A DNA stretch of 64,000 nucleotides from Rhizorhapis suberifaciens (GCF_014200045.1 NZ_JACHOV010000004.1:186001-250000), one strand, 5' to 3'; shown: positions 1 through 64,000, counted from the stretch's first letter. Notes: generated by a model from the letters alone, not told the origin. Program-made: numbers and translations.

Positions 1-1788
<1,788 letters not shown>

Positions 1789-1816
1789 AGCCTGATAACT
1801 TCAAGTTACTCGGTTG

Positions 1817-1838
1817 GTCCCAAGCGAAGTCGAGGGAC
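1817..1838. repeat. REP-like inverted repeat with AGCGAAGTCG core
   Basis: GTCCC and GGGAC arms enclose AAGCGAAGTCGA. It sits in the convergent gap between acsA and the MCE lipoprotein gene. The same AGCGAAGTCG core with different complementary arms recurs at 47362-47385. Such hairpins are common between genes in sphingomonads, to my recollection; here it may help end both converging transcripts. Confidence 0.55.
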
Positions 1839-1865
1839 GACGGGTAGATATGGCATATCCCCGAA

Positions 1866-2459
1866 TTACTGCGCGACCCACTGGGCGACCTGATCGGCGA
1901 CGTCATTAGCGGCGTCGTTAAGCGCGCCGCCCACTGGGACGGCGTCGATTTCGCTTACCGGTCGTGTCGCGGAAAAACGCTTCTTTGTCACGGTGGAGCC
2001 GTCCGAACCCAGCAGGGTCGCATCATAGGTGACAAGCGCCTGCCGCGAACGGGCATCCACGCCGAAGCGAAGAAGCTCCCCTGACAATCTTGTCGCTGGC
2101 TCACCTCCGAACAGACCGGGGTCTAGGATCACCCGATTGGTCTTGGCGGAGATGACTTCCGAAAGGAGCCGCTGAAAAAGGCGGCCAGGCTGATCCACCC
2201 ATTGCCCGCCCTTGAGGTACGCCACGGAAACATCGTCAATCTGCACTGGCACCCTGCTGGTTTCCAGCATGCGCGGTGTTTCGGGGAAGCCGACGATGAG
2301 ACTGTTCCCCGTTGCGCCTGTCCGCAAAGTGCCTCCATCCAGGCTCGCCTTGGCGCTCAACGAAAGCAGGCGCTCAGGCGGCTTGGCTCCAAAGTTCACG
2401 CAGGCGGCAACAGGCATGGTGAGCAACAGAAGAAGAAGGCGGCGCATAGGCTGTCTCAT
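1866..2459 (-). CDS. ABC-type transport auxiliary lipoprotein (PqiC-like)
   Basis: A 197-residue outer-membrane-type lipoprotein. The N-terminus is a signal peptide with a run of leucines and a lipobox ending in AAC at about residue 20. The rest matches the ABC_trans_aux / PqiC style of protein: an SLSAKASL-like strand, the phrase VPVQIDDVSVAYL, then LFQRLLSEVI. In known MCE systems this component sits in the outer membrane and receives or anchors the periplasmic MCE protein. It is the last gene of the operon, and its start overlaps the end of the mlaD-like gene by 4 bases, so translation is probably coupled. Confident on family, less on exact partner. Confidence 0.85.
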   Translation of the reverse strand: MRQPMRRLLLLLLTMPVAACVNFGAKPPERLLSLSAKASLDGGTLRTGATGNSLIVGFPETPRMLETSRVPVQIDDVSVAYLKGGQWVDQPGRLFQRLLSEVISAKTNRVILDPGLFGGEPATRLSGELLRFGVDARSRQALVTYDATLLGSDGSTVTKKRFSATRPVSEIDAVPVGGALNDAANDVADQVAQWVAQ

Positions 2460-3421
2460 TTCCCTTCATAATCCGGCAGCTTGGGTGATCCCAACAGCGA
2501 TCCGGCTCCCTGCTGGTCGACTTTCTCCGCAACCGCGCTCAGCGACTTGGACATGGTGCGCAGGTCGCGGACGAGCAGGTCGACCTCCGGCATGGTGCGC
2601 GTGGAGAAGGTGTGAAGGCCGGGACGGGCCTCAATCATCGCAGCGTCAAGGTTTTCCATGCTTCTGCGCGCCGCCTGCACCGATTTCTGCAGATCGGCGA
2701 CCAGGGGGCGCCCTTGCTTGTCCAAAATATCGTTGCTCGTCGCCGCCAACCTGGAAATTTCATCGGCCGCCTTTGCCGCTTGCGCCACGGCCAGGCGGGT
2801 TTCCGCCAATGTCGCTGCAATTTCGGGAGCGCGATCAGCAAGCGATCCGGACAATTTCTCGACATTGTCCAAAATCGCCGCGATGCTCCTTTGGTTGCGG
2901 TCCGAAAGCAACTCGGTCAACCGTTCGGTGAGGGTGGACAAGCGTTCTACCAAAAGAGGCGCGTTATTAAGGAGCTCACCCAGCGCACCTGGCTTAGTTG
3001 GAATGACCGGCACGCCATCGGGGCACTCGATTTCAGGATTTTGGATAGGACAGGTGATCGGCGGCGCACCTTTGACCGCGCCGTCAAGCTGGATTTCAGA
3101 GACGCCGGTGAAACCGACGCCCTGAATCGTCGCCGTCGTTCCTTGTAGAACCGGAAGATCTTCCTTCACCGCTATTCGGACATGGACGAAACTCGGGTCC
3201 CGATCCCACAATTCGATTTCCTGCACCTGACCGGATGGAACCCCGGAAAAGCTGACGCTTGAGCCCTTGGCCAAGCCGTTCACAGACTGCTTGAAATAAA
3301 TGTCATACTGCTTTTTATCGCCCTCGCCCAAACGGGCGAACCAGAAGGCGGCAATGATCACCGCAGCCAAAAGAGCCAGCACGACACTGCCGACCAAAAT
3401 GTGGTTGGATCTTGTTTCCAT
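2456..3421 (-). CDS. mlaD: MCE/MlaD-family lipid transport protein
   Basis: A 321-residue periplasmic substrate-binding component of an Mla-type retrograde lipid transporter. One N-terminal membrane helix (about residues 9-28) is followed by a single MCE domain (about 38-120, with VNGLAKGSSVSFSGVPSGQV) and a long helical region (about 170-300), probably a coiled coil, typical of proteins that form hexameric rings and tubes. The length is longer than E. coli MlaD (about 180), as usual in alphaproteobacteria. It shares one base with the upstream ATPase gene and overlaps the downstream lipoprotein gene by 4 bases. The symbol is by analogy; the substrate cannot be read from the sequence. Confidence 0.9.
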   Translation of the reverse strand: METRSNHILVGSVVLALLAAVIIAAFWFARLGEGDKKQYDIYFKQSVNGLAKGSSVSFSGVPSGQVQEIELWDRDPSFVHVRIAVKEDLPVLQGTTATIQGVGFTGVSEIQLDGAVKGAPPITCPIQNPEIECPDGVPVIPTKPGALGELLNNAPLLVERLSTLTERLTELLSDRNQRSIAAILDNVEKLSGSLADRAPEIAATLAETRLAVAQAAKAADEISRLAATSNDILDKQGRPLVADLQKSVQAARRSMENLDAAMIEARPGLHTFSTRTMPEVDLLVRDLRTMSKSLSAVAEKVDQQGAGSLLGSPKLPDYEGK

Positions 3422-4311
3422 CAGTCCCTACCGCCCTTTGGCTGCTTATGACCGGCCCCGCCGCTTCCGTCTACTGCCGAGGGCTCCGAGGCGCCCCTGG
3501 CGGCACGGCTGCGCGGACCGTTGAAATATTCCTGGATCCAGGGATGGTCCGTCGCCAGCAATTCATCGATCGTACCCACGGCAATCACGCGCTTATCGGC
3601 AATTACGGCGACCCGATCGCAGATAGCATATAGCGTATCGAGATCATGAGTGATGAGGAACACCGTCAGGCCAAGTGTGCGTTGCAAGCTGCGCGTTTGC
3701 TCATCAAAAGCGGCCGCGCCGATGGGGTCTAGCCCCGCCGTCGGCTCATCGAGGAACAAGAGATCGGGGTCCAGCGCCAGGGCGCGCGCAAGCCCTGCAC
3801 GCTTTTTCATGCCACCCGAAAGCTCTGCAGGAAATTTGGGTCCTGCCTCGGAAGGAAGGCCGGCCATGCGGACCTTGTAGGCCGCGATCTCGTCCCGGAG
3901 ATGAGGGTTGAGCCTGGGGTAATATTCCCGCAGTGGCACCTCGATATTTTCAGCAACCGTCAATGTCGAAAACAAAGCGCCGCCCTGGAACAGCACGCCC
4001 CAGCGTTTGCGGATAGCAAGCACCTCGTCATCGGCCCGCCCAATCATGGGTTCGCCGAAGACCTTAATCTCTCCCAGATCCGGAGACTGCAGGCCAATGA
4101 TAGAACGCAGCAATACTGATTTGCCAGTGCCCGAACCGCCCACGACACCCAATATTTCTCCGCGCTTTACCTCCAGGTCGAGATCCTCATGCACCACCTG
4201 ATCGCCGAAGCTGTTGCGCAGGCCGCGTACGCAGATGGCGATGTCATTGCCCTCAATCGCCTGTTCTACGCGCTTTTCTTCGGCCGCAGCCTGTTCCTCT
4301 TCCTCGGTCAT
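3421..4311 (-). CDS. mlaF: MlaF-like ABC transporter ATP-binding protein
   Basis: A 296-residue cytoplasmic ATPase that would drive the MCE lipid transporter. Walker A is GGSGTGKS at about residues 58-65, the Q-loop lies in WGVLFQGGALFS, the ABC signature is LSGGMKKRAGLARAL (about 164-178) and Walker B is LLFLDEPTAGLDPI, followed by the H-loop in ITHDL. The GGALF after the Q-loop is typical of the MlaF branch. A charged, disordered-looking tail of about 35 residues follows the core. It overlaps the permease gene by 4 bases (ATGA), so the operon is translationally coupled. Confidence 0.93.
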   Translation of the reverse strand: MTEEEEQAAAEEKRVEQAIEGNDIAICVRGLRNSFGDQVVHEDLDLEVKRGEILGVVGGSGTGKSVLLRSIIGLQSPDLGEIKVFGEPMIGRADDEVLAIRKRWGVLFQGGALFSTLTVAENIEVPLREYYPRLNPHLRDEIAAYKVRMAGLPSEAGPKFPAELSGGMKKRAGLARALALDPDLLFLDEPTAGLDPIGAAAFDEQTRSLQRTLGLTVFLITHDLDTLYAICDRVAVIADKRVIAVGTIDELLATDHPWIQEYFNGPRSRAARGASEPSAVDGSGGAGHKQPKGGRD

Positions 4312-5417
4312 ATCCAGCCGACCCAGGTGAAGAAGACCGCAAAGAAAGCATCCAGCACGATCACGAGGAAGATCGCCTGTACGACGGCAGATGTCGTGCG
4401 CAGGCCCACTTCTTCGGCGTTGCCCTTGACCTGCATGCCTTGAAAGCAGCCGGAAATGGCGATGATCATGCCGAATACGGGGGCCTTCACCAACCCTACG
4501 TAAAGGTCGGTGATGGGCACCACTTCACGCAGGCGCTGGATAAATGTGATGGGCGGTATGTCGAGCGAAATGGCGCAGAGAAACCCGCCGCCGACAATGG
4601 CAATGATTGACGAATAAAAGCCCAGCAGCGGCATCATGATCACCGCGGCAAGCGCCCTGGGTACGACAAGCGCTTCCATCGGGGATACGCCGATCGTCCG
4701 CATGGCGTCGATCTCTTCGGTAAGCTTCATGGTGCCCAATTGCGCAGCGAACGCCGATCCGGAACGCCCCGCGACCATGATCGCCGTCATCAATACGCCC
4801 AGCTCCCGAAAGGTCAGCCGGCCCACTAGATTGACCGTCAGAACTTCGGCCCCGAACTGCCGGAGCTGAACCGATCCCTGTTGCGCGATCACGATGCCGA
4901 TAAGGAAGCTCATCAAGCCGATGATGCCAAGCGCGGACACGCCCACGACCTCGAACCGCTGCACCACCGCATTGATGCGGAAGCGCCCGGGATGACGCAT
5001 GACATTCCAGAACGCCACCAATGTCCCGCCAAAAAAACCAAGCAGTCCCAGCAAGGTCTGCCCCGCAACCGCGGTCGCCTCGCCAATTTCTCCCAGAACG
5101 CGGCGGAATGGGGAGACATAGGGCGGATGCAGCTGGATTGGCTCGTCTGCCCTGCTTACTTCATCGATCAGACGTTGGGCGTCGGCGTCAGCGCCTTCGA
5201 TCCGTGCATCCTGGGCGCGGGCAGTGCGGTGGACCAACCATGCTCCGATGGTATCGATATGATCGACAGCCGAAATATCGAGCGCAATGACATCGCCCCC
5301 CAGGCTCGCCAAGCGGTCCGGCAAATCATCAAGGTGAGCAATAGACAGATTCCCGGTCAGCCGAATGACCCGGCCGCCATCCATTGCCTCCTCGTAATAA
5401 TCCGCCCTGTTGGTCAT
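4308..5417 (-). CDS. mlaE: MlaE-family ABC permease with N-terminal STAS domain
   Basis: A 369-residue inner-membrane permease, first gene of the MCE operon. Residues about 1-95 resemble a STAS domain (LTGNLSIAHLDDLP... VIALDISAVDHIDTIGAWLV), the place taken by separate MlaB in E. coli; here it is fused to the permease. The remainder is the MlaE core with five or so hydrophobic helices and the conserved stretches GSAFAAQLGTMKLTEEIDA and GVSPMEALVVPR. I chose the ATG at 5417; an in-frame GTG at 5450 would add 11 residues. Neither has a clear ribosome binding site. The divergent neighbour is a HAD phosphatase. Confidence 0.9.
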   Translation of the reverse strand: MTNRADYYEEAMDGGRVIRLTGNLSIAHLDDLPDRLASLGGDVIALDISAVDHIDTIGAWLVHRTARAQDARIEGADADAQRLIDEVSRADEPIQLHPPYVSPFRRVLGEIGEATAVAGQTLLGLLGFFGGTLVAFWNVMRHPGRFRINAVVQRFEVVGVSALGIIGLMSFLIGIVIAQQGSVQLRQFGAEVLTVNLVGRLTFRELGVLMTAIMVAGRSGSAFAAQLGTMKLTEEIDAMRTIGVSPMEALVVPRALAAVIMMPLLGFYSSIIAIVGGGFLCAISLDIPPITFIQRLREVVPITDLYVGLVKAPVFGMIIAISGCFQGMQVKGNAEEVGLRTTSAVVQAIFLVIVLDAFFAVFFTWVGWI

Positions 5418-5516
5418 TTGCGCTAGACAGTGGGATATTATCGATGGCACGGCAAGCGCAAAGCGGCGGAATTTTGTTCAAGGAACAGGAATGCAACGAA
5501 AAATCTGGATGCGCTG

Positions 5517-6200
5517 ATGACCAAGCCGATTACCAGACTGGCCTTTTACGACATGGATCGCACGATAACGGTCAAGGGCACTTACACCCCTTTCCTGCTG
5601 CATGTCGGCAGGCGGCTGGCCCCCTGGCGGCTGGTGCTGGCGGCTTGCATACCCTTTGTAATGCTGGCCTATATACTGCGCCTGATACCCCGGTCCCGCC
5701 TGAAGGAAATCAATCAGTCGCTGATGATTGGACATAATGTGCGCCGTGCGACCCTGCAGCCGCATATAGAAAGCTATGCCGATAAGGTGATGGCCCGAAA
5801 TGTGCGCAGGGGCGCGATCGAGCAGATCGCGCAGGACAAGGCCGCAGGCTATCGGTTGGTGCTCGCGACCGCCTCTTACCGGCTCTATGTCGAAGCGATC
5901 GCCGCCCGCTTGGGTTTTGATGCGGTTATCGCAACTGATCATCTCAGTCAGGACCTGGACTATGTGCGGGCCAAGATCGCCGGTGAGAATTGCTATGATG
6001 CGGCCAAGCTGCGCATGATTCAGGACTGGATGGCCAGTCAGGGCATCAATCGCTCGGCCTGCCACATCCGGGCCTATTCCGATCATGTTTCGGATGCGCC
6101 CATGCTGGAATTCGCCGATGAGGGCTTTGCCGCCAATCCACATCCGCCCCTCGCCAAATTGGCGCAGGTGCGGGGATGGCCGCGGTTTGACTGGCCCTGA
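5517..6200 (+). CDS. HAD-IB family phosphatase (PgpC/SerB-like)
   Basis: A 227-residue haloacid-dehalogenase phosphatase. Motif I is FYDMDRTIT (DxDxT near residue 14), motif II lies in LATAS, a conserved lysine in AAKLRMIQ stands for motif III, and motif IV is YSDHVSDAPML. The hydrophobic stretch at about residues 38-58 with the following RLIPRSRLKE resembles the cap of phosphatidylglycerophosphatase C and related HAD-IB hydrolases, so a lipid phosphate substrate is possible; a small-molecule substrate such as phosphoserine cannot be excluded. The ATG at 5517 begins just before motif I; the longer frame from 5430 adds a tail without family resemblance. Confidence 0.85.
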   Translation: MTKPITRLAFYDMDRTITVKGTYTPFLLHVGRRLAPWRLVLAACIPFVMLAYILRLIPRSRLKEINQSLMIGHNVRRATLQPHIESYADKVMARNVRRGAIEQIAQDKAAGYRLVLATASYRLYVEAIAARLGFDAVIATDHLSQDLDYVRAKIAGENCYDAAKLRMIQDWMASQGINRSACHIRAYSDHVSDAPMLEFADEGFAANPHPPLAKLAQVRGWPRFDWP

Positions 6201-6277
6201 GTTCCTGATCCGGCGAATGGCGTCCCAATCGCCAATTTATTCTGGATGTTTCTAGCCATAGCATTCATAGCCGCGTT

Positions 6278-7549
6278 ATGCAGCAGGGCCCCCTCATGAT
6301 TGCCAAAAGCAAGGACAGCGCCGAATTCCCCCTGGGATTCGTTGAATTCGTTGCGCTGATTGCCTCAATGATGGCGCTCAATGCGCTTTCCATCGATCCG
6401 ATGCTTCCCGCCCTCCCGGCGATAGGAGAAGCGCTGGGCATCGCCGAGGAAAACCACCGGCAATGGATCATAAGCAGTTATTTCCTTGGCATGGGCGTGG
6501 GAGCAATATTCTACGGTTCGCTTTCCGATCGTTTCGGACGCAAACCCGTGTTGCTCGTTACATTGAGCCTGTATCTTGTAGCGACAGTGTTCTGCACGGC
6601 GTCGGGCAGTTTCGCCATGATGCTGGCCGGCCGCATAGCCGCCGGTTTCTTTGCCGCCGCTGTACGCGTGGTGGCGATCAGTATCGTTCGGGATCGCTTT
6701 GTCGGCGACCGAATGGCGAGCATCATGTCGACAATATTCATCGTCTTCATGATCGTTCCTGCCCTCGCACCCGCATTTGGACAGATCGTGCTCTACATCG
6801 CCAATTGGCGCTGGATCTTTGGCGTGCTTTTGTTGTTGGGGTCAATTGTCACGCTGTGGGTCGCATTCAGATTGCCCGAGACCCTGGCTGAGGAGAACCG
6901 CATCGGCATACGCATCGCTGATATCGCGGCGACCTTTGGCCAGATTGTCGCTCACCGATCATCCTTTGGCTATATGATGGCGACAGGCGTAGCCATGGGT
7001 GCGCTGATCGGCTTCATCACGTCCATTCAGCAGATCTTCTTTGACGTCTTTCACGAGCCCGACATCTTTCCCTTCGCCTTTGCTGGAATGGCGGGCTTTC
7101 TTGCCGCGGGCAGCTTCTTCAACAGCCGCCTGGTCGAACGCGTCGGCGCCCGCAGGTTGAGCCAGGGATCGCTGATAACGTTGATCCTTGTCTCGGCGGG
7201 GCATGTTTTGGTCATTCTTTCGGCAATGGAAACCGTATGGACCTTCAGTTTTTTGCAGGCCATATCACTGCTTTGCTTTGCATTAACCAGCTCCAATTTC
7301 GGGTCCATCTCCATGGAGCCGTTCGCACGAGGAGCCGGGGCGGCATCGTCCTTCCAAGCGTCGCTGACGACGTTATTGTCGGTGCTTCTGGGTGCCATCA
7401 TCGGCTCCCGATTCGACGGGACCACGCTGCCGTTGGCGATAGGCTTCCTGCTTTGCGCCATTGGCGCCCTGCTCTGCGTTCTTTGGGCGGAGCGCGGAAA
7501 GCTGTTCACCCGGCCCCACATCCCAAAGATGCCGCTTCCCTGCCGATAG
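6278..7549 (+). CDS. MFS multidrug efflux transporter, Bcr/CflA type
   Basis: A 423-residue integral membrane protein with about 12 predicted helices. The start of the sequence (ALNALSIDPMLPALPAIGEAL) and the loop GSLSDRFGRKPVLL between helices 2 and 3 are typical of the Bcr/CflA drug:proton antiporter family; helix 5 carries VPALAPAFGQ, resembling motif C of drug exporters. Substrates cannot be read. The start may be the ATG at 6278 or the one at 6296; neither has a strong ribosome binding site. It stands alone and converges on pepN. Confidence 0.9.
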   Translation: MQQGPLMIAKSKDSAEFPLGFVEFVALIASMMALNALSIDPMLPALPAIGEALGIAEENHRQWIISSYFLGMGVGAIFYGSLSDRFGRKPVLLVTLSLYLVATVFCTASGSFAMMLAGRIAAGFFAAAVRVVAISIVRDRFVGDRMASIMSTIFIVFMIVPALAPAFGQIVLYIANWRWIFGVLLLLGSIVTLWVAFRLPETLAEENRIGIRIADIAATFGQIVAHRSSFGYMMATGVAMGALIGFITSIQQIFFDVFHEPDIFPFAFAGMAGFLAAGSFFNSRLVERVGARRLSQGSLITLILVSAGHVLVILSAMETVWTFSFLQAISLLCFALTSSNFGSISMEPFARGAGAASSFQASLTTLLSVLLGAIIGSRFDGTTLPLAIGFLLCAIGALLCVLWAERGKLFTRPHIPKMPLPCR

Positions 7550-7588
7550 CCTTGCTTCGAGGCCGGAAACCCGCCCTCAAGGCCAATG

Positions 7589-10192
7589 TCAACCCAGGCT
7601 CTTGCTGACCTGTTCGGTGACGTCCTTTGAAAGGTCGGGCGTGGACAGGATGCGCCGTAGCTCCGCCTGCATCTTTCCTCCCCTCTGCTCATCGAACCGA
7701 CGCCAGCGGCCCAGCGGCGGGACGAGCCGCGCGGCCGTTTGGGGATTGAGCTTGTCGAGCGCGATGATAGCGTCCGCCAAAAGCGTGTAGCCCCTTCCGG
7801 ATGCGTGATGAAATCCGAACTGATTGGCCGCAAAGGCCCCATAAAGCGCCCGCGCCCGATTGGGATTGGAAAGCGTGAAATCCCGGTGGGTGGCGAGTTC
7901 TGCTATCTGGTCAACCGCATCCTCCCGCGCGGCCAGAGCCTGGGTCTGGAACCATTTGTCGAGTACCAGCGCGTCATGGCGATAACGGTTGTAGAAAATA
8001 TCCAACGCCGCCTCCCGCTCTCCGCTGAAACCGTTGGCGAGCACCGATAGAGCGCCCTGTCGTTCGGTCATATTGTCGGCCTGCTCGAATTGCGTGAAGG
8101 CGCGCTTCGCTGCGTCAGGCGTTGCCATGGCGTTCAGATAGGCAAGCGCCACGTTGCGCAACCGCCGCGCCCCCTTTGCAGCAGGTGACAACGAAAAGCT
8201 GTTGACGGCTGTGCGGGCATGGACCGCTCGCCATTCCTGCTCCATCCGCTGGCCAATCTTGCGCCGCAATTTTTCCCGGGCGGCATGGATCGCGTCAGGA
8301 TCGACGATGCTCATCTGATCGCCCAAATAGCTTTCGCTCGGCAAGGTCACCGCGTCGGCGATGAAGGCATCATCCAGCCCAGGGTCAGCCAGCGTCCGGC
8401 GCACCGCCTCCAGAACCGGAACATCGTCGGAGGCTCGACCCGAGATCATGGCGATAAGGACATTCACCATCAATTGCTGCATCGCCTCATATCGGGCGAA
8501 GGGGTCGTCATCATGCGCCGACAGGAACGCAAGCTCCTCCTGAGTGCGATTGGTTTCCACGATCACCGGAGCAGAAAATCCGCGGTTGATGGAAAGGACC
8601 GGAAGATCGGCAAAGCCTTCGAACTCGAATTGCTGCCGTTCGCTGGTGAGCAGCAACAACTGTTCCCCAGGATGCTCATTGCTGTTCCGATCGAACAAGG
8701 CGACGCGAAGCGGAATGGTCATGGGATGCTGGTCGGTCTGGCCCGACGCAAGCCGATTATGCTGTTCAAGCGAAAGCGTAGCCCGTCCGGTCGGCGCGTC
8801 ATGCGTCAGCAAAGCTTTCACGCGGGGCGTTCCTGCTTGCTCATACCACAGGCGGAACTGCGAAAGATCAATGTTCCCGCCATCCTCCATGGCCCGTACG
8901 AAATCCTCGCAGGTTACCGCCTGGCCGTCATGCCGGTCAAAATACAGGTCGGTGCCCCGCCGAAACCGCTCTGTCCCCAGCATCAGCGCCATCATGCGGA
9001 TGAGTTCAGCACCCTTGTTGTAAATGGTCGCCGTATAGAAATTCGAAATCTCCATGTAGGATTCCGGTCGTACCGGATGCGCCAGCGGTCCATTATCCTC
9101 CGGAAACTGGGCCGCCCGAAGCACGCGGACATCCTCGATACGCTTGACCGCCGCAGAGCCCATATCGGCGGAGAATTGCTGGTCGCGAAAGACGGTGAAG
9201 CCCTCCTTCAATGACAGCTGAAACCAGTCGCGACAGGTGACGCGGTTGCCCGACCAGTTATGGAAATATTCATGCGCCACCACGCCTTCGACGGCATCAT
9301 AGTCCGCGTCAGTGGCGGTTTCAGGATCGGCCAGAATGTAGCGTGAATTGAAGATATTGAGCCCCTTATTCTCCATCGCGCCGAAATTGAAGTCGCTCAC
9401 GGCCACAATATTGAACACGTCGAGATCATATTCGCGCCCATAGGTCTTCTCATCCCAGGCCATGCTGTTTTTGAGCGCGGCCATGGCATGACCCGTCCGC
9501 GAAAGGTCCTCCTCGCGCACCCATATGCCCAGCTGGACCTTGCGCCCGGACAAGGTGGTGAAGCTGTCCTCATTGACCTTCAGATTGCCCGCCACCATTG
9601 CGAAAAGGTAACAGGGCTTGGGGAAGGGATCATTCCACTGCGCCCAGTGCCGGCCATCCGCAAGCACGCCGTCGGCCACAGGATCGCCATTGGCCAGCAG
9701 GATCGGGAAGGCGGCGCGGTCGGCTTCCATCCGGACGCTGTATTTGCTCAATATGTCGGGACGGTCGGGGAAAAAGGTAATCCGCCGAAACCCCTCCGCC
9801 TCGCATTGGGTGCAGAGCAGGCCGCCGCTGGCATAGAGTCCCATCAGCTGCGTGTTGCTTTGGGGACAGATTTCGACCAGCGTTTCCACTTCATGGGCCT
9901 CGCCCGGCAGTTCCAGTACAAGCGCCCCTGCCTGCAGGTTCCAGCCATCCTGGTCACGGTCGGCCCCATCGACTTTCACCGCCAACGGCACCAGCCCGTC
10001 TCCGTCCAGTCGCAAGGGCCGGCTATGCTCGCCATTGCGCGTGACCTTCAAAACCGCGCGCACGCGCGTCACTGCCGGGTCCAAGGCGAAATCGAGCGTG
10101 ATCTCCGGCACCAGCCAGTCCGGCACGCAATAATCCTCGCGGCGAATGACGATGGGACTCGGAGCTTGTGCGTTTTGAATATCGGCCATCAT
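7589..10192 (-). CDS. pepN: Aminopeptidase N (M1 zinc metallopeptidase)
   Basis: An 867-residue cytoplasmic aminopeptidase of the bacterial (E. coli PepN) branch, which removes N-terminal residues from peptides. The exopeptidase motif is GAMEN at about residue 255 and the zinc site is HEYFHNW, with the third ligand glutamate in SLKEGFTVFRDQQFS. The length matches the family (about 870). The start ATG has AGGA about 7 bases upstream and lies 90 bases from the divergent epimerase gene. The C-terminal helical domain appears complete. Confidence 0.97.
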   Translation of the reverse strand: MMADIQNAQAPSPIVIRREDYCVPDWLVPEITLDFALDPAVTRVRAVLKVTRNGEHSRPLRLDGDGLVPLAVKVDGADRDQDGWNLQAGALVLELPGEAHEVETLVEICPQSNTQLMGLYASGGLLCTQCEAEGFRRITFFPDRPDILSKYSVRMEADRAAFPILLANGDPVADGVLADGRHWAQWNDPFPKPCYLFAMVAGNLKVNEDSFTTLSGRKVQLGIWVREEDLSRTGHAMAALKNSMAWDEKTYGREYDLDVFNIVAVSDFNFGAMENKGLNIFNSRYILADPETATDADYDAVEGVVAHEYFHNWSGNRVTCRDWFQLSLKEGFTVFRDQQFSADMGSAAVKRIEDVRVLRAAQFPEDNGPLAHPVRPESYMEISNFYTATIYNKGAELIRMMALMLGTERFRRGTDLYFDRHDGQAVTCEDFVRAMEDGGNIDLSQFRLWYEQAGTPRVKALLTHDAPTGRATLSLEQHNRLASGQTDQHPMTIPLRVALFDRNSNEHPGEQLLLLTSERQQFEFEGFADLPVLSINRGFSAPVIVETNRTQEELAFLSAHDDDPFARYEAMQQLMVNVLIAMISGRASDDVPVLEAVRRTLADPGLDDAFIADAVTLPSESYLGDQMSIVDPDAIHAAREKLRRKIGQRMEQEWRAVHARTAVNSFSLSPAAKGARRLRNVALAYLNAMATPDAAKRAFTQFEQADNMTERQGALSVLANGFSGEREAALDIFYNRYRHDALVLDKWFQTQALAAREDAVDQIAELATHRDFTLSNPNRARALYGAFAANQFGFHHASGRGYTLLADAIIALDKLNPQTAARLVPPLGRWRRFDEQRGGKMQAELRRILSTPDLSKDVTEQVSKSLG

Positions 10193-10282
10193 TTTTTCCT
10201 ACTTTGCCGCGTCACGGCGCACAATAACTTGCGAGGGTCTTTTCCGCTCCAAATGACGGAGAGATGAGGATAAGACGACGCC

Positions 10283-11083
10283 ATGCCTCACATGATGATA
10301 TTCGGTCTGGGTTATACAAGCACAAGGCTTGCCGCGCGGTTGCGCGCCATAGGCTGGCGAGTGAACGGGACGCGAAGGGTTGCAGATGGAGAAGCCACGG
10401 CTTTTGACGACCGTAAAACCGTGTTGGACCTTATTGCCGATGCGACCCACATCTTGTCCTCCGTACCGCCTGACGGGAATCGGGATCCCGTTTTAAAGAC
10501 TTATGGCGCGGCGCTGGCGCAGGCGCCCGCTATTTGGACCGGCTATCTGTCTTCGACCGGCGTTTATGGTGACACGGGCGGTGCTTGGGTGGATGAAAGC
10601 GCGCCCATTGGCGGGGGCCGGCGAAATGCCAGAGCCGAAGCGGATATGACGTGGCAGGCATTGCGAAAGGATGTGAGGATTTTCCGGCTCCCTGGAATTT
10701 ACGGCCCAGGACGCAGCGTGCTTGATCGCCTAAGATCGGGCAAGGCGCACCGCATCGAAATGCGAGATCAGGTGTTCAGCCGCGTTCATGTCGATGATAT
10801 CGTGTCAGGCATATTGGCGGGGCTTCATGGCCCGTCCGGCCTGTACAATCTCACGGACGATCTGCCCGCCAGCCAGAATGATGTCATCGAACATGGCTGC
10901 TCCCTGCTCAACATCGCTCCGCCGCCATTGATGACATTGGAGCAAGCAGCGCTCCTGCCCCCCGCACGCGCCTTTTATTCGGAGAACCGCCGTGTGGCGA
11001 ACGGCAAGGCCAAGCGCGTACTGCAATGGAAGCCGCAATATCAAAGCTATAAACAAGGCTTGGCGAGCCTGATCAGGGAATGA
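10283..11083 (+). CDS. NAD(P)-binding epimerase-like protein (extended SDR, YeeZ-like)
   Basis: A 266-residue Rossmann-fold protein. The N-terminus MMIFGLGYTSTRLA is the GxGxxG-type nucleotide loop, YLSSTGVYGDTGGAWVDESAP is the segment common to the YeeZ/NAD-dependent epimerase group, and FRLPGIYGPGRSVLDRL follows the substrate-binding part. The catalytic YxxxK of standard SDRs is not evident, as in other YeeZ-like proteins, so its reaction is unknown. The 3' end overlaps the convergent transporter gene by 11 bases. Confidence 0.8.
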   Translation: MPHMMIFGLGYTSTRLAARLRAIGWRVNGTRRVADGEATAFDDRKTVLDLIADATHILSSVPPDGNRDPVLKTYGAALAQAPAIWTGYLSSTGVYGDTGGAWVDESAPIGGGRRNARAEADMTWQALRKDVRIFRLPGIYGPGRSVLDRLRSGKAHRIEMRDQVFSRVHVDDIVSGILAGLHGPSGLYNLTDDLPASQNDVIEHGCSLLNIAPPPLMTLEQAALLPPARAFYSENRRVANGKAKRVLQWKPQYQSYKQGLASLIRE

Positions 11084-11978
11084 TCCTCGTCCGCATTGCG
11101 ATGGCCATCCCCGCGAGCGAGAGCGCCGCTCCGATCGCTGGCAAGGCTGACCAGCGATATCCTTCAAAGAGCGTCGAAAGCAGCATCGCGAGGACTGGCA
11201 CAACCAGGTTGACGTAGGATGCCGGGCCCGCGCCGATGACCTGGATCAAACGAAAATAGAGAAGAAATGTGGCGACGCTTGCTGCAAGCGCCAGATAGAT
11301 AAGCCCTGCCCAATAGCTGGGCCGGCTGTCGAACACCGGCGGTCCGTGGAATATCAGGGCGACGGCCGCATCCATGACCGCGCCGAACAGCATCCCCCAG
11401 GCCAGGAGGGCCGCCATCGGCAACCTTCGCGCGATCTGCGCGCCTTGCATCACGTTCGAAATCGAACACACCATGATTCCGGCGAAGGACAGAATGATGC
11501 CGAGCAGCACCTTGTCGGCCGCCACCTGCGATACGCGATATTCGTGCAGCAAAAGCAGCGCGACTCCGGCAAGCGCAAGGGCGGAGCCGGCGAGGAAGCG
11601 CCCGCTTAACGGCTCACCAAAAAAAGCCCGGGCCAGTAAGCTATTGGGAATAAGGAGCAGCGCGTAAAGCAGCGCTACGATGCCCGAGGTCAGGAACTCT
11701 TCCGCCAGATAGACCAAATAATAGTTGAGCACGAACAGGGTCAGGCCCAGCCATAAGGCGAAGATCATGCCTTCCCGACCGACCTTCAGGGAAATAGCTT
11801 TCACGCGGGCCAGCAGGAACATCCCTGCCGCCGCGACAAAAAATCGGTAGGATAGTGACCATGCAGCCGGGACGCTTCCCAACTGACCCAGAATGACCAG
11901 CCAGGACGATCCCCAGATCAAGCTTGTAATGGCAAAGGGAAAGAAAACGCTGCCAGTCCTTGCTGACCTCGCCTTCAT
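11073..11978 (-). CDS. DMT-superfamily transporter (EamA domains)
   Basis: A 301-residue inner-membrane protein with about ten hydrophobic helices arranged as two EamA repeats. The start FAITSLIWGSSWLVILGQLGS is typical of RhtA/YdcZ-like exporters, where the first helix carries WGSSW. Such proteins export amino acids or metabolites; the substrate is unknown. Its ATG overlaps the stop of the upstream threonine aldolase gene by 4 bases, so the two are co-translated, which makes an amino-acid export role (for example threonine or glycine) an attractive inference. Confidence 0.88.
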   Translation of the reverse strand: MKARSARTGSVFFPFAITSLIWGSSWLVILGQLGSVPAAWSLSYRFFVAAAGMFLLARVKAISLKVGREGMIFALWLGLTLFVLNYYLVYLAEEFLTSGIVALLYALLLIPNSLLARAFFGEPLSGRFLAGSALALAGVALLLLHEYRVSQVAADKVLLGIILSFAGIMVCSISNVMQGAQIARRLPMAALLAWGMLFGAVMDAAVALIFHGPPVFDSRPSYWAGLIYLALAASVATFLLYFRLIQVIGAGPASYVNLVVPVLAMLLSTLFEGYRWSALPAIGAALSLAGMAIAMRTRIIP

Positions 11979-12976
11979 AACGCGGCGATGGCCTCGGCCA
12001 GGGTCTGCACATCCTGGGCGCTATGATGCCAGCTCGTGACCAGCCGCGCCGATCCGTCATCCCAGTCATAAAAGTCGAAACCTGACGCGCGCAGAGCTTC
12101 GCTTTCATGGGGCGCAAGCCGGATGAAGACTTCATTGGCCTGTACCGGATAGAGGCATCTCGGTCCCGCCGCCTGGGCAAGAAGCGCGGCAGCTGCATTG
12201 GCGGTCTGGGCATTTTTTAGCCATAGATCGCCCTCCAGCATCGCAAGAAGCTGCGCCGCCAGATAGCGTCCTTTGGACAATAGATGGCCACCCCGCTTGC
12301 GGCGGTATAGCGTAGCCGCCCCCAGTCCAGGCCGGAAAAAGACCAGCGCTTCGCCGATCATGCCGCCATTCTTCACGAAGCCAAAGCTCAGCGCGTCCAC
12401 ACCTGCCCGCCAAGTCACATCGGCGGGATTGCAGCCAAGATACGCCACCGCATTGGCAAATCGCGCGCCGTCCATATGAAAGCCCAAATTCCGCTCGCGA
12501 CAGAGTTGTCCAAGGGCCGCCACCTCATCAGGCGTATAGACCAGGCCATATTCACTTGCGTTGGTGATCGACAGCGCGCTCGGCCGTACCTGATGCACAT
12601 CATCGCGAATGGTGGCCAATAAGGCCGAAACCGCCCCAGGCGTCAGCTTCCCGTCGGTCCCCGGACATGTCATCAACTTGGCGCCATGTGTGTAGAATTC
12701 AGGCGCGCCGCATTCGTCTTCCTGAATATGGGCTCGATCATGGCATAATATCGCGCCGTGCGGTGGACAGAGCGCTGCCAGCGCAAGGGCATTTGCAGCC
12801 GTCCCGGTCGGCGCCCACAAAGCCCGAACTTCCGTGCTGAAAAGCGCGGAGAAAGCATCGTCGAGCTGCCGGCTCCATTGGTCGCCGTCATAGGCCGTGT
12901 CGGTCTGATTTGCCCGGACAAGGGCTTCCATCACTTGAGGGCAGGCCGGAGCGGCGTTGTCGGAGAAAAAGCGCAT
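11975..12976 (-). CDS. Low-specificity L-threonine aldolase family protein
   Basis: A 333-residue PLP enzyme of the threonine aldolase / beta-eliminating lyase family, which splits threonine or other beta-hydroxy amino acids to glycine and an aldehyde. The N-terminus MRFFSDNAAPACPQVMEAL is the usual family start, so I chose this ATG rather than the one at 13030, which adds 18 residues of poor resemblance. The PLP lysine lies in DALSFGFVKNGGMIGEAL, and FHMDGARFANA is the usual DGAR block. It forms a two-gene operon with the following transporter. Confidence 0.9.
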   Translation of the reverse strand: MRFFSDNAAPACPQVMEALVRANQTDTAYDGDQWSRQLDDAFSALFSTEVRALWAPTGTAANALALAALCPPHGAILCHDRAHIQEDECGAPEFYTHGAKLMTCPGTDGKLTPGAVSALLATIRDDVHQVRPSALSITNASEYGLVYTPDEVAALGQLCRERNLGFHMDGARFANAVAYLGCNPADVTWRAGVDALSFGFVKNGGMIGEALVFFRPGLGAATLYRRKRGGHLLSKGRYLAAQLLAMLEGDLWLKNAQTANAAAALLAQAAGPRCLYPVQANEVFIRLAPHESEALRASGFDFYDWDDGSARLVTSWHHSAQDVQTLAEAIAAL

Positions 12977-13070
12977 GGACCGTTTCTGCGGTCGGAAGGT
13001 TCTCAAGGTCAATGGCTTAACTCTCCGCAAAACGGCTGGACGCTCTAAACGGTCATGCTAGTAAAGCGCC

Positions 13071-14360
13071 ATGACCGCCAATGATCCCTCCGCACCTGCA
13101 GTGCGCTACAGCATTGCCGCCATCATCCTCCACTGGCTGCTCGCCGCGGCCCTGACTTTTCAATTGGCGATGGGTCTTGGCTTGGAGGATTTAGGAGCGA
13201 AAGCTTTTGCCCAATATCAGCTTCATAAATCGGTTGGCATAGCGATCCTCCTGATGACGCTGCTGCGGATCGGGGTGCGTTTAGGGGTGCCTCGCCCCTC
13301 TCCCGCCGAGCGGGGCTGGCCAGGATTCCTCGCATCGGCCGTCCATGCCGGTCTTTACGTTTTCATGATCGGCGCTCCGCTGACCGGATGGATGCTCGTA
13401 TCGACGGCGAAGATAAAAGTGCCCACGCTATTATTCGGGACGGTCCCACTGCCCCACCTGCCCCTGCCTGATGGTTTTGGCGGGCTTTCATCCGGCGCAC
13501 ATGAAGTGCTGGCATATCTCGGCATAGCGCTCATCCTTCTGCACATAGCCGGAGCGGTCAGGCACCATTGGCTGCTGCGTGACGGGCTTATATACCGCAT
13601 GACGCCTGTGCGATCCTGGATGGCCGCGGTGCTGCTTGCGGCATTGCTGCCTGCGGGATGGGTCGCGGGTCGGACATTGTTGACCCCTTCGCAAACGCCT
13701 GCGGCAGTACCGTCCCCTAGGGCAGCGCAAGTTCTGCCAACAGCTGACGTTCGCCAAGTCGCAGATATTGCGGCGGTCAATGAAATGACGCCCGCCGCAA
13801 AAGAGACAGAGGCTGAAGAGACCGCAGAGGCCAAGGATGACCGCCCGCCGCCGTCATGGACCATTCTTCCAGGCGGCACGCTGAATTTCGCCGCCGCCTA
13901 TGGCGAGGACAGTTATAATGGCAGTTTCGGCCGTTGGTCGGGTGAAATCGTCATGGATCCGGACAAGCCGGAAAGCGCCAGCATCCGCATCGACATCGAC
14001 ATGGCCAGCGCCACGATGAACGACGCTACGCAAAACACTATGCTGGCCGGTGAGGATTTCTTTGCGGTCTCGCAGTATTCCAAAGCGGTATTTCGTTCGA
14101 CGAAGGTGCAGAAGATCGGCGCCATGGCCTATCGAGCCAATGGGACACTAACTCTCAAAGGAATTTCAAAACCTCAAACCATCCGATTTGACCTGGCGGG
14201 TAGCGGGCGCAAACGGCACGTCAGAGGGTCAGCAACGGTGGATCGGCTGGGCCACAATGTTGGATCAGGCAGCGACTCGCAAGGCATTGCGCCCAACGTC
14301 AATGTCAGTTTCGCATTTGATGCAGAGACCATGACATCGACAAACTCATCAAAAAAATGA
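13071..14360 (+). CDS. Cytochrome b561 domain fused to YceI-like domain
   Basis: A 429-residue fusion. Residues about 9-200 form a four-helix b561 membrane domain with histidines suited to bind two hemes (IILHWLLAA, YQLHKSVG, SAVHAGLY, and ALILLHIAG). A linker rich in Ala, Glu and Pro follows (about 205-262). Residues about 265-425 are a YceI-type lipocalin-like beta-barrel (SWTILPGGTLNF... LTLKGISKPQTIRFDL), which in its relatives binds isoprenoid or amphiphilic ligands in the periplasm. The arrangement suggests a quinone-linked electron carrier with a periplasmic lipid-binding module. The fusion is read straight through in one frame; its function is inferred. Confidence 0.88.
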   Translation: MTANDPSAPAVRYSIAAIILHWLLAAALTFQLAMGLGLEDLGAKAFAQYQLHKSVGIAILLMTLLRIGVRLGVPRPSPAERGWPGFLASAVHAGLYVFMIGAPLTGWMLVSTAKIKVPTLLFGTVPLPHLPLPDGFGGLSSGAHEVLAYLGIALILLHIAGAVRHHWLLRDGLIYRMTPVRSWMAAVLLAALLPAGWVAGRTLLTPSQTPAAVPSPRAAQVLPTADVRQVADIAAVNEMTPAAKETEAEETAEAKDDRPPPSWTILPGGTLNFAAAYGEDSYNGSFGRWSGEIVMDPDKPESASIRIDIDMASATMNDATQNTMLAGEDFFAVSQYSKAVFRSTKVQKIGAMAYRANGTLTLKGISKPQTIRFDLAGSGRKRHVRGSATVDRLGHNVGSGSDSQGIAPNVNVSFAFDAETMTSTNSSKK

Positions 14361-14379
14361 GCAATCTCGGCCAAGTTGA

Positions 14380-14439
14380 CTAGAACAATATCACCAATAG
14401 GAGAAGTATCAGCAAAGCTGTTCCGATACCAATATACAT
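14380..14439 (-). CDS. Possible 19-residue hydrophobic micropeptide
   Basis: An ATG preceded by AGGA at a spacing of 7 bases opens a 19-codon frame ending in TAG. The product starts Met-Tyr-Ile-Gly-Ile-Gly and continues almost only with Leu, Ile and Val, a single membrane helix. Size and character resemble small hydrophobic type I toxins such as Ibs, or accessory micropeptides of membrane complexes. It lies in a visibly AT-richer gap. The evidence is only the ribosome binding site and the composition, so it may be chance. Confidence 0.35.
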   Translation of the reverse strand: MYIGIGTALLILLLLVILF

Positions 14440-14688
14440 GACTAATTCCTGTGCTTATATTTACCTCATCCTGAAATAACGATCCCAACCCCATAACTGT
14501 TCCGTGCCCATACGCGAGCCTATATCCCTTAGACAAGCCGATAGGGATCGAACAAAATCTTAACGCCTCAAGCGCATTATCGGTAAAGCGCCGAAGCGAG
14601 CGGCTGGCATGCCGACTCGTCATACAGGCGCTTGCGCCAACGCCCGCTTTGTGGCTTTGGGTCCGCGTCTCAAACCTTATGGACGATT

Positions 14689-14883
14689 ATGCTCGGATTC
14701 GCCGCCTTCGCTTTCAGTTTCCTGACGATGTTCATTTTCTCCAGCGTTACCCGCAATAAGCGGGATCGGCGCGCTCATTCGCCAAAGCTGCAGCTCGCAG
14801 GCTATTTTCTCTGTGGCATCCTTTTTGGCAGTGCAGCATTGCTGGCCATGGTGGCGGCGGTGGGCATGGTGCCGCTGGGCTGA
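14689..14883 (+). CDS. Small membrane protein, unknown function
   Basis: A 64-residue protein with two hydrophobic helices (about residues 2-18 and 36-60) separated by a strongly basic loop, NKRDRRAHSPK, which by the positive-inside rule would face the cytoplasm. I do not recognise a family. The frame could start earlier at a TTG (14632), but the ATG at 14689 begins directly at the first helix. It converges on a small coiled-coil gene 9 bases downstream. Confidence 0.5.
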   Translation: MLGFAAFAFSFLTMFIFSSVTRNKRDRRAHSPKLQLAGYFLCGILFGSAALLAMVAAVGMVPLG

Positions 14884-14892
14884 ACGCTCCTG

Positions 14893-15138
14893 TCAGGCCA
14901 AAGGCCTGATCCGCGGGTGCTTGTCGAAATTCTCGAACCTCTCGCCAACCTTCACTTCGGCGACCTGCGCTGCGTCCAGCTTCGCCTTATGAGCGGCCAT
15001 TTGCATCAGCATGTCCATTCGGATGGAATAAAGCCTCGCCAGTTCCTGATGAGCACGCCGCGCATAGGCGCAGCCTGCCTGCTCGATGCTTTCCAGTTCC
15101 TTCTGGTAACGCTGACGCAGATAAATCATGTCGGACAT
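14893..15138 (-). CDS. Small helical protein, unknown function
   Basis: An 81-residue charged, helix-forming protein (YLRQRYQKELESIEQAG near the start, MQMAAHKAKLDAAQVAEV in the middle), probably a short coiled coil, without membrane segment or signal. I do not recognise a domain. Codon use is GC-rich like that of neighbouring core genes, which supports a real gene. It stands alone on the minus strand. Confidence 0.55.
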   Translation of the reverse strand: MSDMIYLRQRYQKELESIEQAGCAYARRAHQELARLYSIRMDMLMQMAAHKAKLDAAQVAEVKVGERFENFDKHPRIRPLA

Positions 15139-15383
15139 ATTGGCGCGCCCTCCCCGGTGCTCACAGCTTCAACGAGTGACGCGCCGCGTTTAATCCCGGA
15201 CCAAGAAGTAAATTGACCTTGTGTTCTACCAACCGAGGCAGCGACGGTGTCGCTCGTGCCGCTAACATTTGTCATAACTCAGATGAAGGCCGCGCTTGCG
15301 ATGATGGATGACGGACATGCTCTGGGGCCGATCGGCCTCAGAATATGTTATCATTAACCGATCGCATCTTAGGATCAGTGACG

Positions 15384-16028
15384 ATGGCCACCGAACTGAA
15401 GCCAAAGGCCGGCGCGCAGCCGCCGACATTTCACGACGCTGACCTGATATCTTGCATAAACGCGCTTCTCGAGCTCGATCGAAAAGTTGCGTTCCTCGTA
15501 AGGGAAGTGCAGGCACAAGCCCGAGATCTGCTGGCGGCGTCGCACCAACATATCGCGGCCCATCGCCTTGGTATCGGCAAAAGCGATGCGATAGCCAAGC
15601 TGAATGAGATGATGCTGACCCACCGCAATAAAGCCGGGCCAGTCGGAGCAGATGGTGAGGCATGGGAGCATGGATTCCTTGAAGCCTGGGCCATCGCGGC
15701 CCGGTTCATCTATCTCATCCAGCCACAGACTGGCCAGGAACGGGACGATGGTTTGGAAGAAGCGGCTAATTGGCACGATATCAGAGCCGACAGGCACCGA
15801 CGCCATGTAGGTAGCCAGACAAACGCACTCCGCCATGAATATTACGCCGCCGAAATCCGCTCCCTGAAGGGCCACGTGGTTGGTGCGGAAGAGCCTGATG
15901 AATTGAGGCAGGGACAGAAAAGCACGGATACAGGGCCAGTGACATCTATGGTCATTCGCCGCGGTCGCGACATTAATGCTGAATTGACTTGGAAAGACGA
16001 CAACGACAAAGCAGCTGACGAGAGCTAG
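15384..16028 (+). CDS. Hypothetical protein, possibly cut at its 3' end by an IS
   Basis: A 214-residue soluble protein without recognisable family. It starts at an ATG with AGGA 9 bases upstream; a further in-frame ATG lies at 15345. The first 140 residues look helical (LISCINALLELDRKVAFLVREV), and the segment near 85-110 (GEAWEHGFLEAWAIAARFIYLI) is amphipathic. The tail is polar. The stop codon falls exactly where transposase-like sequence begins, so the natural C-terminus may have been replaced. Function unknown; the location beside an IS scar and fosA suggests accessory DNA. Confidence 0.55.
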   Translation: MATELKPKAGAQPPTFHDADLISCINALLELDRKVAFLVREVQAQARDLLAASHQHIAAHRLGIGKSDAIAKLNEMMLTHRNKAGPVGADGEAWEHGFLEAWAIAARFIYLIQPQTGQERDDGLEEAANWHDIRADRHRRHVGSQTNALRHEYYAAEIRSLKGHVVGAEEPDELRQGQKSTDTGPVTSMVIRRGRDINAELTWKDDNDKAADES

Positions 16029-16160
16029 GGCGTAATCGCATCGAGCGATGCTTCAATCGCCTCAAGCACTTCCGCCGTTTTCGCTACCCGATATGACAGG
16101 CGAACCATCCATTTCGCCGGCTTCGTATACCTCGCCGCCGCCGTGATCTGGCTACGTTGA
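16028..16160 (+). pseudogene. IS5-type transposase remnant, C-terminal part
   Basis: Read on the plus strand, bases from 16028 give RNRIERCFNRLKHFRRF. After a one-base shift the frame continues ATRYDRRTIHFAGFVYLAAA and VIWLR before a stop at 16158. This is the usual C-terminal end of IS5-family DDE transposases (the RNxIERxFxRLKxFRRIATRYDR block). The extra base within the TTTT run breaks the frame and the N-terminal two thirds are missing, so the copy is dead. Confidence 0.8.
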
Positions 16161-16180
16161 ATGTCGATCCGGCCTAATAA

Positions 16181-16264
16181 GACGCGGCACGCCTCTGGCC
16201 TTGTTGGGCAGCAGCGGCTCAATCACGCGCCACTCGAAATCGGTCAGATCATATCGGCCATGCC
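16181..16264 (-). pseudogene. IS5-type transposase remnant, N-terminal part
   Basis: Read on the minus strand from 16264, the sequence gives RHGRYDLTDFEWRVIEPLLP followed by NKARGVPR, the typical N-terminus of IS5-family transposases (MARYDLSDFEWxxIxPLLPxKxRGxxR). Resemblance ends at about 16181. It lies 20 bases from the C-terminal fragment but in the opposite orientation, so two elements or an inversion were involved. The base run CTGATTCAGGGTCGG upstream looks like part of an IS terminal repeat. Confidence 0.8.
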
Positions 16265-16324
16265 GACCCTGAATCAGCTTTCAGGCCGAAATGAAAGCGA
16301 GCATCATTTGGATGGAGGTGAGCT

Positions 16325-16741
16325 ATGACGGCACGGGTAACCGGATTGAACCATATCACGCTGGCAGTCGCCGATGTTGAAAGGTCATTGACCTTCTACC
16401 GCGACCTGCTCGGATTGGCCGTGCGTGCTGTTTGGCCAAATGGTGCCTATCTCGAAGCTGGGCCGCTTTGGCTCTGCCTGTCCCATGACACTGAGACGAG
16501 GACATCGCCACATCCCGACTATACCCACCTCGCCTTCAGCGTTTCCGAGGCAGACTACGCTAATCTGAGCGAGTGCCTAGTTGCTGAGTGCGTTGTGTGG
16601 AAGGAAAACAAGAGCGAAGGGGCATCCACCTACTTCCTCGATCCAGACGGGCATAAGCTTGAAATCCACATCGGATCGCTTGAAGCGAGACTGGCCCACT
16701 ATCGCGACAACCCATCCAAGGGGGTAACGGTTTTCGACTGA
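16325..16741 (+). CDS. fosA: FosA-like fosfomycin thiol transferase
   Basis: A 138-residue VOC-fold metalloenzyme that adds glutathione to fosfomycin. Metal ligands expected in FosA are visible: His in GLNHITLAV, His in the DYTHLAF block and Glu in HKLEIHIG. The potassium-loop and substrate segment VWKENKSEGASTYFLDPDGH matches FosA closely, including Lys, Ser, Glu-Gly-Ala-Ser and Tyr. Length agrees with FosA (133-141). A strong ribosome binding site, GGAGGTGA, precedes the ATG. It follows an IS5 scar by 60 bases, which suggests acquisition by transfer. Activity is inferred from family residues. Confidence 0.88.
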   Translation: MTARVTGLNHITLAVADVERSLTFYRDLLGLAVRAVWPNGAYLEAGPLWLCLSHDTETRTSPHPDYTHLAFSVSEADYANLSECLVAECVVWKENKSEGASTYFLDPDGHKLEIHIGSLEARLAHYRDNPSKGVTVFD

Positions 16742-16814
16742 CGGAACTCGGGCCCTTTATGAGTTCACGACCTATATAGTCGTCGTGGAAACAGGGGCGT
16801 AACACTCGATACCT

Positions 16815-17186
16815 TTAGCCGAGCCATCCCCCGCTGCCTACCTCTTGGCGGACATGGCTCAGCATGATGTCACGAGCTTCTTTACGTGAAGAAAAACGGA
16901 AGTCTTTGCGCTCGGCAGACTCGCGCCAGAAAATATCGATGCTGGAGGCTCCGTGACCTCGAACATAGGAAATGGAAACGTGGCACAAAGTGCGCTGCCG
17001 TTTCTCTGTTTGATTTTCTTCCGATGTGGGAGGCGCAAGGCTGTCCATAGAGAGCATCGCTTCGATCCGTTGGATCAACTCAGCGACTACTCTATTACCA
17101 GCAACAGCGCAGTCCTCTTCCTTATGAGAATGTGATTTCGGGGAACTGCTTTCAGTGCTCCCCGCCAAATCTTTCTTGTTTGGCAT
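16815..17186 (-). CDS. Hypothetical protein
   Basis: A 123-residue polar protein that I do not recognise. The N-terminal 35 residues are rich in Ser, Lys, Glu and His (disordered). A helix follows (NRVVAELIQRIEAMLSM), and the C-terminal half (CHVSISYVRGHGASSIDIFW) may form a small alpha/beta fold. I chose the ATG at 17186, which has AGGGAAG upstream; the longer frame to 17291 lacks support. It may belong to the fosA/IS accessory stretch or be an old resident. Confidence 0.5.
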   Translation of the reverse strand: MPNKKDLAGSTESSSPKSHSHKEEDCAVAGNRVVAELIQRIEAMLSMDSLAPPTSEENQTEKRQRTLCHVSISYVRGHGASSIDIFWRESAERKDFRFSSRKEARDIMLSHVRQEVGSGGWLG

Positions 17187-17371
17187 AATGCTTCCCTGTC
17201 CGGTGCGAAACCCGGATGGCAGTGTTCGGTCGATCGCCGTTTTCCTGCCAGTCCTTGGCCCCCCTCTTGAGCAGATCCCGGCACCCCACATGCCAGTATT
17301 CCCACCCGGGGACTGCTATATGCCATGGACACCCTTCATCTCAATATGGCTGAAAGCATTGTGCGCGACTC

Positions 17372-17917
17372 TTATGGGCTATGTCCGGCTGGTGAATTTG
17401 GGCCGGTGCTTTTGTCAGGGTCATTTCGCCCTTGCTCTACCGGCTTATCCTCGGGCGGTTTTGTTTCGAGCAGATATTTTTCGGCGAGTCGCAACAGGGA
17501 CAGCATGACCAGCCCCAACACGATGCCAACCGCCACCAATGCGTATTGGCCCGCCCCGCAAGCGATGCCGATCGTGGTGGTCAGCCAGATATGCGCGGCG
17601 GAAGTAAGGTTCTGTACGGTGCCCGACTGTACGAAGATGAGGCCGGCCGCGATAATTCCAAGTGCTGTCGCCAGGCCTTCGATGACGCGAAGGGGGTCGG
17701 GCTGTGCGCCCGGCTGACGCAGTTGATAGAAAAGCAGCAGCGAGGAAATAGTGAGCACTGCCGCGCTAAGAGCGATCAAGCCGTGAGTGCGAAGGCCAGC
17801 AGCGCTGCCCCGCAATTCCCTATCGAGCCCCAGCGCGAGTCCGGCAACGGTTGCGGTCCCCAGCCGCAACACTATGTCCGGCATCAGCCCCAGCAGGGGC
17901 AAATTCTCGTTGAGCAT
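17372..17917 (-). CDS. MgtC/SapB-family membrane protein
   Basis: A 181-residue inner-membrane protein with four to five helices and the signature GLALGLDRELRGSAAGLRTH of the MgtC/SapB family, followed by GIIAAGLIFVQSGTVQNLTSAA. MgtC proteins act in low-magnesium survival and modulate the F-type ATPase; plain family members in environmental bacteria have unknown roles. The tail (about 35 residues) is polar and Pro-rich. The ATG at 17917 starts directly at the family region; a TTG at 17959 is the alternative. No magnesium riboswitch is evident upstream. Confidence 0.88.
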   Translation of the reverse strand: MLNENLPLLGLMPDIVLRLGTATVAGLALGLDRELRGSAAGLRTHGLIALSAAVLTISSLLLFYQLRQPGAQPDPLRVIEGLATALGIIAAGLIFVQSGTVQNLTSAAHIWLTTTIGIACGAGQYALVAVGIVLGLVMLSLLRLAEKYLLETKPPEDKPVEQGRNDPDKSTGPNSPAGHSP

Positions 17918-18027
17918 GTCCGCCGTAATGCCCTCCTGCAGCCGCTTGTCGCCGGACAATAACGGCCCAAGCCGCTATTCGTTTCTCAAAACTGTCCAAA
18001 TATGACCTGCATCAACCAGGAAAGCCC

Positions 18028-19488
18028 TCAGCCGCGCGATCGGAGGAATTCCAGGATTTCACCTGTATGCTGCCGCTGTATCAGCAGGGAGGCCCCGGTA
18101 TAAATAAGCCCACCCAAGGTCGCGAGCAGCACTATTTGACCCCATTGCGAGCCGATCGCCAATCTGTCGATAACCGCGGTTATTACAGGTAGCATCAGGC
18201 AGGCAGTTAGCACGGGACGTCCCACATCACTGAGAAAGGACAAATCAAACCGCCCCAGAAGACGGCGGGGAAAAAGCAGATAGCCCACGACGAAGATGAA
18301 AAAATTGACTACCGCCAAGGCCCAGCTGACCATGACCACTGACCCGGTAAATCTGGACACGAAGACGATCGTCATGGGGACAATCGCCAGTAGGGCGAGG
18401 TTCCAGTAAAATGGCCATCGGAATTTTCCTTTGGCCAGAATCAGGCCGATGTTGATGCTCGCGGCCGAACGGAACAAAACCGCCACGGACAGCACCTGCA
18501 CGACCGGAATGACCGGGGCCCATCCCGGACCAAGCAAGGCTGGCACGACCAGCGGAGCGACCACAGCCAAACCCAGCAGCAGGGGTGCATTTACTGAAAC
18601 CAGCAGGCGCAATCCTTTGCGATAGCCCTTCAGCAGCTTTAGGTTGTCATCCTTGACCTTGGCAAAAATGGGAAAGGATACCTGCGTAAGGATGGGATTG
18701 ATGCGCTGGAATGGCTGCATGGCGAGGTTGAAGGCCAGGTTGTAATAGCCCAGCGCCACCGGACCCAGGAACGCTCCGACCGCAAGCTGATCGACACGGG
18801 AATTAAGCGCGTTGAGCAGTGCTGCACCCACTCTATAGATGCCAAATCGCAAGAATTCATCGATTTCCGAAAACGCGCCCCAGGAGCCCGGCAGCCAATG
18901 TTGACGGGCCGCCACTACCCACAGAAGCAGATTCAGGGCGACCTGGCTTGCCAGGGTGGCAAACACCAGCGCCCAGACGCCATAGCCCATAACCGCCAGG
19001 TAAACCGCAACCAAAAGACCGACGATCTGACTGCCAGTGCGAAACAGCGCGAGTTGGCGCAGCATCAGTTCGCGCCGCATCAACGCTTCGAACTGGACCA
19101 CCAAGGCGCCGATCAACAGAATGAGCCCTAAGGTACGGGCCATTGCCGTAATCCTTACCGTTTCGAACTGATAATCGAGCCATGGAGCCGCCAGGAAGAG
19201 CAGGCCATACATCGCCGCACCTACGGCAATATTGACCCAATAGAGAGTGGAGAGTTGGCGTCGGGTAGCCTCAGCCTTCACCACCAGCACATCGGAAAAG
19301 CCTATTTTGACGAAGACGTTGCAGATCTCAAGAATCACCATCAACAGTGCCACCGCGCCGAAATCCGCGGGCTTCAGATAGCGCGCCAGGATTGAGATCT
19401 GCACGACACTGACTAGTGCGGCAGCGATGGAGCCGAAGGTGGTCCATTTAGCGACGCTTGCGGCCTGGCGGGTCAGGTTTCCTGGCAT
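18028..19488 (-). CDS. Oligosaccharide flippase (Wzx/WzxC-like)
   Basis: A 486-residue membrane protein with about 12-14 helices of the polysaccharide transporter (MATE/MVF-related) class, which flips lipid-linked oligosaccharides across the inner membrane. The N-terminal block GSIAAALVSVVQISILARYL and the repeat VDQLAVGAFLGPVALGYYNL are typical of WzxC-type proteins from exopolysaccharide loci. Its start overlaps the end of the upstream sulfotransferase gene by 16 bases, so the pair probably forms a unit making a sulfated surface glycan or lipid (inference). Confidence 0.88.
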   Translation of the reverse strand: MPGNLTRQAASVAKWTTFGSIAAALVSVVQISILARYLKPADFGAVALLMVILEICNVFVKIGFSDVLVVKAEATRRQLSTLYWVNIAVGAAMYGLLFLAAPWLDYQFETVRITAMARTLGLILLIGALVVQFEALMRRELMLRQLALFRTGSQIVGLLVAVYLAVMGYGVWALVFATLASQVALNLLLWVVAARQHWLPGSWGAFSEIDEFLRFGIYRVGAALLNALNSRVDQLAVGAFLGPVALGYYNLAFNLAMQPFQRINPILTQVSFPIFAKVKDDNLKLLKGYRKGLRLLVSVNAPLLLGLAVVAPLVVPALLGPGWAPVIPVVQVLSVAVLFRSAASINIGLILAKGKFRWPFYWNLALLAIVPMTIVFVSRFTGSVVMVSWALAVVNFFIFVVGYLLFPRRLLGRFDLSFLSDVGRPVLTACLMLPVITAVIDRLAIGSQWGQIVLLATLGGLIYTGASLLIQRQHTGEILEFLRSRG

Positions 19489-20426
19489 CTGGTTCCCGCG
19501 AGCATTGGAGACTGGAAACGATCCGCGCGCGTGAGAAATGGGCCGCTACCGGCTGAACTCATGAAATTCCAAGGATCGTTCTGAATATCCAGGAACTCGT
19601 AGAGCGCCTTTACCTCAGAAATGAGCAACTGCCGGATCACGCCAGCTTCTTCCACCGACAGGTCAGTGTGATCGAACTCTGGCAGCGGCAACCTGTTGAT
19701 CGTGTCCCGTAGCTTGAGCCTTACTATAGGCGGCAGCATGTCCTTGACTAGATCGGGAACAAGGCTTCCGAACCGCTTTCCCCAGGGACGATAAATCGCT
19801 TTACCCGCGCGGCTGTTCTGTTTCCTCGGATCAGGATTGATATGCGCCTCCGGGTCGACCCCCAGGAACGTGAATACATCGCGCATGGTTCCTTGAACAT
19901 CCGCCACAAATTGTTCGAACAGGATTACGCTTATATTTCTGTCGCTAAAATAGCGCCGATAATTATTCAGGTTGGTCCAATAGTGACAGGCACCCAAAAA
20001 GGTCGGGTAGGTAAATACGGCCTCGCGATAAACCGTAGGCATTTTCATGCCGTAAAATTTTTTCTCCGCCCAATGACCGGTGCAGAGGGTTTGAGCCCAC
20101 ACCGACCGAAATCGTGAGAAGGGCTCGCGGACCAGATAGATGATTTTTGCTTCGGGGGAAAAATGGTGGATGTCTCCTGGCACGTTGGGAAATGAAAGGG
20201 TTTCACAATAAATGGGACTGGATTCGCCGCGGAAGGCATGATCACCCCCTTCGCTGAACATCGACAAATATTCTTTGAGATCGCGAGGGGCGGGACGATT
20301 GAAATAACAAAGCTCTTTTTTTTGCGACATGAAGATGTCGGGATGCTGGCTGAGCAAATCGTGGAAGAAGGTAGTGCCGCATTTGGATGCGCCGATCACA
20401 AATAAATTGGGCCGAGCGGCGGTCAT
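19473..20426 (-). CDS. PAPS-dependent sulfotransferase
   Basis: A 317-residue cytosolic sulfotransferase that would move sulfate from PAPS to a carbohydrate or lipid hydroxyl. The 5'-phosphosulfate loop is GASKCGTT (about residues 11-18), and the 3'-phosphate motif is VREPFSRFRS, both as in heparan/Nod-type sulfotransferases. The ATG at 20426 has a perfect AGGAGG at a spacing of 6; a GTG six bases upstream lies inside that spacing and is unlikely. It is the first gene of a two-gene unit with a flippase, pointing to modification of an exported glycan. Confidence 0.88.
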   Translation of the reverse strand: MTAARPNLFVIGASKCGTTFFHDLLSQHPDIFMSQKKELCYFNRPAPRDLKEYLSMFSEGGDHAFRGESSPIYCETLSFPNVPGDIHHFSPEAKIIYLVREPFSRFRSVWAQTLCTGHWAEKKFYGMKMPTVYREAVFTYPTFLGACHYWTNLNNYRRYFSDRNISVILFEQFVADVQGTMRDVFTFLGVDPEAHINPDPRKQNSRAGKAIYRPWGKRFGSLVPDLVKDMLPPIVRLKLRDTINRLPLPEFDHTDLSVEEAGVIRQLLISEVKALYEFLDIQNDPWNFMSSAGSGPFLTRADRFQSPMLAGTRCQET

Positions 20427-20718
20427 GTACACCTCCTACTCTCCGATAATATTCCTTCCAGCGGCGCGGATGAGCGCAAGTATTGGAAAGTACCAGAGTC
20501 GCGTGATGCTTGCAGCTTAGCCTAGCCTTGGTCCAATGACAAAGCGGCTCCGGCTCAGGGCGACAGCTCTTTCGTCATTCCCTTCGGCACAGACGGGTTA
20601 GCATTTCCGTCTCAACGATGGACCCTATAGTCCGTTTGGAAAATCACGCATGAGCTTTCCGGCGCAGGGAACTCCAACATTTGATGCATGACGTGTTGCA
20701 ACTGAACCGATGATCCAA

Positions 20719-21900
20719 TCAACTCACCAGTGCCGCAACGTTCACCGGCCGCCCATTCCGGCGTAGCTCCACTATAATTTCAGGCTTTCCTTGCCCCGCA
20801 GACCCTATGGGGTCGCCCTGTCTCACCGCCGTTCCGACGTCGACGCTCAGCCTATCCAGATTGGCGATCAAGCTGGTCCAGCCATTACCATGGTCAATGA
20901 TGATGATTTGCCCGTAACCGCGATACTCGCCCGCAAAGGCGACACGGCCCCGGGTTGGCGCCACGACTTGCGCCAAGGGCTGCGTAGCTATGGTGAGCCC
21001 CCGCGCGCGAACCCCGCTGGCTGACAGCTCGCCCATGCCCATCACCACTTCTCCCATAACCGGCATGCGATAGGCGGGCGCGCCGCTGCGCAGCGGGCGG
21101 AAGGGCGACTGAGGCAACGCCGCGGTTCCTGGCCTAGCCGGACGCACTAAGGGTCCCGGCAATTGGGCCAATTCCTCTCGCACATTCCCCGCGACGCGCA
21201 GTTGGTCCATCAGATCGACAATATCGCGCGCCTGTTCACCAAGGGACACGGCGCGATCCGCCTCCAAATTAGCAGTGCTGACAAGGGCGCGCGCCGCGAA
21301 GCGCTTACGCATCTCCATCTGACGCAGCTCAGTCCTTTGACTGGAAAGCGCTATTCGTCCCGCCGCCAGCGAGGCCTGGGCTTGATCCGCATCGGCCCGA
21401 AGCCGCCTGCCCCTTTCCAATTCGTCCCGGAGGTCTGCGGTCCGTGCGCGGATCACCGGCAATACGCTCGCAAGTACGCCACGAACATGGGCCAGGTCCC
21501 GTATGGATCCGGGCTGGACCAGCGCGGTAGCGGTCGGGCGCCTTGCCATCAGTTGAAGCGCAGTCATCAATCGGACGATCGGCTCCTGCCGTTCGGCGAG
21601 ACGATTATTCTGGAAACGCTGTAACCGGGCGATAATGGCTATTCGCGCCTGCGCCGCCTGAATGTCGGCTTCGACAGCCTGGATGCTGGCCGCGAGCGCC
21701 GCAGCTTGCCGCCGCGCCCGCTCTGCTTCTTGACGCGCAACGCCCGCCTCGCGCTTCAGCCTCTCGCTGCGTGCCCGGGCATTTTCAGCCTGTTTCTTGG
21801 CCTCTATCAATGCCTGCTGCTCTTCCTTCAGCGTCTGGGCCTGGGCCGTGGCTGCAATGGCAAGGCCGACAGGGATAATGAAAAGGAACGCGCGTTTCAT
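20719..21900 (-). CDS. envC: Murein hydrolase activator EnvC-like, M23 domain degenerate
   Basis: A 393-residue periplasmic protein. A signal peptide ends near AQA (residue 22); a long coiled coil follows (about 24-250, rich in Ala, Arg, Glu), then a LytM/M23 domain (about 285-393). The catalytic zinc residues are not in place: the segment DHGNGWTSLIANLD lacks the usual HxH and the end reads VELRRNGRPVN. This matches EnvC, whose LytM domain does not cut but activates amidases during septum splitting. It lies 6 bases after rlmH in the same direction. Confidence 0.85.
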   Translation of the reverse strand: MKRAFLFIIPVGLAIAATAQAQTLKEEQQALIEAKKQAENARARSERLKREAGVARQEAERARRQAAALAASIQAVEADIQAAQARIAIIARLQRFQNNRLAERQEPIVRLMTALQLMARRPTATALVQPGSIRDLAHVRGVLASVLPVIRARTADLRDELERGRRLRADADQAQASLAAGRIALSSQRTELRQMEMRKRFAARALVSTANLEADRAVSLGEQARDIVDLMDQLRVAGNVREELAQLPGPLVRPARPGTAALPQSPFRPLRSGAPAYRMPVMGEVVMGMGELSASGVRARGLTIATQPLAQVVAPTRGRVAFAGEYRGYGQIIIIDHGNGWTSLIANLDRLSVDVGTAVRQGDPIGSAGQGKPEIIVELRRNGRPVNVAALVS

Positions 21901-21906
21901 GTTGCG

Positions 21907-22329
21907 CTATCCTTCGCGATGATAAGGATGATTGGCAAGGATGCTCGTGGCCCGCCACAATTGTTCGGCCAGCATTGCGCGCGCCAGCATGTGCGGCCAC
22001 GTGGCCCGGCCAAATGCGATAAGCAGGTCCGCCCCCTGGCGTTCCGCCTCACCGAAACCATCGGCCGCTCCAATCAGGAAACGACATTCCCGAATGCCCG
22101 CATCACGCCAGCCTTCCAGTCTTTTTGCAAAGGTCATGGACGAAAGCTGCTCACCCTTTTCATCCAGCATGATGGTAACGGTTGCAGGCGGGACCGGCGG
22201 AAGCTTGCCACCCTTGTCGGGCAGTTCGCTGATCTTCACTGGCCAGCTGATGCGCTTTACATAGCGTTCAACCAGATCCGCTTCGGGACAGCGGCCTATC
22301 TTGCCGCGCGCGATGATGTGCAGTTGCAC
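21907..22329 (-). CDS. rlmH: 23S rRNA pseudouridine-1915 N3-methyltransferase
   Basis: A 140-residue SPOUT methyltransferase that methylates pseudouridine 1915 in helix 69 of 23S rRNA on assembled ribosomes. The knot-forming segments FLIGAADGFGEAERQGADLL and LLIAFGRATWPHMLARAML are visible, as is the conserved end SILANHPYHREG. Starts with GTG after a G-rich ribosome binding site (AGAGGGGGG). rsfS, its usual upstream neighbour in many bacteria, is not here; the upstream gene is a DUF2721 protein. Confidence 0.95.
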   Translation of the reverse strand: MQLHIIARGKIGRCPEADLVERYVKRISWPVKISELPDKGGKLPPVPPATVTIMLDEKGEQLSSMTFAKRLEGWRDAGIRECRFLIGAADGFGEAERQGADLLIAFGRATWPHMLARAMLAEQLWRATSILANHPYHREG

Positions 22330-22350
22330 CGGTCGCCCCCCTCTTAGCGA

Positions 22351-22806
22351 TTATTCAGCGACCTGATGATAGAGCACTTCGCTCCTGATATGAATGGTCC
22401 GCGAGGCAAGACGGATTTCCACGAGAAACGTGCAAAGCGCAATGATCATAAGCATCATCGCCGCAATAAAGAGCAGCGCGACCGCCGTCGCCATATGCAC
22501 CCCAAAAAGCTGAGCCGAGAAGAGCAGCATCACCAGCGTGCAGATTGCGATTGCACTTGCGACGCTAAGGAAAATCGAACCGTTCACAACGGACATCCGC
22601 CGATCCAGCTTGCGAATTTCATCGACCAGCCGGTCATGTTCTTCGCCAACGGTTTGCAGGACCAGCTTTTCCACCACCCGCGCTCTGTCGATCACTCGTG
22701 CCAGACGGCCAGCACAGACATTCAGAAATGCGCCGATGCCGGCCAGCAAGAAAACCGGCGCCACGGCGAGCTGAATGGTCTGGGCAATAAGAGTGACAGT
22801 CTCCAT
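22351..22806 (-). CDS. DUF2721 membrane protein
   Basis: A 151-residue inner-membrane protein of the DUF2721 family. Residues about 6-28 (IQLAVAPVFLLAGIGAFLNV) form the first helix; the segment GRLARVIDRARVVEKL follows; two more helices lie at about 75-98 and 104-128. Function unknown. I chose the ATG at 22806 because family resemblance begins there; the frame continues upstream to 22914 without similarity. It stands 22 bases upstream of rlmH and may be co-transcribed. Confidence 0.8.
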   Translation of the reverse strand: METVTLIAQTIQLAVAPVFLLAGIGAFLNVCAGRLARVIDRARVVEKLVLQTVGEEHDRLVDEIRKLDRRMSVVNGSIFLSVASAIAICTLVMLLFSAQLFGVHMATAVALLFIAAMMLMIIALCTFLVEIRLASRTIHIRSEVLYHQVAE

Positions 22807-23027
22807 TGCGAAACTGCTATAGCCCATGATGGTGCGGGACAAGAGCCATGCCGCATTGCGCCTTACAACAGAGCGCCCTTGCCTTCCGAGCCATATTTCG
22901 TCATAGGGCGTCATCCGGGGTGAAGAGCGCGACTCTCCACCCCTGATTTATTGACGTAAGACGACAGCCGGAGGGGCGTTCGCATGGGGCGACGTCAGCA
23001 ATCGGCCAACACGGAAAGCATGAAACC

Positions 23028-23444
23028 ATGCCGCAATATGAGCATGTATTTCTTGCGCGTCAGGACCTGGCCCAGGCCCAGGTAGACGCGCTCGCGCAAC
23101 AGGCGACCCAGATTGTCGAAAGCAACCAGGGCAAGGTCACCAAGACTGAAAATTGGGGCCTGCGCAGCTTGGCCTACAAAATCGCCAAGAACCGCAAGGC
23201 GCACTATGTGCTGCTCAACATTGATGCCCCCGCTGGCGTCGTGGCGGAGCTGGAGCGTCAGACCGCAATCAACGAAGACATCATCCGCTATATGACGGTG
23301 AAGGTCGACGAGGCGGAGGCTGGCCCCTCAGTGATGATGCGCAAGAGCGAGCGTGGCGAGCGCCGCCCGCGCGATCGTGACGGCGAGGGCCGTGGCCGTG
23401 ATGGCGAAGGTCGTGGCCGCAGCCGCGACATCGACGGCGAATAA
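23028..23444 (+). CDS. rpsF: 30S ribosomal protein S6
   Basis: A 138-residue ribosomal protein of the central domain of the 30S subunit, partner of S18. The core (about 1-95) begins [19 protein letters not shown] and holds [20 protein letters not shown]. The last 35 residues form an Arg/Gly/Asp/Glu-rich tail with near-repeats of GEGRGRD, longer than in E. coli and common in sphingomonads. First gene of the rpsF-rpsR-rplI operon; 14 bases separate it from rpsR. Confidence 0.98.
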
Positions 23445-23458
23445 GGAGAAACCAAACC

Positions 23459-23683
23459 ATGGCACGCCCATTTTTCCGCCGCCGCAAAAGCTGCCCCTTC
23501 GCCGCCAAGGATGCGCCAAAGATCGATTATAAGGACGTTCGCCTGCTTCAGGGCTTTGTGTCCGAGCGCGGCAAGATCGTACCCAGCCGCATCACTGCGG
23601 TTTCCGCCAAGAAGCAGCGTGAGCTGGCCCAGGCCATCAAGCGCGCGCGCCATATCGGCCTGCTTCCCTATATCGTGAAGTAA
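23459..23683 (+). CDS. rpsR: 30S ribosomal protein S18
   Basis: A 74-residue ribosomal protein that binds S6 and 16S rRNA at the platform. The sequence shows the family block [18 protein letters not shown] followed by [16 protein letters not shown] and the end [10 protein letters not shown]. An N-terminal RRRKSCPF is typical. AAGGAG precedes the start. It lies between rpsF and rplI, the usual order. Confidence 0.98.
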
Positions 23684-23695
23684 GGAGCACGAATC

Positions 23696-24292
23696 ATGGA
23701 AATCATTCTGCTCGAACGAATCGAAAAGCTGGGCGGCATCGGCGACGTCGTATCCGTCAAGAACGGCTATGCCCGTAACTATCTGCTCCCCAACAAGAAG
23801 GCTCTGCGCGCCAATGAGGCGAACAGGAAGGTCTTCGAAGCCAATCGTGCGAATATCGAAGCCGAAAACGCCACCAAGCGCGCCGACGCCCAGACCGCAT
23901 CGAAGGACGTCGAAGGCAAGCAGATCGTGCTGATCCGCCAGGCGTCCAATGCGGGCCATCTTTACGGCTCGGTTTCGGTCCGCGACATCGTCGAAGCCTT
24001 GCAGGCTGACGGCGTTTCGGTTGTGAACAAATCGATGATCGTTCTGGAACGTCCCATCAAGACCCTGGGCGTATTCGATGTTCGCGTCGCGCTCCATCCT
24101 GAAGTGGCCGTGACCATCCAAGTAAACGTCGCCCGCTCGCCCGAAGAAGCTGAGCTTCAGAAGGAAGGCGTGGACGTAATGGCCGACCTGTTCGAAAAGG
24201 ACGAAGCCGGCTTTACCGAGGAATATGACCCCAACGCCGAACCCGGCGAAATCGCCGCCGAAGTATTTGAGGAACGCTCCGACGAAGCTTGA
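23696..24292 (+). CDS. rplI: 50S ribosomal protein L9
   Basis: A 198-residue ribosomal protein at the base of the L1 stalk. The N-domain begins MEIILLERIEKLGGIGDVVS and has VKNGYARNYLLPNKKAL; a long helix and the C-domain (LYGSVSVRDIVEAL) follow. The acidic tail of about 45 residues makes it longer than E. coli L9 (149), as seen in other alphaproteobacteria. AAGGAG precedes the start. A rho-independent terminator follows 22 bases after the stop. Confidence 0.98.
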   Translation: MEIILLERIEKLGGIGDVVSVKNGYARNYLLPNKKALRANEANRKVFEANRANIEAENATKRADAQTASKDVEGKQIVLIRQASNAGHLYGSVSVRDIVEALQADGVSVVNKSMIVLERPIKTLGVFDVRVALHPEVAVTIQVNVARSPEEAELQKEGVDVMADLFEKDEAGFTEEYDPNAEPGEIAAEVFEERSDEA

Positions 24293-24314
24293 ACCTTCTT
24301 CAATACCTTACAAG

Positions 24315-24347
24315 AAGCCGCCCTTTGAAAGAGGGGCGGCTTTTTTT
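24315..24347 (+). terminator. Rho-independent terminator of the rpsF-rpsR-rplI operon
   Basis: AAGCCGCCC pairs with GGGCGGCTT around a loop of about 10 bases, followed by a run of T. It lies 22 bases after the rplI stop. Confidence 0.92.
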
Positions 24348-24452
24348 GTGCCGCGACGGTGATCTGTAATTGCTCCCGCTTTGAACGGAGTGGACGGTTA
24401 AGGCCTTCTATTCGCCATTGCGGACATTCCATTGGGCGGTCAATGTAGTTCG

Positions 24453-24803
24453 ATGTGGTATCTCGCACTCAAGGCCGCGCTTTCCGGCATCCTCATCGCA
24501 ATCATCTCGGAAGTGGCGAAACGCTATCCCGGCGCAGGTGCGCTTATTGCTTCGCTACCTCTCGTTTCGGTTTTAGGAATGATCTGGCTTTGGCACGATC
24601 GTCCGGATGTCCAGAACATGGCCGCACATGCGCAAGCTACATTCTGGTTCGTCCTGCCTTCCCTTCCCATGTTTCTGCTCATTCCCCTGCTTCTACGGCA
24701 TGGTTTCAGCTTCTGGATCGCGCTGGTCACCGGATGTGTCCTGACCGTGATTCTTTATTCTGGCATTACCTGGTTCGGCCCACGATTTGGCCTGAGACTA
24801 TAG
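24453..24803 (+). CDS. DUF3147 membrane protein
   Basis: A 116-residue protein with four hydrophobic helices and the family pattern LSGILIAIISEVAKRYPGAG and ASLPLVSVLGMIWLWHD. DUF3147 proteins are small inner-membrane proteins of unknown role. I chose the ATG at 24453, where the first helix begins; the frame opens 21 bases earlier without support. It stands alone between the ribosomal operon and a DUF983 gene in the same direction. Confidence 0.8.
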   Translation: MWYLALKAALSGILIAIISEVAKRYPGAGALIASLPLVSVLGMIWLWHDRPDVQNMAAHAQATFWFVLPSLPMFLLIPLLLRHGFSFWIALVTGCVLTVILYSGITWFGPRFGLRL

Positions 24804-24893
24804 GACCGTATCGGTTTGAATAGCGTTAGGCAGACCCATCCTCAGTTGTTGAAACATCTATGATCGACCGCGCCCTTGCATTATGGCAACGGG

Positions 24894-25268
24894 ATGCACC
24901 AACGCGAAGATCGTCCATTCCTCCCCTTGCTGCGAAGGGCATTGCGTGGGCGATGCCCTTCCTGCGGAAAAGCCCCTCTGTTTCGTCGTTTTCTAAAGGC
25001 AGTGGAACATTGCAAAAATTGTGGACAGCGGTGGGATGGACATCAGGCGGATGATTTCCCAGCCTATCTGGTCATCCTGCTGCTGGGCCACCTGATCGTA
25101 CCTATAGTTGTGGAGGTGAACATGATGTTCAGCCCGCCCATCCATGTGCAAATGCTGTTCTGGCCGGCTTTAACCGCCATTCTGGCCCTGCTGATGATTC
25201 AGCCGGCCAAGGGCGCGGTTATTGCGTTTCAATGGTCCCGCCGCATGCACGGATTTGAAAAGGGCTAA
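24894..25268 (+). CDS. DUF983 zinc-ribbon membrane protein
   Basis: A 124-residue protein. Residues about 20-50 hold two Cys pairs, CPSCG and CKNCG, an apparent zinc ribbon, followed by two membrane helices (about 58-80 and 86-108). This is the DUF983 architecture; relatives lie near cytochrome oxidase assembly genes in other alphaproteobacteria, but here no such neighbour exists. The ATG at 24894 was chosen over a TTG at 24876. Its stop overlaps the convergent chorismate mutase gene by 4 bases. Confidence 0.82.
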   Translation: MHQREDRPFLPLLRRALRGRCPSCGKAPLFRRFLKAVEHCKNCGQRWDGHQADDFPAYLVILLLGHLIVPIVVEVNMMFSPPIHVQMLFWPALTAILALLMIQPAKGAVIAFQWSRRMHGFEKG

Positions 25269-25582
25269 CTCGCCCCCCGGCGATCGAACGCTTCCAATTC
25301 ATATGCGATGGATACTTCCACCAGCCGTTCCCAAAGCTCGGCCACCAGCGTTTCCGGCACGCCCAACCGCACCGCTTCTACTCGCGCGTTGGCAATTACC
25401 TCCGCCTTCCGGTCTTCATCCCGCACCATTGAGCGATCCGGCTTGATCCGCGCGGCCGCACGCATATAGCCAAATCGGCGAGCGAGCAGCACCAGCAATT
25501 CCCGATCAAGCGCGTCGACACCGGCGCGGACTTCAGTCATCGTCCGGCATTGATCGGCTGCAATGACATGGTCATCCTGCAT
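25265..25582 (-). CDS. Chorismate mutase, AroQ class
   Basis: A 105-residue all-helical enzyme that turns chorismate into prephenate for phenylalanine and tyrosine synthesis; the isochorismate-pyruvate lyase branch has the same fold. Helix 1 (VRAGVDALDRELLVLLARRF) carries the family Arg, and AAARIKPDRSMVRDEDRKAEVI gives the second Arg, Lys and the DxxR segment. A helix 3 glutamate site lies in LWERLVEVSIAYE. It is monofunctional and stands alone. An internal ATG (residue 15) is a possible later start. Confidence 0.85.
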   Translation of the reverse strand: MQDDHVIAADQCRTMTEVRAGVDALDRELLVLLARRFGYMRAAARIKPDRSMVRDEDRKAEVIANARVEAVRLGVPETLVAELWERLVEVSIAYELEAFDRRGAS

Positions 25583-25753
25583 GGCGACGCCTTAGCATCT
25601 TCGTGGCAGGTGTCGAGCGGGGATTAGGCTTGACTCTGCCGTTCCCCGCCGCCATAGGCACGCCTTCGCAATTGGCCCCGCACCCCGGTGAAGCGGTGGC
25701 CCTGTCGGACCAGCTCCGATCAGAGCGGAATACCGGGATTACAATCATCTTCC

Positions 25754-25778
25754 CCAAAAAGCGGGAACCGGTTTTTGG
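25754..25778. repeat. Palindromic element upstream of rpsD
   Basis: CCAAAAA and TTTTTGG flank GCGGGAACCGG. The sequence resembles a dispersed element known to me from many alphaproteobacterial genomes (CCAAAAACCGGTTCCCGCTTTTTGG on the other strand). It lies 46 bases before the rpsD start and could form a hairpin in the leader RNA. Confidence 0.5.
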
Positions 25779-25823
25779 ACCAGGAAGGTGATCGGACGTA
25801 GTAGCAATTGTAAGGAATACGAA

Positions 25824-26438
25824 ATGACGAAGCGCACCAGCGCCAAGTATAAACTCGATCGCCGGATGGGCGAAAACATCTGGGGTCGCCCGAAATCGCC
25901 AGTCAACAAGCGTGAATATGGGCCTGGTCAGCACGGCCAGCGCCGCAAGGGCAAGATGTCCGACTTTGGCATTCAGCTGCGCGCCAAGCAGAAGCTGAAG
26001 GGCTATTATGGCGACGTGACCGAGAAGCAGTTCAAGAAGGCCTATATCGAGGCCGCCCGTATGAAGGGCGACACCGGCCAGAACTTGATCGGCCTTCTGG
26101 AGCGTCGTTTGGACGCCGTGGTCTATCGCGCCAAGTTCGCTCCTACCATTTGGTCCTCGCGCCAGTTGGTCAGCCACGGTCACATTTATGTGAATGGTGT
26201 GAAGTGCAACATCGCCAGCCGCCTGGTAAAGCCTGGCGACGAAATCAGCCTGGGCAAGAAGGCGCAGGAAATGACGCTGGTCATGGAGGCGCAGAGCCTC
26301 GCCGAACGCGATATTCCTGAATATGTAGCGCCGGACGGCAACACAAAGGTTACTTATGTCCGCGTTCCCACGCTGGACGAAGTGCCTTATCCGGTACGAA
26401 TGGAACCCAATCTGGTCGTCGAATTCTATTCGCGCTGA
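25824..26438 (+). CDS. rpsD: 30S ribosomal protein S4
   Basis: A 204-residue primary 16S rRNA-binding protein of the 30S body; it also takes part in decoding fidelity. The N-terminus [20 protein letters not shown] is the alphaproteobacterial form. The S4 RNA-binding domain lies at about 93-155 ([20 protein letters not shown] and [14 protein letters not shown]). AAGGA is 8 bases before the ATG at 25824; the frame upstream (from 25788) is not part of the protein. It is monocistronic here, not in the alpha operon. Confidence 0.98.
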
Positions 26439-26463
26439 TCCAAATGGTGGAATTTACGGAAAT

Positions 26464-26491
26464 GGCGGTCTCTCCGGAGGCCGCCTTTTTT
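26464..26491 (+). terminator. Rho-independent terminator of rpsD
   Basis: GGCGGTCTC pairs with GAGGCCGCC around a TCCG tetraloop, then six T. It lies 25 bases after the rpsD stop. Confidence 0.93.
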
Positions 26492-26550
26492 GTTGGGACG
26501 ATGCCCTGATCTGAGATGTCAGCAGCACCGAAAATGCCAGCCGGCATCGC

Positions 26551-26581
26551 AAAAAAAAGAGCGGCAATATAGCCGCTCTTT
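26551..26581 (-). terminator. Rho-independent terminator of the ferredoxin gene
   Basis: AAAGAGCGGC pairs with GCCGCTCTTT around a short AT loop. On the minus strand it is followed by a run of T, and it lies 21 bases after the ferredoxin stop. Confidence 0.9.
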
Positions 26582-26602
26582 CAAAATCCGGTGGAAAAGC
26601 CC

Positions 26603-26920
26603 TCAATCTTCCGGCGCGATGGTCACCTTCAGGCCGTCCAGTTCCTCGCTGAAGTTGATCTGGCAAGAAAGCCGCGAAAATTCGTTGCGGTGATCAGAAC
26701 TGTCGAGCAGATCATTCTCATCTTCGCTGATGGCGACAAGCTTATCGGTAAAGGCCGGATCCACATGAACGTGACAGGTGGCGCAGGAACAGCATCCGCC
26801 ACACAGGGCGAGCAGTTCATCAAACCCATTGTCGCGAAGAATTTCCATGACCGACAGGCCGTCAGCGGCTTCGATCGTCTTTTCTTCTCCCTCGCGGGTC
26901 ACAACCGTCAACTTCGGCAT
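26603..26920 (-). CDS. 2Fe-2S ferredoxin, adrenodoxin type
   Basis: A 105-residue electron carrier of the [2Fe-2S] adrenodoxin/ISC-Fdx/cytochrome P450 partner class. The cluster ligands are in [15 protein letters not shown] (C-x5-C-x2-C) and the fourth Cys in RLSCQINF. Residue 43 is an additional Cys in place of the usual Ala of CGGAC. The sequence resembles the ferredoxins that serve P450s or heme A/hopanoid enzymes in sphingomonads. No iscSUA genes are nearby, so the partner is unknown. It stands alone with its own terminator. Confidence 0.93.
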
Positions 26921-27027
26921 TTTCGCCCTCCTAAAATCTCACCACGCCGCTAATAGGGAGCAAGGCACATAAATCAAGCCCAAGCGACAATGGACAGCTA
27001 GCTGACCGACTGGATCGGAATATCTTC

Positions 27028-27657
27028 ATGGGACTGAACGCTGAGCAGTTGAGAGCATCCATGGACGCATTGGCGGCGCTCGAACCTGGCTTCGGCACGG
27101 CGCTCGCTCGCGTCGGATATCCAGAGCCGCGAATCCGCCCTCGTGGCTATGAAACGCTGCTGCGTACGATCGTGGGACAGCAAGTCAGCGTCAGGGCGGC
27201 CGCTGCCGTTTGGGACAGACTCGAAGATTTGCTTGGATCGGGCTGTCCCGCCTCTCAACTGCTTGCCAGCGATTTCGATGCACTTCGCGCCTGCGGTCTG
27301 TCCCGGCAGAAGCAGGGATATGCTCGCAGCCTTGCCGAACTGGTCGTATCGGGAGCGCTGGATCTCCATAATCTGCCCGAAGATGATGAGGCGGCTATTG
27401 CCATGCTGATCGCCATAAAAGGCATTGGCCGATGGTCGGCCGAAATCTATTTGCTGTTCGCCGAGGGCCGCCCTGACATCTGGCCCGCAGGCGATCTTGC
27501 CGTTCAGATCGAGGTTGGACGCATATTGGGCCTGCCCGATCGGCCTAGCGAAAAAGCGACTCGGTCCTTGGCGGAAAGCTGGCGGCCGCACAGGGGTGCG
27601 GCGGCGATAATGGCCTGGCACCATTATAATAATGACGGCTCGGGCGCGCCGGTATAG
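27028..27657 (+). CDS. DNA-3-methyladenine glycosylase II (AlkA-like, HhH-GPD)
   Basis: A 209-residue base-excision repair glycosylase that removes alkylated bases from DNA. The helix-hairpin-helix is in LIAIKGIGRWSAEIYLL, and the catalytic Asp is in the following PAGDLAVQ. The N-terminal half carries YETLLRTIVGQQVSVRAAAA, typical of the short AlkA form without the N-terminal Ada part. No FeS cysteines follow the HhH, unlike MutY/Nth. Ends directly against the convergent folB stop. Confidence 0.9.
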   Translation: MGLNAEQLRASMDALAALEPGFGTALARVGYPEPRIRPRGYETLLRTIVGQQVSVRAAAAVWDRLEDLLGSGCPASQLLASDFDALRACGLSRQKQGYARSLAELVVSGALDLHNLPEDDEAAIAMLIAIKGIGRWSAEIYLLFAEGRPDIWPAGDLAVQIEVGRILGLPDRPSEKATRSLAESWRPHRGAAAIMAWHHYNNDGSGAPV

Positions 27658-28056
27658 CTATCGCCGGCGCAACCTCACAATCCTGCAACCGACCGCCGCA
27701 TCGGGATAAATATTCGGTTTGCTGCTCTCGACCGCTACGGCGATCACCGGCGCAAAGGCCCAGCACAACTCAGCCACGCGGTCGCAAAAATGTTCCTGAA
27801 GCGCGAACTTCTGGCCGCTGGCCAGCCTGCTGATCTCCTGGCGAAGGAAGTCGTAATCCACAACCTGGGTAATTTCGTCTTCGACAGGCCCATCGTAAAG
27901 TGAGAGCATTTCCACGGTGAGCAGAACCGGCTGCGGCCGTTCCTGCTCGGATGCATGGATGCCCAGAAACATCTCCACGCGATAATTGTCGAGCCTGGTC
28001 ACATAGGCATGGGCGATGTTGACGCCTTGGGGAAGAAAACGGAACAGCAAGCTCAC
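27658..28056 (-). CDS. folB: Dihydroneopterin aldolase family protein
   Basis: A 132-residue tunnelling-fold enzyme that converts dihydroneopterin to 6-hydroxymethyl-dihydropterin in folate synthesis. Family residues are seen in FLGIHASEQERPQPVLL (catalytic Glu region), VVDYDFLRQEI (Tyr) and VESSKPNIY (catalytic Lys). I chose the GTG at 28056: it overlaps the stop of the upstream reductase gene in GTGA and has AAGGAA 8 bases upstream; the open frame to 28131 lies inside the reductase gene. Last gene of the folE-reductase-folB operon. Confidence 0.88.
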   Translation of the reverse strand: MSLLFRFLPQGVNIAHAYVTRLDNYRVEMFLGIHASEQERPQPVLLTVEMLSLYDGPVEDEITQVVDYDFLRQEISRLASGQKFALQEHFCDRVAELCWAFAPVIAVAVESSKPNIYPDAAVGCRIVRLRRR

Positions 28057-28838
28057 GCGCTGGGTTCCTTCAAAAACATGACATCCCGCGGCTGATTCAT
28101 GAAACGCTGTCCTCCATCGACCCAGATACATTGCCCATTAATGGCCGGGTTGCTTATCAGCATCCGCACCGCTTCGGCCACATGAAGCGGTGACGATGCC
28201 CGTTTTAGCAGGTTATCGCTGGCCACCGCGTCAAATTCGACCGTGCCCTGCCCTCCGCTGGGCAGAGTTATACCGGGCGCGACCGCATTCACACGGGCAT
28301 GGCCAGCAAAATCCTGAGCCATCAATGTGGTCGCGCCGGCAAGGGCATAGCGGCTGAGCGAGTAGCTGAAGAAGTCGGGATTGGGATTGGCAAGCTTCTG
28401 GTCAAGAAGGTTGACGATGGCGCCCGTCGTATCGAGTGGCAATTGCCGCACAAATTGTTTCGCCAGAAGCGCAGGAGCGACAAGGTTTGCGCGAAGGTGC
28501 GTCTCCAGCCGTCCCTGCGTGACATCTCTCGCTCGGTCGAATTCGAACAATGAGGCATTATTGACAAGTGCGTGCAGCGGCGCGTTCAGGGCTGCTACCG
28601 CTGTGTCGATCAGCGTTTCCGCTTCCTCCGGATCGCCGAGGTCAGCCCGGCATAGCGCCACGCGGCAGCCCCATCTCAACAGCTCTGCCTGCAATGCCTT
28701 GGCCTCGCGCCCCGAACGCCGATAGTGAATGACGACACCATAGCCGCAAGCAGCCAGAGTCCTGACGATCACTGCACCGATGCGCTGCGCCGCTCCGGTG
28801 ACCAGCACATTTCCGAGCGGGATATCCGCTCCCGCCAT
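28053..28838 (-). CDS. SDR oxidoreductase, PTR1/FolM-like pteridine reductase
   Basis: A 261-residue Rossmann-fold reductase. The cofactor loop is TGAAQRIG (residues 14-21), the TGxxxRxG form that marks pteridine reductase 1 and FolM rather than the common TGxxxGxG. Asp136 and Tyr149 stand 13 apart as in the PTR1 catalytic pair, but the expected catalytic Lys is Arg153 (YSLSR). NNAS is present at about 93-96. Its place between folE and folB, with GTGA overlap to folB and 3 bases from folE, supports a role in pterin or folate reduction. Activity with the Lys-to-Arg change is uncertain. Confidence 0.82.
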   Translation of the reverse strand: MAGADIPLGNVLVTGAAQRIGAVIVRTLAACGYGVVIHYRRSGREAKALQAELLRWGCRVALCRADLGDPEEAETLIDTAVAALNAPLHALVNNASLFEFDRARDVTQGRLETHLRANLVAPALLAKQFVRQLPLDTTGAIVNLLDQKLANPNPDFFSYSLSRYALAGATTLMAQDFAGHARVNAVAPGITLPSGGQGTVEFDAVASDNLLKRASSPLHVAEAVRMLISNPAINGQCIWVDGGQRFMNQPRDVMFLKEPSA

Positions 28839-28841
28839 GGT

Positions 28842-29462
28842 TCAGCCCACGCCCATTAGCGCCAGTACTTCCTCACGGCTTTTTTCATCATCTCGGAAAA
28901 CGCCCATCATGCGGCTGGTTTTCATTGTAACGCCAGGTGTGCGGACCCCCCGAGCAGTCATGCAGGCATGCGTCGCTTCGATAACGATGGCGACCCCTTG
29001 TGGCTGGAGGTGCTCCCAAATGCAGTCTGCGACTTGGGCAGTAAGTCGCTCCTGGACTTGCAGCCGGCGTGCGAAGGCATGGAGAACCCGGGCAAGCTTG
29101 GATATGCCGACGACATGATCGCGCGGCAAATAGGCGATATGGGCAACGCCGATAATAGGTGCCATGTGGTGCTCGCAATGCGACTGAAACGGAATGTCTT
29201 TCAGCAGCACAATCTCATCATAGCCGCCCACTTCCTCAAAAACGCGGGAGAGGTGATGCGCCGGATCCTCGGCATAGCCTTGGCAATATTCTTTCCAGGC
29301 CCGAGCGACGCGCTGGGGAGTGTCCAGTAACCCTTCACGAGCAGGATCGTCCCCAGACCAACGGATCAGCGTTCGTATCGCCTCTTGCACCTCTCCGGGA
29401 ACCGGAAGTTTAGCAGGCGACTCAATGAGGTCGCCATCCTCGTCCTTGCCTGAATAAGCCAA
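28842..29462 (-). CDS. folE: GTP cyclohydrolase I
   Basis: A 206-residue enzyme that turns GTP into dihydroneopterin triphosphate, the first step of folate and pterin synthesis. The zinc and active-site residues lie in FQSHCEHHMAPIIGVAHIAY (Cys and His) and in THACMTARGVRTPG (second Cys). VGISKLARVLHAFARRLQVQ is the other conserved block. Length matches the family. First gene of a three-gene operon with a PTR1/FolM-like reductase and folB. Confidence 0.97.
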   Translation of the reverse strand: MAYSGKDEDGDLIESPAKLPVPGEVQEAIRTLIRWSGDDPAREGLLDTPQRVARAWKEYCQGYAEDPAHHLSRVFEEVGGYDEIVLLKDIPFQSHCEHHMAPIIGVAHIAYLPRDHVVGISKLARVLHAFARRLQVQERLTAQVADCIWEHLQPQGVAIVIEATHACMTARGVRTPGVTMKTSRMMGVFRDDEKSREEVLALMGVG

Positions 29463-29569
29463 GATCGTTCTGTCCCATCTTTATGTGCCGGGGATCATAT
29501 GGGCGCGAAAACCTCAAAAGGCCAGTGCGCCGGGACAGAATTCATAGGCACGACGAAGATGGGGCCCCC

Positions 29570-29603
29570 AAAAAGCCCGCCGCAAATTCACATTGCGGCG
29601 GGC
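29570..29603 (-). terminator. Rho-independent terminator of aceA
   Basis: GCCCGCCGCAA pairs perfectly over 11 bases with TTGCGGCGGGC around a 7-base loop. On the minus strand five T follow. It lies 45 bases after the aceA stop. Confidence 0.92.
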
Positions 29604-29606
29604 AGG

Positions 29607-29626
29607 ACTTTCCTCCCCAGGAAAGT
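29607..29626 (-). repeat. Hairpin with GGGG loop, copy 1 (after aceA)
   Basis: On the minus strand TTTCCT-GGGG-AGGAAA forms a hairpin, extended here to 8 pairs. The 16-base core at 29609-29624 recurs exactly at 31316-31331, in the same position between a stop codon and a GC-rich stem. Possible RNA-level control element. Confidence 0.6.
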
Positions 29627-29647
29627 TCGTGGCGGCGAAGCGGGTGC

Positions 29648-31258
29648 TTATGCCGCGAACTGATTCATCGTGTTGTGGGCGCCGCCCGCCTTGAGGGCCG
29701 CTTCACCTGCGAAATATTCCTTATGATCATCGCCGATGTCTGAGCCCGACATGTTCTGATGCTTGACGCAAGCGATGCCCTGGCGGATTTCCTGGCGCTG
29801 GACATTAAGGACATAGCCCAACATCCCGGCCTCACCGAAATATTCACGCGCCAGATTGTCGGTCGACAGGGCCGCGGTGTGATAGGTCGGCAGGGTGATG
29901 AGGTGGTGGAAGATGCCCGCGCGCTTGGCCGCATCGCGCTGGAAGGTACGGATCTTCTCGTCAGCCTCGGCGGCAAGATCAGTAGCGTCATAGTCGACGC
30001 TCATCAGCTTGGCGCGGTCATAGGCCGACACATCCTTGCCCTCCGACTGCCAGCGGTCGAACACTTGCTGGCGGAAGTTGAGCGTCCAGTTGAAGCTGGG
30101 CGAGTTGTTGTAGACCAGCTTTGCATTCGGGACGACTTCCCGGATGCGGTCGACCATGCCCGCGATCTGTTCGATATGCGGCTTTTCGGTCTCGATCCAG
30201 AGCAGGTCGGCCCCGTTCTGAAGCGAGGTGATGCAATCGAGCACGCAGCGGTCCTCGCCGGTTCCCGTGCGGAACTGGTAGAGGTTGCTGGGCAAGCGCT
30301 TGGGGCGCATCAGCTTGCCGCCGCGATTGATGATGACGTCGCCGTTTGCCCCAATTCGTTCTAAGGCGGCGATGTCTTCGATCTCTTCGCAGTCGAGGAA
30401 GCTGTTATACTGGTCGCCGATGTCGCCCGGCTTGCGGCTGAAGGCGATCTGCTTGGTAAGGCCAGCGCCCAGCGAGTCCGTGCGGGACACGATGATGCCG
30501 TCCTCAACGCCAAGCTCAAGGAAGGCGTAGCGGCAGGCGCGGATCTTGGCGAGGAAGTCCTCATGCGGCACGGTGACCTTGCCGTCCTGATGGCCGCACT
30601 GCTTTTCGTCGGACACCTGGTTTTCGATCTGGAGGGCGCAGGCGCCTGCTTCGATCATCTTCTTGGCGAGCAGATAGGTGGCTTCCGCATTGCCGAAGCC
30701 CGCGTCGATGTCCGCGATGATCGGGACGACATGGGTTTCGTAATTGTCGATGGCGGCGAGGAGCTGCTTTTCCTTGATCTGGTCGCCAGCAGCGCGGGCT
30801 GCGTCAAGATCGCGGAACATCATGCCGAGTTCGCGGGCGTCAGCTTGCTTCAGGAAGGTGTAGAGTTCCTCGATCAGGGCGGGAACCGAGGTCTTCTCGT
30901 GCATCGACTGGTCGGGCAGGGGGCCGAACTCGCTCCGCAACGCGGCGACCATCCAGCCTGAGAGGTAAAGGTAACGCTGCTTGGTCGAGCCGAAATGCTT
31001 CTTGATCGCGATCATCTTCTGCTGGGCGATGAAGCCGTGCCAGCAGCCCAATGACTGGGTGTAGTTGGCGGGATCGGCGTCGTAAGCGGCCATGTCCTCG
31101 CGCATGATTTTCGCTGTGTAACGGGCAATGTCGAGGCCGGTGCGGAACCGGTTCTGAAGCTGCATGCGGGCAGCGGATTCGGCGTCAATGCCGTCCCAGG
31201 TGCCGTTGAACCCCTTTATAAGCTGACCGAGATGGGCGATTTGATCGGAATATGCCAC
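29648..31258 (-). CDS. aceA: Isocitrate lyase
   Basis: A 536-residue enzyme that splits isocitrate into succinate and glyoxylate, the entry to the glyoxylate shunt. The catalytic loop reads KQCGHQDGKV (KKCGH in E. coli), the metal-binding part is in IADIDAGFGNAEATYLL, and NNSPSFNW closes the active site. At about 530 residues it belongs to the longer subfamily found in alphaproteobacteria. It starts with GTG, with AAGGAG 7 bases upstream. A 51-residue gene lies upstream in the same direction and a RamB/ScfR-type regulator faces it, which suggests acetate-dependent control. Confidence 0.97.
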   Translation of the reverse strand: MAYSDQIAHLGQLIKGFNGTWDGIDAESAARMQLQNRFRTGLDIARYTAKIMREDMAAYDADPANYTQSLGCWHGFIAQQKMIAIKKHFGSTKQRYLYLSGWMVAALRSEFGPLPDQSMHEKTSVPALIEELYTFLKQADARELGMMFRDLDAARAAGDQIKEKQLLAAIDNYETHVVPIIADIDAGFGNAEATYLLAKKMIEAGACALQIENQVSDEKQCGHQDGKVTVPHEDFLAKIRACRYAFLELGVEDGIIVSRTDSLGAGLTKQIAFSRKPGDIGDQYNSFLDCEEIEDIAALERIGANGDVIINRGGKLMRPKRLPSNLYQFRTGTGEDRCVLDCITSLQNGADLLWIETEKPHIEQIAGMVDRIREVVPNAKLVYNNSPSFNWTLNFRQQVFDRWQSEGKDVSAYDRAKLMSVDYDATDLAAEADEKIRTFQRDAAKRAGIFHHLITLPTYHTAALSTDNLAREYFGEAGMLGYVLNVQRQEIRQGIACVKHQNMSGSDIGDDHKEYFAGEAALKAGGAHNTMNQFAA

Positions 31259-31284
31259 GAAAATGCTCCTTCATGTGTAAGGAC

Positions 31285-31318
31285 CCGCCGCGCAACCCAA
31301 GGGCGCGCGGCGGTTTTT
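31285..31318 (+). terminator. GC-rich hairpin with T-run on the plus strand, in the aceA leader
   Basis: CCGCCGCGC pairs with GCGCGGCGG around an 11-base loop; on the plus strand TTTTT follows, while on the minus strand (the aceA direction) no T-run follows. As a terminator it would stop only antisense transcription; in the aceA direction it is a leader hairpin 27 bases before the start codon. Confidence 0.6.
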
Positions 31319-31332
31319 CCTCCCCAGGAAAA
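31315..31332 (-). repeat. Hairpin with GGGG loop, copy 2 (before aceA)
   Basis: Same 16-base core as at 29609-29624, TTTCCT-GGGG-AGGAAA on the minus strand, here extended by one more pair. It lies 12 bases after the stop of the 51-residue gene and directly before the GC-rich leader hairpin of aceA. Confidence 0.6.
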
Positions 31333-31344
31333 CGGTTTTTAAGA

Positions 31345-31500
31345 TCAGGCCAAGCGGCCCAGACGGTGATAAAGGGCGCTGTATTTGCTGGATTCAGGCT
31401 TATCCTGAACTTCCTTCAGGTAGTGCGCCACGGCCTGCTTCATCAGCGCGAAGTCTTCGGTGGAGAAGACGGCGCGGGGGCGTTCCTGCTGCTCGGTCAT
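31345..31500 (-). CDS. 51-residue protein upstream of aceA
   Basis: An ATG with AAGGAG 8 bases upstream opens a 51-codon frame. The product begins MTEQQERPRAVFSTEDFAL and continues as a charged helix with MKQAVAHYLKEVQDKPESSK and YSALYHRLGRLA. GC-rich third positions and the strong ribosome binding site support a real gene. It is soluble, and I do not recognise it. It lies 86 bases before aceA on the same strand and is likely co-transcribed, so a role in acetate metabolism or aceA control is possible (inference). Confidence 0.7.
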   Translation of the reverse strand: MTEQQERPRAVFSTEDFALMKQAVAHYLKEVQDKPESSKYSALYHRLGRLA

Positions 31501-31589
31501 GGTTTTTTCTCCTTTGCATCGGTTGCGTCTCGCTGCCGCCGGATCTGCGGTGGCGTTGATTTAGAAATGCGGGAGGAAGGGGATTCTGG

Positions 31590-31670
31590 CCACAGCTTTT
31601 GTAAAGAATTGTGGAGAATAGGTGCTGGGTTTGCGACACACGCTTGTCGGATTGTAAATAAATTGACAAG
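31590..31670. promoter_or_regulatory. Candidate operator region between aceA operon and its regulator
   Basis: Two inverted repeats occur: CCACA (31590) with TGTGG (31614) around TTTTGTAAAG, and CTTGTC (31643) with GACAAG (31670), 16 bases between arms. The AT-rich TTTGT/TTTGCGA words faintly resemble RamB sites (TTTGCAAA). Suggested as binding sites of the adjacent regulator; based on symmetry and position only. Confidence 0.35.
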
Positions 31671-31714
31671 TGGAAAGGGGCTGCTATGGGTGGTGAGATG
31701 CCGCTCAGGTGATG

Positions 31715-31791
31715 TGTGCTCCTGCGAAGGCAAGAGCACAGGAGTCACAAACGTGCACCAAGATCACCTGGGCTCCTGCCTTAGCAGGAGC
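31715..31791. repeat. Pair of REP-like hairpins in inverted orientation (BIME-like)
   Basis: Arm 1 (31715-31740) has TGTGCTC and GAGCACA around CTGCGAAGGCAA; arm 2 (31772-31791) has GCTCCTGC and GCAGGAGC around a CTTA loop. The core GCTCCTGC-nnaa-GCAGGAGC is shared, and the two copies point in opposite directions with CAGGTGAT/ATCACCTG at their edges. It occupies part of the 354-base divergent gap before the regulator. Confidence 0.65.
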
Positions 31792-31854
31792 ATAATTGCT
31801 CTTTTCCTCAGTGTCGCAAAAGGCCCAACAACAGCCGATACCCCCAGGTAACCC

Positions 31855-33246
31855 ATGGCCGAACTGAAATTCTTTGCCGGACACACCGTGAAACGACTGC
31901 GGCGCAAAGCGTCGATGACGCAGGTTGCGCTGGCGAACGCGTTGGATATTTCGCCCAGCTACCTTAACCTTATCGAGCGCAATCAGCGGCCCTTGAGCGC
32001 GGCGTTGATGTTGCGGCTGGCGGAGCGGTTCGATTTCGATCCCAGGACGCTGACGGATGACGTGCCGGGCGGCGGCATTGACGGGCTTCGCCGCCGGCTG
32101 GGCGATCCCATGTTCGCCGACCTCCAAATCGACCGGACGGAGATAGAGGAATGGCTCGCCGCCGCGCCGGGTGGAGCGGAGGCCTTCGCGCGGCTGTTCG
32201 ACCGAATGGCGGAGGGCAGTGCGCCTGCGGATGTCGCCGTAGAGGCAAGGCCAATCGCCCTGGTCCGGAAGGAAATCGAGCGATGGCGCAATCATTTCGC
32301 CGATCTCGATATGCAGGCGGAAACGCTGGCTGACGAATTACGGCTAGGGGCAGGCGACCTTTACGGCGCTATCGCCGAGCGCCTTCGAGTGAAGCATCAG
32401 CTTTCAATTCGCATCCTGCCCGCGGAGGTCATGCCCGACCGGCTCCGCCGGCTGGATCTGCACGCGCGGCAATTGCAGCTTTCCGAGATGCTCGATCAGG
32501 CATCGCGAACGTTTCAGTCGGCATTTTTGTTGGGGCAAATCGAGGCCAGGGAGGAGATCGAGGCGCTGGTCGGCGGCGGGGGCTTTGCCGAGCGAAGCGC
32601 TGAACGCTTTTTTCGCCGGCACGTCACCAGCTATTTTGCCGCGGCAGTGATGATGCCCTATGCCCGTTTTCTGCGCGCTTGTGAAGCGAGCGGATACGAC
32701 CTGTTGCTGCTCCAGCGGAGGTTTGGCGCGGGGTTCGAGCAGGTCGCGCATCGACTGACGACGCTGCAACGCGTAGGGGCGAGAGGGCTTCCGTTCTTCA
32801 TGTTACGCATAGACAGGGCAGGACAAGTGTCCAAACGCTATGCCGGGGCATCGAACGCCGTGCTCGTGGAAGCGGATGGACGCTGCCCTCTCTGGTCAAT
32901 CCATAGCGCCTTTGAACGGCCGGGCGAGATCCGTAAACAGCTGGTTGAATTGGAAGGCGGTGAGCGCTGGTTCACCCTCTCCCGCACCGTTCAAGGCCAT
33001 GGATTTGGTGCTGGACAGGGAGCGAAGTTCGCCATCGCATTGGGCGTCAATGCGACTCTTGCTTCGCAGCTTGCCTATGCGCGGGGCCATGATTTGATGG
33101 GAGGAGATACAATGCCCATCGGACTTGGCTGCGCCGCCTGCACCCGGACAGCCTGTCCGCAGCGGTCCGCGCCGCCGCGCGGGCGAACGCTGAGTTTCAA
33201 TGAGCGGGAACGAGGACTGACGCCATTCGAATTTGCGGGAGACTGA
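31855..33246 (+). CDS. XRE-family regulator of the RamB/ScfR (short-chain acyl-CoA) type
   Basis: A 463-residue transcription factor. Residues about 8-62 form an HTH_3 domain (MTQVALANALDISPSYLNLI). The middle is an ImmA/IrrE-like peptidase fold (about 160-300) in which the expected HExxH is missing: the matching segment reads HVTSYFAAAVMMPY. The C-terminal part ends with a Cys cluster, GCAACTRTACPQR, typical of the short-chain fatty acyl regulator family (PccR, RamB, Rv0465c). In mycobacteria and corynebacteria RamB controls isocitrate lyase; here it faces the aceA operon, so control of aceA is likely (inference from family and position). Confidence 0.88.
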   Translation: MAELKFFAGHTVKRLRRKASMTQVALANALDISPSYLNLIERNQRPLSAALMLRLAERFDFDPRTLTDDVPGGGIDGLRRRLGDPMFADLQIDRTEIEEWLAAAPGGAEAFARLFDRMAEGSAPADVAVEARPIALVRKEIERWRNHFADLDMQAETLADELRLGAGDLYGAIAERLRVKHQLSIRILPAEVMPDRLRRLDLHARQLQLSEMLDQASRTFQSAFLLGQIEAREEIEALVGGGGFAERSAERFFRRHVTSYFAAAVMMPYARFLRACEASGYDLLLLQRRFGAGFEQVAHRLTTLQRVGARGLPFFMLRIDRAGQVSKRYAGASNAVLVEADGRCPLWSIHSAFERPGEIRKQLVELEGGERWFTLSRTVQGHGFGAGQGAKFAIALGVNATLASQLAYARGHDLMGGDTMPIGLGCAACTRTACPQRSAPPRGRTLSFNERERGLTPFEFAGD

Positions 33247-33253
33247 ACGGCAA

Positions 33254-35041
33254 TCAAAGTTCGATAGGCCGGCAGGCCTCTTCCAGCCATTTGAGCGCCT
33301 CTCCCTCAAGTTGCGGTCCCACTATTTCCCGCACGCGGGCGTGATAGGCGTCCAGCCAGTCGCGTTCAGCGTCAAAGAGCATCGATCCTTCTATCAGATG
33401 GCGGTCAATGGGCGCGAAGGTGAGCGTTTCAAAGCCCATCATCTCCTGTTCCGCACCCGGCACTTCGCGTCCTTCGACGAGCACCAGATTTTCGATGCGG
33501 ATGCCATATTCGCCCGCCTTGTAATAGCCGGGTTCGTTGGAAAGGATCATGCCTGGTTGCAGGGGCTCGTCGCCGCCGCCAAAGGTGGCAATCCGCTGCG
33601 GCCCTTCATGAACGGACAGGAAGCTGCCGACCCCATGGCCAGTGCCATGGGCATAATCGAATCCTGCCGCCCAAAGATACTGGCGGGCAAGGACATCGAG
33701 CTGCGATCCGCGCGTGCCCTTCGGGAATTGTGCGCGGGCAAGAGCGATATGACCCTTTAACACCAGAGTGAAGCGCTGCCGCATTTCCTGGGACGGCGAC
33801 CCGATTGCGATGGTGCGGGTGACGTCCGTGGTGCCGTCCCGATATTGCGCGCCTGAGTCCACCAGATACAGGGTGCCGGGTTCAATCGGGCGATTGGTTT
33901 TGTCCTCCACACGGTAATGGACCACAGCGCCATTAGGCCCCGATCCGCTGATGGTGTCGAAGGACAGGTCAATGAGGCAGCCGGTATCCTCGCGAAAGGC
34001 GCGCAGCCGGTCAGCGGCGGACATCTCGGTCTGTCCACCCTTTGGTCCTTCAACCGAAAGCCAATGGAGAAAGCGGGAAAGCGCCGCACCGTCGCGGGCC
34101 TGCGCCGCCTTGTGTCCGGCAATTTCCACAGCATTCTTCACCGCCTTGGGAAGGACCGCAGGATCGCGCAGTTCCAGTACGCTTGCCCCACCCTTTTCCA
34201 GCCGCTCAAAGATGGCTGCAACGGCCCGTTCAGGATCCGATGCAATGCGCTTTCCCGCAAACTGCTCCAGATCGCCTGCGAAACTCTTGCGATCATGGAC
34301 ACGGACTGCGTTCCCGAGATGCTGGATAACGTCATCGGCCAGCTTTTCCGGAGCGACATAAAGGTCCGCGGTGGCGTCGGCATGAATGATCGCATAGGCA
34401 AGCGCGACCGGCGTGCGATCCACGTCCTGCCCCCGGATGTTAAAGACCCAGGCGACGGAGTCGAGCGCGGAAAGGACAGTCGCATCGGCCTTTTTAGAGG
34501 TCAGCCAATCGGCAATCTCCTGCCGCTTATCGGCCGCATTGCGACCGGCATAATGCTCTGGATGGACGACAAGCTTGGCTTTGCTGGGTTCGGGACGGCC
34601 AGGCCAGACCGCGTCAACGGGGTTGCTGTCCACGGCGACCAGTTCAGCGCCCTTTTCCGCCAAAGCGCCGGTTGCCTGCTTCACCCATGCCCTTGTGTGC
34701 AGCCAGGGATCATAGCCGATGCGCGCGCCGTCTGGCGCATGTTCGCGCAGCCAGGCAGCGACGCTGCTCTGGGGTACACCGACATACTGCCAGTGCCGGC
34801 CGTCCACCTGTTCGCGCACTTGCAGGGTGTAGCGGCCATCAACGAAGATCGCCGCTTCCTCCGGCAGCACCACGGCCGAACCCGCCGAACCCTGGAATCC
34901 TGTCAGCCAGGCCAATCTCTGAGCATAGGCGCCGACATATTCACTCATATGCTCGTCAGTCAGCGGCACGACGAAGCCATCCAGGCGATCGCGGTTCAAC
35001 TGTTCACGAAGCGCTTTCAGCCGATCTTCATAGGTGGACAT
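33254..35041 (-). CDS. Aminopeptidase P family (M24) metallopeptidase
   Basis: A 595-residue Xaa-Pro aminopeptidase of the long, XPNPEP1-like type with two creatinase N-domains before the pita-bread catalytic domain. Metal ligands appear in LYLVDSGAQYRDGTTDVTRT (two Asp), GTGHGVGSFLSVHEGP (His), LSNEPGYY (Glu) and GIRIENLV (Glu). The start ATG at 35041 has AAGGAA upstream; the open frame beyond, to 35446, overlaps the divergent peptidase gene and is not part of it. It cleaves N-terminal residues before proline; a neighbouring prolyl-oligopeptidase-type enzyme suggests peptide recycling. Confidence 0.93.
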   Translation of the reverse strand: MSTYEDRLKALREQLNRDRLDGFVVPLTDEHMSEYVGAYAQRLAWLTGFQGSAGSAVVLPEEAAIFVDGRYTLQVREQVDGRHWQYVGVPQSSVAAWLREHAPDGARIGYDPWLHTRAWVKQATGALAEKGAELVAVDSNPVDAVWPGRPEPSKAKLVVHPEHYAGRNAADKRQEIADWLTSKKADATVLSALDSVAWVFNIRGQDVDRTPVALAYAIIHADATADLYVAPEKLADDVIQHLGNAVRVHDRKSFAGDLEQFAGKRIASDPERAVAAIFERLEKGGASVLELRDPAVLPKAVKNAVEIAGHKAAQARDGAALSRFLHWLSVEGPKGGQTEMSAADRLRAFREDTGCLIDLSFDTISGSGPNGAVVHYRVEDKTNRPIEPGTLYLVDSGAQYRDGTTDVTRTIAIGSPSQEMRQRFTLVLKGHIALARAQFPKGTRGSQLDVLARQYLWAAGFDYAHGTGHGVGSFLSVHEGPQRIATFGGGDEPLQPGMILSNEPGYYKAGEYGIRIENLVLVEGREVPGAEQEMMGFETLTFAPIDRHLIEGSMLFDAERDWLDAYHARVREIVGPQLEGEALKWLEEACRPIEL

Positions 35042-35140
35042 GCGGCATTCCTTGATCTTATTCCATAAGTTCCAACATAGGAGGGCAAGGCGTTGCTTGC
35101 CAACGCTTCTCTTGCTTCCTTTTCCGTTCAGAAAGATCGA

Positions 35141-37201
35141 ATGACCGAATTGCCCCAACCGCCCTGCGCCGAGCGACGGCCCTTTAGCTATGAACGCCAT
35201 GGCCATGTCATCGATGACCCGTGGAACTGGCTGAAGGATCCGGCCTTTCCCAAGGTGGAGGATAAGGATGTGCTCGCTTATCTGGAAGCGGAGAATGGTT
35301 ATTTCGACGCCGCCATGAAGCCGCACAGGCCGTTGGTGGACAAGTTGTTCCAGGAGATGAAGGGCCGGATCAAGGAAGACGACAGCAGCGTGCCGCAAAA
35401 GGATGGCGACTGGCTTTATTGGCGCGAGTTCGAGGTCGGCGCACAATATCGCAAGTGGTTCCGCAGGCCCGCTACCGGGGGCGAGGCGCAGTTGATCCTG
35501 GACGAACCCGAACTGGCGGCGGGCAAGGAATATTTTCGCCTCGGCGCGATCTCCGTCAGTCCCAGCGGCCGTTATCTGGCCTTTGCCATCGACGACAATG
35601 GATCAGAGCGGTTCGAAGCGCGGGTGCGGGACCTGAAGACGGGAGAAATGCTGCCCGACGTCATTCCGGGGACCTTGTCCTCGCTGGTCTGGACGTCCGA
35701 CAATCGCGGCTTTCTCTATGGCCTCGCCAACGAGAACTGGCGCACGGACAATGCCCGGTTGCATTGGCTGGGCGATCCCATCGAAAAGGATGTGGAACTG
35801 TTCAACGAGGAGGATGAAGGCTTTCGCGTCGGCATCGGTCTCACAAGCTCAGAGAAATGGATTACCATTTCCACCGGCGACCATGTGACGAGCGAAATCT
35901 GGCTGCTGCCGGCCAATGACCCGCTGGCCAAGCCCAAGCTCGTTTCGGCGCGTAAGCCGGGCCGCGAATATGATGTGGATGAGCATGACGGAACGCTGTT
36001 CATCCACACCAATGACACCGGCCCCAATTTCCGCCTTGCCACCGCAAGCATCGACAATCCGGGCGAATGGAGCGAACTGATCGCCGCCTCTGCCCATTTC
36101 TACATGACCGACGTCACGAATTTCAAAGACTTCTATGTGGTGGAAGGCCGGGAGGACGGGCTCGACCAGATCGAGATACGGGATTACGCCACCAACACGC
36201 CCAAACGCATTGCCTTTCCCGAAGCCAGCTATGTCGCGGGTTTGGACGAGAACCCCGAATATGACGTGAAGAAGATCCGCATCGGCTATGAGTCGATGGT
36301 GACGCCCGACACGATCTACGACTATCATCTGGATAGCGGTACGCTGGAGGTCTTGAAGGTTCAGGAAATCCCGTCAGGCTATGACGCTTCGAAATATGCG
36401 ACCGAGCGGCTGCATATCACCGCGCGGGACGGCACGGAAATCCCGGTCTCGGTCGTCTATGCCAAGGATTTCAAGAAGGATGGCAGGGGGCCACTGCATC
36501 TCTACAGCTATGGCGCCTATGGCTATGCGGTGCCGCCGGGATTTTCAACCAACCGGCTGTCGCTGCTCGACCGGGGTTTTGCCTATGCCATCGCGCATAT
36601 CCGGGGCGGCGATGACCTGGGCCAGCAATGGTATCTGGACGGCAAGCTGGAAAAGCGGACCAACACGTTCCATGACTTCGTCGATGTCGCGAAGGGCCTG
36701 ATCGACCTGAAGTTCACCAGCGCCGGCAAGATCGGCATTGCAGGCGGATCAGCGGGCGGCGAGCTGATGGGCGCGGTAGTCAACTCCGACCCGGAGCTGT
36801 GGGGGGCGGTTGTAGCGCATGTTCCCTTTGTCGACGTGCTGAACACAATGCTGGACGATACGCTGCCGCTGACGCCCGGTGAGTGGCCGGAATGGGGCAA
36901 TCCCATCACCGACAAAAAGGCTTTCGAGCTGATCCGGGGCTATTCGCCCTATGACCAGGTGAAGGCCCAGGATTATCCGCCGATGCTGATCACCGGGGGC
37001 CTCAACGACCCACGAGTCACCTATTGGGAACCCGCTAAATGGGCGGCAAAGCTGCGCGCGGTGAAGACCGACGGCAATATCTTGCTGCTGAAGACCAACA
37101 TGGGCGCGGGTCATGGCGGCAAATCGGGCCGGTTCGACTCCTTGGAGGAAGACGCGGAGGAAATGGCCTTCATTCTCTGGCAGTTGGGCATTGCGGAATA
37201 G
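35141..37201 (+). CDS. S9 family peptidase (oligopeptidase B / prolyl oligopeptidase type)
   Basis: A 686-residue serine peptidase with an N-terminal seven-bladed propeller (about 70-400) and an alpha/beta-hydrolase domain. The nucleophile is in GIAGGSAGGELMG, the Asp follows in GGLNDPRVTYWEPAKW, and the His is in NMGAGHGGKSGR. The catalytic-domain spacing and the phrase YSPYDQVKAQDYPPMLITGG match oligopeptidase B, which cuts after basic residues in short peptides. No signal peptide. The ATG at 35141 begins the family region; an earlier frame opening at 35093 adds 16 doubtful residues. Confidence 0.93.
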   Translation: MTELPQPPCAERRPFSYERHGHVIDDPWNWLKDPAFPKVEDKDVLAYLEAENGYFDAAMKPHRPLVDKLFQEMKGRIKEDDSSVPQKDGDWLYWREFEVGAQYRKWFRRPATGGEAQLILDEPELAAGKEYFRLGAISVSPSGRYLAFAIDDNGSERFEARVRDLKTGEMLPDVIPGTLSSLVWTSDNRGFLYGLANENWRTDNARLHWLGDPIEKDVELFNEEDEGFRVGIGLTSSEKWITISTGDHVTSEIWLLPANDPLAKPKLVSARKPGREYDVDEHDGTLFIHTNDTGPNFRLATASIDNPGEWSELIAASAHFYMTDVTNFKDFYVVEGREDGLDQIEIRDYATNTPKRIAFPEASYVAGLDENPEYDVKKIRIGYESMVTPDTIYDYHLDSGTLEVLKVQEIPSGYDASKYATERLHITARDGTEIPVSVVYAKDFKKDGRGPLHLYSYGAYGYAVPPGFSTNRLSLLDRGFAYAIAHIRGGDDLGQQWYLDGKLEKRTNTFHDFVDVAKGLIDLKFTSAGKIGIAGGSAGGELMGAVVNSDPELWGAVVAHVPFVDVLNTMLDDTLPLTPGEWPEWGNPITDKKAFELIRGYSPYDQVKAQDYPPMLITGGLNDPRVTYWEPAKWAAKLRAVKTDGNILLLKTNMGAGHGGKSGRFDSLEEDAEEMAFILWQLGIAE

Positions 37202-37205
37202 ACCA

Positions 37206-37598
37206 ATGTCCAAGACCTACGCGATGAAGATCAAAGCCGCGCCCGAGGACATTGACGAGCTTGGCCACGTCAACAATGCGGTGTGGGTGAAGTGGATACA
37301 GGATGTTGCGACCGCTCATTGGACAGCGGTCGCCGATCCTGCCCATGCCGATGCCTATTTGTGGGTCGTGACCCGGCATGAGATCGATTATCGCGGCAAT
37401 GTGCACGAAGGCGAGACCGTCGTGGCGCATACATGGGTCGGCGAGGCTCCCCGCGGAGCCCGTTTCGACCGAATGATCGAATTTCTTGGCCCCGACGGCA
37501 AAGTGAAGGTGGCGGCGCGAACCACCTGGGCAATCATAGACCGGACGAGCGGACGCATCTTGCGGGTGCCGAAGGACGTCGCTGAACCATTTCTGTAA
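37206..37598 (+). CDS. Acyl-CoA thioesterase, hot-dog fold (4HBT)
   Basis: A 130-residue single hot-dog protein. The active-site segment DELGHVNNAVWVKWIQDVAT matches the YbgC/FadM branch with Asp/Glu-x-x-x-HVNN; the following TRHEIDYRGNVHEGETV is the core strand pair. It hydrolyses acyl-CoA thioesters, substrate unknown. The ATG is 4 bases after the peptidase stop, in the same direction, so both may be one transcript, although the functions do not obviously belong together. Confidence 0.9.
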   Translation: MSKTYAMKIKAAPEDIDELGHVNNAVWVKWIQDVATAHWTAVADPAHADAYLWVVTRHEIDYRGNVHEGETVVAHTWVGEAPRGARFDRMIEFLGPDGKVKVAARTTWAIIDRTSGRILRVPKDVAEPFL

Positions 37599-37737
37599 CG
37601 CGTCTTATCCGGTACTGGCAAGTCCGTCTTCCAAGCACTTGCGACGAGCGAGGCAAGCCCGCCCTTGACGCGGACTCCCTGTCGGTAGCATTGTGGCGCA
37701 CAAGAACATTTCAGGCACATCTTCAGGGACGGACATA

Positions 37738-40035
37738 ATGGCCGGGCAGGCATCGGCGAAACGCACTCCGGAATGGCGCGAAATGTTGAAGCGCAGCCTG
37801 TTGAGAAGCGGCGAACTGATCGGTTCAATCCTGCTGGTCTGCGCAACGATCTTTCTGGCTCTGGCGCTGCTCAGCTACCAGCCGACCGACGCCTCCATGA
37901 ACACGGTGGCCGGCGGACCGATCGCCAACATGATGGGCGCGCCAGGCGCATGGACCGCGGATTTTCTGTTATGGTTGATGGGCGTGCCGGGCGCGCTGCT
38001 GCTACCGCTGATGCTGGTGCTGGCGCGCCGGATGTGGGGCGAGGATGAAACCGCAGGTTGGCAGGGTCAGCTTATCCGATGCATGCTCGGCATTTATCTG
38101 ATCGGCCTTGGGCTGTCTCTGTTTCAACCAGAACCTTTGGTGGCACTGCCAGCAGGCTGGGGCGGCATCGCAGGTCTCATCACAGCCAAGGCAATTGGCA
38201 GCCTCTCCGCCAACGCTCCTGGCGACGCGGCAGAGTGGATTTCGGTCACGCTCATGGTGGTCAGCGTCTTTGGCGGGCTTTTTATCTGGTATCGTAGCCT
38301 GGCGCTTGAAAAGCCGCTGTTCAGGCTGGAGAAACCGACACTGCCCCGCTTCCAGCTTGCCAAGCGCAATGATGCGCCTGCCGAAACACGATCCGGTAAT
38401 ATCGACGCAACGCCGCGTCCGGCAGTCGCCATCGCCGAGCGCCCGCCAATCAATATCCAATCGCCGCAACCCGCCACCCCGCGCGCTCAAAACCGGGAGG
38501 TCAGGCAGGACGACCTGTTCGGCAACTCGTCGCTGCCCTCGCCGGACCTGTTGCAGCAGGCCCCGCCGAACAGCGGCGTCAAGATCGACAAGGCCAGCCT
38601 GGAGCGCAATGCACGTCTGCTCGAATCGGTGCTCGACGACTTCCATGTGAAAGGCCACATTACCGAAGTTCGGCCGGGTCCGGTCGTCACCATGTATGAA
38701 CTGGAACCTGCGCCAGGCATCAAGGCCAGTCGCGTCATCCAGCTGGCGGAGGACATCGCCCGCAACATGTCGGCGCTCTCCGCCCGCGTCGCAACGATCC
38801 CGGGCCGTACCGTCATCGGCATCGAACTGCCCAACGCCAATCGCGAAGCGGTGGTCCTGCACGAACTGGTTTCGGGTGAAGCCTTTGCCGATCAGAACGC
38901 GCAGCTCCCCATCATCTTGGGCAAGAATATCAATGGCGACCCGGTAATTGCCGACCTTGCGCCGATGCCGCACCTGTTGATCGCCGGTACTACGGGATCA
39001 GGCAAGTCGGTGGGTCTTAATTGCATGATCCTGTCGCTGCTCTATCGGCTGACGCCGGACCAGTGCCGGATGATCATGATCGATCCCAAGATGTTGGAAC
39101 TCAGTATCTACGACGACATTCCACACCTCCTTTCGCCGGTGGTGACCGAGCCCAGCAAAGCCGTTCGCGCGCTGAAATGGGCGGTCGAGCAGATGGAGGA
39201 TCGCTACCGGATGATGGCGTCGGTCGGCGTGCGGAACCTGTCCAACTTCAATGAAAAGGTTCGCGCAGCAAAGAACAAGGGCAAGCCGCTCGGACGGCGA
39301 GTGCAGACCGGGTACGACCATGAGACCGGGCAGCCCATATATGAAGAGGAGCAGCTCGATTTTCATCCGCTGCCGCAGATCGTGGTCATTGTGGACGAGC
39401 TCGCCGACCTGATGATGACAGCGGGCAAGGAAGTAGAATTCCTGATCCAGCGGCTTGCGCAGAAAGCGCGCGCGGCCGGCATTCACCTCATTATGGCCAC
39501 CCAGCGGCCCTCAGTCGATGTCATCACCGGCGTTATCAAGGCCAACCTGCCAACCCGGATCAGCTTCTATGTCGCGTCAAAAATCGACAGCCGCACGATT
39601 TTGGGCGAACAGGGCGCGGAACAGCTTTTGGGTAAGGGCGACATGCTTTACATGCCGGGCGGCAAGCAGATCACGCGCGTTCATGGGCCTTTCGTATCCG
39701 ACGATGAAGTCCGCGCCGTCGCGGACCATTGGCGCGCGCAGGGCAAACCCGATTATATCCAGTCGGTCACCGAAGAGCCCGAGGACGGCAGCTTTGCGCT
39801 GGATGGCGTGGACCTGTCGGACGACGGCCCGGATGCTCAGCTGTATCGCAAGGCGTGCCAGCTGGTGTTCGAGAACCAGAAGGCTTCCACAAGCTGGCTC
39901 CAGCGGCAACTCCGTATCGGCTACAACAGCGCGGCGCGGCTTATTGAGCGGATGGAAAATGACGGCTATGTCGGCTCGCCCAACCATGTCGGACGGCGCG
40001 AAGTGCTGATGGATGAGATCGGGCACCCCAAATAG
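37738..40035 (+). CDS. ftsK: DNA translocase FtsK
   Basis: A 765-residue division protein that pumps chromosome termini away from the closing septum. Four to five N-terminal membrane helices (about 24-190) anchor it. A linker of about 100 residues rich in Pro and Asn follows. The motor domain has Walker A AGTTGSGKS (about residue 412) and Walker B VVIVDELADLMM. The C-terminal gamma winged helix (CQLVFENQKASTSWLQRQLR onward) reads polar KOPS sites. The linker is short, as usual in alphaproteobacteria. ATG at 37738 with GGGACGG upstream was chosen over the GTG at 37693. Confidence 0.97.
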   Translation: MAGQASAKRTPEWREMLKRSLLRSGELIGSILLVCATIFLALALLSYQPTDASMNTVAGGPIANMMGAPGAWTADFLLWLMGVPGALLLPLMLVLARRMWGEDETAGWQGQLIRCMLGIYLIGLGLSLFQPEPLVALPAGWGGIAGLITAKAIGSLSANAPGDAAEWISVTLMVVSVFGGLFIWYRSLALEKPLFRLEKPTLPRFQLAKRNDAPAETRSGNIDATPRPAVAIAERPPINIQSPQPATPRAQNREVRQDDLFGNSSLPSPDLLQQAPPNSGVKIDKASLERNARLLESVLDDFHVKGHITEVRPGPVVTMYELEPAPGIKASRVIQLAEDIARNMSALSARVATIPGRTVIGIELPNANREAVVLHELVSGEAFADQNAQLPIILGKNINGDPVIADLAPMPHLLIAGTTGSGKSVGLNCMILSLLYRLTPDQCRMIMIDPKMLELSIYDDIPHLLSPVVTEPSKAVRALKWAVEQMEDRYRMMASVGVRNLSNFNEKVRAAKNKGKPLGRRVQTGYDHETGQPIYEEEQLDFHPLPQIVVIVDELADLMMTAGKEVEFLIQRLAQKARAAGIHLIMATQRPSVDVITGVIKANLPTRISFYVASKIDSRTILGEQGAEQLLGKGDMLYMPGGKQITRVHGPFVSDDEVRAVADHWRAQGKPDYIQSVTEEPEDGSFALDGVDLSDDGPDAQLYRKACQLVFENQKASTSWLQRQLRIGYNSAARLIERMENDGYVGSPNHVGRREVLMDEIGHPK

Positions 40036-40090
40036 GGCGTTCCAGGATGCGGGCTATGACTGAATGTGAGGTGCCGTTCCCAGGCAGCCG

Positions 40091-41203
40091 TCATTTCTCG
40101 CCATGGCCCAGCGCCAGATAATCGTCTGACTGCATTTCCATAAGCCGGGATACGGTTCGCTCGAACTCGAACGCGCCATCGCCTGCTTGATAAAGCGCTT
40201 CCGGCGTCGCATCGGCGCTGGCGAGCAGTTTCACCTTATATTCGTAGAGTGCGTCGATCAGGGTTTTAAAGCGCGCCGCTTCATTGCGCATATCGGGGCC
40301 GAGCTGCGGAATGCCGACAATGATGATCGTATGATATTTACGCGCGATGGCCAGATAATCGGATGCTCCGCGCGGTTCCACGCAGAGGCGCTTGAAAGAG
40401 AAGACCGCAACGCCTTTCAGCGATTTGGGAACGAACAGCTTTCGGCCGCCATGGACGTCGATCTCTTCAGAGGGCACGTGGGCCCGGTCTTCCGGCGGAT
40501 AATCGGTCAGGCGGAAAAAGGCGCTCGACAGGGCGGCCGTCGCTTCCGGGCCGTTGGGGACGTACCACATGTCGACGCCACCCAAGCGTTCCAGCCGATA
40601 GTCCGTAGGGCCATCAAGCGTGATAACATCCAGTCGCTCTTCGAGCAGATCGATGAAGGGCAGGAACAAGTGCCGGTTCAGCCCGTCCTTGTAGAGATCG
40701 CGCGGAGGACGATTGGAGGTGGTCACCACCGTAACCCGCTGGTCCAGCAACGCTGTGAACAAGCGGGACAGAATAGCGGCGTCGGCCGTGTTATTGACCA
40801 CCATCTCGTCGAACGCCAGAAGGCGCGCATGCTCGGCAATGGCCGCCGCCACTGGAGGGATCGGGTCGCCATTTTCCGATTTGCGGGCATCGCGCAGCCG
40901 TTCGTGCACTTCCAGCATGAACTCATGAAAATGGACGCGGCGCTTGCGATGGATTTTCAGGCTATCGAAAAAAAGGTCCATCAGCATGGACTTGCCACGC
41001 CCTACCCCGCCCCACATGTACAGCCCCCGCGGCGGCGCCGGGGCCTTGCCCAACATGCGCCACAGAACCGAGCCCCGAGCCGGTACGTCCTCCAGTTCCT
41101 GCTGAAGGACGTTCAGCCGCTCGGCCGCTGCGAGCTGATCCCGGTCAGGCCGCAATTCCCCCGCAGCGACCAGGGCGTGATAGCGCTGGATCGTTGATGG
41201 CAC
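40091..41203 (-). CDS. zapE: Cell division protein ZapE (AFG1-like ATPase)
   Basis: A 370-residue AAA-type ATPase that affects FtsZ ring stability in E. coli and is related to mitochondrial AFG1. Walker A is MWGGVGRGKSMLMDLFF (about residues 64-79), Walker B lies in LLAFDEMVVNN, and TSNRPPRDLYKDGLNRHLFL is the conserved sensor region. Six bases separate it from sdhB upstream, so both are probably one transcript. sdhB-zapE adjacency also fits a respiratory quality-control role as for AFG1 (inference). Confidence 0.93.
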   Translation of the reverse strand: MPSTIQRYHALVAAGELRPDRDQLAAAERLNVLQQELEDVPARGSVLWRMLGKAPAPPRGLYMWGGVGRGKSMLMDLFFDSLKIHRKRRVHFHEFMLEVHERLRDARKSENGDPIPPVAAAIAEHARLLAFDEMVVNNTADAAILSRLFTALLDQRVTVVTTSNRPPRDLYKDGLNRHLFLPFIDLLEERLDVITLDGPTDYRLERLGGVDMWYVPNGPEATAALSSAFFRLTDYPPEDRAHVPSEEIDVHGGRKLFVPKSLKGVAVFSFKRLCVEPRGASDYLAIARKYHTIIIVGIPQLGPDMRNEAARFKTLIDALYEYKVKLLASADATPEALYQAGDGAFEFERTVSRLMEMQSDDYLALGHGEK

Positions 41204-41209
41204 TGCGGG

Positions 41210-41995
41210 TCAGATCTGCCGCTCGACCACCATTTTCTTGACTTCAGCGATGGCCCTGGCAGGCGAGAGCCCCTTCGGACAGACGTTCGAGCAATTCATG
41301 ATGGTGTGGCAGCGATAGAGGCGGAAAGGATCTTCCAGTTCATCCAACCGTTCGCCCGTCATCTCGTCACGGCTGTCCGCCAACCAGCGATAGGCCTGCA
41401 ACAGGATGGCGGGACCAAGAAACTTTTCGGAATTCCACCAATAGCTGGGGCAGCTGGTCGAGCAACACGCGCACAGGATGCACTCGTAAAGCCCGTCAAG
41501 CTTTGCCCGGTCCTCCGGCGACTGCAACCGCTCCTTGCCCGAAGGTGCGGGCGTGACGGTCTTCAGCCACGGCTGAATGGAACTATATTGCGCGTAGAAA
41601 TGGGTGAAGTCAGGAACCAAATCCTTGACAACGTCCATGTGAGGCAGCGGCGTGATCCGAACCTCACCTTTGCAATCTTCGATGGCAGTCGTGCAGGCAA
41701 GACCGTTTTTGCCGTTGATGTTCATCGAGCAGGAACCGCAAATACCCTCACGGCAAGACCTGCGGAAGGTGAGCGATGGGTCCTGCTCACTCTTCATTTT
41801 GATAAGAGCGTCAAGCACCATCGGACCGCAATCGTCGAGATCGATCTCGAAATTGTCGTAACGAGGATTCTCGCCCGAATCGGGATCGTAACGATAGACC
41901 TTGAACGTCTTCACCCGAGTCGAGTCCGTCGGAGCCTTGTGCACCGCCCCCTTGCTGGTGATCCTGCTATTCTTCGGCAATCTGAATTCGGCCAT
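41210..41995 (-). CDS. sdhB: Succinate dehydrogenase iron-sulfur subunit
   Basis: A 261-residue subunit of complex II that passes electrons from the flavin of SdhA to ubiquinone. 2Fe-2S ligands are in [21 protein letters not shown], 4Fe-4S ligands in [14 protein letters not shown] and 3Fe-4S ligands in [22 protein letters not shown] precedes the ATG. It is the first gene of a minus-strand unit with zapE; no sdhA, sdhC or sdhD is found on either side, unlike the usual sdhCDAB order. Confidence 0.97.
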
Positions 41996-42213
41996 ATCTC
42001 GTCCTCATCTGATGGAATTGCCGATAACCAAACATGCGACGAAGGCAAGACTTTCTTTGATTGGCGGTGAGTCGATCGGCCTTCGTTTCCTCTGTGAGAA
42101 ACGGGAAGCGCCGAATTGCGACGAAGGGAGCAACCGTTTGCTCCACCATATATTGATCTAGGCCGGTGGGCGGATGCTGGGCTCACCCGAGTTGAACTTC
42201 GAGGATAAGACGA

Positions 42214-43371
42214 ATGGCTTCCTCGCGCCGTACGGTTGCAATTGGAAACTATGATTTCCGATCCAGTGGCACCGTTGCTAACTCTATTGAAATCGCGACA
42301 GCGGCGGCAGCGGCGGGGCTACCTGTGGAACTGTGGGCGATCCGGGCAAGGGGGCCGCTGCTTGATCGTGTTCCGCAGGACCTACCCATAGTGGAAATTG
42401 GACGCGGTCATTGGTCAGCGGGAAACCGCAAACTTGATATGCTGCTATGCGCAAAAAATCTCAGCGCAACTCTCCAGCGCGAACTCCCCAGTGTTTTCCT
42501 GAGCGGGGGTAACCATCTGCATCTCGCGGCGCGTCTGGCGATGAGCATCGGCGACCAGCGAAAAAGGATTCGCTTTGGAATTCGGGCAAGCAATTCATCG
42601 ATGCGGCCTGGCAGCAGGCGAAATGCCGACATGCCGCTCGGGCATCGCTGGAAATATGCAGGCGCCGATTTTGTCGTCGCCGTCTCAAGAGATTTAGCCA
42701 CCGAAATAAGTCGCTCGCTTCCGACTTTGAATGTTCGCTTTATACCCAATGGCGTCGATGTCGGCCGCGTGCGACGGTTGGCCTCCGACCCCTTTGATCA
42801 TCGATTTTTCGGGAAAGCTAAGCCATGCCCAGTGATTGTAGCCATGGGCCGGATTTCCCGGCAAAAAGGATTCGATGTCCTGATCCGGGCATTAGCTCAT
42901 ATATCACCCGAAGTTCGCCCCCGGCTCATCATCATCGGTGAAGGTTCGAAGGCCGAAACAGCTAAACTTCATGTCCTTGCCCAGACTTGCAATATAGCTG
43001 AAGACGTGGATTTTCTGGGCTATCTACCTAATCCCTTCGCAGCGATGAGCAGGGCCGACCTGTTTGTCTGCGCATCGCGGTGGGAAGGGGCCAGCAACGC
43101 GTTGAATGAAGCGCTGGTCTGTGGGCTGCCGATCGTTGCAACCGATTGCCCGACCGGCAACAGGGAGGCTTTGAAAAATGGGCAATATGGAACTCTCGTT
43201 GCACCAGACGACCCGCTCGCGCTGGCTCATGGTATCATGGCAGAGTTATCGAATGGGGACCGAGCAGCAATGGGACCGGAAGTGGCTGGGGAACTCAATC
43301 TCCAGGCTCGTTTGAACGAGTGGGTGGAACTACTTACATATTATCATCGACAAGCTATTGCGTTGCAATGA
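42214..43371 (+). CDS. Glycosyltransferase family 4
   Basis: A 385-residue GT-B glycosyltransferase that adds a sugar from an activated donor to a lipid or glycan acceptor on the cytoplasmic face. The donor-binding C-domain has MGRISRQKGFDVLIRAL and LFVCASRWEGASNALNEALVCGLPIV with the EGxxNxxxEA pattern of GT4. GAGGAT precedes the ATG. It is the first gene of the envelope locus reaching to 49127; the next gene starts 178 bases later. Codon use is somewhat less GC-rich than that of neighbouring core genes. Confidence 0.88.
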   Translation: MASSRRTVAIGNYDFRSSGTVANSIEIATAAAAAGLPVELWAIRARGPLLDRVPQDLPIVEIGRGHWSAGNRKLDMLLCAKNLSATLQRELPSVFLSGGNHLHLAARLAMSIGDQRKRIRFGIRASNSSMRPGSRRNADMPLGHRWKYAGADFVVAVSRDLATEISRSLPTLNVRFIPNGVDVGRVRRLASDPFDHRFFGKAKPCPVIVAMGRISRQKGFDVLIRALAHISPEVRPRLIIIGEGSKAETAKLHVLAQTCNIAEDVDFLGYLPNPFAAMSRADLFVCASRWEGASNALNEALVCGLPIVATDCPTGNREALKNGQYGTLVAPDDPLALAHGIMAELSNGDRAAMGPEVAGELNLQARLNEWVELLTYYHRQAIALQ

Positions 43372-43549
43372 TCGGCCAAAGTTTTGAGGCTCAGCGATGA
43401 GGCAGCTTTTAAAGGCCCACAATGGTGAGTGAAGGGTGATAGTGAAAGCGCACAATTCGGCCTAACATGATCTGTATTTTAGCTGAAAGCCACTTGATTG
43501 TTGGAGTCCACAATCCTGCGCACTGCGCCAGAAAAGGAATGGATATCTC

Positions 43550-44665
43550 GTGCCCCAAGCAGCCCAGCTTCATTTCGCCGGATATAACGACACGGAAATC
43601 TGGGGAATGGATAATGCGGAGCGGGTGCGGAGGCTTGTCCGTGCCGCAAGGCTGAGTCCCGGTACGGAAGGGGATCCAGTGTTATGGGTCAATCTGGAGT
43701 TCGCTTTCGATCCACTGTGGTTTCAGTACATATTGAAGAGCCCCGGTACGTTGCTGATGGCCAAGGGAAGGCCGGCGCTTGCACTGCTGAGGTCCAGCAG
43801 CGACGCGGCAAGGCTGGATAGCATGTTCGCGCGAAATACCGAGGCGCCTGCAGCTCTTACCGTGATCAACCATGACCAGCACCCGGAAATTTACAACGAC
43901 TCCTTGCGTAAACTGGAATGTCCGTTTGTGGAGGTACTGAATCCCGCAACGATTCGGTCAATCGAGCGGCAGAGCTATTATGGCGCTTACAAGGGGGTCA
44001 CCGACATCCTTACCAAATATCTCTGGCCGGAGCTGGCGCTGGTCCTGACGCGATTTGCCGCGCGCATCGGCATGACGCCCAATATGATCACCACAATCGG
44101 AGCAGTTCTGTGCGTTTATGCGACAGTGCTGTTCTGGCAGGGAAATTACTGGCCGGGGGTCGCGGCTGCCTTCGGCTTCATGGTACTGGACACTGTCGAT
44201 GGGAAGCTTGCGCGCTGCACCATCACCTCATCGGCCTGGGGGAATATCTTTGATCATGGAATTGACCTCATCCATCCGCCATTTTGGTGGTATGCATGGG
44301 GTGCGGGGCTGACCAAAGTAGGCCTTGGTCTTGGCCATGACGCGTTTCTGACGGTCATGGCGGTCATAATCATTGGCTATGTGGTCCAGCGCCTGATTGA
44401 AGGAGCATTCATCAGATCTTTCGGCATCCATATCCATGTCTGGCAGAAATTCGATTCGATCTTCCGCCTGATTACCGCGCGGCGTAATCCCAACATGATC
44501 ATCCTTGTCGTGGCGCTGATACTGAACCGTCCGGATGTGGGGCTGGAACTGGTTGCATGGTGGACAGCCTTGTCCTGCTTGATCCACGCCGTTCGCCTGG
44601 CCCAGGCATATTCCGCCAAAGTCAGGGGTGGCAGAGTGGCAAGCTGGCTGGAGCAAGGCGCATGA
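43550..44665 (+). CDS. CDP-alcohol phosphatidyltransferase with degenerate N-terminal domain
   Basis: A 371-residue fusion. The membrane part (about 165-370) has the complete CDP-OH motif DGKLARCTITSSAWGNIFDH ending in GID (D-G-x2-A-R-x8-G-x3-D-x3-D), so it should transfer an alcohol phosphate from CDP-alcohol. The N-terminal 140 residues look like a worn nucleotidyltransferase domain (IWGMDNAERVRRLVRAARLS), and the linker SYYGAYKGVTDILTKYLWPE resembles the bifunctional IPCT/DIPPS enzymes that make inositol phosphodiesters. GTG start with AAAAGGAA upstream. Its stop overlaps the HIT gene by 4 bases. Confidence 0.85.
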   Translation: MPQAAQLHFAGYNDTEIWGMDNAERVRRLVRAARLSPGTEGDPVLWVNLEFAFDPLWFQYILKSPGTLLMAKGRPALALLRSSSDAARLDSMFARNTEAPAALTVINHDQHPEIYNDSLRKLECPFVEVLNPATIRSIERQSYYGAYKGVTDILTKYLWPELALVLTRFAARIGMTPNMITTIGAVLCVYATVLFWQGNYWPGVAAAFGFMVLDTVDGKLARCTITSSAWGNIFDHGIDLIHPPFWWYAWGAGLTKVGLGLGHDAFLTVMAVIIIGYVVQRLIEGAFIRSFGIHIHVWQKFDSIFRLITARRNPNMIILVVALILNRPDVGLELVAWWTALSCLIHAVRLAQAYSAKVRGGRVASWLEQGA

Positions 44666-45096
44666 ACGAAACTATTCGAAACTTCGGCTATCCCGCCACT
44701 TTGGTGCATGAATATGTCCATTGGGTCGCGCTGGTGCGTCCTGCGCAGTTGACGCTGGGATCGCTGATCCTTGCCGCCAAGTCGGATGCCACCGATTTCA
44801 GCGAGCTTGCGCCTGAAGCCTTTGTGGAATTGAAGCAAGTCACCGCGGATTTGACCGCCGCCCTTACCAAGGCTGTCTCCCACGCAAAGATCAACTATTT
44901 GATGCTGATGATGGTGGACCCGCATGTCCACTTCCACGTCCTGCCCCGTTATGATGGGGAACGAAGCGCTGCAGGATTGACTCTTGCCGATGCCAGCTGG
45001 CCCGGCCCGCCTGACCTATCCCAGGCCAGGAAACTGAACGAAGACGAGACACCTGCCCTTGTCGCTTGGTTGAAGGGCTATTGGCGGAGCCGGTAA
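44662..45096 (+). CDS. HIT-family protein
   Basis: A 144-residue histidine-triad protein. The motif reads DPHVHFHVLPRY (HxHxH). HIT proteins hydrolyse or transfer nucleoside phosphates, for example splitting dinucleotides or NMP-linked small molecules. Coupled by ATGA overlap to the CDP-alcohol phosphotransferase, it may degrade or recycle the CDP/NDP-alcohol or release CMP-like by-products (inference). Its 3' end overlaps the convergent nucleotidyltransferase gene by 19 bases. The frame upstream of 44662 lies in the previous gene and was excluded. Confidence 0.88.
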   Translation: MNETIRNFGYPATLVHEYVHWVALVRPAQLTLGSLILAAKSDATDFSELAPEAFVELKQVTADLTAALTKAVSHAKINYLMLMMVDPHVHFHVLPRYDGERSAAGLTLADASWPGPPDLSQARKLNEDETPALVAWLKGYWRSR

Positions 45097-45836
45097 CGAC
45101 CTTCGTCCACCCATTTCCTGGTAAGCGCGCGGGCGATCTCCACATCATGCGGGAAATCCACTTCCGCCCATTCCAGGCCCTGGATTGAGACGGTGCCGAT
45201 CTCCTGTTCCAGGGCCAGCATGTCGATAGCGCGCAAGTACCAGCGCTCAACGCCTTCGGGGGTGCACATCATCTTTTCCACCTGCTTGCGGAAAATGGCA
45301 GGCCCCTCTCCCCGGAACGCAAGCATCCCGATGGACTCCGCATTGGCAACATCTGCGCTCAGGCGCTTCCCAATGGACATCAGCTTTTCGCCTTCCCGAT
45401 GAACCTTCATATCGTCCTCGTCATAGGCGTCCTTGATATCTATCGTCACGGTAATCAGCCATCGTGCGCCATCGATTAGCTTCGCCACGATCTCGTCAGA
45501 CACAATGGTGTCGCCGTTCAGAATAATGAAGTCGCGGTCCATGGCGTGCCGGGCGATCCAGCAGGAGCCGAGATTGTCGGCGACTTGATAGAAGGGATTG
45601 AAGATCGTTTCGATCTCCACCCCCTTCACCTGCGCCAGATGCGATTCCACCCGTTGTGTTCGGAATCCGGTCACTATTAATATATGCCGGATGCCGTTCG
45701 CCTTAAGCGCGTCTAACTGCCATTCGATCAATGTGCGGCCGTTGAAATCGATCATGCATTTAGGCATATCAGATGTGAGCGGCAACAGGCGTGATCCTTG
45801 TCCGGCGCTTAGGATAATGGCTTTGCTGATCGTCAT
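45078..45836 (-). CDS. Sugar/alcohol-phosphate nucleotidyltransferase
   Basis: A 252-residue NTP-transferase of the LicC/IPCT-like type. The signature AIILSAGQGSRLLPLTSDMP followed by KCM is at residues 6-28, and FIILNGDTIVSD contains the metal-binding Asp. It would activate an alcohol or sugar phosphate with CTP or another NTP. With the neighbouring CDP-alcohol phosphotransferase, whose own N-terminal domain looks worn, it may supply the CDP-alcohol donor (inference). It is transcribed against the HIT gene and away from the flippase gene. Confidence 0.87.
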   Translation of the reverse strand: MTISKAIILSAGQGSRLLPLTSDMPKCMIDFNGRTLIEWQLDALKANGIRHILIVTGFRTQRVESHLAQVKGVEIETIFNPFYQVADNLGSCWIARHAMDRDFIILNGDTIVSDEIVAKLIDGARWLITVTIDIKDAYDEDDMKVHREGEKLMSIGKRLSADVANAESIGMLAFRGEGPAIFRKQVEKMMCTPEGVERWYLRAIDMLALEQEIGTVSIQGLEWAEVDFPHDVEIARALTRKWVDEGRYRLRQ

Positions 45837-45940
45837 CGAAGTTCCTCAGCAGAATGAACCGGCGCAAATGACTCAACGGGCTCGTTAAGGGGTCATGGCC
45901 GGCGGCAAACGGTACATCGACAAGTGCCTGCCGCTCCATT

Positions 45941-47329
45941 ATGTCGACTTACGATCCTGATCCTTTCCAGTGCGGAACGGCAGAAAAGAACAGGCCTATG
46001 GTTCCCGTTGGAAAACCACCCTCGATCATGGGCGACAGTCCTCTTGCGCGGATTCTACACAATACCGCATGGCTGCTGGGTGGCAAGGGCGTAGGCGCAC
46101 TGCTCAGTCTTGCTTATCTGGCCATAGTGACACGGACATTGGGGCCATCGGGCTTTGGCCAGTTTGCGCTGATCCTAAGCACTGCGCAGGCGATCAGCAC
46201 GATCGTCAGCTTTGAAAGCTGGCAGGTCATCGTCAAATATGGTCAGGGGCATGTCCTCAAAAAGGATTACGACCGCCTAGGACGGCTTTTTGGCTTTTGC
46301 ATCGCTATCGATATGGCGGGGGCTTTAACGGGATGCGCGATAGCCGCGGGCGTGGCGATGTGGCTTGGCCCCGCTTTCGGGTGGACTCGGGAAATAGCGA
46401 TGCAGGCTGTCGCTTATTGCGCCGTCATACTGCTCACGATTCGATCCACGCCTACCGGCATATTGCGACTGTTCGACCGCTTCGATGCGGGGGCGCTTGC
46501 CGAAACCATGATTCCTGTCGCCCGGATGGCTGGAGCGTTGATCGCATGGATCACATCCCCCGGCATTACGGCATTTCTGGTCGCTTGGGCAGCGGCGGAA
46601 CTGGTCTGCGGCATTACCTACTGGGACCTTGCCCTGCGGACAGCCAAAGCTCGTATCGGCAAATGGGAGCGGGCGGGCATCCTTCAGGTGCGGAATGAAA
46701 ATGCGGGAATCATGAGCTTCCTTACAGCTACCAACCTTAGCACGACCGTCGGTTCGCTCAGCAGGCAGATCTCTGTCCTGCTCGTGGGCTTCTTTGTTGG
46801 AGCTGCGGGGGCCGGCCTTTATCGCCTGGCTCATCAACTCAGCATGTCGCTCACCAAGATATCCGGCCTGCTCTCACGCGCCATCTTCGCCGAGCTGGCG
46901 AAGGTACATGCCGGGCAAAGCGCCAAAAAATTGCGCAAGCTGTTTCGGCGAACCAACCGGCTGGCGATCATTGCCGGAGGCATCATCATCGCGCTGATAG
47001 TGGTTCTGGGCAAGCCACTGCTGCTGTTGATGGCAGGCCCGGAGTTTGCTGGAGCCTACCCGCTTCTCCTGCTGCTTGGCATGGCCGCCTCCATCGAATT
47101 GATCGGCGTCAGCTTTGAGCCGTTGCTGATGGCGACGGGGCACCCACGCAGCATAGTCGCGATCCGTTTGATCAACGCCCTGCTGTTACTGACTGCTCTT
47201 GCGCTTTTGCTGCCAAGGCTTGGCGCCGCAGGGGCCGCCACCTCCAATCTGATCGTTGCCGTCACTGGCGTTTTGATGCTGGGCATTGCAGCGCGGCGAT
47301 ATGCGCGCAAAATGCGCGAGGCGGCTTAG
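45941..47329 (+). CDS. Oligosaccharide flippase family protein
   Basis: A membrane protein of up to 462 residues with 12-14 helices of the Wzx/MurJ-like superfamily. The first helix region (WLLGGKGVGALLSLAYLAIV followed by TRTLGPSGFGQFAL) is the family start. It should flip a lipid-linked glycan or glyco-phospholipid. It differs in sequence from the flippase at 18028-19488. The start may be at 45941, 45998 or 46028; the later ATG fits the family start best, but no ribosome binding site decides. Belongs to the CDP-alcohol locus. Confidence 0.87.
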   Translation: MSTYDPDPFQCGTAEKNRPMVPVGKPPSIMGDSPLARILHNTAWLLGGKGVGALLSLAYLAIVTRTLGPSGFGQFALILSTAQAISTIVSFESWQVIVKYGQGHVLKKDYDRLGRLFGFCIAIDMAGALTGCAIAAGVAMWLGPAFGWTREIAMQAVAYCAVILLTIRSTPTGILRLFDRFDAGALAETMIPVARMAGALIAWITSPGITAFLVAWAAAELVCGITYWDLALRTAKARIGKWERAGILQVRNENAGIMSFLTATNLSTTVGSLSRQISVLLVGFFVGAAGAGLYRLAHQLSMSLTKISGLLSRAIFAELAKVHAGQSAKKLRKLFRRTNRLAIIAGGIIIALIVVLGKPLLLLMAGPEFAGAYPLLLLLGMAASIELIGVSFEPLLMATGHPRSIVAIRLINALLLLTALALLLPRLGAAGAATSNLIVAVTGVLMLGIAARRYARKMREAA

Positions 47330-47361
47330 ACCAGAGCACCGGGCGTGTGCCACTTTTCGTT

Positions 47362-47385
47362 CGTGTCGAGCGAAGTCGCGACACG
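47362..47385. repeat. REP-like inverted repeat with AGCGAAGTCG core
   Basis: CGTGTCG and CGACACG (7 pairs) enclose AGCGAAGTCG. Same core as at 1817-1838. It lies between the convergent flippase and nucleotidyltransferase genes. Confidence 0.6.
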
Positions 47386-47399
47386 TCTACCCACCCGCT

Positions 47400-48209
47400 C
47401 TAAACAGGAAGCCGCTGATGAAGTATGGCCTCCGCCATCGCCAAATCGGCCGGCTTATCGATATCGATGCAGGCCTCTGGCTGGGGCATGGAGACAATTC
47501 GGGCATTAAGACCAAGGCGCCTGCCAGCCATTGCGGCGGCCCGGTGGATCGTCAACACACGGAAGGCGGCACCAAGCAACAGCATCGGCCCGAAGGCTCC
47601 GACGATCTTCATGCCTTTCTTGCGGTCCTGTTCGACGCTCTGCCAGAGCGAGAGCAGCGGCTGCACCTTGTCGTTGGCAAACCAGAACAGGTTCGCCCCG
47701 GACCACCAGCCCTTCCGAAATTTGAGCCAGGTCCGGCGGGAAGCGGGATAACGGTCGAGCAACACGCGGCGTTCGACCATGCCGACGGCCACGTCCGCCT
47801 TTGTTGCGCCCTCAATGAAGCTGTCGATCATGGCGTGGGTCAGCAGCACGTTATCCGCCGTTGTGACCAGCGCGGGATATGCGTCCTTGCCGAGGGCGGC
47901 GGCCAATGAGCTGCTGATACCGGAACCGCTGGCGATGAACTGCACGCGCGGATCAGCCTGCCATAGGGCATCGCCGCTGGAGCGGGACAGCAATTCCGTA
48001 TCTTGCGCGAGTATCAGGACGCCCCCGATTTCGCGATGCGTGAGGAGCGTCCGCGCAACGCGGGACAGCATCGTTTCTCCCGCAACAGGAACAAGCGCTT
48101 TCAGCGGTACGCCAGCGGCATCCGCCATTGGATCGCGGCCGGGCCTGCTGCCGGCCAGGACAATGGCGCAAATGCCTTTCGTCGCTGTCTCGCCATGCTC
48201 AAGCTTCAT
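47400..48209 (-). CDS. MobA-like NTP-transferase domain protein
   Basis: A 269-residue nucleotidyltransferase. The N-terminus reads GICAIVLAGSRPGRDPMADA with a modified LAGxRxxxDP signature and KALVPVAGETML. The metal site would be in ALVTTADNVLLTH. It resembles MobA/GlmU-type enzymes, but the P-loop differs from the LicC-like enzyme at 45078. Substrate unknown; its place in the locus suggests activation of a sugar or alcohol phosphate. It is transcribed away from the diacylglycerol-kinase-like gene. Confidence 0.8.
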   Translation of the reverse strand: MKLEHGETATKGICAIVLAGSRPGRDPMADAAGVPLKALVPVAGETMLSRVARTLLTHREIGGVLILAQDTELLSRSSGDALWQADPRVQFIASGSGISSSLAAALGKDAYPALVTTADNVLLTHAMIDSFIEGATKADVAVGMVERRVLLDRYPASRRTWLKFRKGWWSGANLFWFANDKVQPLLSLWQSVEQDRKKGMKIVGAFGPMLLLGAAFRVLTIHRAAAMAGRRLGLNARIVSMPQPEACIDIDKPADLAMAEAILHQRLPV

Positions 48210-48305
48210 TCACGCCCTTTCATCGGCATTTGCATGTATGTTGTCATTCCAAAAGGCAAGCCGACCGTCGGGCACTTTTTGTCACGATGTTACGTTATAT
48301 TCGGC

Positions 48306-49127
48306 ATGGTCCAGCCCTGGCTTATAGCGAATCGAACAAGCGGTAGCCACGACCCCGCCCTATGCGACGCTATTGAAGAAACAGTTGCGAAATATAGCCG
48401 CGACATAGTCCGCATAATCTCTCTACCTGATGATCCACTACCCGATGCCGCCGAAGCAAAAGCGTCCGGAACGGAGTTGATTGTCATCTTCACGGGCGAT
48501 GGCACGGTAAGCATGGCCGTAGATGCGCTGGAGGGCTGGCAAGGCGACCTTCTGGTCCTGCCGGGCGGCACCATGAACCTGCTGTCGCGCAAATTGCATG
48601 GGGCGCGGGAGCCGCTAGCGATATTGGAGGCCGCGCTGAAGCCGGAAGCGCAACGCGCAATTCTGCCGGTAGCGCAAGGGCATGGACTGAGGTCGCTGGT
48701 GGGTATTGTCGCGGGGCCAACAGCGGCCTGGGGCGAGGTCCGGGAGGACATGCGGCAGTTGAACGTGGGCGGTCTGATCGAATCCGTACCGCAAGCGCTG
48801 CAGGAAACGCTGCAAGGCGATCCGGTGTCGGTAGACGGCGTTGAGGGCGAATTCGAAGCGGTGTTTGTAGATCCCCAGGCGGAGGGACTGAGAGTCAACG
48901 GCATCCATGCCGGTACGGCGGCGGAATTGCTGCAACATGGCTGGGCATGGTTGAAGGGCGATTTTCGCGAAGGACCCCACACGCCTTTGATTTGCACCCC
49001 GGAAGTCGTGTTGAGACGAGAGGGGGCTTTCGCGCTGCTGGTAGATGGCGAGCAGGCGGAGGCAGCCAGTCCCTGCCGCTTTACATTAGGGGCATGCCCA
49101 TTGCGATTCATTGCGACGCGCAAATAA
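48306..49127 (+). CDS. Diacylglycerol-kinase-family protein
   Basis: A 273-residue protein of the DAGK_cat / YegS-BmrU family. The nucleotide-binding motif is IFTGDGTVSMAVDALEG, followed by LLVLPGGTMNLLSRKLHGAR, the GGTxN block that marks lipid and sphingosine kinases. It would phosphorylate a lipid alcohol such as diacylglycerol at the inner membrane. The ATG at 48306 was chosen because the family region starts there; the open frame upstream to 48003 overlaps the divergent gene. It closes the envelope locus. Confidence 0.87.
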   Translation: MVQPWLIANRTSGSHDPALCDAIEETVAKYSRDIVRIISLPDDPLPDAAEAKASGTELIVIFTGDGTVSMAVDALEGWQGDLLVLPGGTMNLLSRKLHGAREPLAILEAALKPEAQRAILPVAQGHGLRSLVGIVAGPTAAWGEVREDMRQLNVGGLIESVPQALQETLQGDPVSVDGVEGEFEAVFVDPQAEGLRVNGIHAGTAAELLQHGWAWLKGDFREGPHTPLICTPEVVLRREGAFALLVDGEQAEAASPCRFTLGACPLRFIATRK

Positions 49128-49141
49128 AGTTTTGCCGAAAC

Positions 49142-49171
49142 AAAAAGGGCGGCCCCATCGGACCGCCCTTT
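49142..49171. terminator. Hairpin terminator after the diacylglycerol-kinase-like gene
   Basis: AAAGGGCGG pairs with CCGCCCTTT around a 10-base loop. The plus strand has only TTT then CC; the minus strand has a T-run. It may serve both converging transcripts. Confidence 0.7.
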
Positions 49172-49294
49172 CCATAGTGAGATATGCTCGCGGCTGATCA
49201 GCGCTTCGCTAAAATGGTCCTCAAAATTCCGACGTTTTTTCAAAATGTTAAAGAGATCCAAAATTTTGCGTGTAAGAAACGTGTAAAGGCTCGC

Positions 49295-49972
49295 CTAGCT
49301 CGCCGCTGCACTGGCCTCCAAACGCAAAACTGGCAAGCAAGTCCGTTCAATCGTCGCCACGGCAGCTTCCATTGCCTCCGTGACCTCATTGACCTCACCT
49401 TCTGGTGGTTTGATCGCATACATTCCACGACGAAGCTTTTTCGTGAATTCAGCGTCTGTGCCGCCCTCGTCGTCAACGTAGCTGTCCACATCAACCTGCA
49501 CGATCCAAAATTGATGGTTCAGCTTATCAATCGCCTGCTCCAGTTCTTCGCTGAACAATGCTCGCGCCATTGGAAGACACTGGTCAAGCGCCTCGCGCTC
49601 ATCCTTTGTGCGATTGATCCTGTTGTAAAATGCCTGAGCAGTCACCAGCCGCTTCTGCCGCTCCTTCGTCTGCGTGTCCCAGCCATCCTTCTCTTTCATC
49701 TGCTCTTCAGCAGCGTGCAACTCGTGACCCCACATCATAACGCCACGCACATATCCAAGCGCGCGTCGCGCCTTATAAGTCGCCGTCAAAATTCGCTCAG
49801 CCTGATCTTGCTTACGCTCAGCCAACTTCTGCGTGCGCCACGCATCAAATGTGTTTGCGCCCTTGATCGCAGCCCATACGACAGCACCTACACCGCCAAG
49901 AGTGCCAATGCCTTGCAGCATCGTTCCCGTCGCTGCCCAATCAACTGCCGCATTGCATATCGCGTAAGGCAC
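49295..49972 (-). CDS. One-helix membrane protein, partner of the R-x4-H protein
   Basis: A 225-residue protein of unknown function. One hydrophobic helix (about residues 16-40, LQGIGTLGGVGAVVWAAIKG) is followed by a charged helical region (about 45-75, DAWRTQKLAERKQDQAERIL) and a soluble domain ending in AVATIERTCLPVLRLEASAA. It starts with GTG immediately after the TGA of the upstream gene, with AAAGGAAAG before it, so the two are translated together. GC content is visibly lower than in the flanking genes. The topology (membrane anchor with cytoplasmic domain) recalls effectors or sensors of defence modules, but no recognised catalytic motif is seen. Confidence 0.7.
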   Translation of the reverse strand: MPYAICNAAVDWAATGTMLQGIGTLGGVGAVVWAAIKGANTFDAWRTQKLAERKQDQAERILTATYKARRALGYVRGVMMWGHELHAAEEQMKEKDGWDTQTKERQKRLVTAQAFYNRINRTKDEREALDQCLPMARALFSEELEQAIDKLNHQFWIVQVDVDSYVDDEGGTDAEFTKKLRRGMYAIKPPEGEVNEVTEAMEAAVATIERTCLPVLRLEASAAAS

Positions 49973-51058
49973 TCAACTTTCCTTTACAGCAACATCGCCA
50001 TCCTCATCGCCCTCACCTTCATCAGCGATGTATGACTTCATTTTACTGATGAGATGAAACATAAAGTCCGTCATCATCAAAGCATTCAAACTCGTCTGCC
50101 TGCTGCTGTATGATATTATGCCGTGTAACGATGCGTGACGATTAGGCACTGGATCATTCGCAAATTTGGAAATCTCCGCTGCGTCTTCTCCAACGCGCGC
50201 GTAGAGATGCTCTTCCATTTTGGTGAACAAGTTCATTCCAAACTCGTAAGACAGCAAATCGCCTGCTGGTAAATCACGTGCAGCCTCACTGACGCCTGGC
50301 AAACTCGTTATACCAAACGCCTTCAGCTTTCCTTTGGGCGTCTGTTCAGTAATCGTCCGCTTGCCGCCGTATATTTCGTTGCTTGCCACCCTTTCAATCT
50401 CTGGAAAAAGCGTCCTTGGAACAGCACGATATAGACCGTGACGATGCGCGCTCAGCGCCTCTCTGAAGGTTGCCTTGGCCTCGTTATCAATCTGATAGCC
50501 GTCCAGATTTTCTAAAAACTGGCCTTCGACCTCATCCCAAGCCTCAGCATAGTGCGTTGCTATCGCCTCATTAGCTGCTGCTACGTCGCTCTCTTCCACA
50601 TCAATCAAGTAGAATGGCGTCGTATAATGCGGCAACCAACCCGTCTGCTCAACAAGCTCCGCCTTCTTCCGCTCCTCCGCGATACGCGCAAAAACCTGCT
50701 GAAACGGTGCCAAGCTCGATTGCACCGTAGCCTGCCAAGCTTTACCTATTGACTGAATGCTTTCAGCAATGGCCTGACTGTTTTTCTGCCAATCAGATAT
50801 TACGGTCGTAAACGATGGCGGCAAAAATGGCCGCACCACCATCGTATCTTGGATACCTTTCAATACTTGCGGTTCGACAAATGCAGAACGCCACCGCTGC
50901 GTTGCCTCAGTGATTGCATTAAGATCGAGGGACTTCGTTAGCTTCGGAGCTTCCTGCGCCTGCTTAACAATCCCCAAATCAAGCGATTTTTGTATACTCG
51001 CTGCCTGTTTCGCAATCTCGCCTAGTTTCAAAGATATTGCACGCTCAGGATCACTCAT
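49973..51058 (-). CDS. Putative HEPN-like protein with R-x4-H motif
   Basis: A 361-residue protein of unknown function. Near the C-terminus NRHASLHG gives R307-x4-H312, the residue pattern of HEPN ribonucleases, preceded by a helical region with HRHGLYRAVPRTLFPEIERV that resembles the scaffold of such domains. The N-terminus carries three imperfect repeats of the form SLxL-xxI-xxA at residues 9, 25 and 43. A strong ribosome binding site (GGGGAGGGGG) precedes the ATG at 51058; the frame continues to 51163 without support. First gene of a two-gene unit, AT-richer than its surroundings. HEPN assignment is by motif only. Confidence 0.7.
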   Translation of the reverse strand: MSDPERAISLKLGEIAKQAASIQKSLDLGIVKQAQEAPKLTKSLDLNAITEATQRWRSAFVEPQVLKGIQDTMVVRPFLPPSFTTVISDWQKNSQAIAESIQSIGKAWQATVQSSLAPFQQVFARIAEERKKAELVEQTGWLPHYTTPFYLIDVEESDVAAANEAIATHYAEAWDEVEGQFLENLDGYQIDNEAKATFREALSAHRHGLYRAVPRTLFPEIERVASNEIYGGKRTITEQTPKGKLKAFGITSLPGVSEAARDLPAGDLLSYEFGMNLFTKMEEHLYARVGEDAAEISKFANDPVPNRHASLHGIISYSSRQTSLNALMMTDFMFHLISKMKSYIADEGEGDEDGDVAVKES

Positions 51059-51280
51059 ACCGCCCCCTCCCCGGGATCTCGTGGGTGCCAAGATATAGCA
51101 CCAGATTACGGGCTGAATATGAGACTTTACGAGTTCCACGCGACAAACCTCGCAAAGCATCACTGCTGTTAAGCAGCCAAGTGGTTAGCATTGACTTGTT
51201 TTGATATCCGTAAGCTGCCGCTCATTTTCGCGATCAAAACCAGAACACGTGTAATCTCACGTACTAAGAACGTGCAAACG

Positions 51281-51309
51281 AAAAAGGGGGCCATTTCTGA
51301 CCCCCTTTT
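51281..51309 (-). terminator. Rho-independent terminator of rplM-rpsI
   Basis: AAAAGGGGG pairs with CCCCCTTTT around a 10-base loop. On the minus strand a T-run completes it, 36 bases after the rpsI stop. Confidence 0.9.
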
Positions 51310-51344
51310 CCTTAATTTCCAAATGTTTAAGCGGAGATTCCAGC

Positions 51345-51866
51345 TTAGCGCTTCGAGAACTGGAAGCTGCGGCGAGCCTTGGCGCGACCATATTTCTTAC
51401 GCTCGACGGTGCGGCTGTCGCGAGTAAGGAAGCCTTCCTTCTTCACGGCACTGCGCAGAGCCGGCTCATATTTGGTGAGCGCCTGGCTGATTCCGTGCTT
51501 GACGGCGCCAGCCTGACCGGACAGGCCACCGCCCTTGACGGTGCAGATGACGTCATATTGACCCTGACGTTCGGTAACGTCGAAGGGTTGATTGATGACG
51601 AGACGCAGCGTCGGACGCGCGAAATAAACAGCCTGGTCGCGGCCGTTGACCGTGATCTTGCCGGTGCCGGGCTTCACCCAAACGCGGGCGACGGCATCCT
51701 TGCGGCGGCCGGTAGCATAGGCGCGGCCGAGCTTGTCCAGCTCCTGCTGGCGCAGGGGAGCAGCCTCAACAGCAATCGGAGCTTCTGCACCCAGGGTGGC
51801 TGCAGGCGCATCGACGCCGGCGGCGATGTCCTTCAGATCGGAAAGGGACTGGCGGTTATCGGACAT
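51345..51866 (-). CDS. rpsI: 30S ribosomal protein S9
   Basis: A 173-residue 30S protein whose C-terminal tail reaches the P-site tRNA. The core begins with [20 protein letters not shown] and ends in [17 protein letters not shown], the basic tail. The N-terminal 45 residues are an extra segment rich in Ala and Asp, common in alphaproteobacteria. Its ATG overlaps the rplM stop by one base (TAATG). A terminator follows. Confidence 0.98.
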
Positions 51867-52345
51867 TATGCACCCACCTTGTTCTTGCGGTTGCGGGAAG
51901 CGATATCGAGCACTTCCGGATTTTGAGCTTCATGCGGGTGGCTGACACCGGCAAAAATGCGAAGGTTGCGCATCTGCTGACGTCCCAGGGGACCACGGGG
52001 GATCATGCGTTCCACCGCTTTTTCAAGCACGCGTTCAGGAAAGCGGCCTTCCAGCACCTTCTGCGCGGTAACACCCTTGATGCCGCCGGCATAGCCAGTG
52101 TGCTTGTAATAGACCTTGTCGGCGAGCTTCTTGCCCGTGAACTTCACCTTGTCGGCATTGATCACGATGACATTGTCACCACAATCGACATGCGGCGTGT
52201 AGCTCGGCTTGTGCTTGCCGCGCAGAATATTGGCGATGATCGACGCAGCGCGGCCGACAACCAGCCCGTCGGCATCGATAAGAAGCCATTTCTTTTCCAC
52301 TGTCGCCGGGGTGGCCGGCTTCGTGGTCTTCATCAGCGCCTTCAT
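51866..52345 (-). CDS. rplM: 50S ribosomal protein L13
   Basis: A 159-residue early assembly protein of the 50S subunit. The body has [38 protein letters not shown] and [25 protein letters not shown] precedes the ATG at 52345; the open frame to 52408 is not coding. Forms the usual rplM-rpsI operon. Confidence 0.98.
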
Positions 52346-52482
52346 GGCCCTAATCTCCTGATGGGGTAAATTCCCCGATGAATGAAACAAAAGAACGCCG
52401 CCCGGCAAAGGCAGCGCTATGGCGCCCTATTGGGAGCGAATCGGCAGGAAGTCAAGAGAAAGGGCGCCTTTCATGACGGGTA

Positions 52483-52797
52483 TCATAATACCTGACCGCT
52501 CAGCCAGCGCGCATAATCGGGAGCCGATTCGATGTCCCAGGACAAAATGGCAGGAACTTCATAGCTGTGCAGCTCAGCCAACCTTGTCATCAGCCGTTCG
52601 CGTTGGTCCATACGGGTCTTCAGCAGAACAGGCGTTTCGCCGTCCTCCTGCATTTCTCCTTGCCATTGGTAGATGGAGGTACAGCGCGGAAGAATGTTGA
52701 CGCAGCCGGCAAGCTTTTCCGTCACCAATTGCCGGGCAACCTTGTGCGCTTCCTCGGCCGAACCGAACAAGGTGTAGACGAGCACGAGTCCCTTCAT
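52483..52797 (-). CDS. cutA: Divalent cation tolerance protein CutA
   Basis: A 104-residue ferredoxin-like trimer-forming protein. It shows EKLAGCVNILPRCTSIYQWQ and VLLKTRMDQRERLMTRLAEL followed by HSYEVPAILSWDI, as in CutA1. Linked in E. coli to copper and other metal tolerance; the molecular role is not settled. Its ATG overlaps the ctaA stop by 4 bases. The upstream part of the frame lies in ctaA and was excluded. Confidence 0.93.
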   Translation of the reverse strand: MKGLVLVYTLFGSAEEAHKVARQLVTEKLAGCVNILPRCTSIYQWQGEMQEDGETPVLLKTRMDQRERLMTRLAELHSYEVPAILSWDIESAPDYARWLSGQVL

Positions 52798-53831
52798 GTC
52801 CTCAAGGTAGCAAGCCTGTGGCAACAGGCAACCGTCGCGATCAGCAGCAGGGCCGCCACCGCCTGGTGAGCGACCGCCACCCAGAGGGCGACGCCGGTCA
52901 GCAGCGTCGCTATTCCAAGAGCGATCTGCAGAGCCACCAGAGTCAGCACGGCATAGGGAGGGCCTTTGGCTCTGGCTCGCCAAACGCGAAGAGCAAGCAC
53001 CACCAGCGTGGCGGCGGCGGCCCAGGCAAACCAGCGATGTACAAATTGAACGATGATCGGATTATCGACGATGTTACGCCAAAACGGCTCCAGCATCGGC
53101 ACGTTCGCGGGAAACAGGCTGTCCCCCATAAGCGGCCATGAATCGAACGCGTAACCCGCCCTCAAGCCAGCCGTGAAAGCGCCCAGACATATCTGCCCCG
53201 CCAACATGAGCAGCGCAAACAGGGCGAACCCCGGCAGGCCCGCTGGTTTGGCATCGGGATCACGGCCAAGCAGTTGAAGATCCGACGCGGTCCAAACCAC
53301 CCCTGCCATGATAAGCAGCGCATTGAGCAGATGCACGGCCAGCCGAATGTGGCTGACGTCGATCCGGTTCACGAGGCCAGAGGCGACCATCCACCAGCCA
53401 ATGACCCCTTGCAGCGCGCCCAGGGCCAGCAGCACGGCGAGCCGCCAGCCATAGCCCTGCGGTATAGCGCGCTTCCACGCGAACCACATGAAAGGCAAGG
53501 CGAAAGCCAAGCCGATGAGACGGCCCAGCAACCGGTGAAAATATTCCCAGAAATAGATGAATTTGAATTCCGCCAAGGTCATGCTGTGGTTGACCGTCTG
53601 ATATTCGGTCGTACCCTGATAAAGCGCGAATTCCCGCATCCAATCGGCCTGGCTGAGCGGAGGTATCGCGCCCGACACCGGCCGCCATTGGGTAATGGAA
53701 AGTCCCGATTCGGTAAGGCGCGTAATCCCTCCCACAACCACGATCAGAAAGATCATGAAGGCTATTACATAGAGCCACCCGGCAATCTGCAAAGGGCGGG
53801 GTGACAGCGATGCGGGGCGCGCGAGCAACAT
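52794..53831 (-). CDS. ctaA: Heme A synthase (Cox15/CtaA)
   Basis: A 345-residue inner-membrane enzyme with eight helices that oxidises the C8 methyl of heme O to give heme A for cytochrome aa3 oxidase. Family marks are VVVGGITRLTESGLSITQWR near the start, YFWEYFHRLLGRLIG with its heme-ligand His, VSHIRLAVHLLNAL and the later VQFVHRWFAW. It lacks the Cys pair of Bacillus CtaA, as in the alphaproteobacterial/mitochondrial type. Co-translated with cutA. Other cox genes are not in the window. Confidence 0.96.
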   Translation of the reverse strand: MLLARPASLSPRPLQIAGWLYVIAFMIFLIVVVGGITRLTESGLSITQWRPVSGAIPPLSQADWMREFALYQGTTEYQTVNHSMTLAEFKFIYFWEYFHRLLGRLIGLAFALPFMWFAWKRAIPQGYGWRLAVLLALGALQGVIGWWMVASGLVNRIDVSHIRLAVHLLNALLIMAGVVWTASDLQLLGRDPDAKPAGLPGFALFALLMLAGQICLGAFTAGLRAGYAFDSWPLMGDSLFPANVPMLEPFWRNIVDNPIIVQFVHRWFAWAAAATLVVLALRVWRARAKGPPYAVLTLVALQIALGIATLLTGVALWVAVAHQAVAALLLIATVACCHRLATLRT

Positions 53832-53887
53832 GAGCGCGGCCCTTGCACCTTCAAGCGAAACCTTTCAAGAGGCAGCAACGTTTCAAT

Positions 53888-53900
53888 GATATGTTGTATC
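53888..53900. promoter_or_regulatory. Candidate Zur box upstream of the MerC-like gene
   Basis: GATATGTTGTATC has GATA/TATC symmetry and resembles half of the known Zur operator (core TGTTATA). It lies 46 bases before the start of the MerC-like gene, whose neighbour encodes a Zur-type regulator. Suggestive only. Confidence 0.35.
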
Positions 53901-53946
53901 GCACCCTCGTTTGTGCTTAGACGATCTGATGGATGAAGGGACAAAG

Positions 53947-54315
53947 ATGGTTCAGGCATTGCTGAGGGAAGGACGACTCGACCGGATCGCCATCGGGCTG
54001 TCGGGACTGTGCCTTGCCCATTGCCTAGCCACCTCCGTCATAGTCGCCTTGCTTGCCTCGGTGGGCGGTTTCTTCCTGTCGCCCCTGTTTCATGAGATCG
54101 GGCTGGGATTTGCGATACTTCTGGCGGCCATCGCGCTTGGTCACGGCGCCCGTTCGCACGGCATGCGGTTGCCGCTGCTGATCGGTTTCCTTGGCCTTGG
54201 AGTGATGAGCTGCGCCTTGATCCTGGGCCATGGATGGTTGGAAGCGCCACTTACCATGACGGGCGTCTCCATATTGGCGGTTGGCCATCTCATGAACTAC
54301 CGGGCGGCGCGCTAG
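53947..54315 (+). CDS. MerC-domain membrane protein
   Basis: A 122-residue inner-membrane protein with four helices of the MerC family, known from mercury import. The first helix region reads IAIGLSGLCLAHCLATSVIV; its CLAHC corresponds to the paired cysteines of MerC. No merR, merA or merT is nearby; the next gene encodes a Fur-family, Zur-type regulator 48 bases downstream, so a zinc or other metal transport role under zinc control is more likely (inference). The ATG at 53947 has GAAGGG upstream; earlier frame openings at 53911 and 53929 are weaker. Confidence 0.82.
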   Translation: MVQALLREGRLDRIAIGLSGLCLAHCLATSVIVALLASVGGFFLSPLFHEIGLGFAILLAAIALGHGARSHGMRLPLLIGFLGLGVMSCALILGHGWLEAPLTMTGVSILAVGHLMNYRAAR

Positions 54316-54363
54316 GGACGGCTCTCTTGCCCCTTGCGCAGGCGCAACTATATCTAGGCCTCT

Positions 54364-54822
54364 ATGGGCCGACACCACCACCTTGAACCAACTGGCGAAT
54401 CGCTTGCGGGCGCAGCGCAGTACATGCTGGAGCAACAGGGCGAACAGTGGACCGACATGCGCGCGGCGATCTTCGACGTCCTTGCCGGCTTCGACAAACC
54501 GGCGTCGGCCTATGACATTGCCGATCTGGTTTCGCAAAACCGCGGCAAGCGCGTGGCGCCCAACAGCGTCTACCGAATCCTGGACCTGTTCGTGAAAAGC
54601 AATCTCGCCACACGTGTGGAAAGCGCCAACGCCTATATCGCAAATGCCCATCCCGGATGCGTCCATGATTGCATTTTCCTGGTTTGCGGCCAATGCGGCG
54701 AGGCGACGCACATCGACGATGATACATTGACCAATATGGTCCGAAAAATGGCTCGGGATCATGGATTTTCGCCTCAACGGCCAGTAATGGAAGTGCTGGG
54801 CCTCTGCGCCAAATGCGTATGA
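54364..54822 (+). CDS. zur: Fur-family regulator, Zur type
   Basis: A 152-residue metal-dependent repressor. A winged helix fills residues about 20-90 ([20 protein letters not shown] and [19 protein letters not shown]). The dimer domain has [20 protein letters not shown] and ends in LGLCAKC, giving the structural CxxC pairs. The Fur-specific HHHxHxH stretch is absent, which favours Zur. It follows the MerC-like gene in the same direction and precedes dxs by 49 bases. Zur versus another Fur subtype is not fully certain. Confidence 0.82.
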
Positions 54823-54871
54823 GCCTTTGAGCCGTTCGACAGTGGTGGAAAAAATAGCTACAGGGCCAAAT

Positions 54872-56797
54872 ATGCCTCAATCGCCCGCGACCCCTTTGCT
54901 GGATCAGGTGAAGACGCCTGAAGATCTCCGCCGTTTGGCACCCCACCGCCTGCGGCAGGTCGCCGACGAATTGCGTCAGGAGGTCATTTCCGCGGTCGGC
55001 GTCACGGGCGGGCATTTGGGGTCGGGCCTGGGCGTGGTCGAGCTTACCACCGCCATCCATTATGTGTTCAATACACCCGAAGACCGGCTGATCTGGGACG
55101 TTGGGCACCAATGCTATCCGCACAAAATTCTGACGGGACGGCGAGACCGCATCCGGACATTGCGGCAAGCCGGCGGCCTTTCCGGTTTCACCAAGCGGTC
55201 GGAAAGCGAATATGACCCGTTCGGGGCCGCGCACAGCTCCACGTCGATCAGCGCAGCGCTTGGCTTTGCCGTCGCGAACAAGCTGGCGGGTAAGCCCGGC
55301 AAGGCCATAGCCGTCATTGGGGACGGCGCGATGTCGGCAGGCATGGCCTATGAAGCCATGAATAATGCCGAGGCGGCTGGCAATCGGCTGATCGTCATCC
55401 TCAATGACAATGACATGTCGATCGCCCCGCCCGTAGGTGGTCTTTCGGCCTATCTGGCGCGCATCGTGTCGAGCCGTGAGTTTCTGTCCGTCCGCGACAT
55501 TTTGCGTCGGCTCGCGCGGAAGCTGCCCAAGTCACTGCACATCGCGGCGCGAAAGACGGACGAATTTGCGCGCGGCCTGGCGACCGGCGGGACGTTGTTC
55601 GAGGAACTCGGCTTTTATTATGTGGGACCGGTCGACGGTCACAATCTCGACCATCTCATACCGGTGCTGGAAAATGTTCGGGACGCGGCGGAAGGTCCGT
55701 GCCTGATCCATGTCGTTACGCAGAAGGGCAAGGGCTACGCTCCGGCCGAAGCCGCCGACGACAAATATCATGGCGTCCAAAAGTTCGATGTGGTGAGCGG
55801 AGAACAGGCGAAAGCGCCTCCCGGTCCGCCCAGTTACACCAATGTCTTTGCCAAAGCGCTGATCGCCGAAGCACAGCGCGACGAAAAGGTCTGTGCAATT
55901 ACCGCCGCCATGCCTTCGGGCACGGGCCTCGACAAATTCGCCGCAGCTTTTCCCGACCGCTGTTTTGACGTCGGCATTGCCGAGCAGCACGCCGTGACCT
56001 TCGCCGCAGGCCTTGCGGCGCAGGGAATGCGGCCATTTTGCGCAATTTATTCGACGTTCCTGCAGCGCGCCTATGACCAGGTGGTGCACGATGTGGCGAT
56101 CCAGAATCTTCCGGTCCGTTTTGCCATCGATCGGGCGGGCCTGGTGGGGGCCGACGGCAGCACCCATGCGGGAAGCTTTGACGTCACGTATCTCGCCACA
56201 TTGCCAAATATGGTCGTCATGGCGGCGGCGGACGAGGCGGAACTGGTCCATATGGTCCACACATGCGCTCTGTACGATACAGGCCCCATTGCCCTCCGAT
56301 ATCCGCGGGGGAATGGGATGGGGGCAGTTCTGCCCGAAGTCCCCCAACAACTACCGATCGGCAAAGGGCGCATCGTACGGGAAGGCAAGAAGGTAGCCAT
56401 CCTGTCCCTGGGCACCCGGCTTGAAGAAGCGCTGAAGGCCGCCGATTTGCTGGACGCCAAGGGCCTTTCGACAACGGTCGCCGACCTGCGATTCGCAAAA
56501 CCGCTTGATGTCGAGCTGATCCGCAGGCTGCTGACCAGCCATGACGTCGCGGTCACCATCGAGGAAGGAAGCATTGGCGGTCTCGGCGCGCATGTTCTCA
56601 CCATGGCGAGCGACACGGGACTGATCGACGCAGGATTGAAGTTACGCACACTGCGTCTGCCCGATATGTTCCAGGATCAGGACAAGCCCGAACAGCAATA
56701 TGCCGATGCAGGGCTGGATGCGGCGGGTATAGTGGACAGGGTGCTGACGGCCCTGCGCTATAATGATAGCGGCTTGATCGAAGGCGCGCGGGCGTAA
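54872..56797 (+). CDS. dxs: 1-deoxy-D-xylulose-5-phosphate synthase
   Basis: A 641-residue thiamine-diphosphate enzyme that condenses pyruvate with glyceraldehyde 3-phosphate in the first step of the MEP isoprenoid pathway. Motifs: [31 protein letters not shown], the TPP-Mg site [17 protein letters not shown], and [15 protein letters not shown]. The C-terminal transketolase domain is complete. ATG at 54872 gives the usual length; the frame opens at a TTG at 54827. Sphingomonads use this pathway for carotenoids, hopanoids and quinones. Confidence 0.97.
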
Positions 56798-56961
56798 AAG
56801 CAGGGTCCTCCTGGATCGAACCGTCTGTTCAAGGGGCACTATCTGCTTATCGCGAGAGCGGACCGCCGATCCGGTCGGCTTCCTCTGTTCAGCCTTCAGG
56901 GCGCAACTCCGACACAAAATCGTCGCAACGAGAAAATGCGGAGGACGATCCCCTGAGTTAC

Positions 56962-58305
56962 TTAAGGCGCCGCCCGCTGGCTTGTGCCATTCGCGGCCAC
57001 GCGCATCGGCGTTACCGGCTGGTCCGGCAAGGCATCGATTTCCATCCAGTTCTGGAACGGCAAACCATAATAAAGGTCGAACAGCTCCAACTGCGCACGG
57101 AAAGGCTTGCTGCTTTCGCTGTTCCACAACATAGCGATGCCGGTGCGGGTTTCGGGATCGAACATCATGGTCGAACGATATCCGGCCACAGCGCCCGAAT
57201 GCCCAACCAGCCGGTGGCCCGCATAAGTGAAGCTGCGCCAGCCAAGCCCATAGGCCGGGTCGTGCAGCGCCCGGCCGAGGGCCGTGCTCCCATAGGGTCG
57301 CAGGGTGCCGACCAGCGGGTCGTGAATGGCCTTCAGCACTTTAGGCGGCAGGACCGACGGGTCCTCACCCATCTGCGCCTGCATCCAGCGTGCCATATCG
57401 ACAATATTGGAATTCACCCCCGCCGCCGCCGGAACCTTGTAATAAGCGTCGGTGAGTTTCACCGGATAACCGTTGCGATATGGTCGCGCCCAGCTGCGCG
57501 CGCAGGTCAAGTCGCCAAGGCCAATGCTCGCTCCAGTCATGCCTAGCGGTTGGAAAAGCTGCGTCTCCACCGCCTCGGCATAGCTGTGATGCGTGACCTT
57601 GCCGATGATCTCGCCTGCCGTGTCATAGGCGATATTCTGATAACTATGGCACGACCCCGGCGGACAGATCAGCGTCAGTCCGGCCAGTTCATGGCGGATT
57701 GCAATCGGATCACCGCCCCCTTCCAGCTTGCCGTCATATGCGTTTTTCCACAGGCCCAGCCGATGCGAAAGCACGTCGGACAATGTCGCCACCTGTTCCG
57801 CGCCGCCTGGAAGGCGAAGGCTGCTGCCATAAGAGGCGACCGACCGATCGAGGTTCAGCTTGCCCTCCGCCGCCAACTTTGCGGCCAATGTGCCGGCAAC
57901 GCCCTTGGACAGCGAGGCCCAGCGGAAGACGGTATGCTGAGTGACCGGCTCGCCGGTTTCCTGCGACGTCACGCCATAGCCACGGATAAAGGCCAGCTTG
58001 CCATCCTCTACCACCGCAATGGCGAGGCCCGTCATCTCCCGTTCCGCCATCAGCCGGTCGAGCCGCGCGTCGAGGACATCATAATTGACCACCGATCGCC
58101 AGGCCTGCGCCTCTGGCAGGGGTATGTTGGCGGCCCGCGCAATCGCGTTGCGGCCGGAGCCCGCATCCGATGCATAATGTTGGTAAAGGAACAAGCCCCC
58201 AGCAGCGAGGGCGACAAGGACCATCAGGCGAGCAAACCCCAACCGGCGGGTCGACCCACCTCTTGTCCCTCTCCGTACCCTTCTGCGACCATGGCTTCTG
58301 CTCAT
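56962..58305 (-). CDS. Serine hydrolase, class C beta-lactamase fold
   Basis: A 447-residue protein with a basic N-terminus and one membrane helix (about 27-42, LMVLVALAAGGLFLY), so it is anchored and faces the periplasm. Catalytic motifs of the beta-lactamase/penicillin-binding class: SLSK (SxxK) in FRWASLSKGVAG, YQN (YxN) in HSYQNIAYDTAGEI, and HSG in place of KTG in LVGHSGAVAGYRS. The HxG variant is common in esterases and D-amino peptidases of this fold, so it is probably not an antibiotic-degrading enzyme. Stands alone; substrate unknown. Confidence 0.9.
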   Translation of the reverse strand: MSRSHGRRRVRRGTRGGSTRRLGFARLMVLVALAAGGLFLYQHYASDAGSGRNAIARAANIPLPEAQAWRSVVNYDVLDARLDRLMAEREMTGLAIAVVEDGKLAFIRGYGVTSQETGEPVTQHTVFRWASLSKGVAGTLAAKLAAEGKLNLDRSVASYGSSLRLPGGAEQVATLSDVLSHRLGLWKNAYDGKLEGGGDPIAIRHELAGLTLICPPGSCHSYQNIAYDTAGEIIGKVTHHSYAEAVETQLFQPLGMTGASIGLGDLTCARSWARPYRNGYPVKLTDAYYKVPAAAGVNSNIVDMARWMQAQMGEDPSVLPPKVLKAIHDPLVGTLRPYGSTALGRALHDPAYGLGWRSFTYAGHRLVGHSGAVAGYRSTMMFDPETRTGIAMLWNSESSKPFRAQLELFDLYYGLPFQNWMEIDALPDQPVTPMRVAANGTSQRAAP

Positions 58306-58553
58306 CCTGGCAAACTACCGTGCATTTCGGCCATTCCGCAAGGTAAATGCGGCGATCAGACTGGAAAACGAGTCAGCTTGTATAATGCACCCACTGGCCG
58401 GCCTCCTCCTCTTTCGCAGCCAGGCCGGAAAGCGGAATAATCAATGACTCTTCCGTGCATTTGGCAAATTCAACCGGCACCGGGCTCTGGACAGCCACGG
58501 CCCAGCGAGTAAAGCATCGCCCAATATCCGCAGGGAATGAGGGAATCGCCATC

Positions 58554-60071
58554 GTGACTGTCATCAAGGAAGCCGACCTTATCGAAAGCGTCGCCGACGC
58601 GCTTCAGTTCATCAGCTACTACCATCCAATGGATTATATCCGCGCCTTGGGAGTGGCTTACGAGGCGGAGAAAGGTCCGGCCGCCAAAGACGCCATTGCG
58701 CAAATCCTGACGAACAGCCGTATGTGCGCCGAGGGGCATCGCCCCATTTGCCAGGATACAGGCATTGTTACGGTCTTTGTAAAATGGGGTCAGAATTGCC
58801 GCCTCGACAGCGACAAGAGCCTGCAGCAGGTCGTCGATGAAGGCGTGCGTCGCGCCTACCGCAACCCGGAAAACCCGCTGCGGGCCTCCATCCTGGCCGA
58901 TCCGGCGTTCAGCCGCGTTAACACCAAGGACAACACGCCTTCCGTCCTCCATGTCGAAATGGTGCCGGGGGACAAGGTGAGCATCGACGTCGCGGCCAAG
59001 GGCGGCGGGTCGGAAAACAAGTCGAAGTTCAAGATGCTGAATCCTTCTGACAGCATTGTCGATTGGGTGCTGGAGATGGTGCCGCAGATGGGCGCCGGCT
59101 GGTGCCCGCCTGGCATGCTGGGCATCGGCATCGGCGGCACGGCTGAAAAAGCTGTGCTGCTTGCCAAGGAATCGCTGATGGGCGCGATCGACATGGCGCA
59201 GCTGAAGGAGCGCGGACCGCAGAACAAGATCGAGGAACTGCGGATTGAAATCTTCGACAAGGTCAACGCGCTCGGCATCGGGGCACAGGGGCTTGGCGGC
59301 CTCAGCACCATCCTGGATGTGAAGATCATGGATTGGCCAACGCACGCGGCTTCCAAGCCCATCGCCATGATCCCCAATTGCGCCGCCACTCGTCATGCCC
59401 ATTTCACGCTGGACGGATCAGGCCCCGCCTATCTGGAAGCGCCGAAGCTTTCCGAATGGCCGGATGTCAACTGGACCCCCAGCAAGGAAGCGATCCGTGT
59501 CGATCTCGACACTCTAACGCCCCAACTGGTGCAAAGCTGGAAACATGGCGACCGTCTGCTGCTCAACGGCAAGATGCTCACCGGCCGCGACGCCGCGCAC
59601 AAACGTATCGCCGACATGCTGGCCAAGGGCGAGGAACTGCCGGTCGAATTCAAGGGCCGCGTCATCTATTATGTTGGCCCCGTCGATCCGGTTGGTGAGG
59701 AGATTGTTGGTCCAGCAGGCCCCACAACCGCCACGCGCATGGACAAGTTCACGCGCATGATGCTGGAAAAGGGCCTTCTTGCAATGGTCGGCAAGGCCGA
59801 GCGGGGTCCAATGGCCATTGAGGCCATCAAGGACCATAAGTCCGCCTATCTGATGGCCGTGGGGGGTGCTGCCTATCTGGTCGCCCGAGCGATCAAGGGA
59901 TCCAAGGTCGTAGGCTTTGAGGATCTCGGCATGGAAGCGATCTACGAGTTCGAGGTACAGGACATGCCGGTCACCGTCGCCGTCGATGCCGATGGGCAAA
60001 GTGTTCATCACCTGGCGCCGCTGGTGTGGCAGGAGAAGATCAAGCGGGAGAAGTTGTTGGAGGGTGCATAA
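58554..60071 (+). CDS. Fumarate hydratase, class I (iron-sulfur)
   Basis: A 505-residue oxygen-sensitive [4Fe-4S] fumarase of the TCA cycle, the E. coli FumA/FumB type. Cluster cysteines lie in EGHRPICQDTGIVTVFVKWG, in MGAGWCPPGMLGIGIGGTAE and in IPNCAATRHAHFTLDGSGPA. The C-terminal part with FKGRVIYYVGPVDPVGEEIV and GPAGPTTATRMD is the swivelling beta domain. It starts at a GTG (58554) with GAGGGAA upstream, which gives the family length; an ATG at 58455 would add 33 unrelated residues. Its own terminator follows. Confidence 0.95.
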   Translation: MTVIKEADLIESVADALQFISYYHPMDYIRALGVAYEAEKGPAAKDAIAQILTNSRMCAEGHRPICQDTGIVTVFVKWGQNCRLDSDKSLQQVVDEGVRRAYRNPENPLRASILADPAFSRVNTKDNTPSVLHVEMVPGDKVSIDVAAKGGGSENKSKFKMLNPSDSIVDWVLEMVPQMGAGWCPPGMLGIGIGGTAEKAVLLAKESLMGAIDMAQLKERGPQNKIEELRIEIFDKVNALGIGAQGLGGLSTILDVKIMDWPTHAASKPIAMIPNCAATRHAHFTLDGSGPAYLEAPKLSEWPDVNWTPSKEAIRVDLDTLTPQLVQSWKHGDRLLLNGKMLTGRDAAHKRIADMLAKGEELPVEFKGRVIYYVGPVDPVGEEIVGPAGPTTATRMDKFTRMMLEKGLLAMVGKAERGPMAIEAIKDHKSAYLMAVGGAAYLVARAIKGSKVVGFEDLGMEAIYEFEVQDMPVTVAVDADGQSVHHLAPLVWQEKIKREKLLEGA

Positions 60072-60078
60072 GCATTCC

Positions 60079-60120
60079 GGCCGCCAGCAGGCTCAATCCG
60101 TGAGCCCGGCGGCCTTTTTT
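60079..60120 (+). terminator. Rho-independent terminator of the fumarase gene
   Basis: GGCCGCC pairs with GGCGGCC, with an inner GGCTCA/TGAGCC stem, followed by six T. It lies 8 bases after the stop. Confidence 0.93.
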
Positions 60121-60228
60121 GGTATAACATTGCCCTAATTCCCTTTTATTGACGCACGCATTATAGAAGCTCTGTTCACCAGTTTCGCCGGAGGGGTACC
60201 GAGTCGTGGTGAAGGGGGAATATTAGGC

Positions 60229-60636
60229 GTGACTAAATTGCGTTTCCGCGGCGCATTACTGGCGCCTGTCCTTTGGGGAGGACCCATGGCGCCTTCCCTT
60301 GCGCAGGCACCAGTGCCATTGGCGCTTCAGAGCCTGGAAAAAGGTGCCTGGGAAGCCGCACCCAGGGCATCAGAGGAAAAAGTGCGGAACATCTGCCTGG
60401 GTGATCCGAGGCAATTATTGCAACTGCACCACCAGCGCAAACACTGCACCTTTCATGTGGTTGAGGATCGAGCGAACAGTGTAATCGTCCATTATAGCTG
60501 CCCCGGCGCAGGCCAGGGGCGTACGATGCTGCGGATCGAAACCAGCCGGCTTGTGCAAATCCATACGCAGGGCGTCGCCAGTGGAGCACCCTTCGCTCTT
60601 GCCTATGAAGCGCGTCGTAAGGGCGAATGCCGCTAA
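60229..60636 (+). CDS. Small exported protein, DUF3617-like
   Basis: A 135-residue protein with a signal peptide ending near LAQA (about residue 26). The mature part has a Cys early (NICLGD), a Cys in KHCTFHVVED and one in YSCPGAGQG, and the pattern RTMLRIETSRLVQIHTQGVA, as in DUF3617 periplasmic proteins. Function unknown. It starts with GTG after AAGGGGGAA. A terminator follows at 60726. Confidence 0.7.
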   Translation: MTKLRFRGALLAPVLWGGPMAPSLAQAPVPLALQSLEKGAWEAAPRASEEKVRNICLGDPRQLLQLHHQRKHCTFHVVEDRANSVIVHYSCPGAGQGRTMLRIETSRLVQIHTQGVASGAPFALAYEARRKGECR

Positions 60637-60725
60637 CCATATCTTCAAACAATGAGCTTAAGTCAGGCGGAGTGCTGCTTGTGTCGGCACGCTTTACTCC
60701 CTTATCAGGCTGACAAAGCCTAACT

Positions 60726-60758
60726 GGGTCGCCCATCAAATGGCGGCCCGATTTTTTT
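60726..60758 (+). terminator. Rho-independent terminator before queC
   Basis: GGGTCGCC pairs with GGCGGCCC (one T-G pair) around an 8-base loop, followed by seven T after a GA spacer. It separates the DUF3617-like gene from queC. Confidence 0.85.
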
Positions 60759-60853
60759 GGGGCTGGCACGCGCAGGATAACGTCATACGCCTGCGCAGCC
60801 GACAATCCGCACTACCCTTGAAAACGGGACCGCAGGCGTGTAGCGCCCGACGC

Positions 60854-61543
60854 ATGCCTGACCAGCCCAAAAGCGCCGTCGTTCTACTGTCTGGAGGCTT
60901 GGACTCCATGGTTGCCGCCGCGCTTGCGCAGGAACAGGGGTTCGCGCTCCATGCGCTGACCATCGACTATAATCAGCGCCACCGACTGGAACTGCAATCG
61001 GCCAGTCGAATCGCAAGGGCGCTGAATGCGGTGTCGCACATCGTCCTGCCGCTCAACCTGAGGACATTTGGCGGATCTGCCCTGACAAGTGAAATAGAGG
61101 TGCCAAAGGACGGCGTGGGCAGCACCATACCGGTCACCTATGTCCCCGCGCGCAATACCATCTTTCTATCACTTGCTCTCGGCTTGGCAGAAGCGAGGGA
61201 GTCCCGGGCCATTTTCATTGGAGTGAATGCGCTCGATTATTCCGGCTACCCGGACTGTCGGCCCGAATTCATCCAGTCATTCGAAGACATAGCCAAGCTC
61301 GCCACGCGCGCCGGCGTCGAAGGCAATGCATTCCAAATCCACGCCCCACTACAATATTTGAGCAAAGCGGAAATTGCCGCAGAGGCGCAACGGCTGGGGT
61401 TGGACGCGGGCATGAGCTGGTCCTGCTATGATCCGACCACCGACGGAAAACATTGCGGCCTGTGCGACAGCTGCCGCCTGCGGCACAAGGGATTTGAAGA
61501 AGCGGGCATTCCGGACCCCACCATCTATGCGACGCTGCCATGA
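60854..61543 (+). CDS. queC: 7-cyano-7-deazaguanine synthase (preQ0 synthase)
   Basis: A 229-residue ATP-dependent enzyme that converts 7-carboxy-7-deazaguanine and ammonia to preQ0 in queuosine synthesis. The PP-loop is [17 protein letters not shown] at the N-terminus, and the zinc-binding Cys group is [20 protein letters not shown] near the C-terminus. The ATG at 60854 puts the PP-loop near residue 10, the usual place; the open frame reaches back to 60740. Its stop overlaps queE by 4 bases. No preQ1 riboswitch was recognised upstream. Confidence 0.96.
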
Positions 61544-62181
61544 GCTACGCCGTCAAGGAAATGTTCCTTACCTTGCAGGGAGAAGGAATTCAGGCTGGGC
61601 GGCGCGCGGTATTCGTCCGTTTCGCCGGGTGCAATCTTTGGTCAGGACGTGAGCAGGACCGGGCCGAAGCCGTCTGCCGCTTCTGCGATACCGATTTCGT
61701 TGGTACTGATGGCGACGGCGGCGGGAAATTCGCCGACGCCGCGCTATTGTCGGACGCAGCGCTGGCACTTTGGGGTGAAGTTGCCGACGGGCAGCGCTTT
61801 GTCGTCCTGACCGGCGGTGAGCCAATGCTCCAGGTCGATGATGCGCTGATGGAGGCGCTTCATGCCCGCCAGTTCCAGATTGCCATCGAAAGCAACGGCA
61901 CCTTGCCCGCCCATCCGGATTTGGATTGGGTTTGCATCAGCCCCAAGGCAGGGAGCCAGGTCGTCCAGCGCTCGGGCGATGAACTCAAACTGGTGTGGCC
62001 CCAGCCGGGCAGCGACACAGCAGAAATCGAAAGCTGGTCCTTCGACCATTTCCTGATCCAGCCACTCGACGATGCCAATGCCAGCGCCGACGCAAATCAT
62101 AAAGCCGCGATCGATTTTGTCCTCGCGCATCCCAAATGGCGGCTGTCGGTACAAATGCACAAATATGAAGGGCTGCGCTAA
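61540..62181 (+). CDS. queE: 7-carboxy-7-deazaguanine synthase
   Basis: A 213-residue radical-SAM enzyme that rearranges carboxytetrahydropterin to 7-carboxy-7-deazaguanine in queuosine synthesis. The cluster ligands are CNLW...CRFC (C31-x14-C46-x2-C49), the extended form of the family in place of Cx3Cx2[20 protein letters not shown] is the GGEP motif. It is coupled to queC by ATGA overlap. Its substrate derives from GTP through FolE, encoded 32 kb away, and QueD, which is not in the window. Confidence 0.95.
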
Positions 62182-62196
62182 GGGATATCTGATCGA

Positions 62197-63123
62197 GTGA
62201 TCACCTCCCCCATCTGGCTGCCCGCCACCCTGATCGCTGGTGTTTTACAGGCCTGGCGCACTGCCGTGCAACAACGCGTGCGTGCGACATTGTCGGTCAA
62301 TGCGGCCGGACTGGTCCGTTATCTCTTTGGTCTGCCGGTGGCATGGCTGCTGCTTGCAATCTATGAGGGTGTCATTGCGCGCGATACCTTTCCGGCCATC
62401 GGACCCTTGTTCCTGCCATTCGCAGCTGCGGCAGGGCTGGCGCAGATCCTTGCCACAAATTTGCTGATCATGGCCTTTGGCTATCGCAATTTCGTCGCCG
62501 GGACCGCTTATTCGAAAACGGAGGCGTTGCAGAGCGCGATACTGGCCTTGGTGCTGCTTGGGGAAACGTTAAGCCCATTGAGTTGGCTGGGCATATTGGC
62601 GGGCGTTGCTGGCGTACTTGTGCTCTCCGTCGGCGGCAAGCATGTCGGGCTGGGCGGGCTGACCCGCGCGCTCGGTCAGCCCGCCGCGGTGTGCGGCATT
62701 GCATCGGGCTTCCTTTTTGCGATGACCTCCGTGGCGGTAAAACGCGCCACCTTTGAAGTGGCAACAGCTGATAAGGTGGAAGCGGCCCTGGCCGTCCTGG
62801 CAACCACAGTGTTCCTGCAGACGCTGATGCAGGGCGGCTATCTTTTCTGGCGTGAGCGGGAACAGTTCGCACGGATCGCGGCAAGTTGGCGTGTATCGGG
62901 ACAGGTCGGGCTGCTTGCGTCGCTAGGCTCCGCATTTTGGTTCGCGGGTTTTGCCACCGCCCCTGTCGCATTGGTGCGGATCGTGGGGCAGGTTGAGGTA
63001 ATCTTCACCTTGGGCTTTGCCCATTTTTACCTTCGTGAAAGGCTGGCGCGAACGGAGGCCGCTGGATTGATGCTGGTAGGCCTGGGTGTGATCCTGGCCC
63101 TCGCTGGATCAGGATTTCGATAG
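62197..63123 (+). CDS. EamA-type transporter (DMT superfamily)
   Basis: A 308-residue inner-membrane protein with ten hydrophobic helices in two EamA repeats. The start PATLIAGVLQAWRTAVQQRV and FVAGTAYSKTEALQSAILAL are typical of one DMT subgroup seen in alphaproteobacteria. Substrate unknown. Starts with GTG 15 bases after queE in the same direction, so it may be co-transcribed; a role in deazaguanine uptake or export is a speculation. Confidence 0.85.
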   Translation: MITSPIWLPATLIAGVLQAWRTAVQQRVRATLSVNAAGLVRYLFGLPVAWLLLAIYEGVIARDTFPAIGPLFLPFAAAAGLAQILATNLLIMAFGYRNFVAGTAYSKTEALQSAILALVLLGETLSPLSWLGILAGVAGVLVLSVGGKHVGLGGLTRALGQPAAVCGIASGFLFAMTSVAVKRATFEVATADKVEAALAVLATTVFLQTLMQGGYLFWREREQFARIAASWRVSGQVGLLASLGSAFWFAGFATAPVALVRIVGQVEVIFTLGFAHFYLRERLARTEAAGLMLVGLGVILALAGSGFR

Positions 63124-63163
63124 CCCATTGCAAACCACCGGCAGAAGCGGCTAAGCGCAGCGC

Positions 63164-63547
63164 ATGGGAATTCTCGGCAAGATCTTCACCTGGTGGGACG
63201 GAGCCACCATCGGCACCTCGCTTTATAGCGCCCGCCACGGCACTAAGGCGGGTGAGGACCATCTGGGAAATGTCTATTACAGCGGCAAGGATGATCGCCG
63301 CTGGGTCATCTACAATGGCTCGAACGACGCCAGCCGTGTTCCTCCGGAATGGCATGGCTGGTTGCACCACACCTTTGACGATGTGCCCGAAAGCTTCCTG
63401 CCGCCGCCCCGAATCTGGGAGAAGGAGGCGATCCCTAACCTCACTGGGACGCGATTGGCTTATCGTCCGCAAGGCGCGCTGGAAGCGGGCGGCCGCCGCG
63501 CCGCTGCCACCGGCGATTATGAAGCCTGGAGCCCCGACGCATCATGA
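63164..63547 (+). CDS. NDUFA12-family complex I accessory protein
   Basis: A 127-residue homologue of the NDUFA12 (B17.2) subunit of complex I, found in alphaproteobacteria and mitochondria. The sequence has WWDGATIGTSLYSARHGTKA, then GNVYYSGKDDRRWVIYNG and PPEWHGWLHHTFDDVPES, all family marks. Associated with NADH:quinone oxidoreductase stability. Its stop overlaps the DUF2155 gene by 4 bases, the common alphaproteobacterial pair. Confidence 0.95.
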   Translation: MGILGKIFTWWDGATIGTSLYSARHGTKAGEDHLGNVYYSGKDDRRWVIYNGSNDASRVPPEWHGWLHHTFDDVPESFLPPPRIWEKEAIPNLTGTRLAYRPQGALEAGGRRAAATGDYEAWSPDAS

Positions 63548-64000
63548 AGATCCAGCTGGTGGGAGCGGTCCTGCCTGCCCTGTTTCTTGTCGGCTGCAAC
63601 GATCAGTTGCCTAGCGACAACCAGACCAATGAAGGTCCGGTCAGGATCGAAAATGCCGCTGGCTTCACTAACCACGATCAGATTGCCGGACTGCCGGGCA
63701 CTCCAATGGCCGAACGGGAAGCTGTGATCGGCATTCTCAACAAGCGCAACGGCCTGACACGCGATCTCAATATGAAACCTGGCGAAGCCCTTCGCGTGGG
63801 CAAGGCCATTGTCCGCCTGCGCGCCTGCGAAGCGACTGCCCCCTGGGAAGAAGTGCCCGAAACCGGGGCTTTTGTTCAGCTGGACGTGCAAGGTAATGAC
63901 AAGAAATGGCGTCGCGCCTTTTCAGGCTGGTTGTTCAAGGAACGCCCCGAACGCAATGTCGTACAGCACGAAATCTACGATGTCTGGGTCAAAAGCTGCA
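63544..64000 (+). CDS. DUF2155 lipoprotein, 3' end outside the window
   Basis: At least 152 residues of a DUF2155 protein. The signal peptide ends in a lipobox LVGC at about residue 18. The domain shows CEATAPWEEVPETGAFVQLD and later RRAFSGWLFKERPERNVVQH, then EIYDVWVKSC, the usual end of the conserved part. Function unknown; it accompanies the NDUFA12-type gene by ATGA overlap. The frame is open to the window edge. Confidence 0.9.
   Translation, partial: MKIQLVGAVLPALFLVGCNDQLPSDNQTNEGPVRIENAAGFTNHDQIAGLPGTPMAEREAVIGILNKRNGLTRDLNMKPGEALRVGKAIVRLRACEATAPWEEVPETGAFVQLDVQGNDKKWRRAFSGWLFKERPERNVVQHEIYDVWVKSC

Follow-up and report, generated by a model that had tools for sequence, protein, structure and literature searches.

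The window, that is the whole stretch of DNA analyzed here, comprises 64,000 nucleotides of Rhizorhapis suberifaciens. All seven genes that a preliminary description had placed at the locus of interest (positions 42214-49127) are present, each confirmed by Pfam, with two starts corrected:

42214-43371, plus strand: GT4 glycosyltransferase (Pfam); peripheral
43550-44665, plus strand: CAP (P0002), CDP-alcohol phosphotransferase, probably of CpgA/CC_1159 type (Pfam CDP-OH_P_transf, 2.2e-9)
44662-45096, plus strand: HIT (P0003), HIT-family protein (Pfam HIT), putatively of CC_1157 type by gene order
45078-45836, minus strand: NTP (P0004), LicC/IPCT/CpgD-type cytidylyltransferase (Pfam NTP_transferase and NCBIfam)
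45941-47329, plus strand: Wzx-type flippase (Pfam Polysacc_synt); a frequent, not universal, neighbor
47400-48209, minus strand: MobA/CofC-like nucleotidyltransferase (P0006; Pfam NTP_transf_3), putatively of CC_1153 type
48308-49127, plus strand: DAGK_cat lipid kinase (Pfam DAGK_cat); peripheral

The seven genes are spread over both strands. The HIT gene was given a start at the ATG at 44662, the listed ORF start at 44557 being too early, and an ATGA overlap joins the CAP stop to this HIT start; HIT and NTP run toward each other and share 19 bases (45078-45096). The DAGK gene most likely starts at the ATG at 48308 and not at the TTG at 48003, because the extension from the latter would run antisense through the MobA-like gene. 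Two adjacent genes (49295-51163, minus strand; 225 and 396 aa), lying between the DAGK gene and ribosomal protein genes, gave no Pfam or PADLOC match.

CAP is a two-domain protein, composed of an N-terminal domain (residues about 1-130) with a nucleotidyltransferase fold and a CDP-AP membrane domain (about 150-358). Its catalytic motif was said to be intact, and it is: D214-x2-D217-G218-x2-A221-R222-x8-G231-x3-D235-x3-D239, with each residue invariant in 25 homologues. The AlphaFold2 model (25-sequence alignment, pLDDT 89.8) matched, over residues 4-356, both AF2299 (4o6n; Z 22.7, 3.1 Å over 304 residues) and Archaeoglobus IPCT-DIPPS (4mnd; Z 21.2), so that the two-domain fold is common to the three proteins over nearly the whole length of CAP. 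By contrast, identity to these two is 12-14%, the N-terminal domain of CAP lacks the active motif, and no inositol synthase adjoins its gene. Residues 3-145 taken alone matched cytidylyltransferases at a weak Z of 6-8, and the fold assignment of this domain therefore depends chiefly on the match of the whole protein, in which the two domains come in the same order. Indeed, the model bears out the earlier view of a worn IPCT-like domain: the nucleotidyltransferase fold is there, and the G-x-G-x-R and Lys active-site motif, present in the neighboring NTP, is absent from residues 1-130. Since this motif is missing, the domain is most likely a non-catalytic, degenerate nucleotidyltransferase fold, as in AF2299.

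The separate nucleotidyltransferase noticed next door, NTP, is a cytidylyltransferase that carries the motif the fused domain has lost. Its PDB relatives include LicC (1jyk, 5.8e-14) and the IPCT of T. maritima (4jd0, 4.9e-7), with which it has the family and the active-site motif in common, but NTP lies in another genomic context and has CpgD-like contact residues. As no CpgD-labelled entry was found among the matches of NTP in the PDB sequence search, the CpgD residues were taken from the published papers (G12, R16, K26, N90, T93, N110, G111, D112, S170 and W201). By spacing, not by alignment to CpgD, every one of these contact residues was found in NTP (G12, R16, K26, N88, S91, N107-G108-D109, S168 and W199), Thr93 being represented by Ser91. 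Asn88 is thus likely the equivalent of CpgD Asn90, which contacts the ribose and the glycerate.

We then examined which genes accompany CAP in its relatives. A contig scan yielded one true relative, from Sphingosinicella (L002). Among 41 neighborhoods of CAP relatives, NTP was found in 28, the MobA-like gene in 27, HIT in 21 and the flippase in 18, whereas relatives of GT4 and of the window DAGK were found in just four and two, respectively. The conserved unit thus consists of CAP, HIT, NTP and the MobA-like protein, often with the flippase, GT4 and DAGK being peripheral. The proposal that the seven genes form a single route consequently holds for the four core genes, which recur together in relatives, and often for the flippase, but not for GT4 and DAGK, which are not conserved with the others. 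The lack of conservation of these two genes and the mixing of strands could also be taken to mean that seven independent envelope genes merely happen to be adjacent; we give this next to no credence, as the phylogenetic profile contradicts it where the four core genes are concerned: CAP, HIT, NTP and the MobA-like gene co-occur across genera, also when unlinked. In 11 of the 41 loci, a CpgB-related lipid kinase and a CpgC-family protein are encoded a few kb from CAP, the latter sharing 36% identity, in the pair compared, with this genome's CpgC.

These last genes belong to a pathway known from Caulobacter, whose sphingolipid region, CC_1152-CC_1168, directs the synthesis of ceramide (di)phosphoglycerate (PMC11324152, PMC12275187, PMC10331486). 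In that region, CC_1160 encodes the ceramide kinase, CC_1159 a transferase of the CDP-alcohol type, CC_1152 the CDP-glycerate-forming enzyme CpgD and CC_1153 a CofC-like protein (PMC11324152, PMC12275187, PMC10331486); CPG2 depends on CC_1159, CC_1152 and CC_1153, whereas CPG does not. When the MobA-like family was searched for across the class, two loci emerged, L106 and L111, in which a single cluster encodes HIT, LptF, LptG, an FA-hydroxylase, a GNAT protein (at the cerS position), the MobA-like protein, NTP, CAP, a DAGK (at the CpgB position), CpgC, Spt and ACP, which is the set published for Caulobacter (PMC11324152). CAP is about 40% identical to its homologue in the complete L106 cluster. 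In the genome under study, this set is split: contig C2 carries cerS, FAH, lptG, lptF, cpgB, cpgC, spt and acp without CAP, HIT, NTP or MobA, and the window holds these missing members. The C2 homologues of CpgB, CpgC, Spt and CerS are 27-49% identical to the L106/L111 cluster proteins. The window DAGK was also considered as a ceramide kinase and rejected: the CpgB homologue is a separate gene on C2, and none of the CpgB homologues from L106, L111 and C2 was matched by the window protein at the threshold of the search.

Since the presumed Caulobacter counterparts of CAP, NTP and the MobA-like protein are those needed for CPG2 and not for CPG, the core of the locus, together with the flippase, very probably represents that half of a split ceramide phosphoglycerate pathway which leads to CPG2. 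The orthology to CC_1152, CC_1153, CC_1157 and CC_1159 that this implies is suggested by gene order, family membership and published residues. In support of this reading, a cpgC homologue, present in 277 of 396 Sphingomonadales genomes, is found in all 76 that carry a strong CAP. In genus g3, CAP, HIT and NTP are found only in G359 and G365 among 39 listed genomes with cpgC, a pattern repeated in genus g7 (G191 and G228 among 27). Compared with Caulobacter, genes of the CC_1159, CC_1152, CC_1153 and flippase CC_1166 types are also present here and the remaining genes are on C2, but the pathway occupies two sites, CAP and HIT are joined by an ATGA overlap, GT4 is extra, DAGK is a second kinase and a CC_1158-type phosphoesterase gave no match in this genome. 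The last difference does not define the pathway, because CC_1158 can be dispensed with in Caulobacter and is lacking in other organisms, S. wittichii among them. S. wittichii is a sphingomonad with the same gene complement, whose CPG2 orthologues were reported in six scattered regions (PMC11324152). The supposition of a CDP-alcohol route to a phosphodiester-linked lipid thus fits the CPG2 gene set well; the companion statement that no nameable sphingomonad pathway uses this set was mistaken, given the match to the Caulobacter pathway (PMC11324152, PMC12275187) and the orthologues already reported in S. wittichii. The CPG2 pathway and its presence in sphingomonads are therefore known; what is new here is the split layout, the strict co-inheritance of HIT and CAP and the variant lineage described below.

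The architecture and fold of CAP, which match AF2299 and IPCT-DIPPS, and the resemblance of NTP to IPCT could instead point to an inositol-phosphodiester lipid or a DIPP-like solute, in which case NTP would make CDP-inositol and CAP would transfer inositol phosphate. The genome does carry a myo-inositol-1-phosphate synthase gene, on contig C8, and in L070 and L071 distant CAPs adjoin a synthase gene of that type. However, the C8 gene, the only one found, sits among unrelated glycosyltransferase, radical-SAM and epimerase-like genes, and neighborhood clustering placed no such synthase beside any window-type CAP; window-type CAPs associate with cpgB/cpgC-type and ceramide genes. Furthermore, in the CAP tree the window-type CAPs and those of CPG clusters are intermixed, whereas the synthase-linked CAPs form a separate clade outside them (100/100) and score 92-99 bits, where window-type CAPs reach at least 239. 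An inositol route is accordingly unlikely, and we would be surprised to see it confirmed. The distant CAP relatives themselves (about 480 aa; L070:8877-10322, L071:8735-10183 and L072:9278-10738, from other Sphingomonadales), which in L070 and L071 have both the synthase and a nucleotidyltransferase nearby, possibly belong to a separate inositol lipid pathway. The C8 region (G000:C8:22000-41500; L137:8848-17869) is an orphan cluster comprising the inositol-phosphate synthase, several glycosyltransferases, a B12-binding radical-SAM protein and two epimerase-like genes.

HIT, which the preliminary description had coupled to CAP, displays the triad H88-V-H90-F-H92-V-L (H-phi-H-phi-H-phi-phi) in the window; H90 and H92 are invariant in 15 HIT homologues, and several relatives have D, N or Q in place of the first His. 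We analyzed its distribution in the 396 Sphingomonadales genomes, where a strong CAP is found in 76 and HIT in 63. HIT is present in 62 of the 76 CAP-bearing genomes and in one of the 320 others (Fisher p 1.8e-57, ignoring relatedness), and that one, G105, carries a divergent CAP (L069), so that the proposed coupling is borne out. Counted by genus, CAP and HIT occur together in 17, CAP only in two and HIT only in one, that of G105. Linkage between the two genes cannot by itself account for this profile, because in at least 18 genomes the two are far apart or on different contigs. In L087 and L088, the gene order is CAP, metallophosphoesterase, HIT, lptF, lptG, FAH, cerS and MobA, which corresponds to CC_1159, 1158, 1157, 1156, 1155, 1154 and 1153 with one insertion and places HIT at CC_1157; we infer from this order that HIT is probably the CC_1157 counterpart. 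CC_1157 was published as "probably unrelated", the cofitness data showing no tie to the cluster (PMC11324152). The missing cofitness speaks either for a role that is conditional or redundant or for none at all. We found nothing further in the literature on CC_1157 or CCNA_01215, and nothing direct on a HIT/CAP/flippase set in Sphingomonas. The idea that HIT is simply a stand-in for the CC_1158 phosphoesterase found no support, as L087, L088, L096, L106, L107 and L111 carry both.

The genomes that have CAP without HIT number 14, of which 13 also lack an NTP close to that of the window (identity of 38% or lower, or nothing matching at 1e-40); only G176 differs. In five aligned loci from one HIT-less genus, g2, the residue equivalent to Asn88 is Ser, whereas Asn is kept in all 28 NTPs from HIT-bearing genomes or loci, that of the window included, and also in L086 and L098, where no HIT was seen within about 10 kb. 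We put at about even the chances that HIT has an unrecognized part in CPG2 synthesis, acting as a nucleotide hydrolase together with CAP and the CpgD-type NTP, and that g2, having lost HIT, uses the Asn-to-Ser cytidylyltransferase and would therefore make a different ceramide head group.

A related proposal concerns the window itself: by unchanged, CPG2-like chemistry on ceramide, another phospho-alcohol or phospho-acid would be installed as head group, or GT4 would add a sugar or glycerophosphate. Enzymes of the NTP family do take differing substrates (PMC12275187), an active-site residue is changed in g2, here GT4 is located upstream of CAP, and in 11 of 41 loci a gene near CAP encodes a protein (f8) that weakly matches CDP-glycerol glycerophosphotransferase. 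Yet the window and all HIT-linked relatives checked keep the NTP Asn that contacts glycerate in CpgD, and GT4 is not conserved with the set, which leaves this proposal improbable, with a small but appreciable share of our belief. The f8 match (PF04464; L061:11012-12202 and relatives in 10 further CAP loci) is below cut-off, and the protein often adjoins CAP where the window has GT4.

The MobA-like protein has CofC as its best NCBIfam match (3.2e-5), and its model (pLDDT 90.9) is closest to TTHA0179 (2dpw, Z 24.8), followed by GlmU/TarI/IspD. It shares only 30% identity with its counterpart in L106; in most alphaproteobacterial loci its gene adjoins a cerS-like gene. As some of these loci contain the MobA-like gene, cpgB and cpgC without CAP, NTP or HIT within about 10 kb, the enzyme may serve an earlier step. 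Divergent relatives in L102 (7862-8884 and 9922-10743), L103, L104, L108 and L112 have no cerS, cpg or lpt genes around them; L102 holds two in one locus, and the family presumably has a different use in these loci.

Taken with the CPG2 reading, the observed gene content, conservation, folds and co-occurrence lead us to infer the following enzyme activities, step order and lipid product. Spt, CerS and other enzymes encoded on C2 would make ceramide, which, by homology, the CpgB-type kinase would phosphorylate and CpgC convert to ceramide phosphoglycerate (CPG), both also encoded on C2. NTP would form CDP-glycerate from phosphoglycerate and CTP, as shown for Caulobacter CpgD and supported here by homology. 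CAP would then attach phosphoglycerate, taken from CDP-glycerate, to CPG at its glycerate end, giving CPG2 and CMP, its worn N-terminal domain acting as a non-catalytic scaffold; homology supports the CMP-releasing transfer, and CPG is the presumed acceptor. The MobA/CofC-like enzyme may activate a further intermediate, HIT may hydrolyze a nucleotide-linked intermediate or by-product of the CPG2 branch, and the flippase and the LptF/G-like proteins encoded on C2 would carry the lipid outward.

CPG2 allows Caulobacter to live without LPS and confers polymyxin sensitivity, yet its synthesis is not fully worked out, several enzymes and the step order being unsolved (PMC11324152, PMC12275187). The Sphingomonadales profile names HIT as one further candidate protein for this pathway and indicates which sphingomonads should carry anionic sphingolipids. 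It also provides a natural experiment, namely genomes with and without the CPG2 module inside one genus, along with a lineage whose cytidylyltransferase is changed; this contrast and the variant lineage make the unsolved steps directly testable.

Two additional observations concern genes of the same families. Some alphaproteobacterial families have, in their CPG clusters, a second, very divergent CDP-alcohol phosphotransferase (L091:6606-7832, L092, L093, L096, L099 and L086:12528-13910), which forms its own clade (100/100, branch 3.9) and perhaps serves another transfer step. Finally, the genome under study contains a second Spt-like gene (G000:C13:3275-4456; L126:3194-4510), which matches the L106 Spt at 51% identity, no less closely than the C2 copy does, and the resolvase-like ORF directly beside it suggests a mobile copy.
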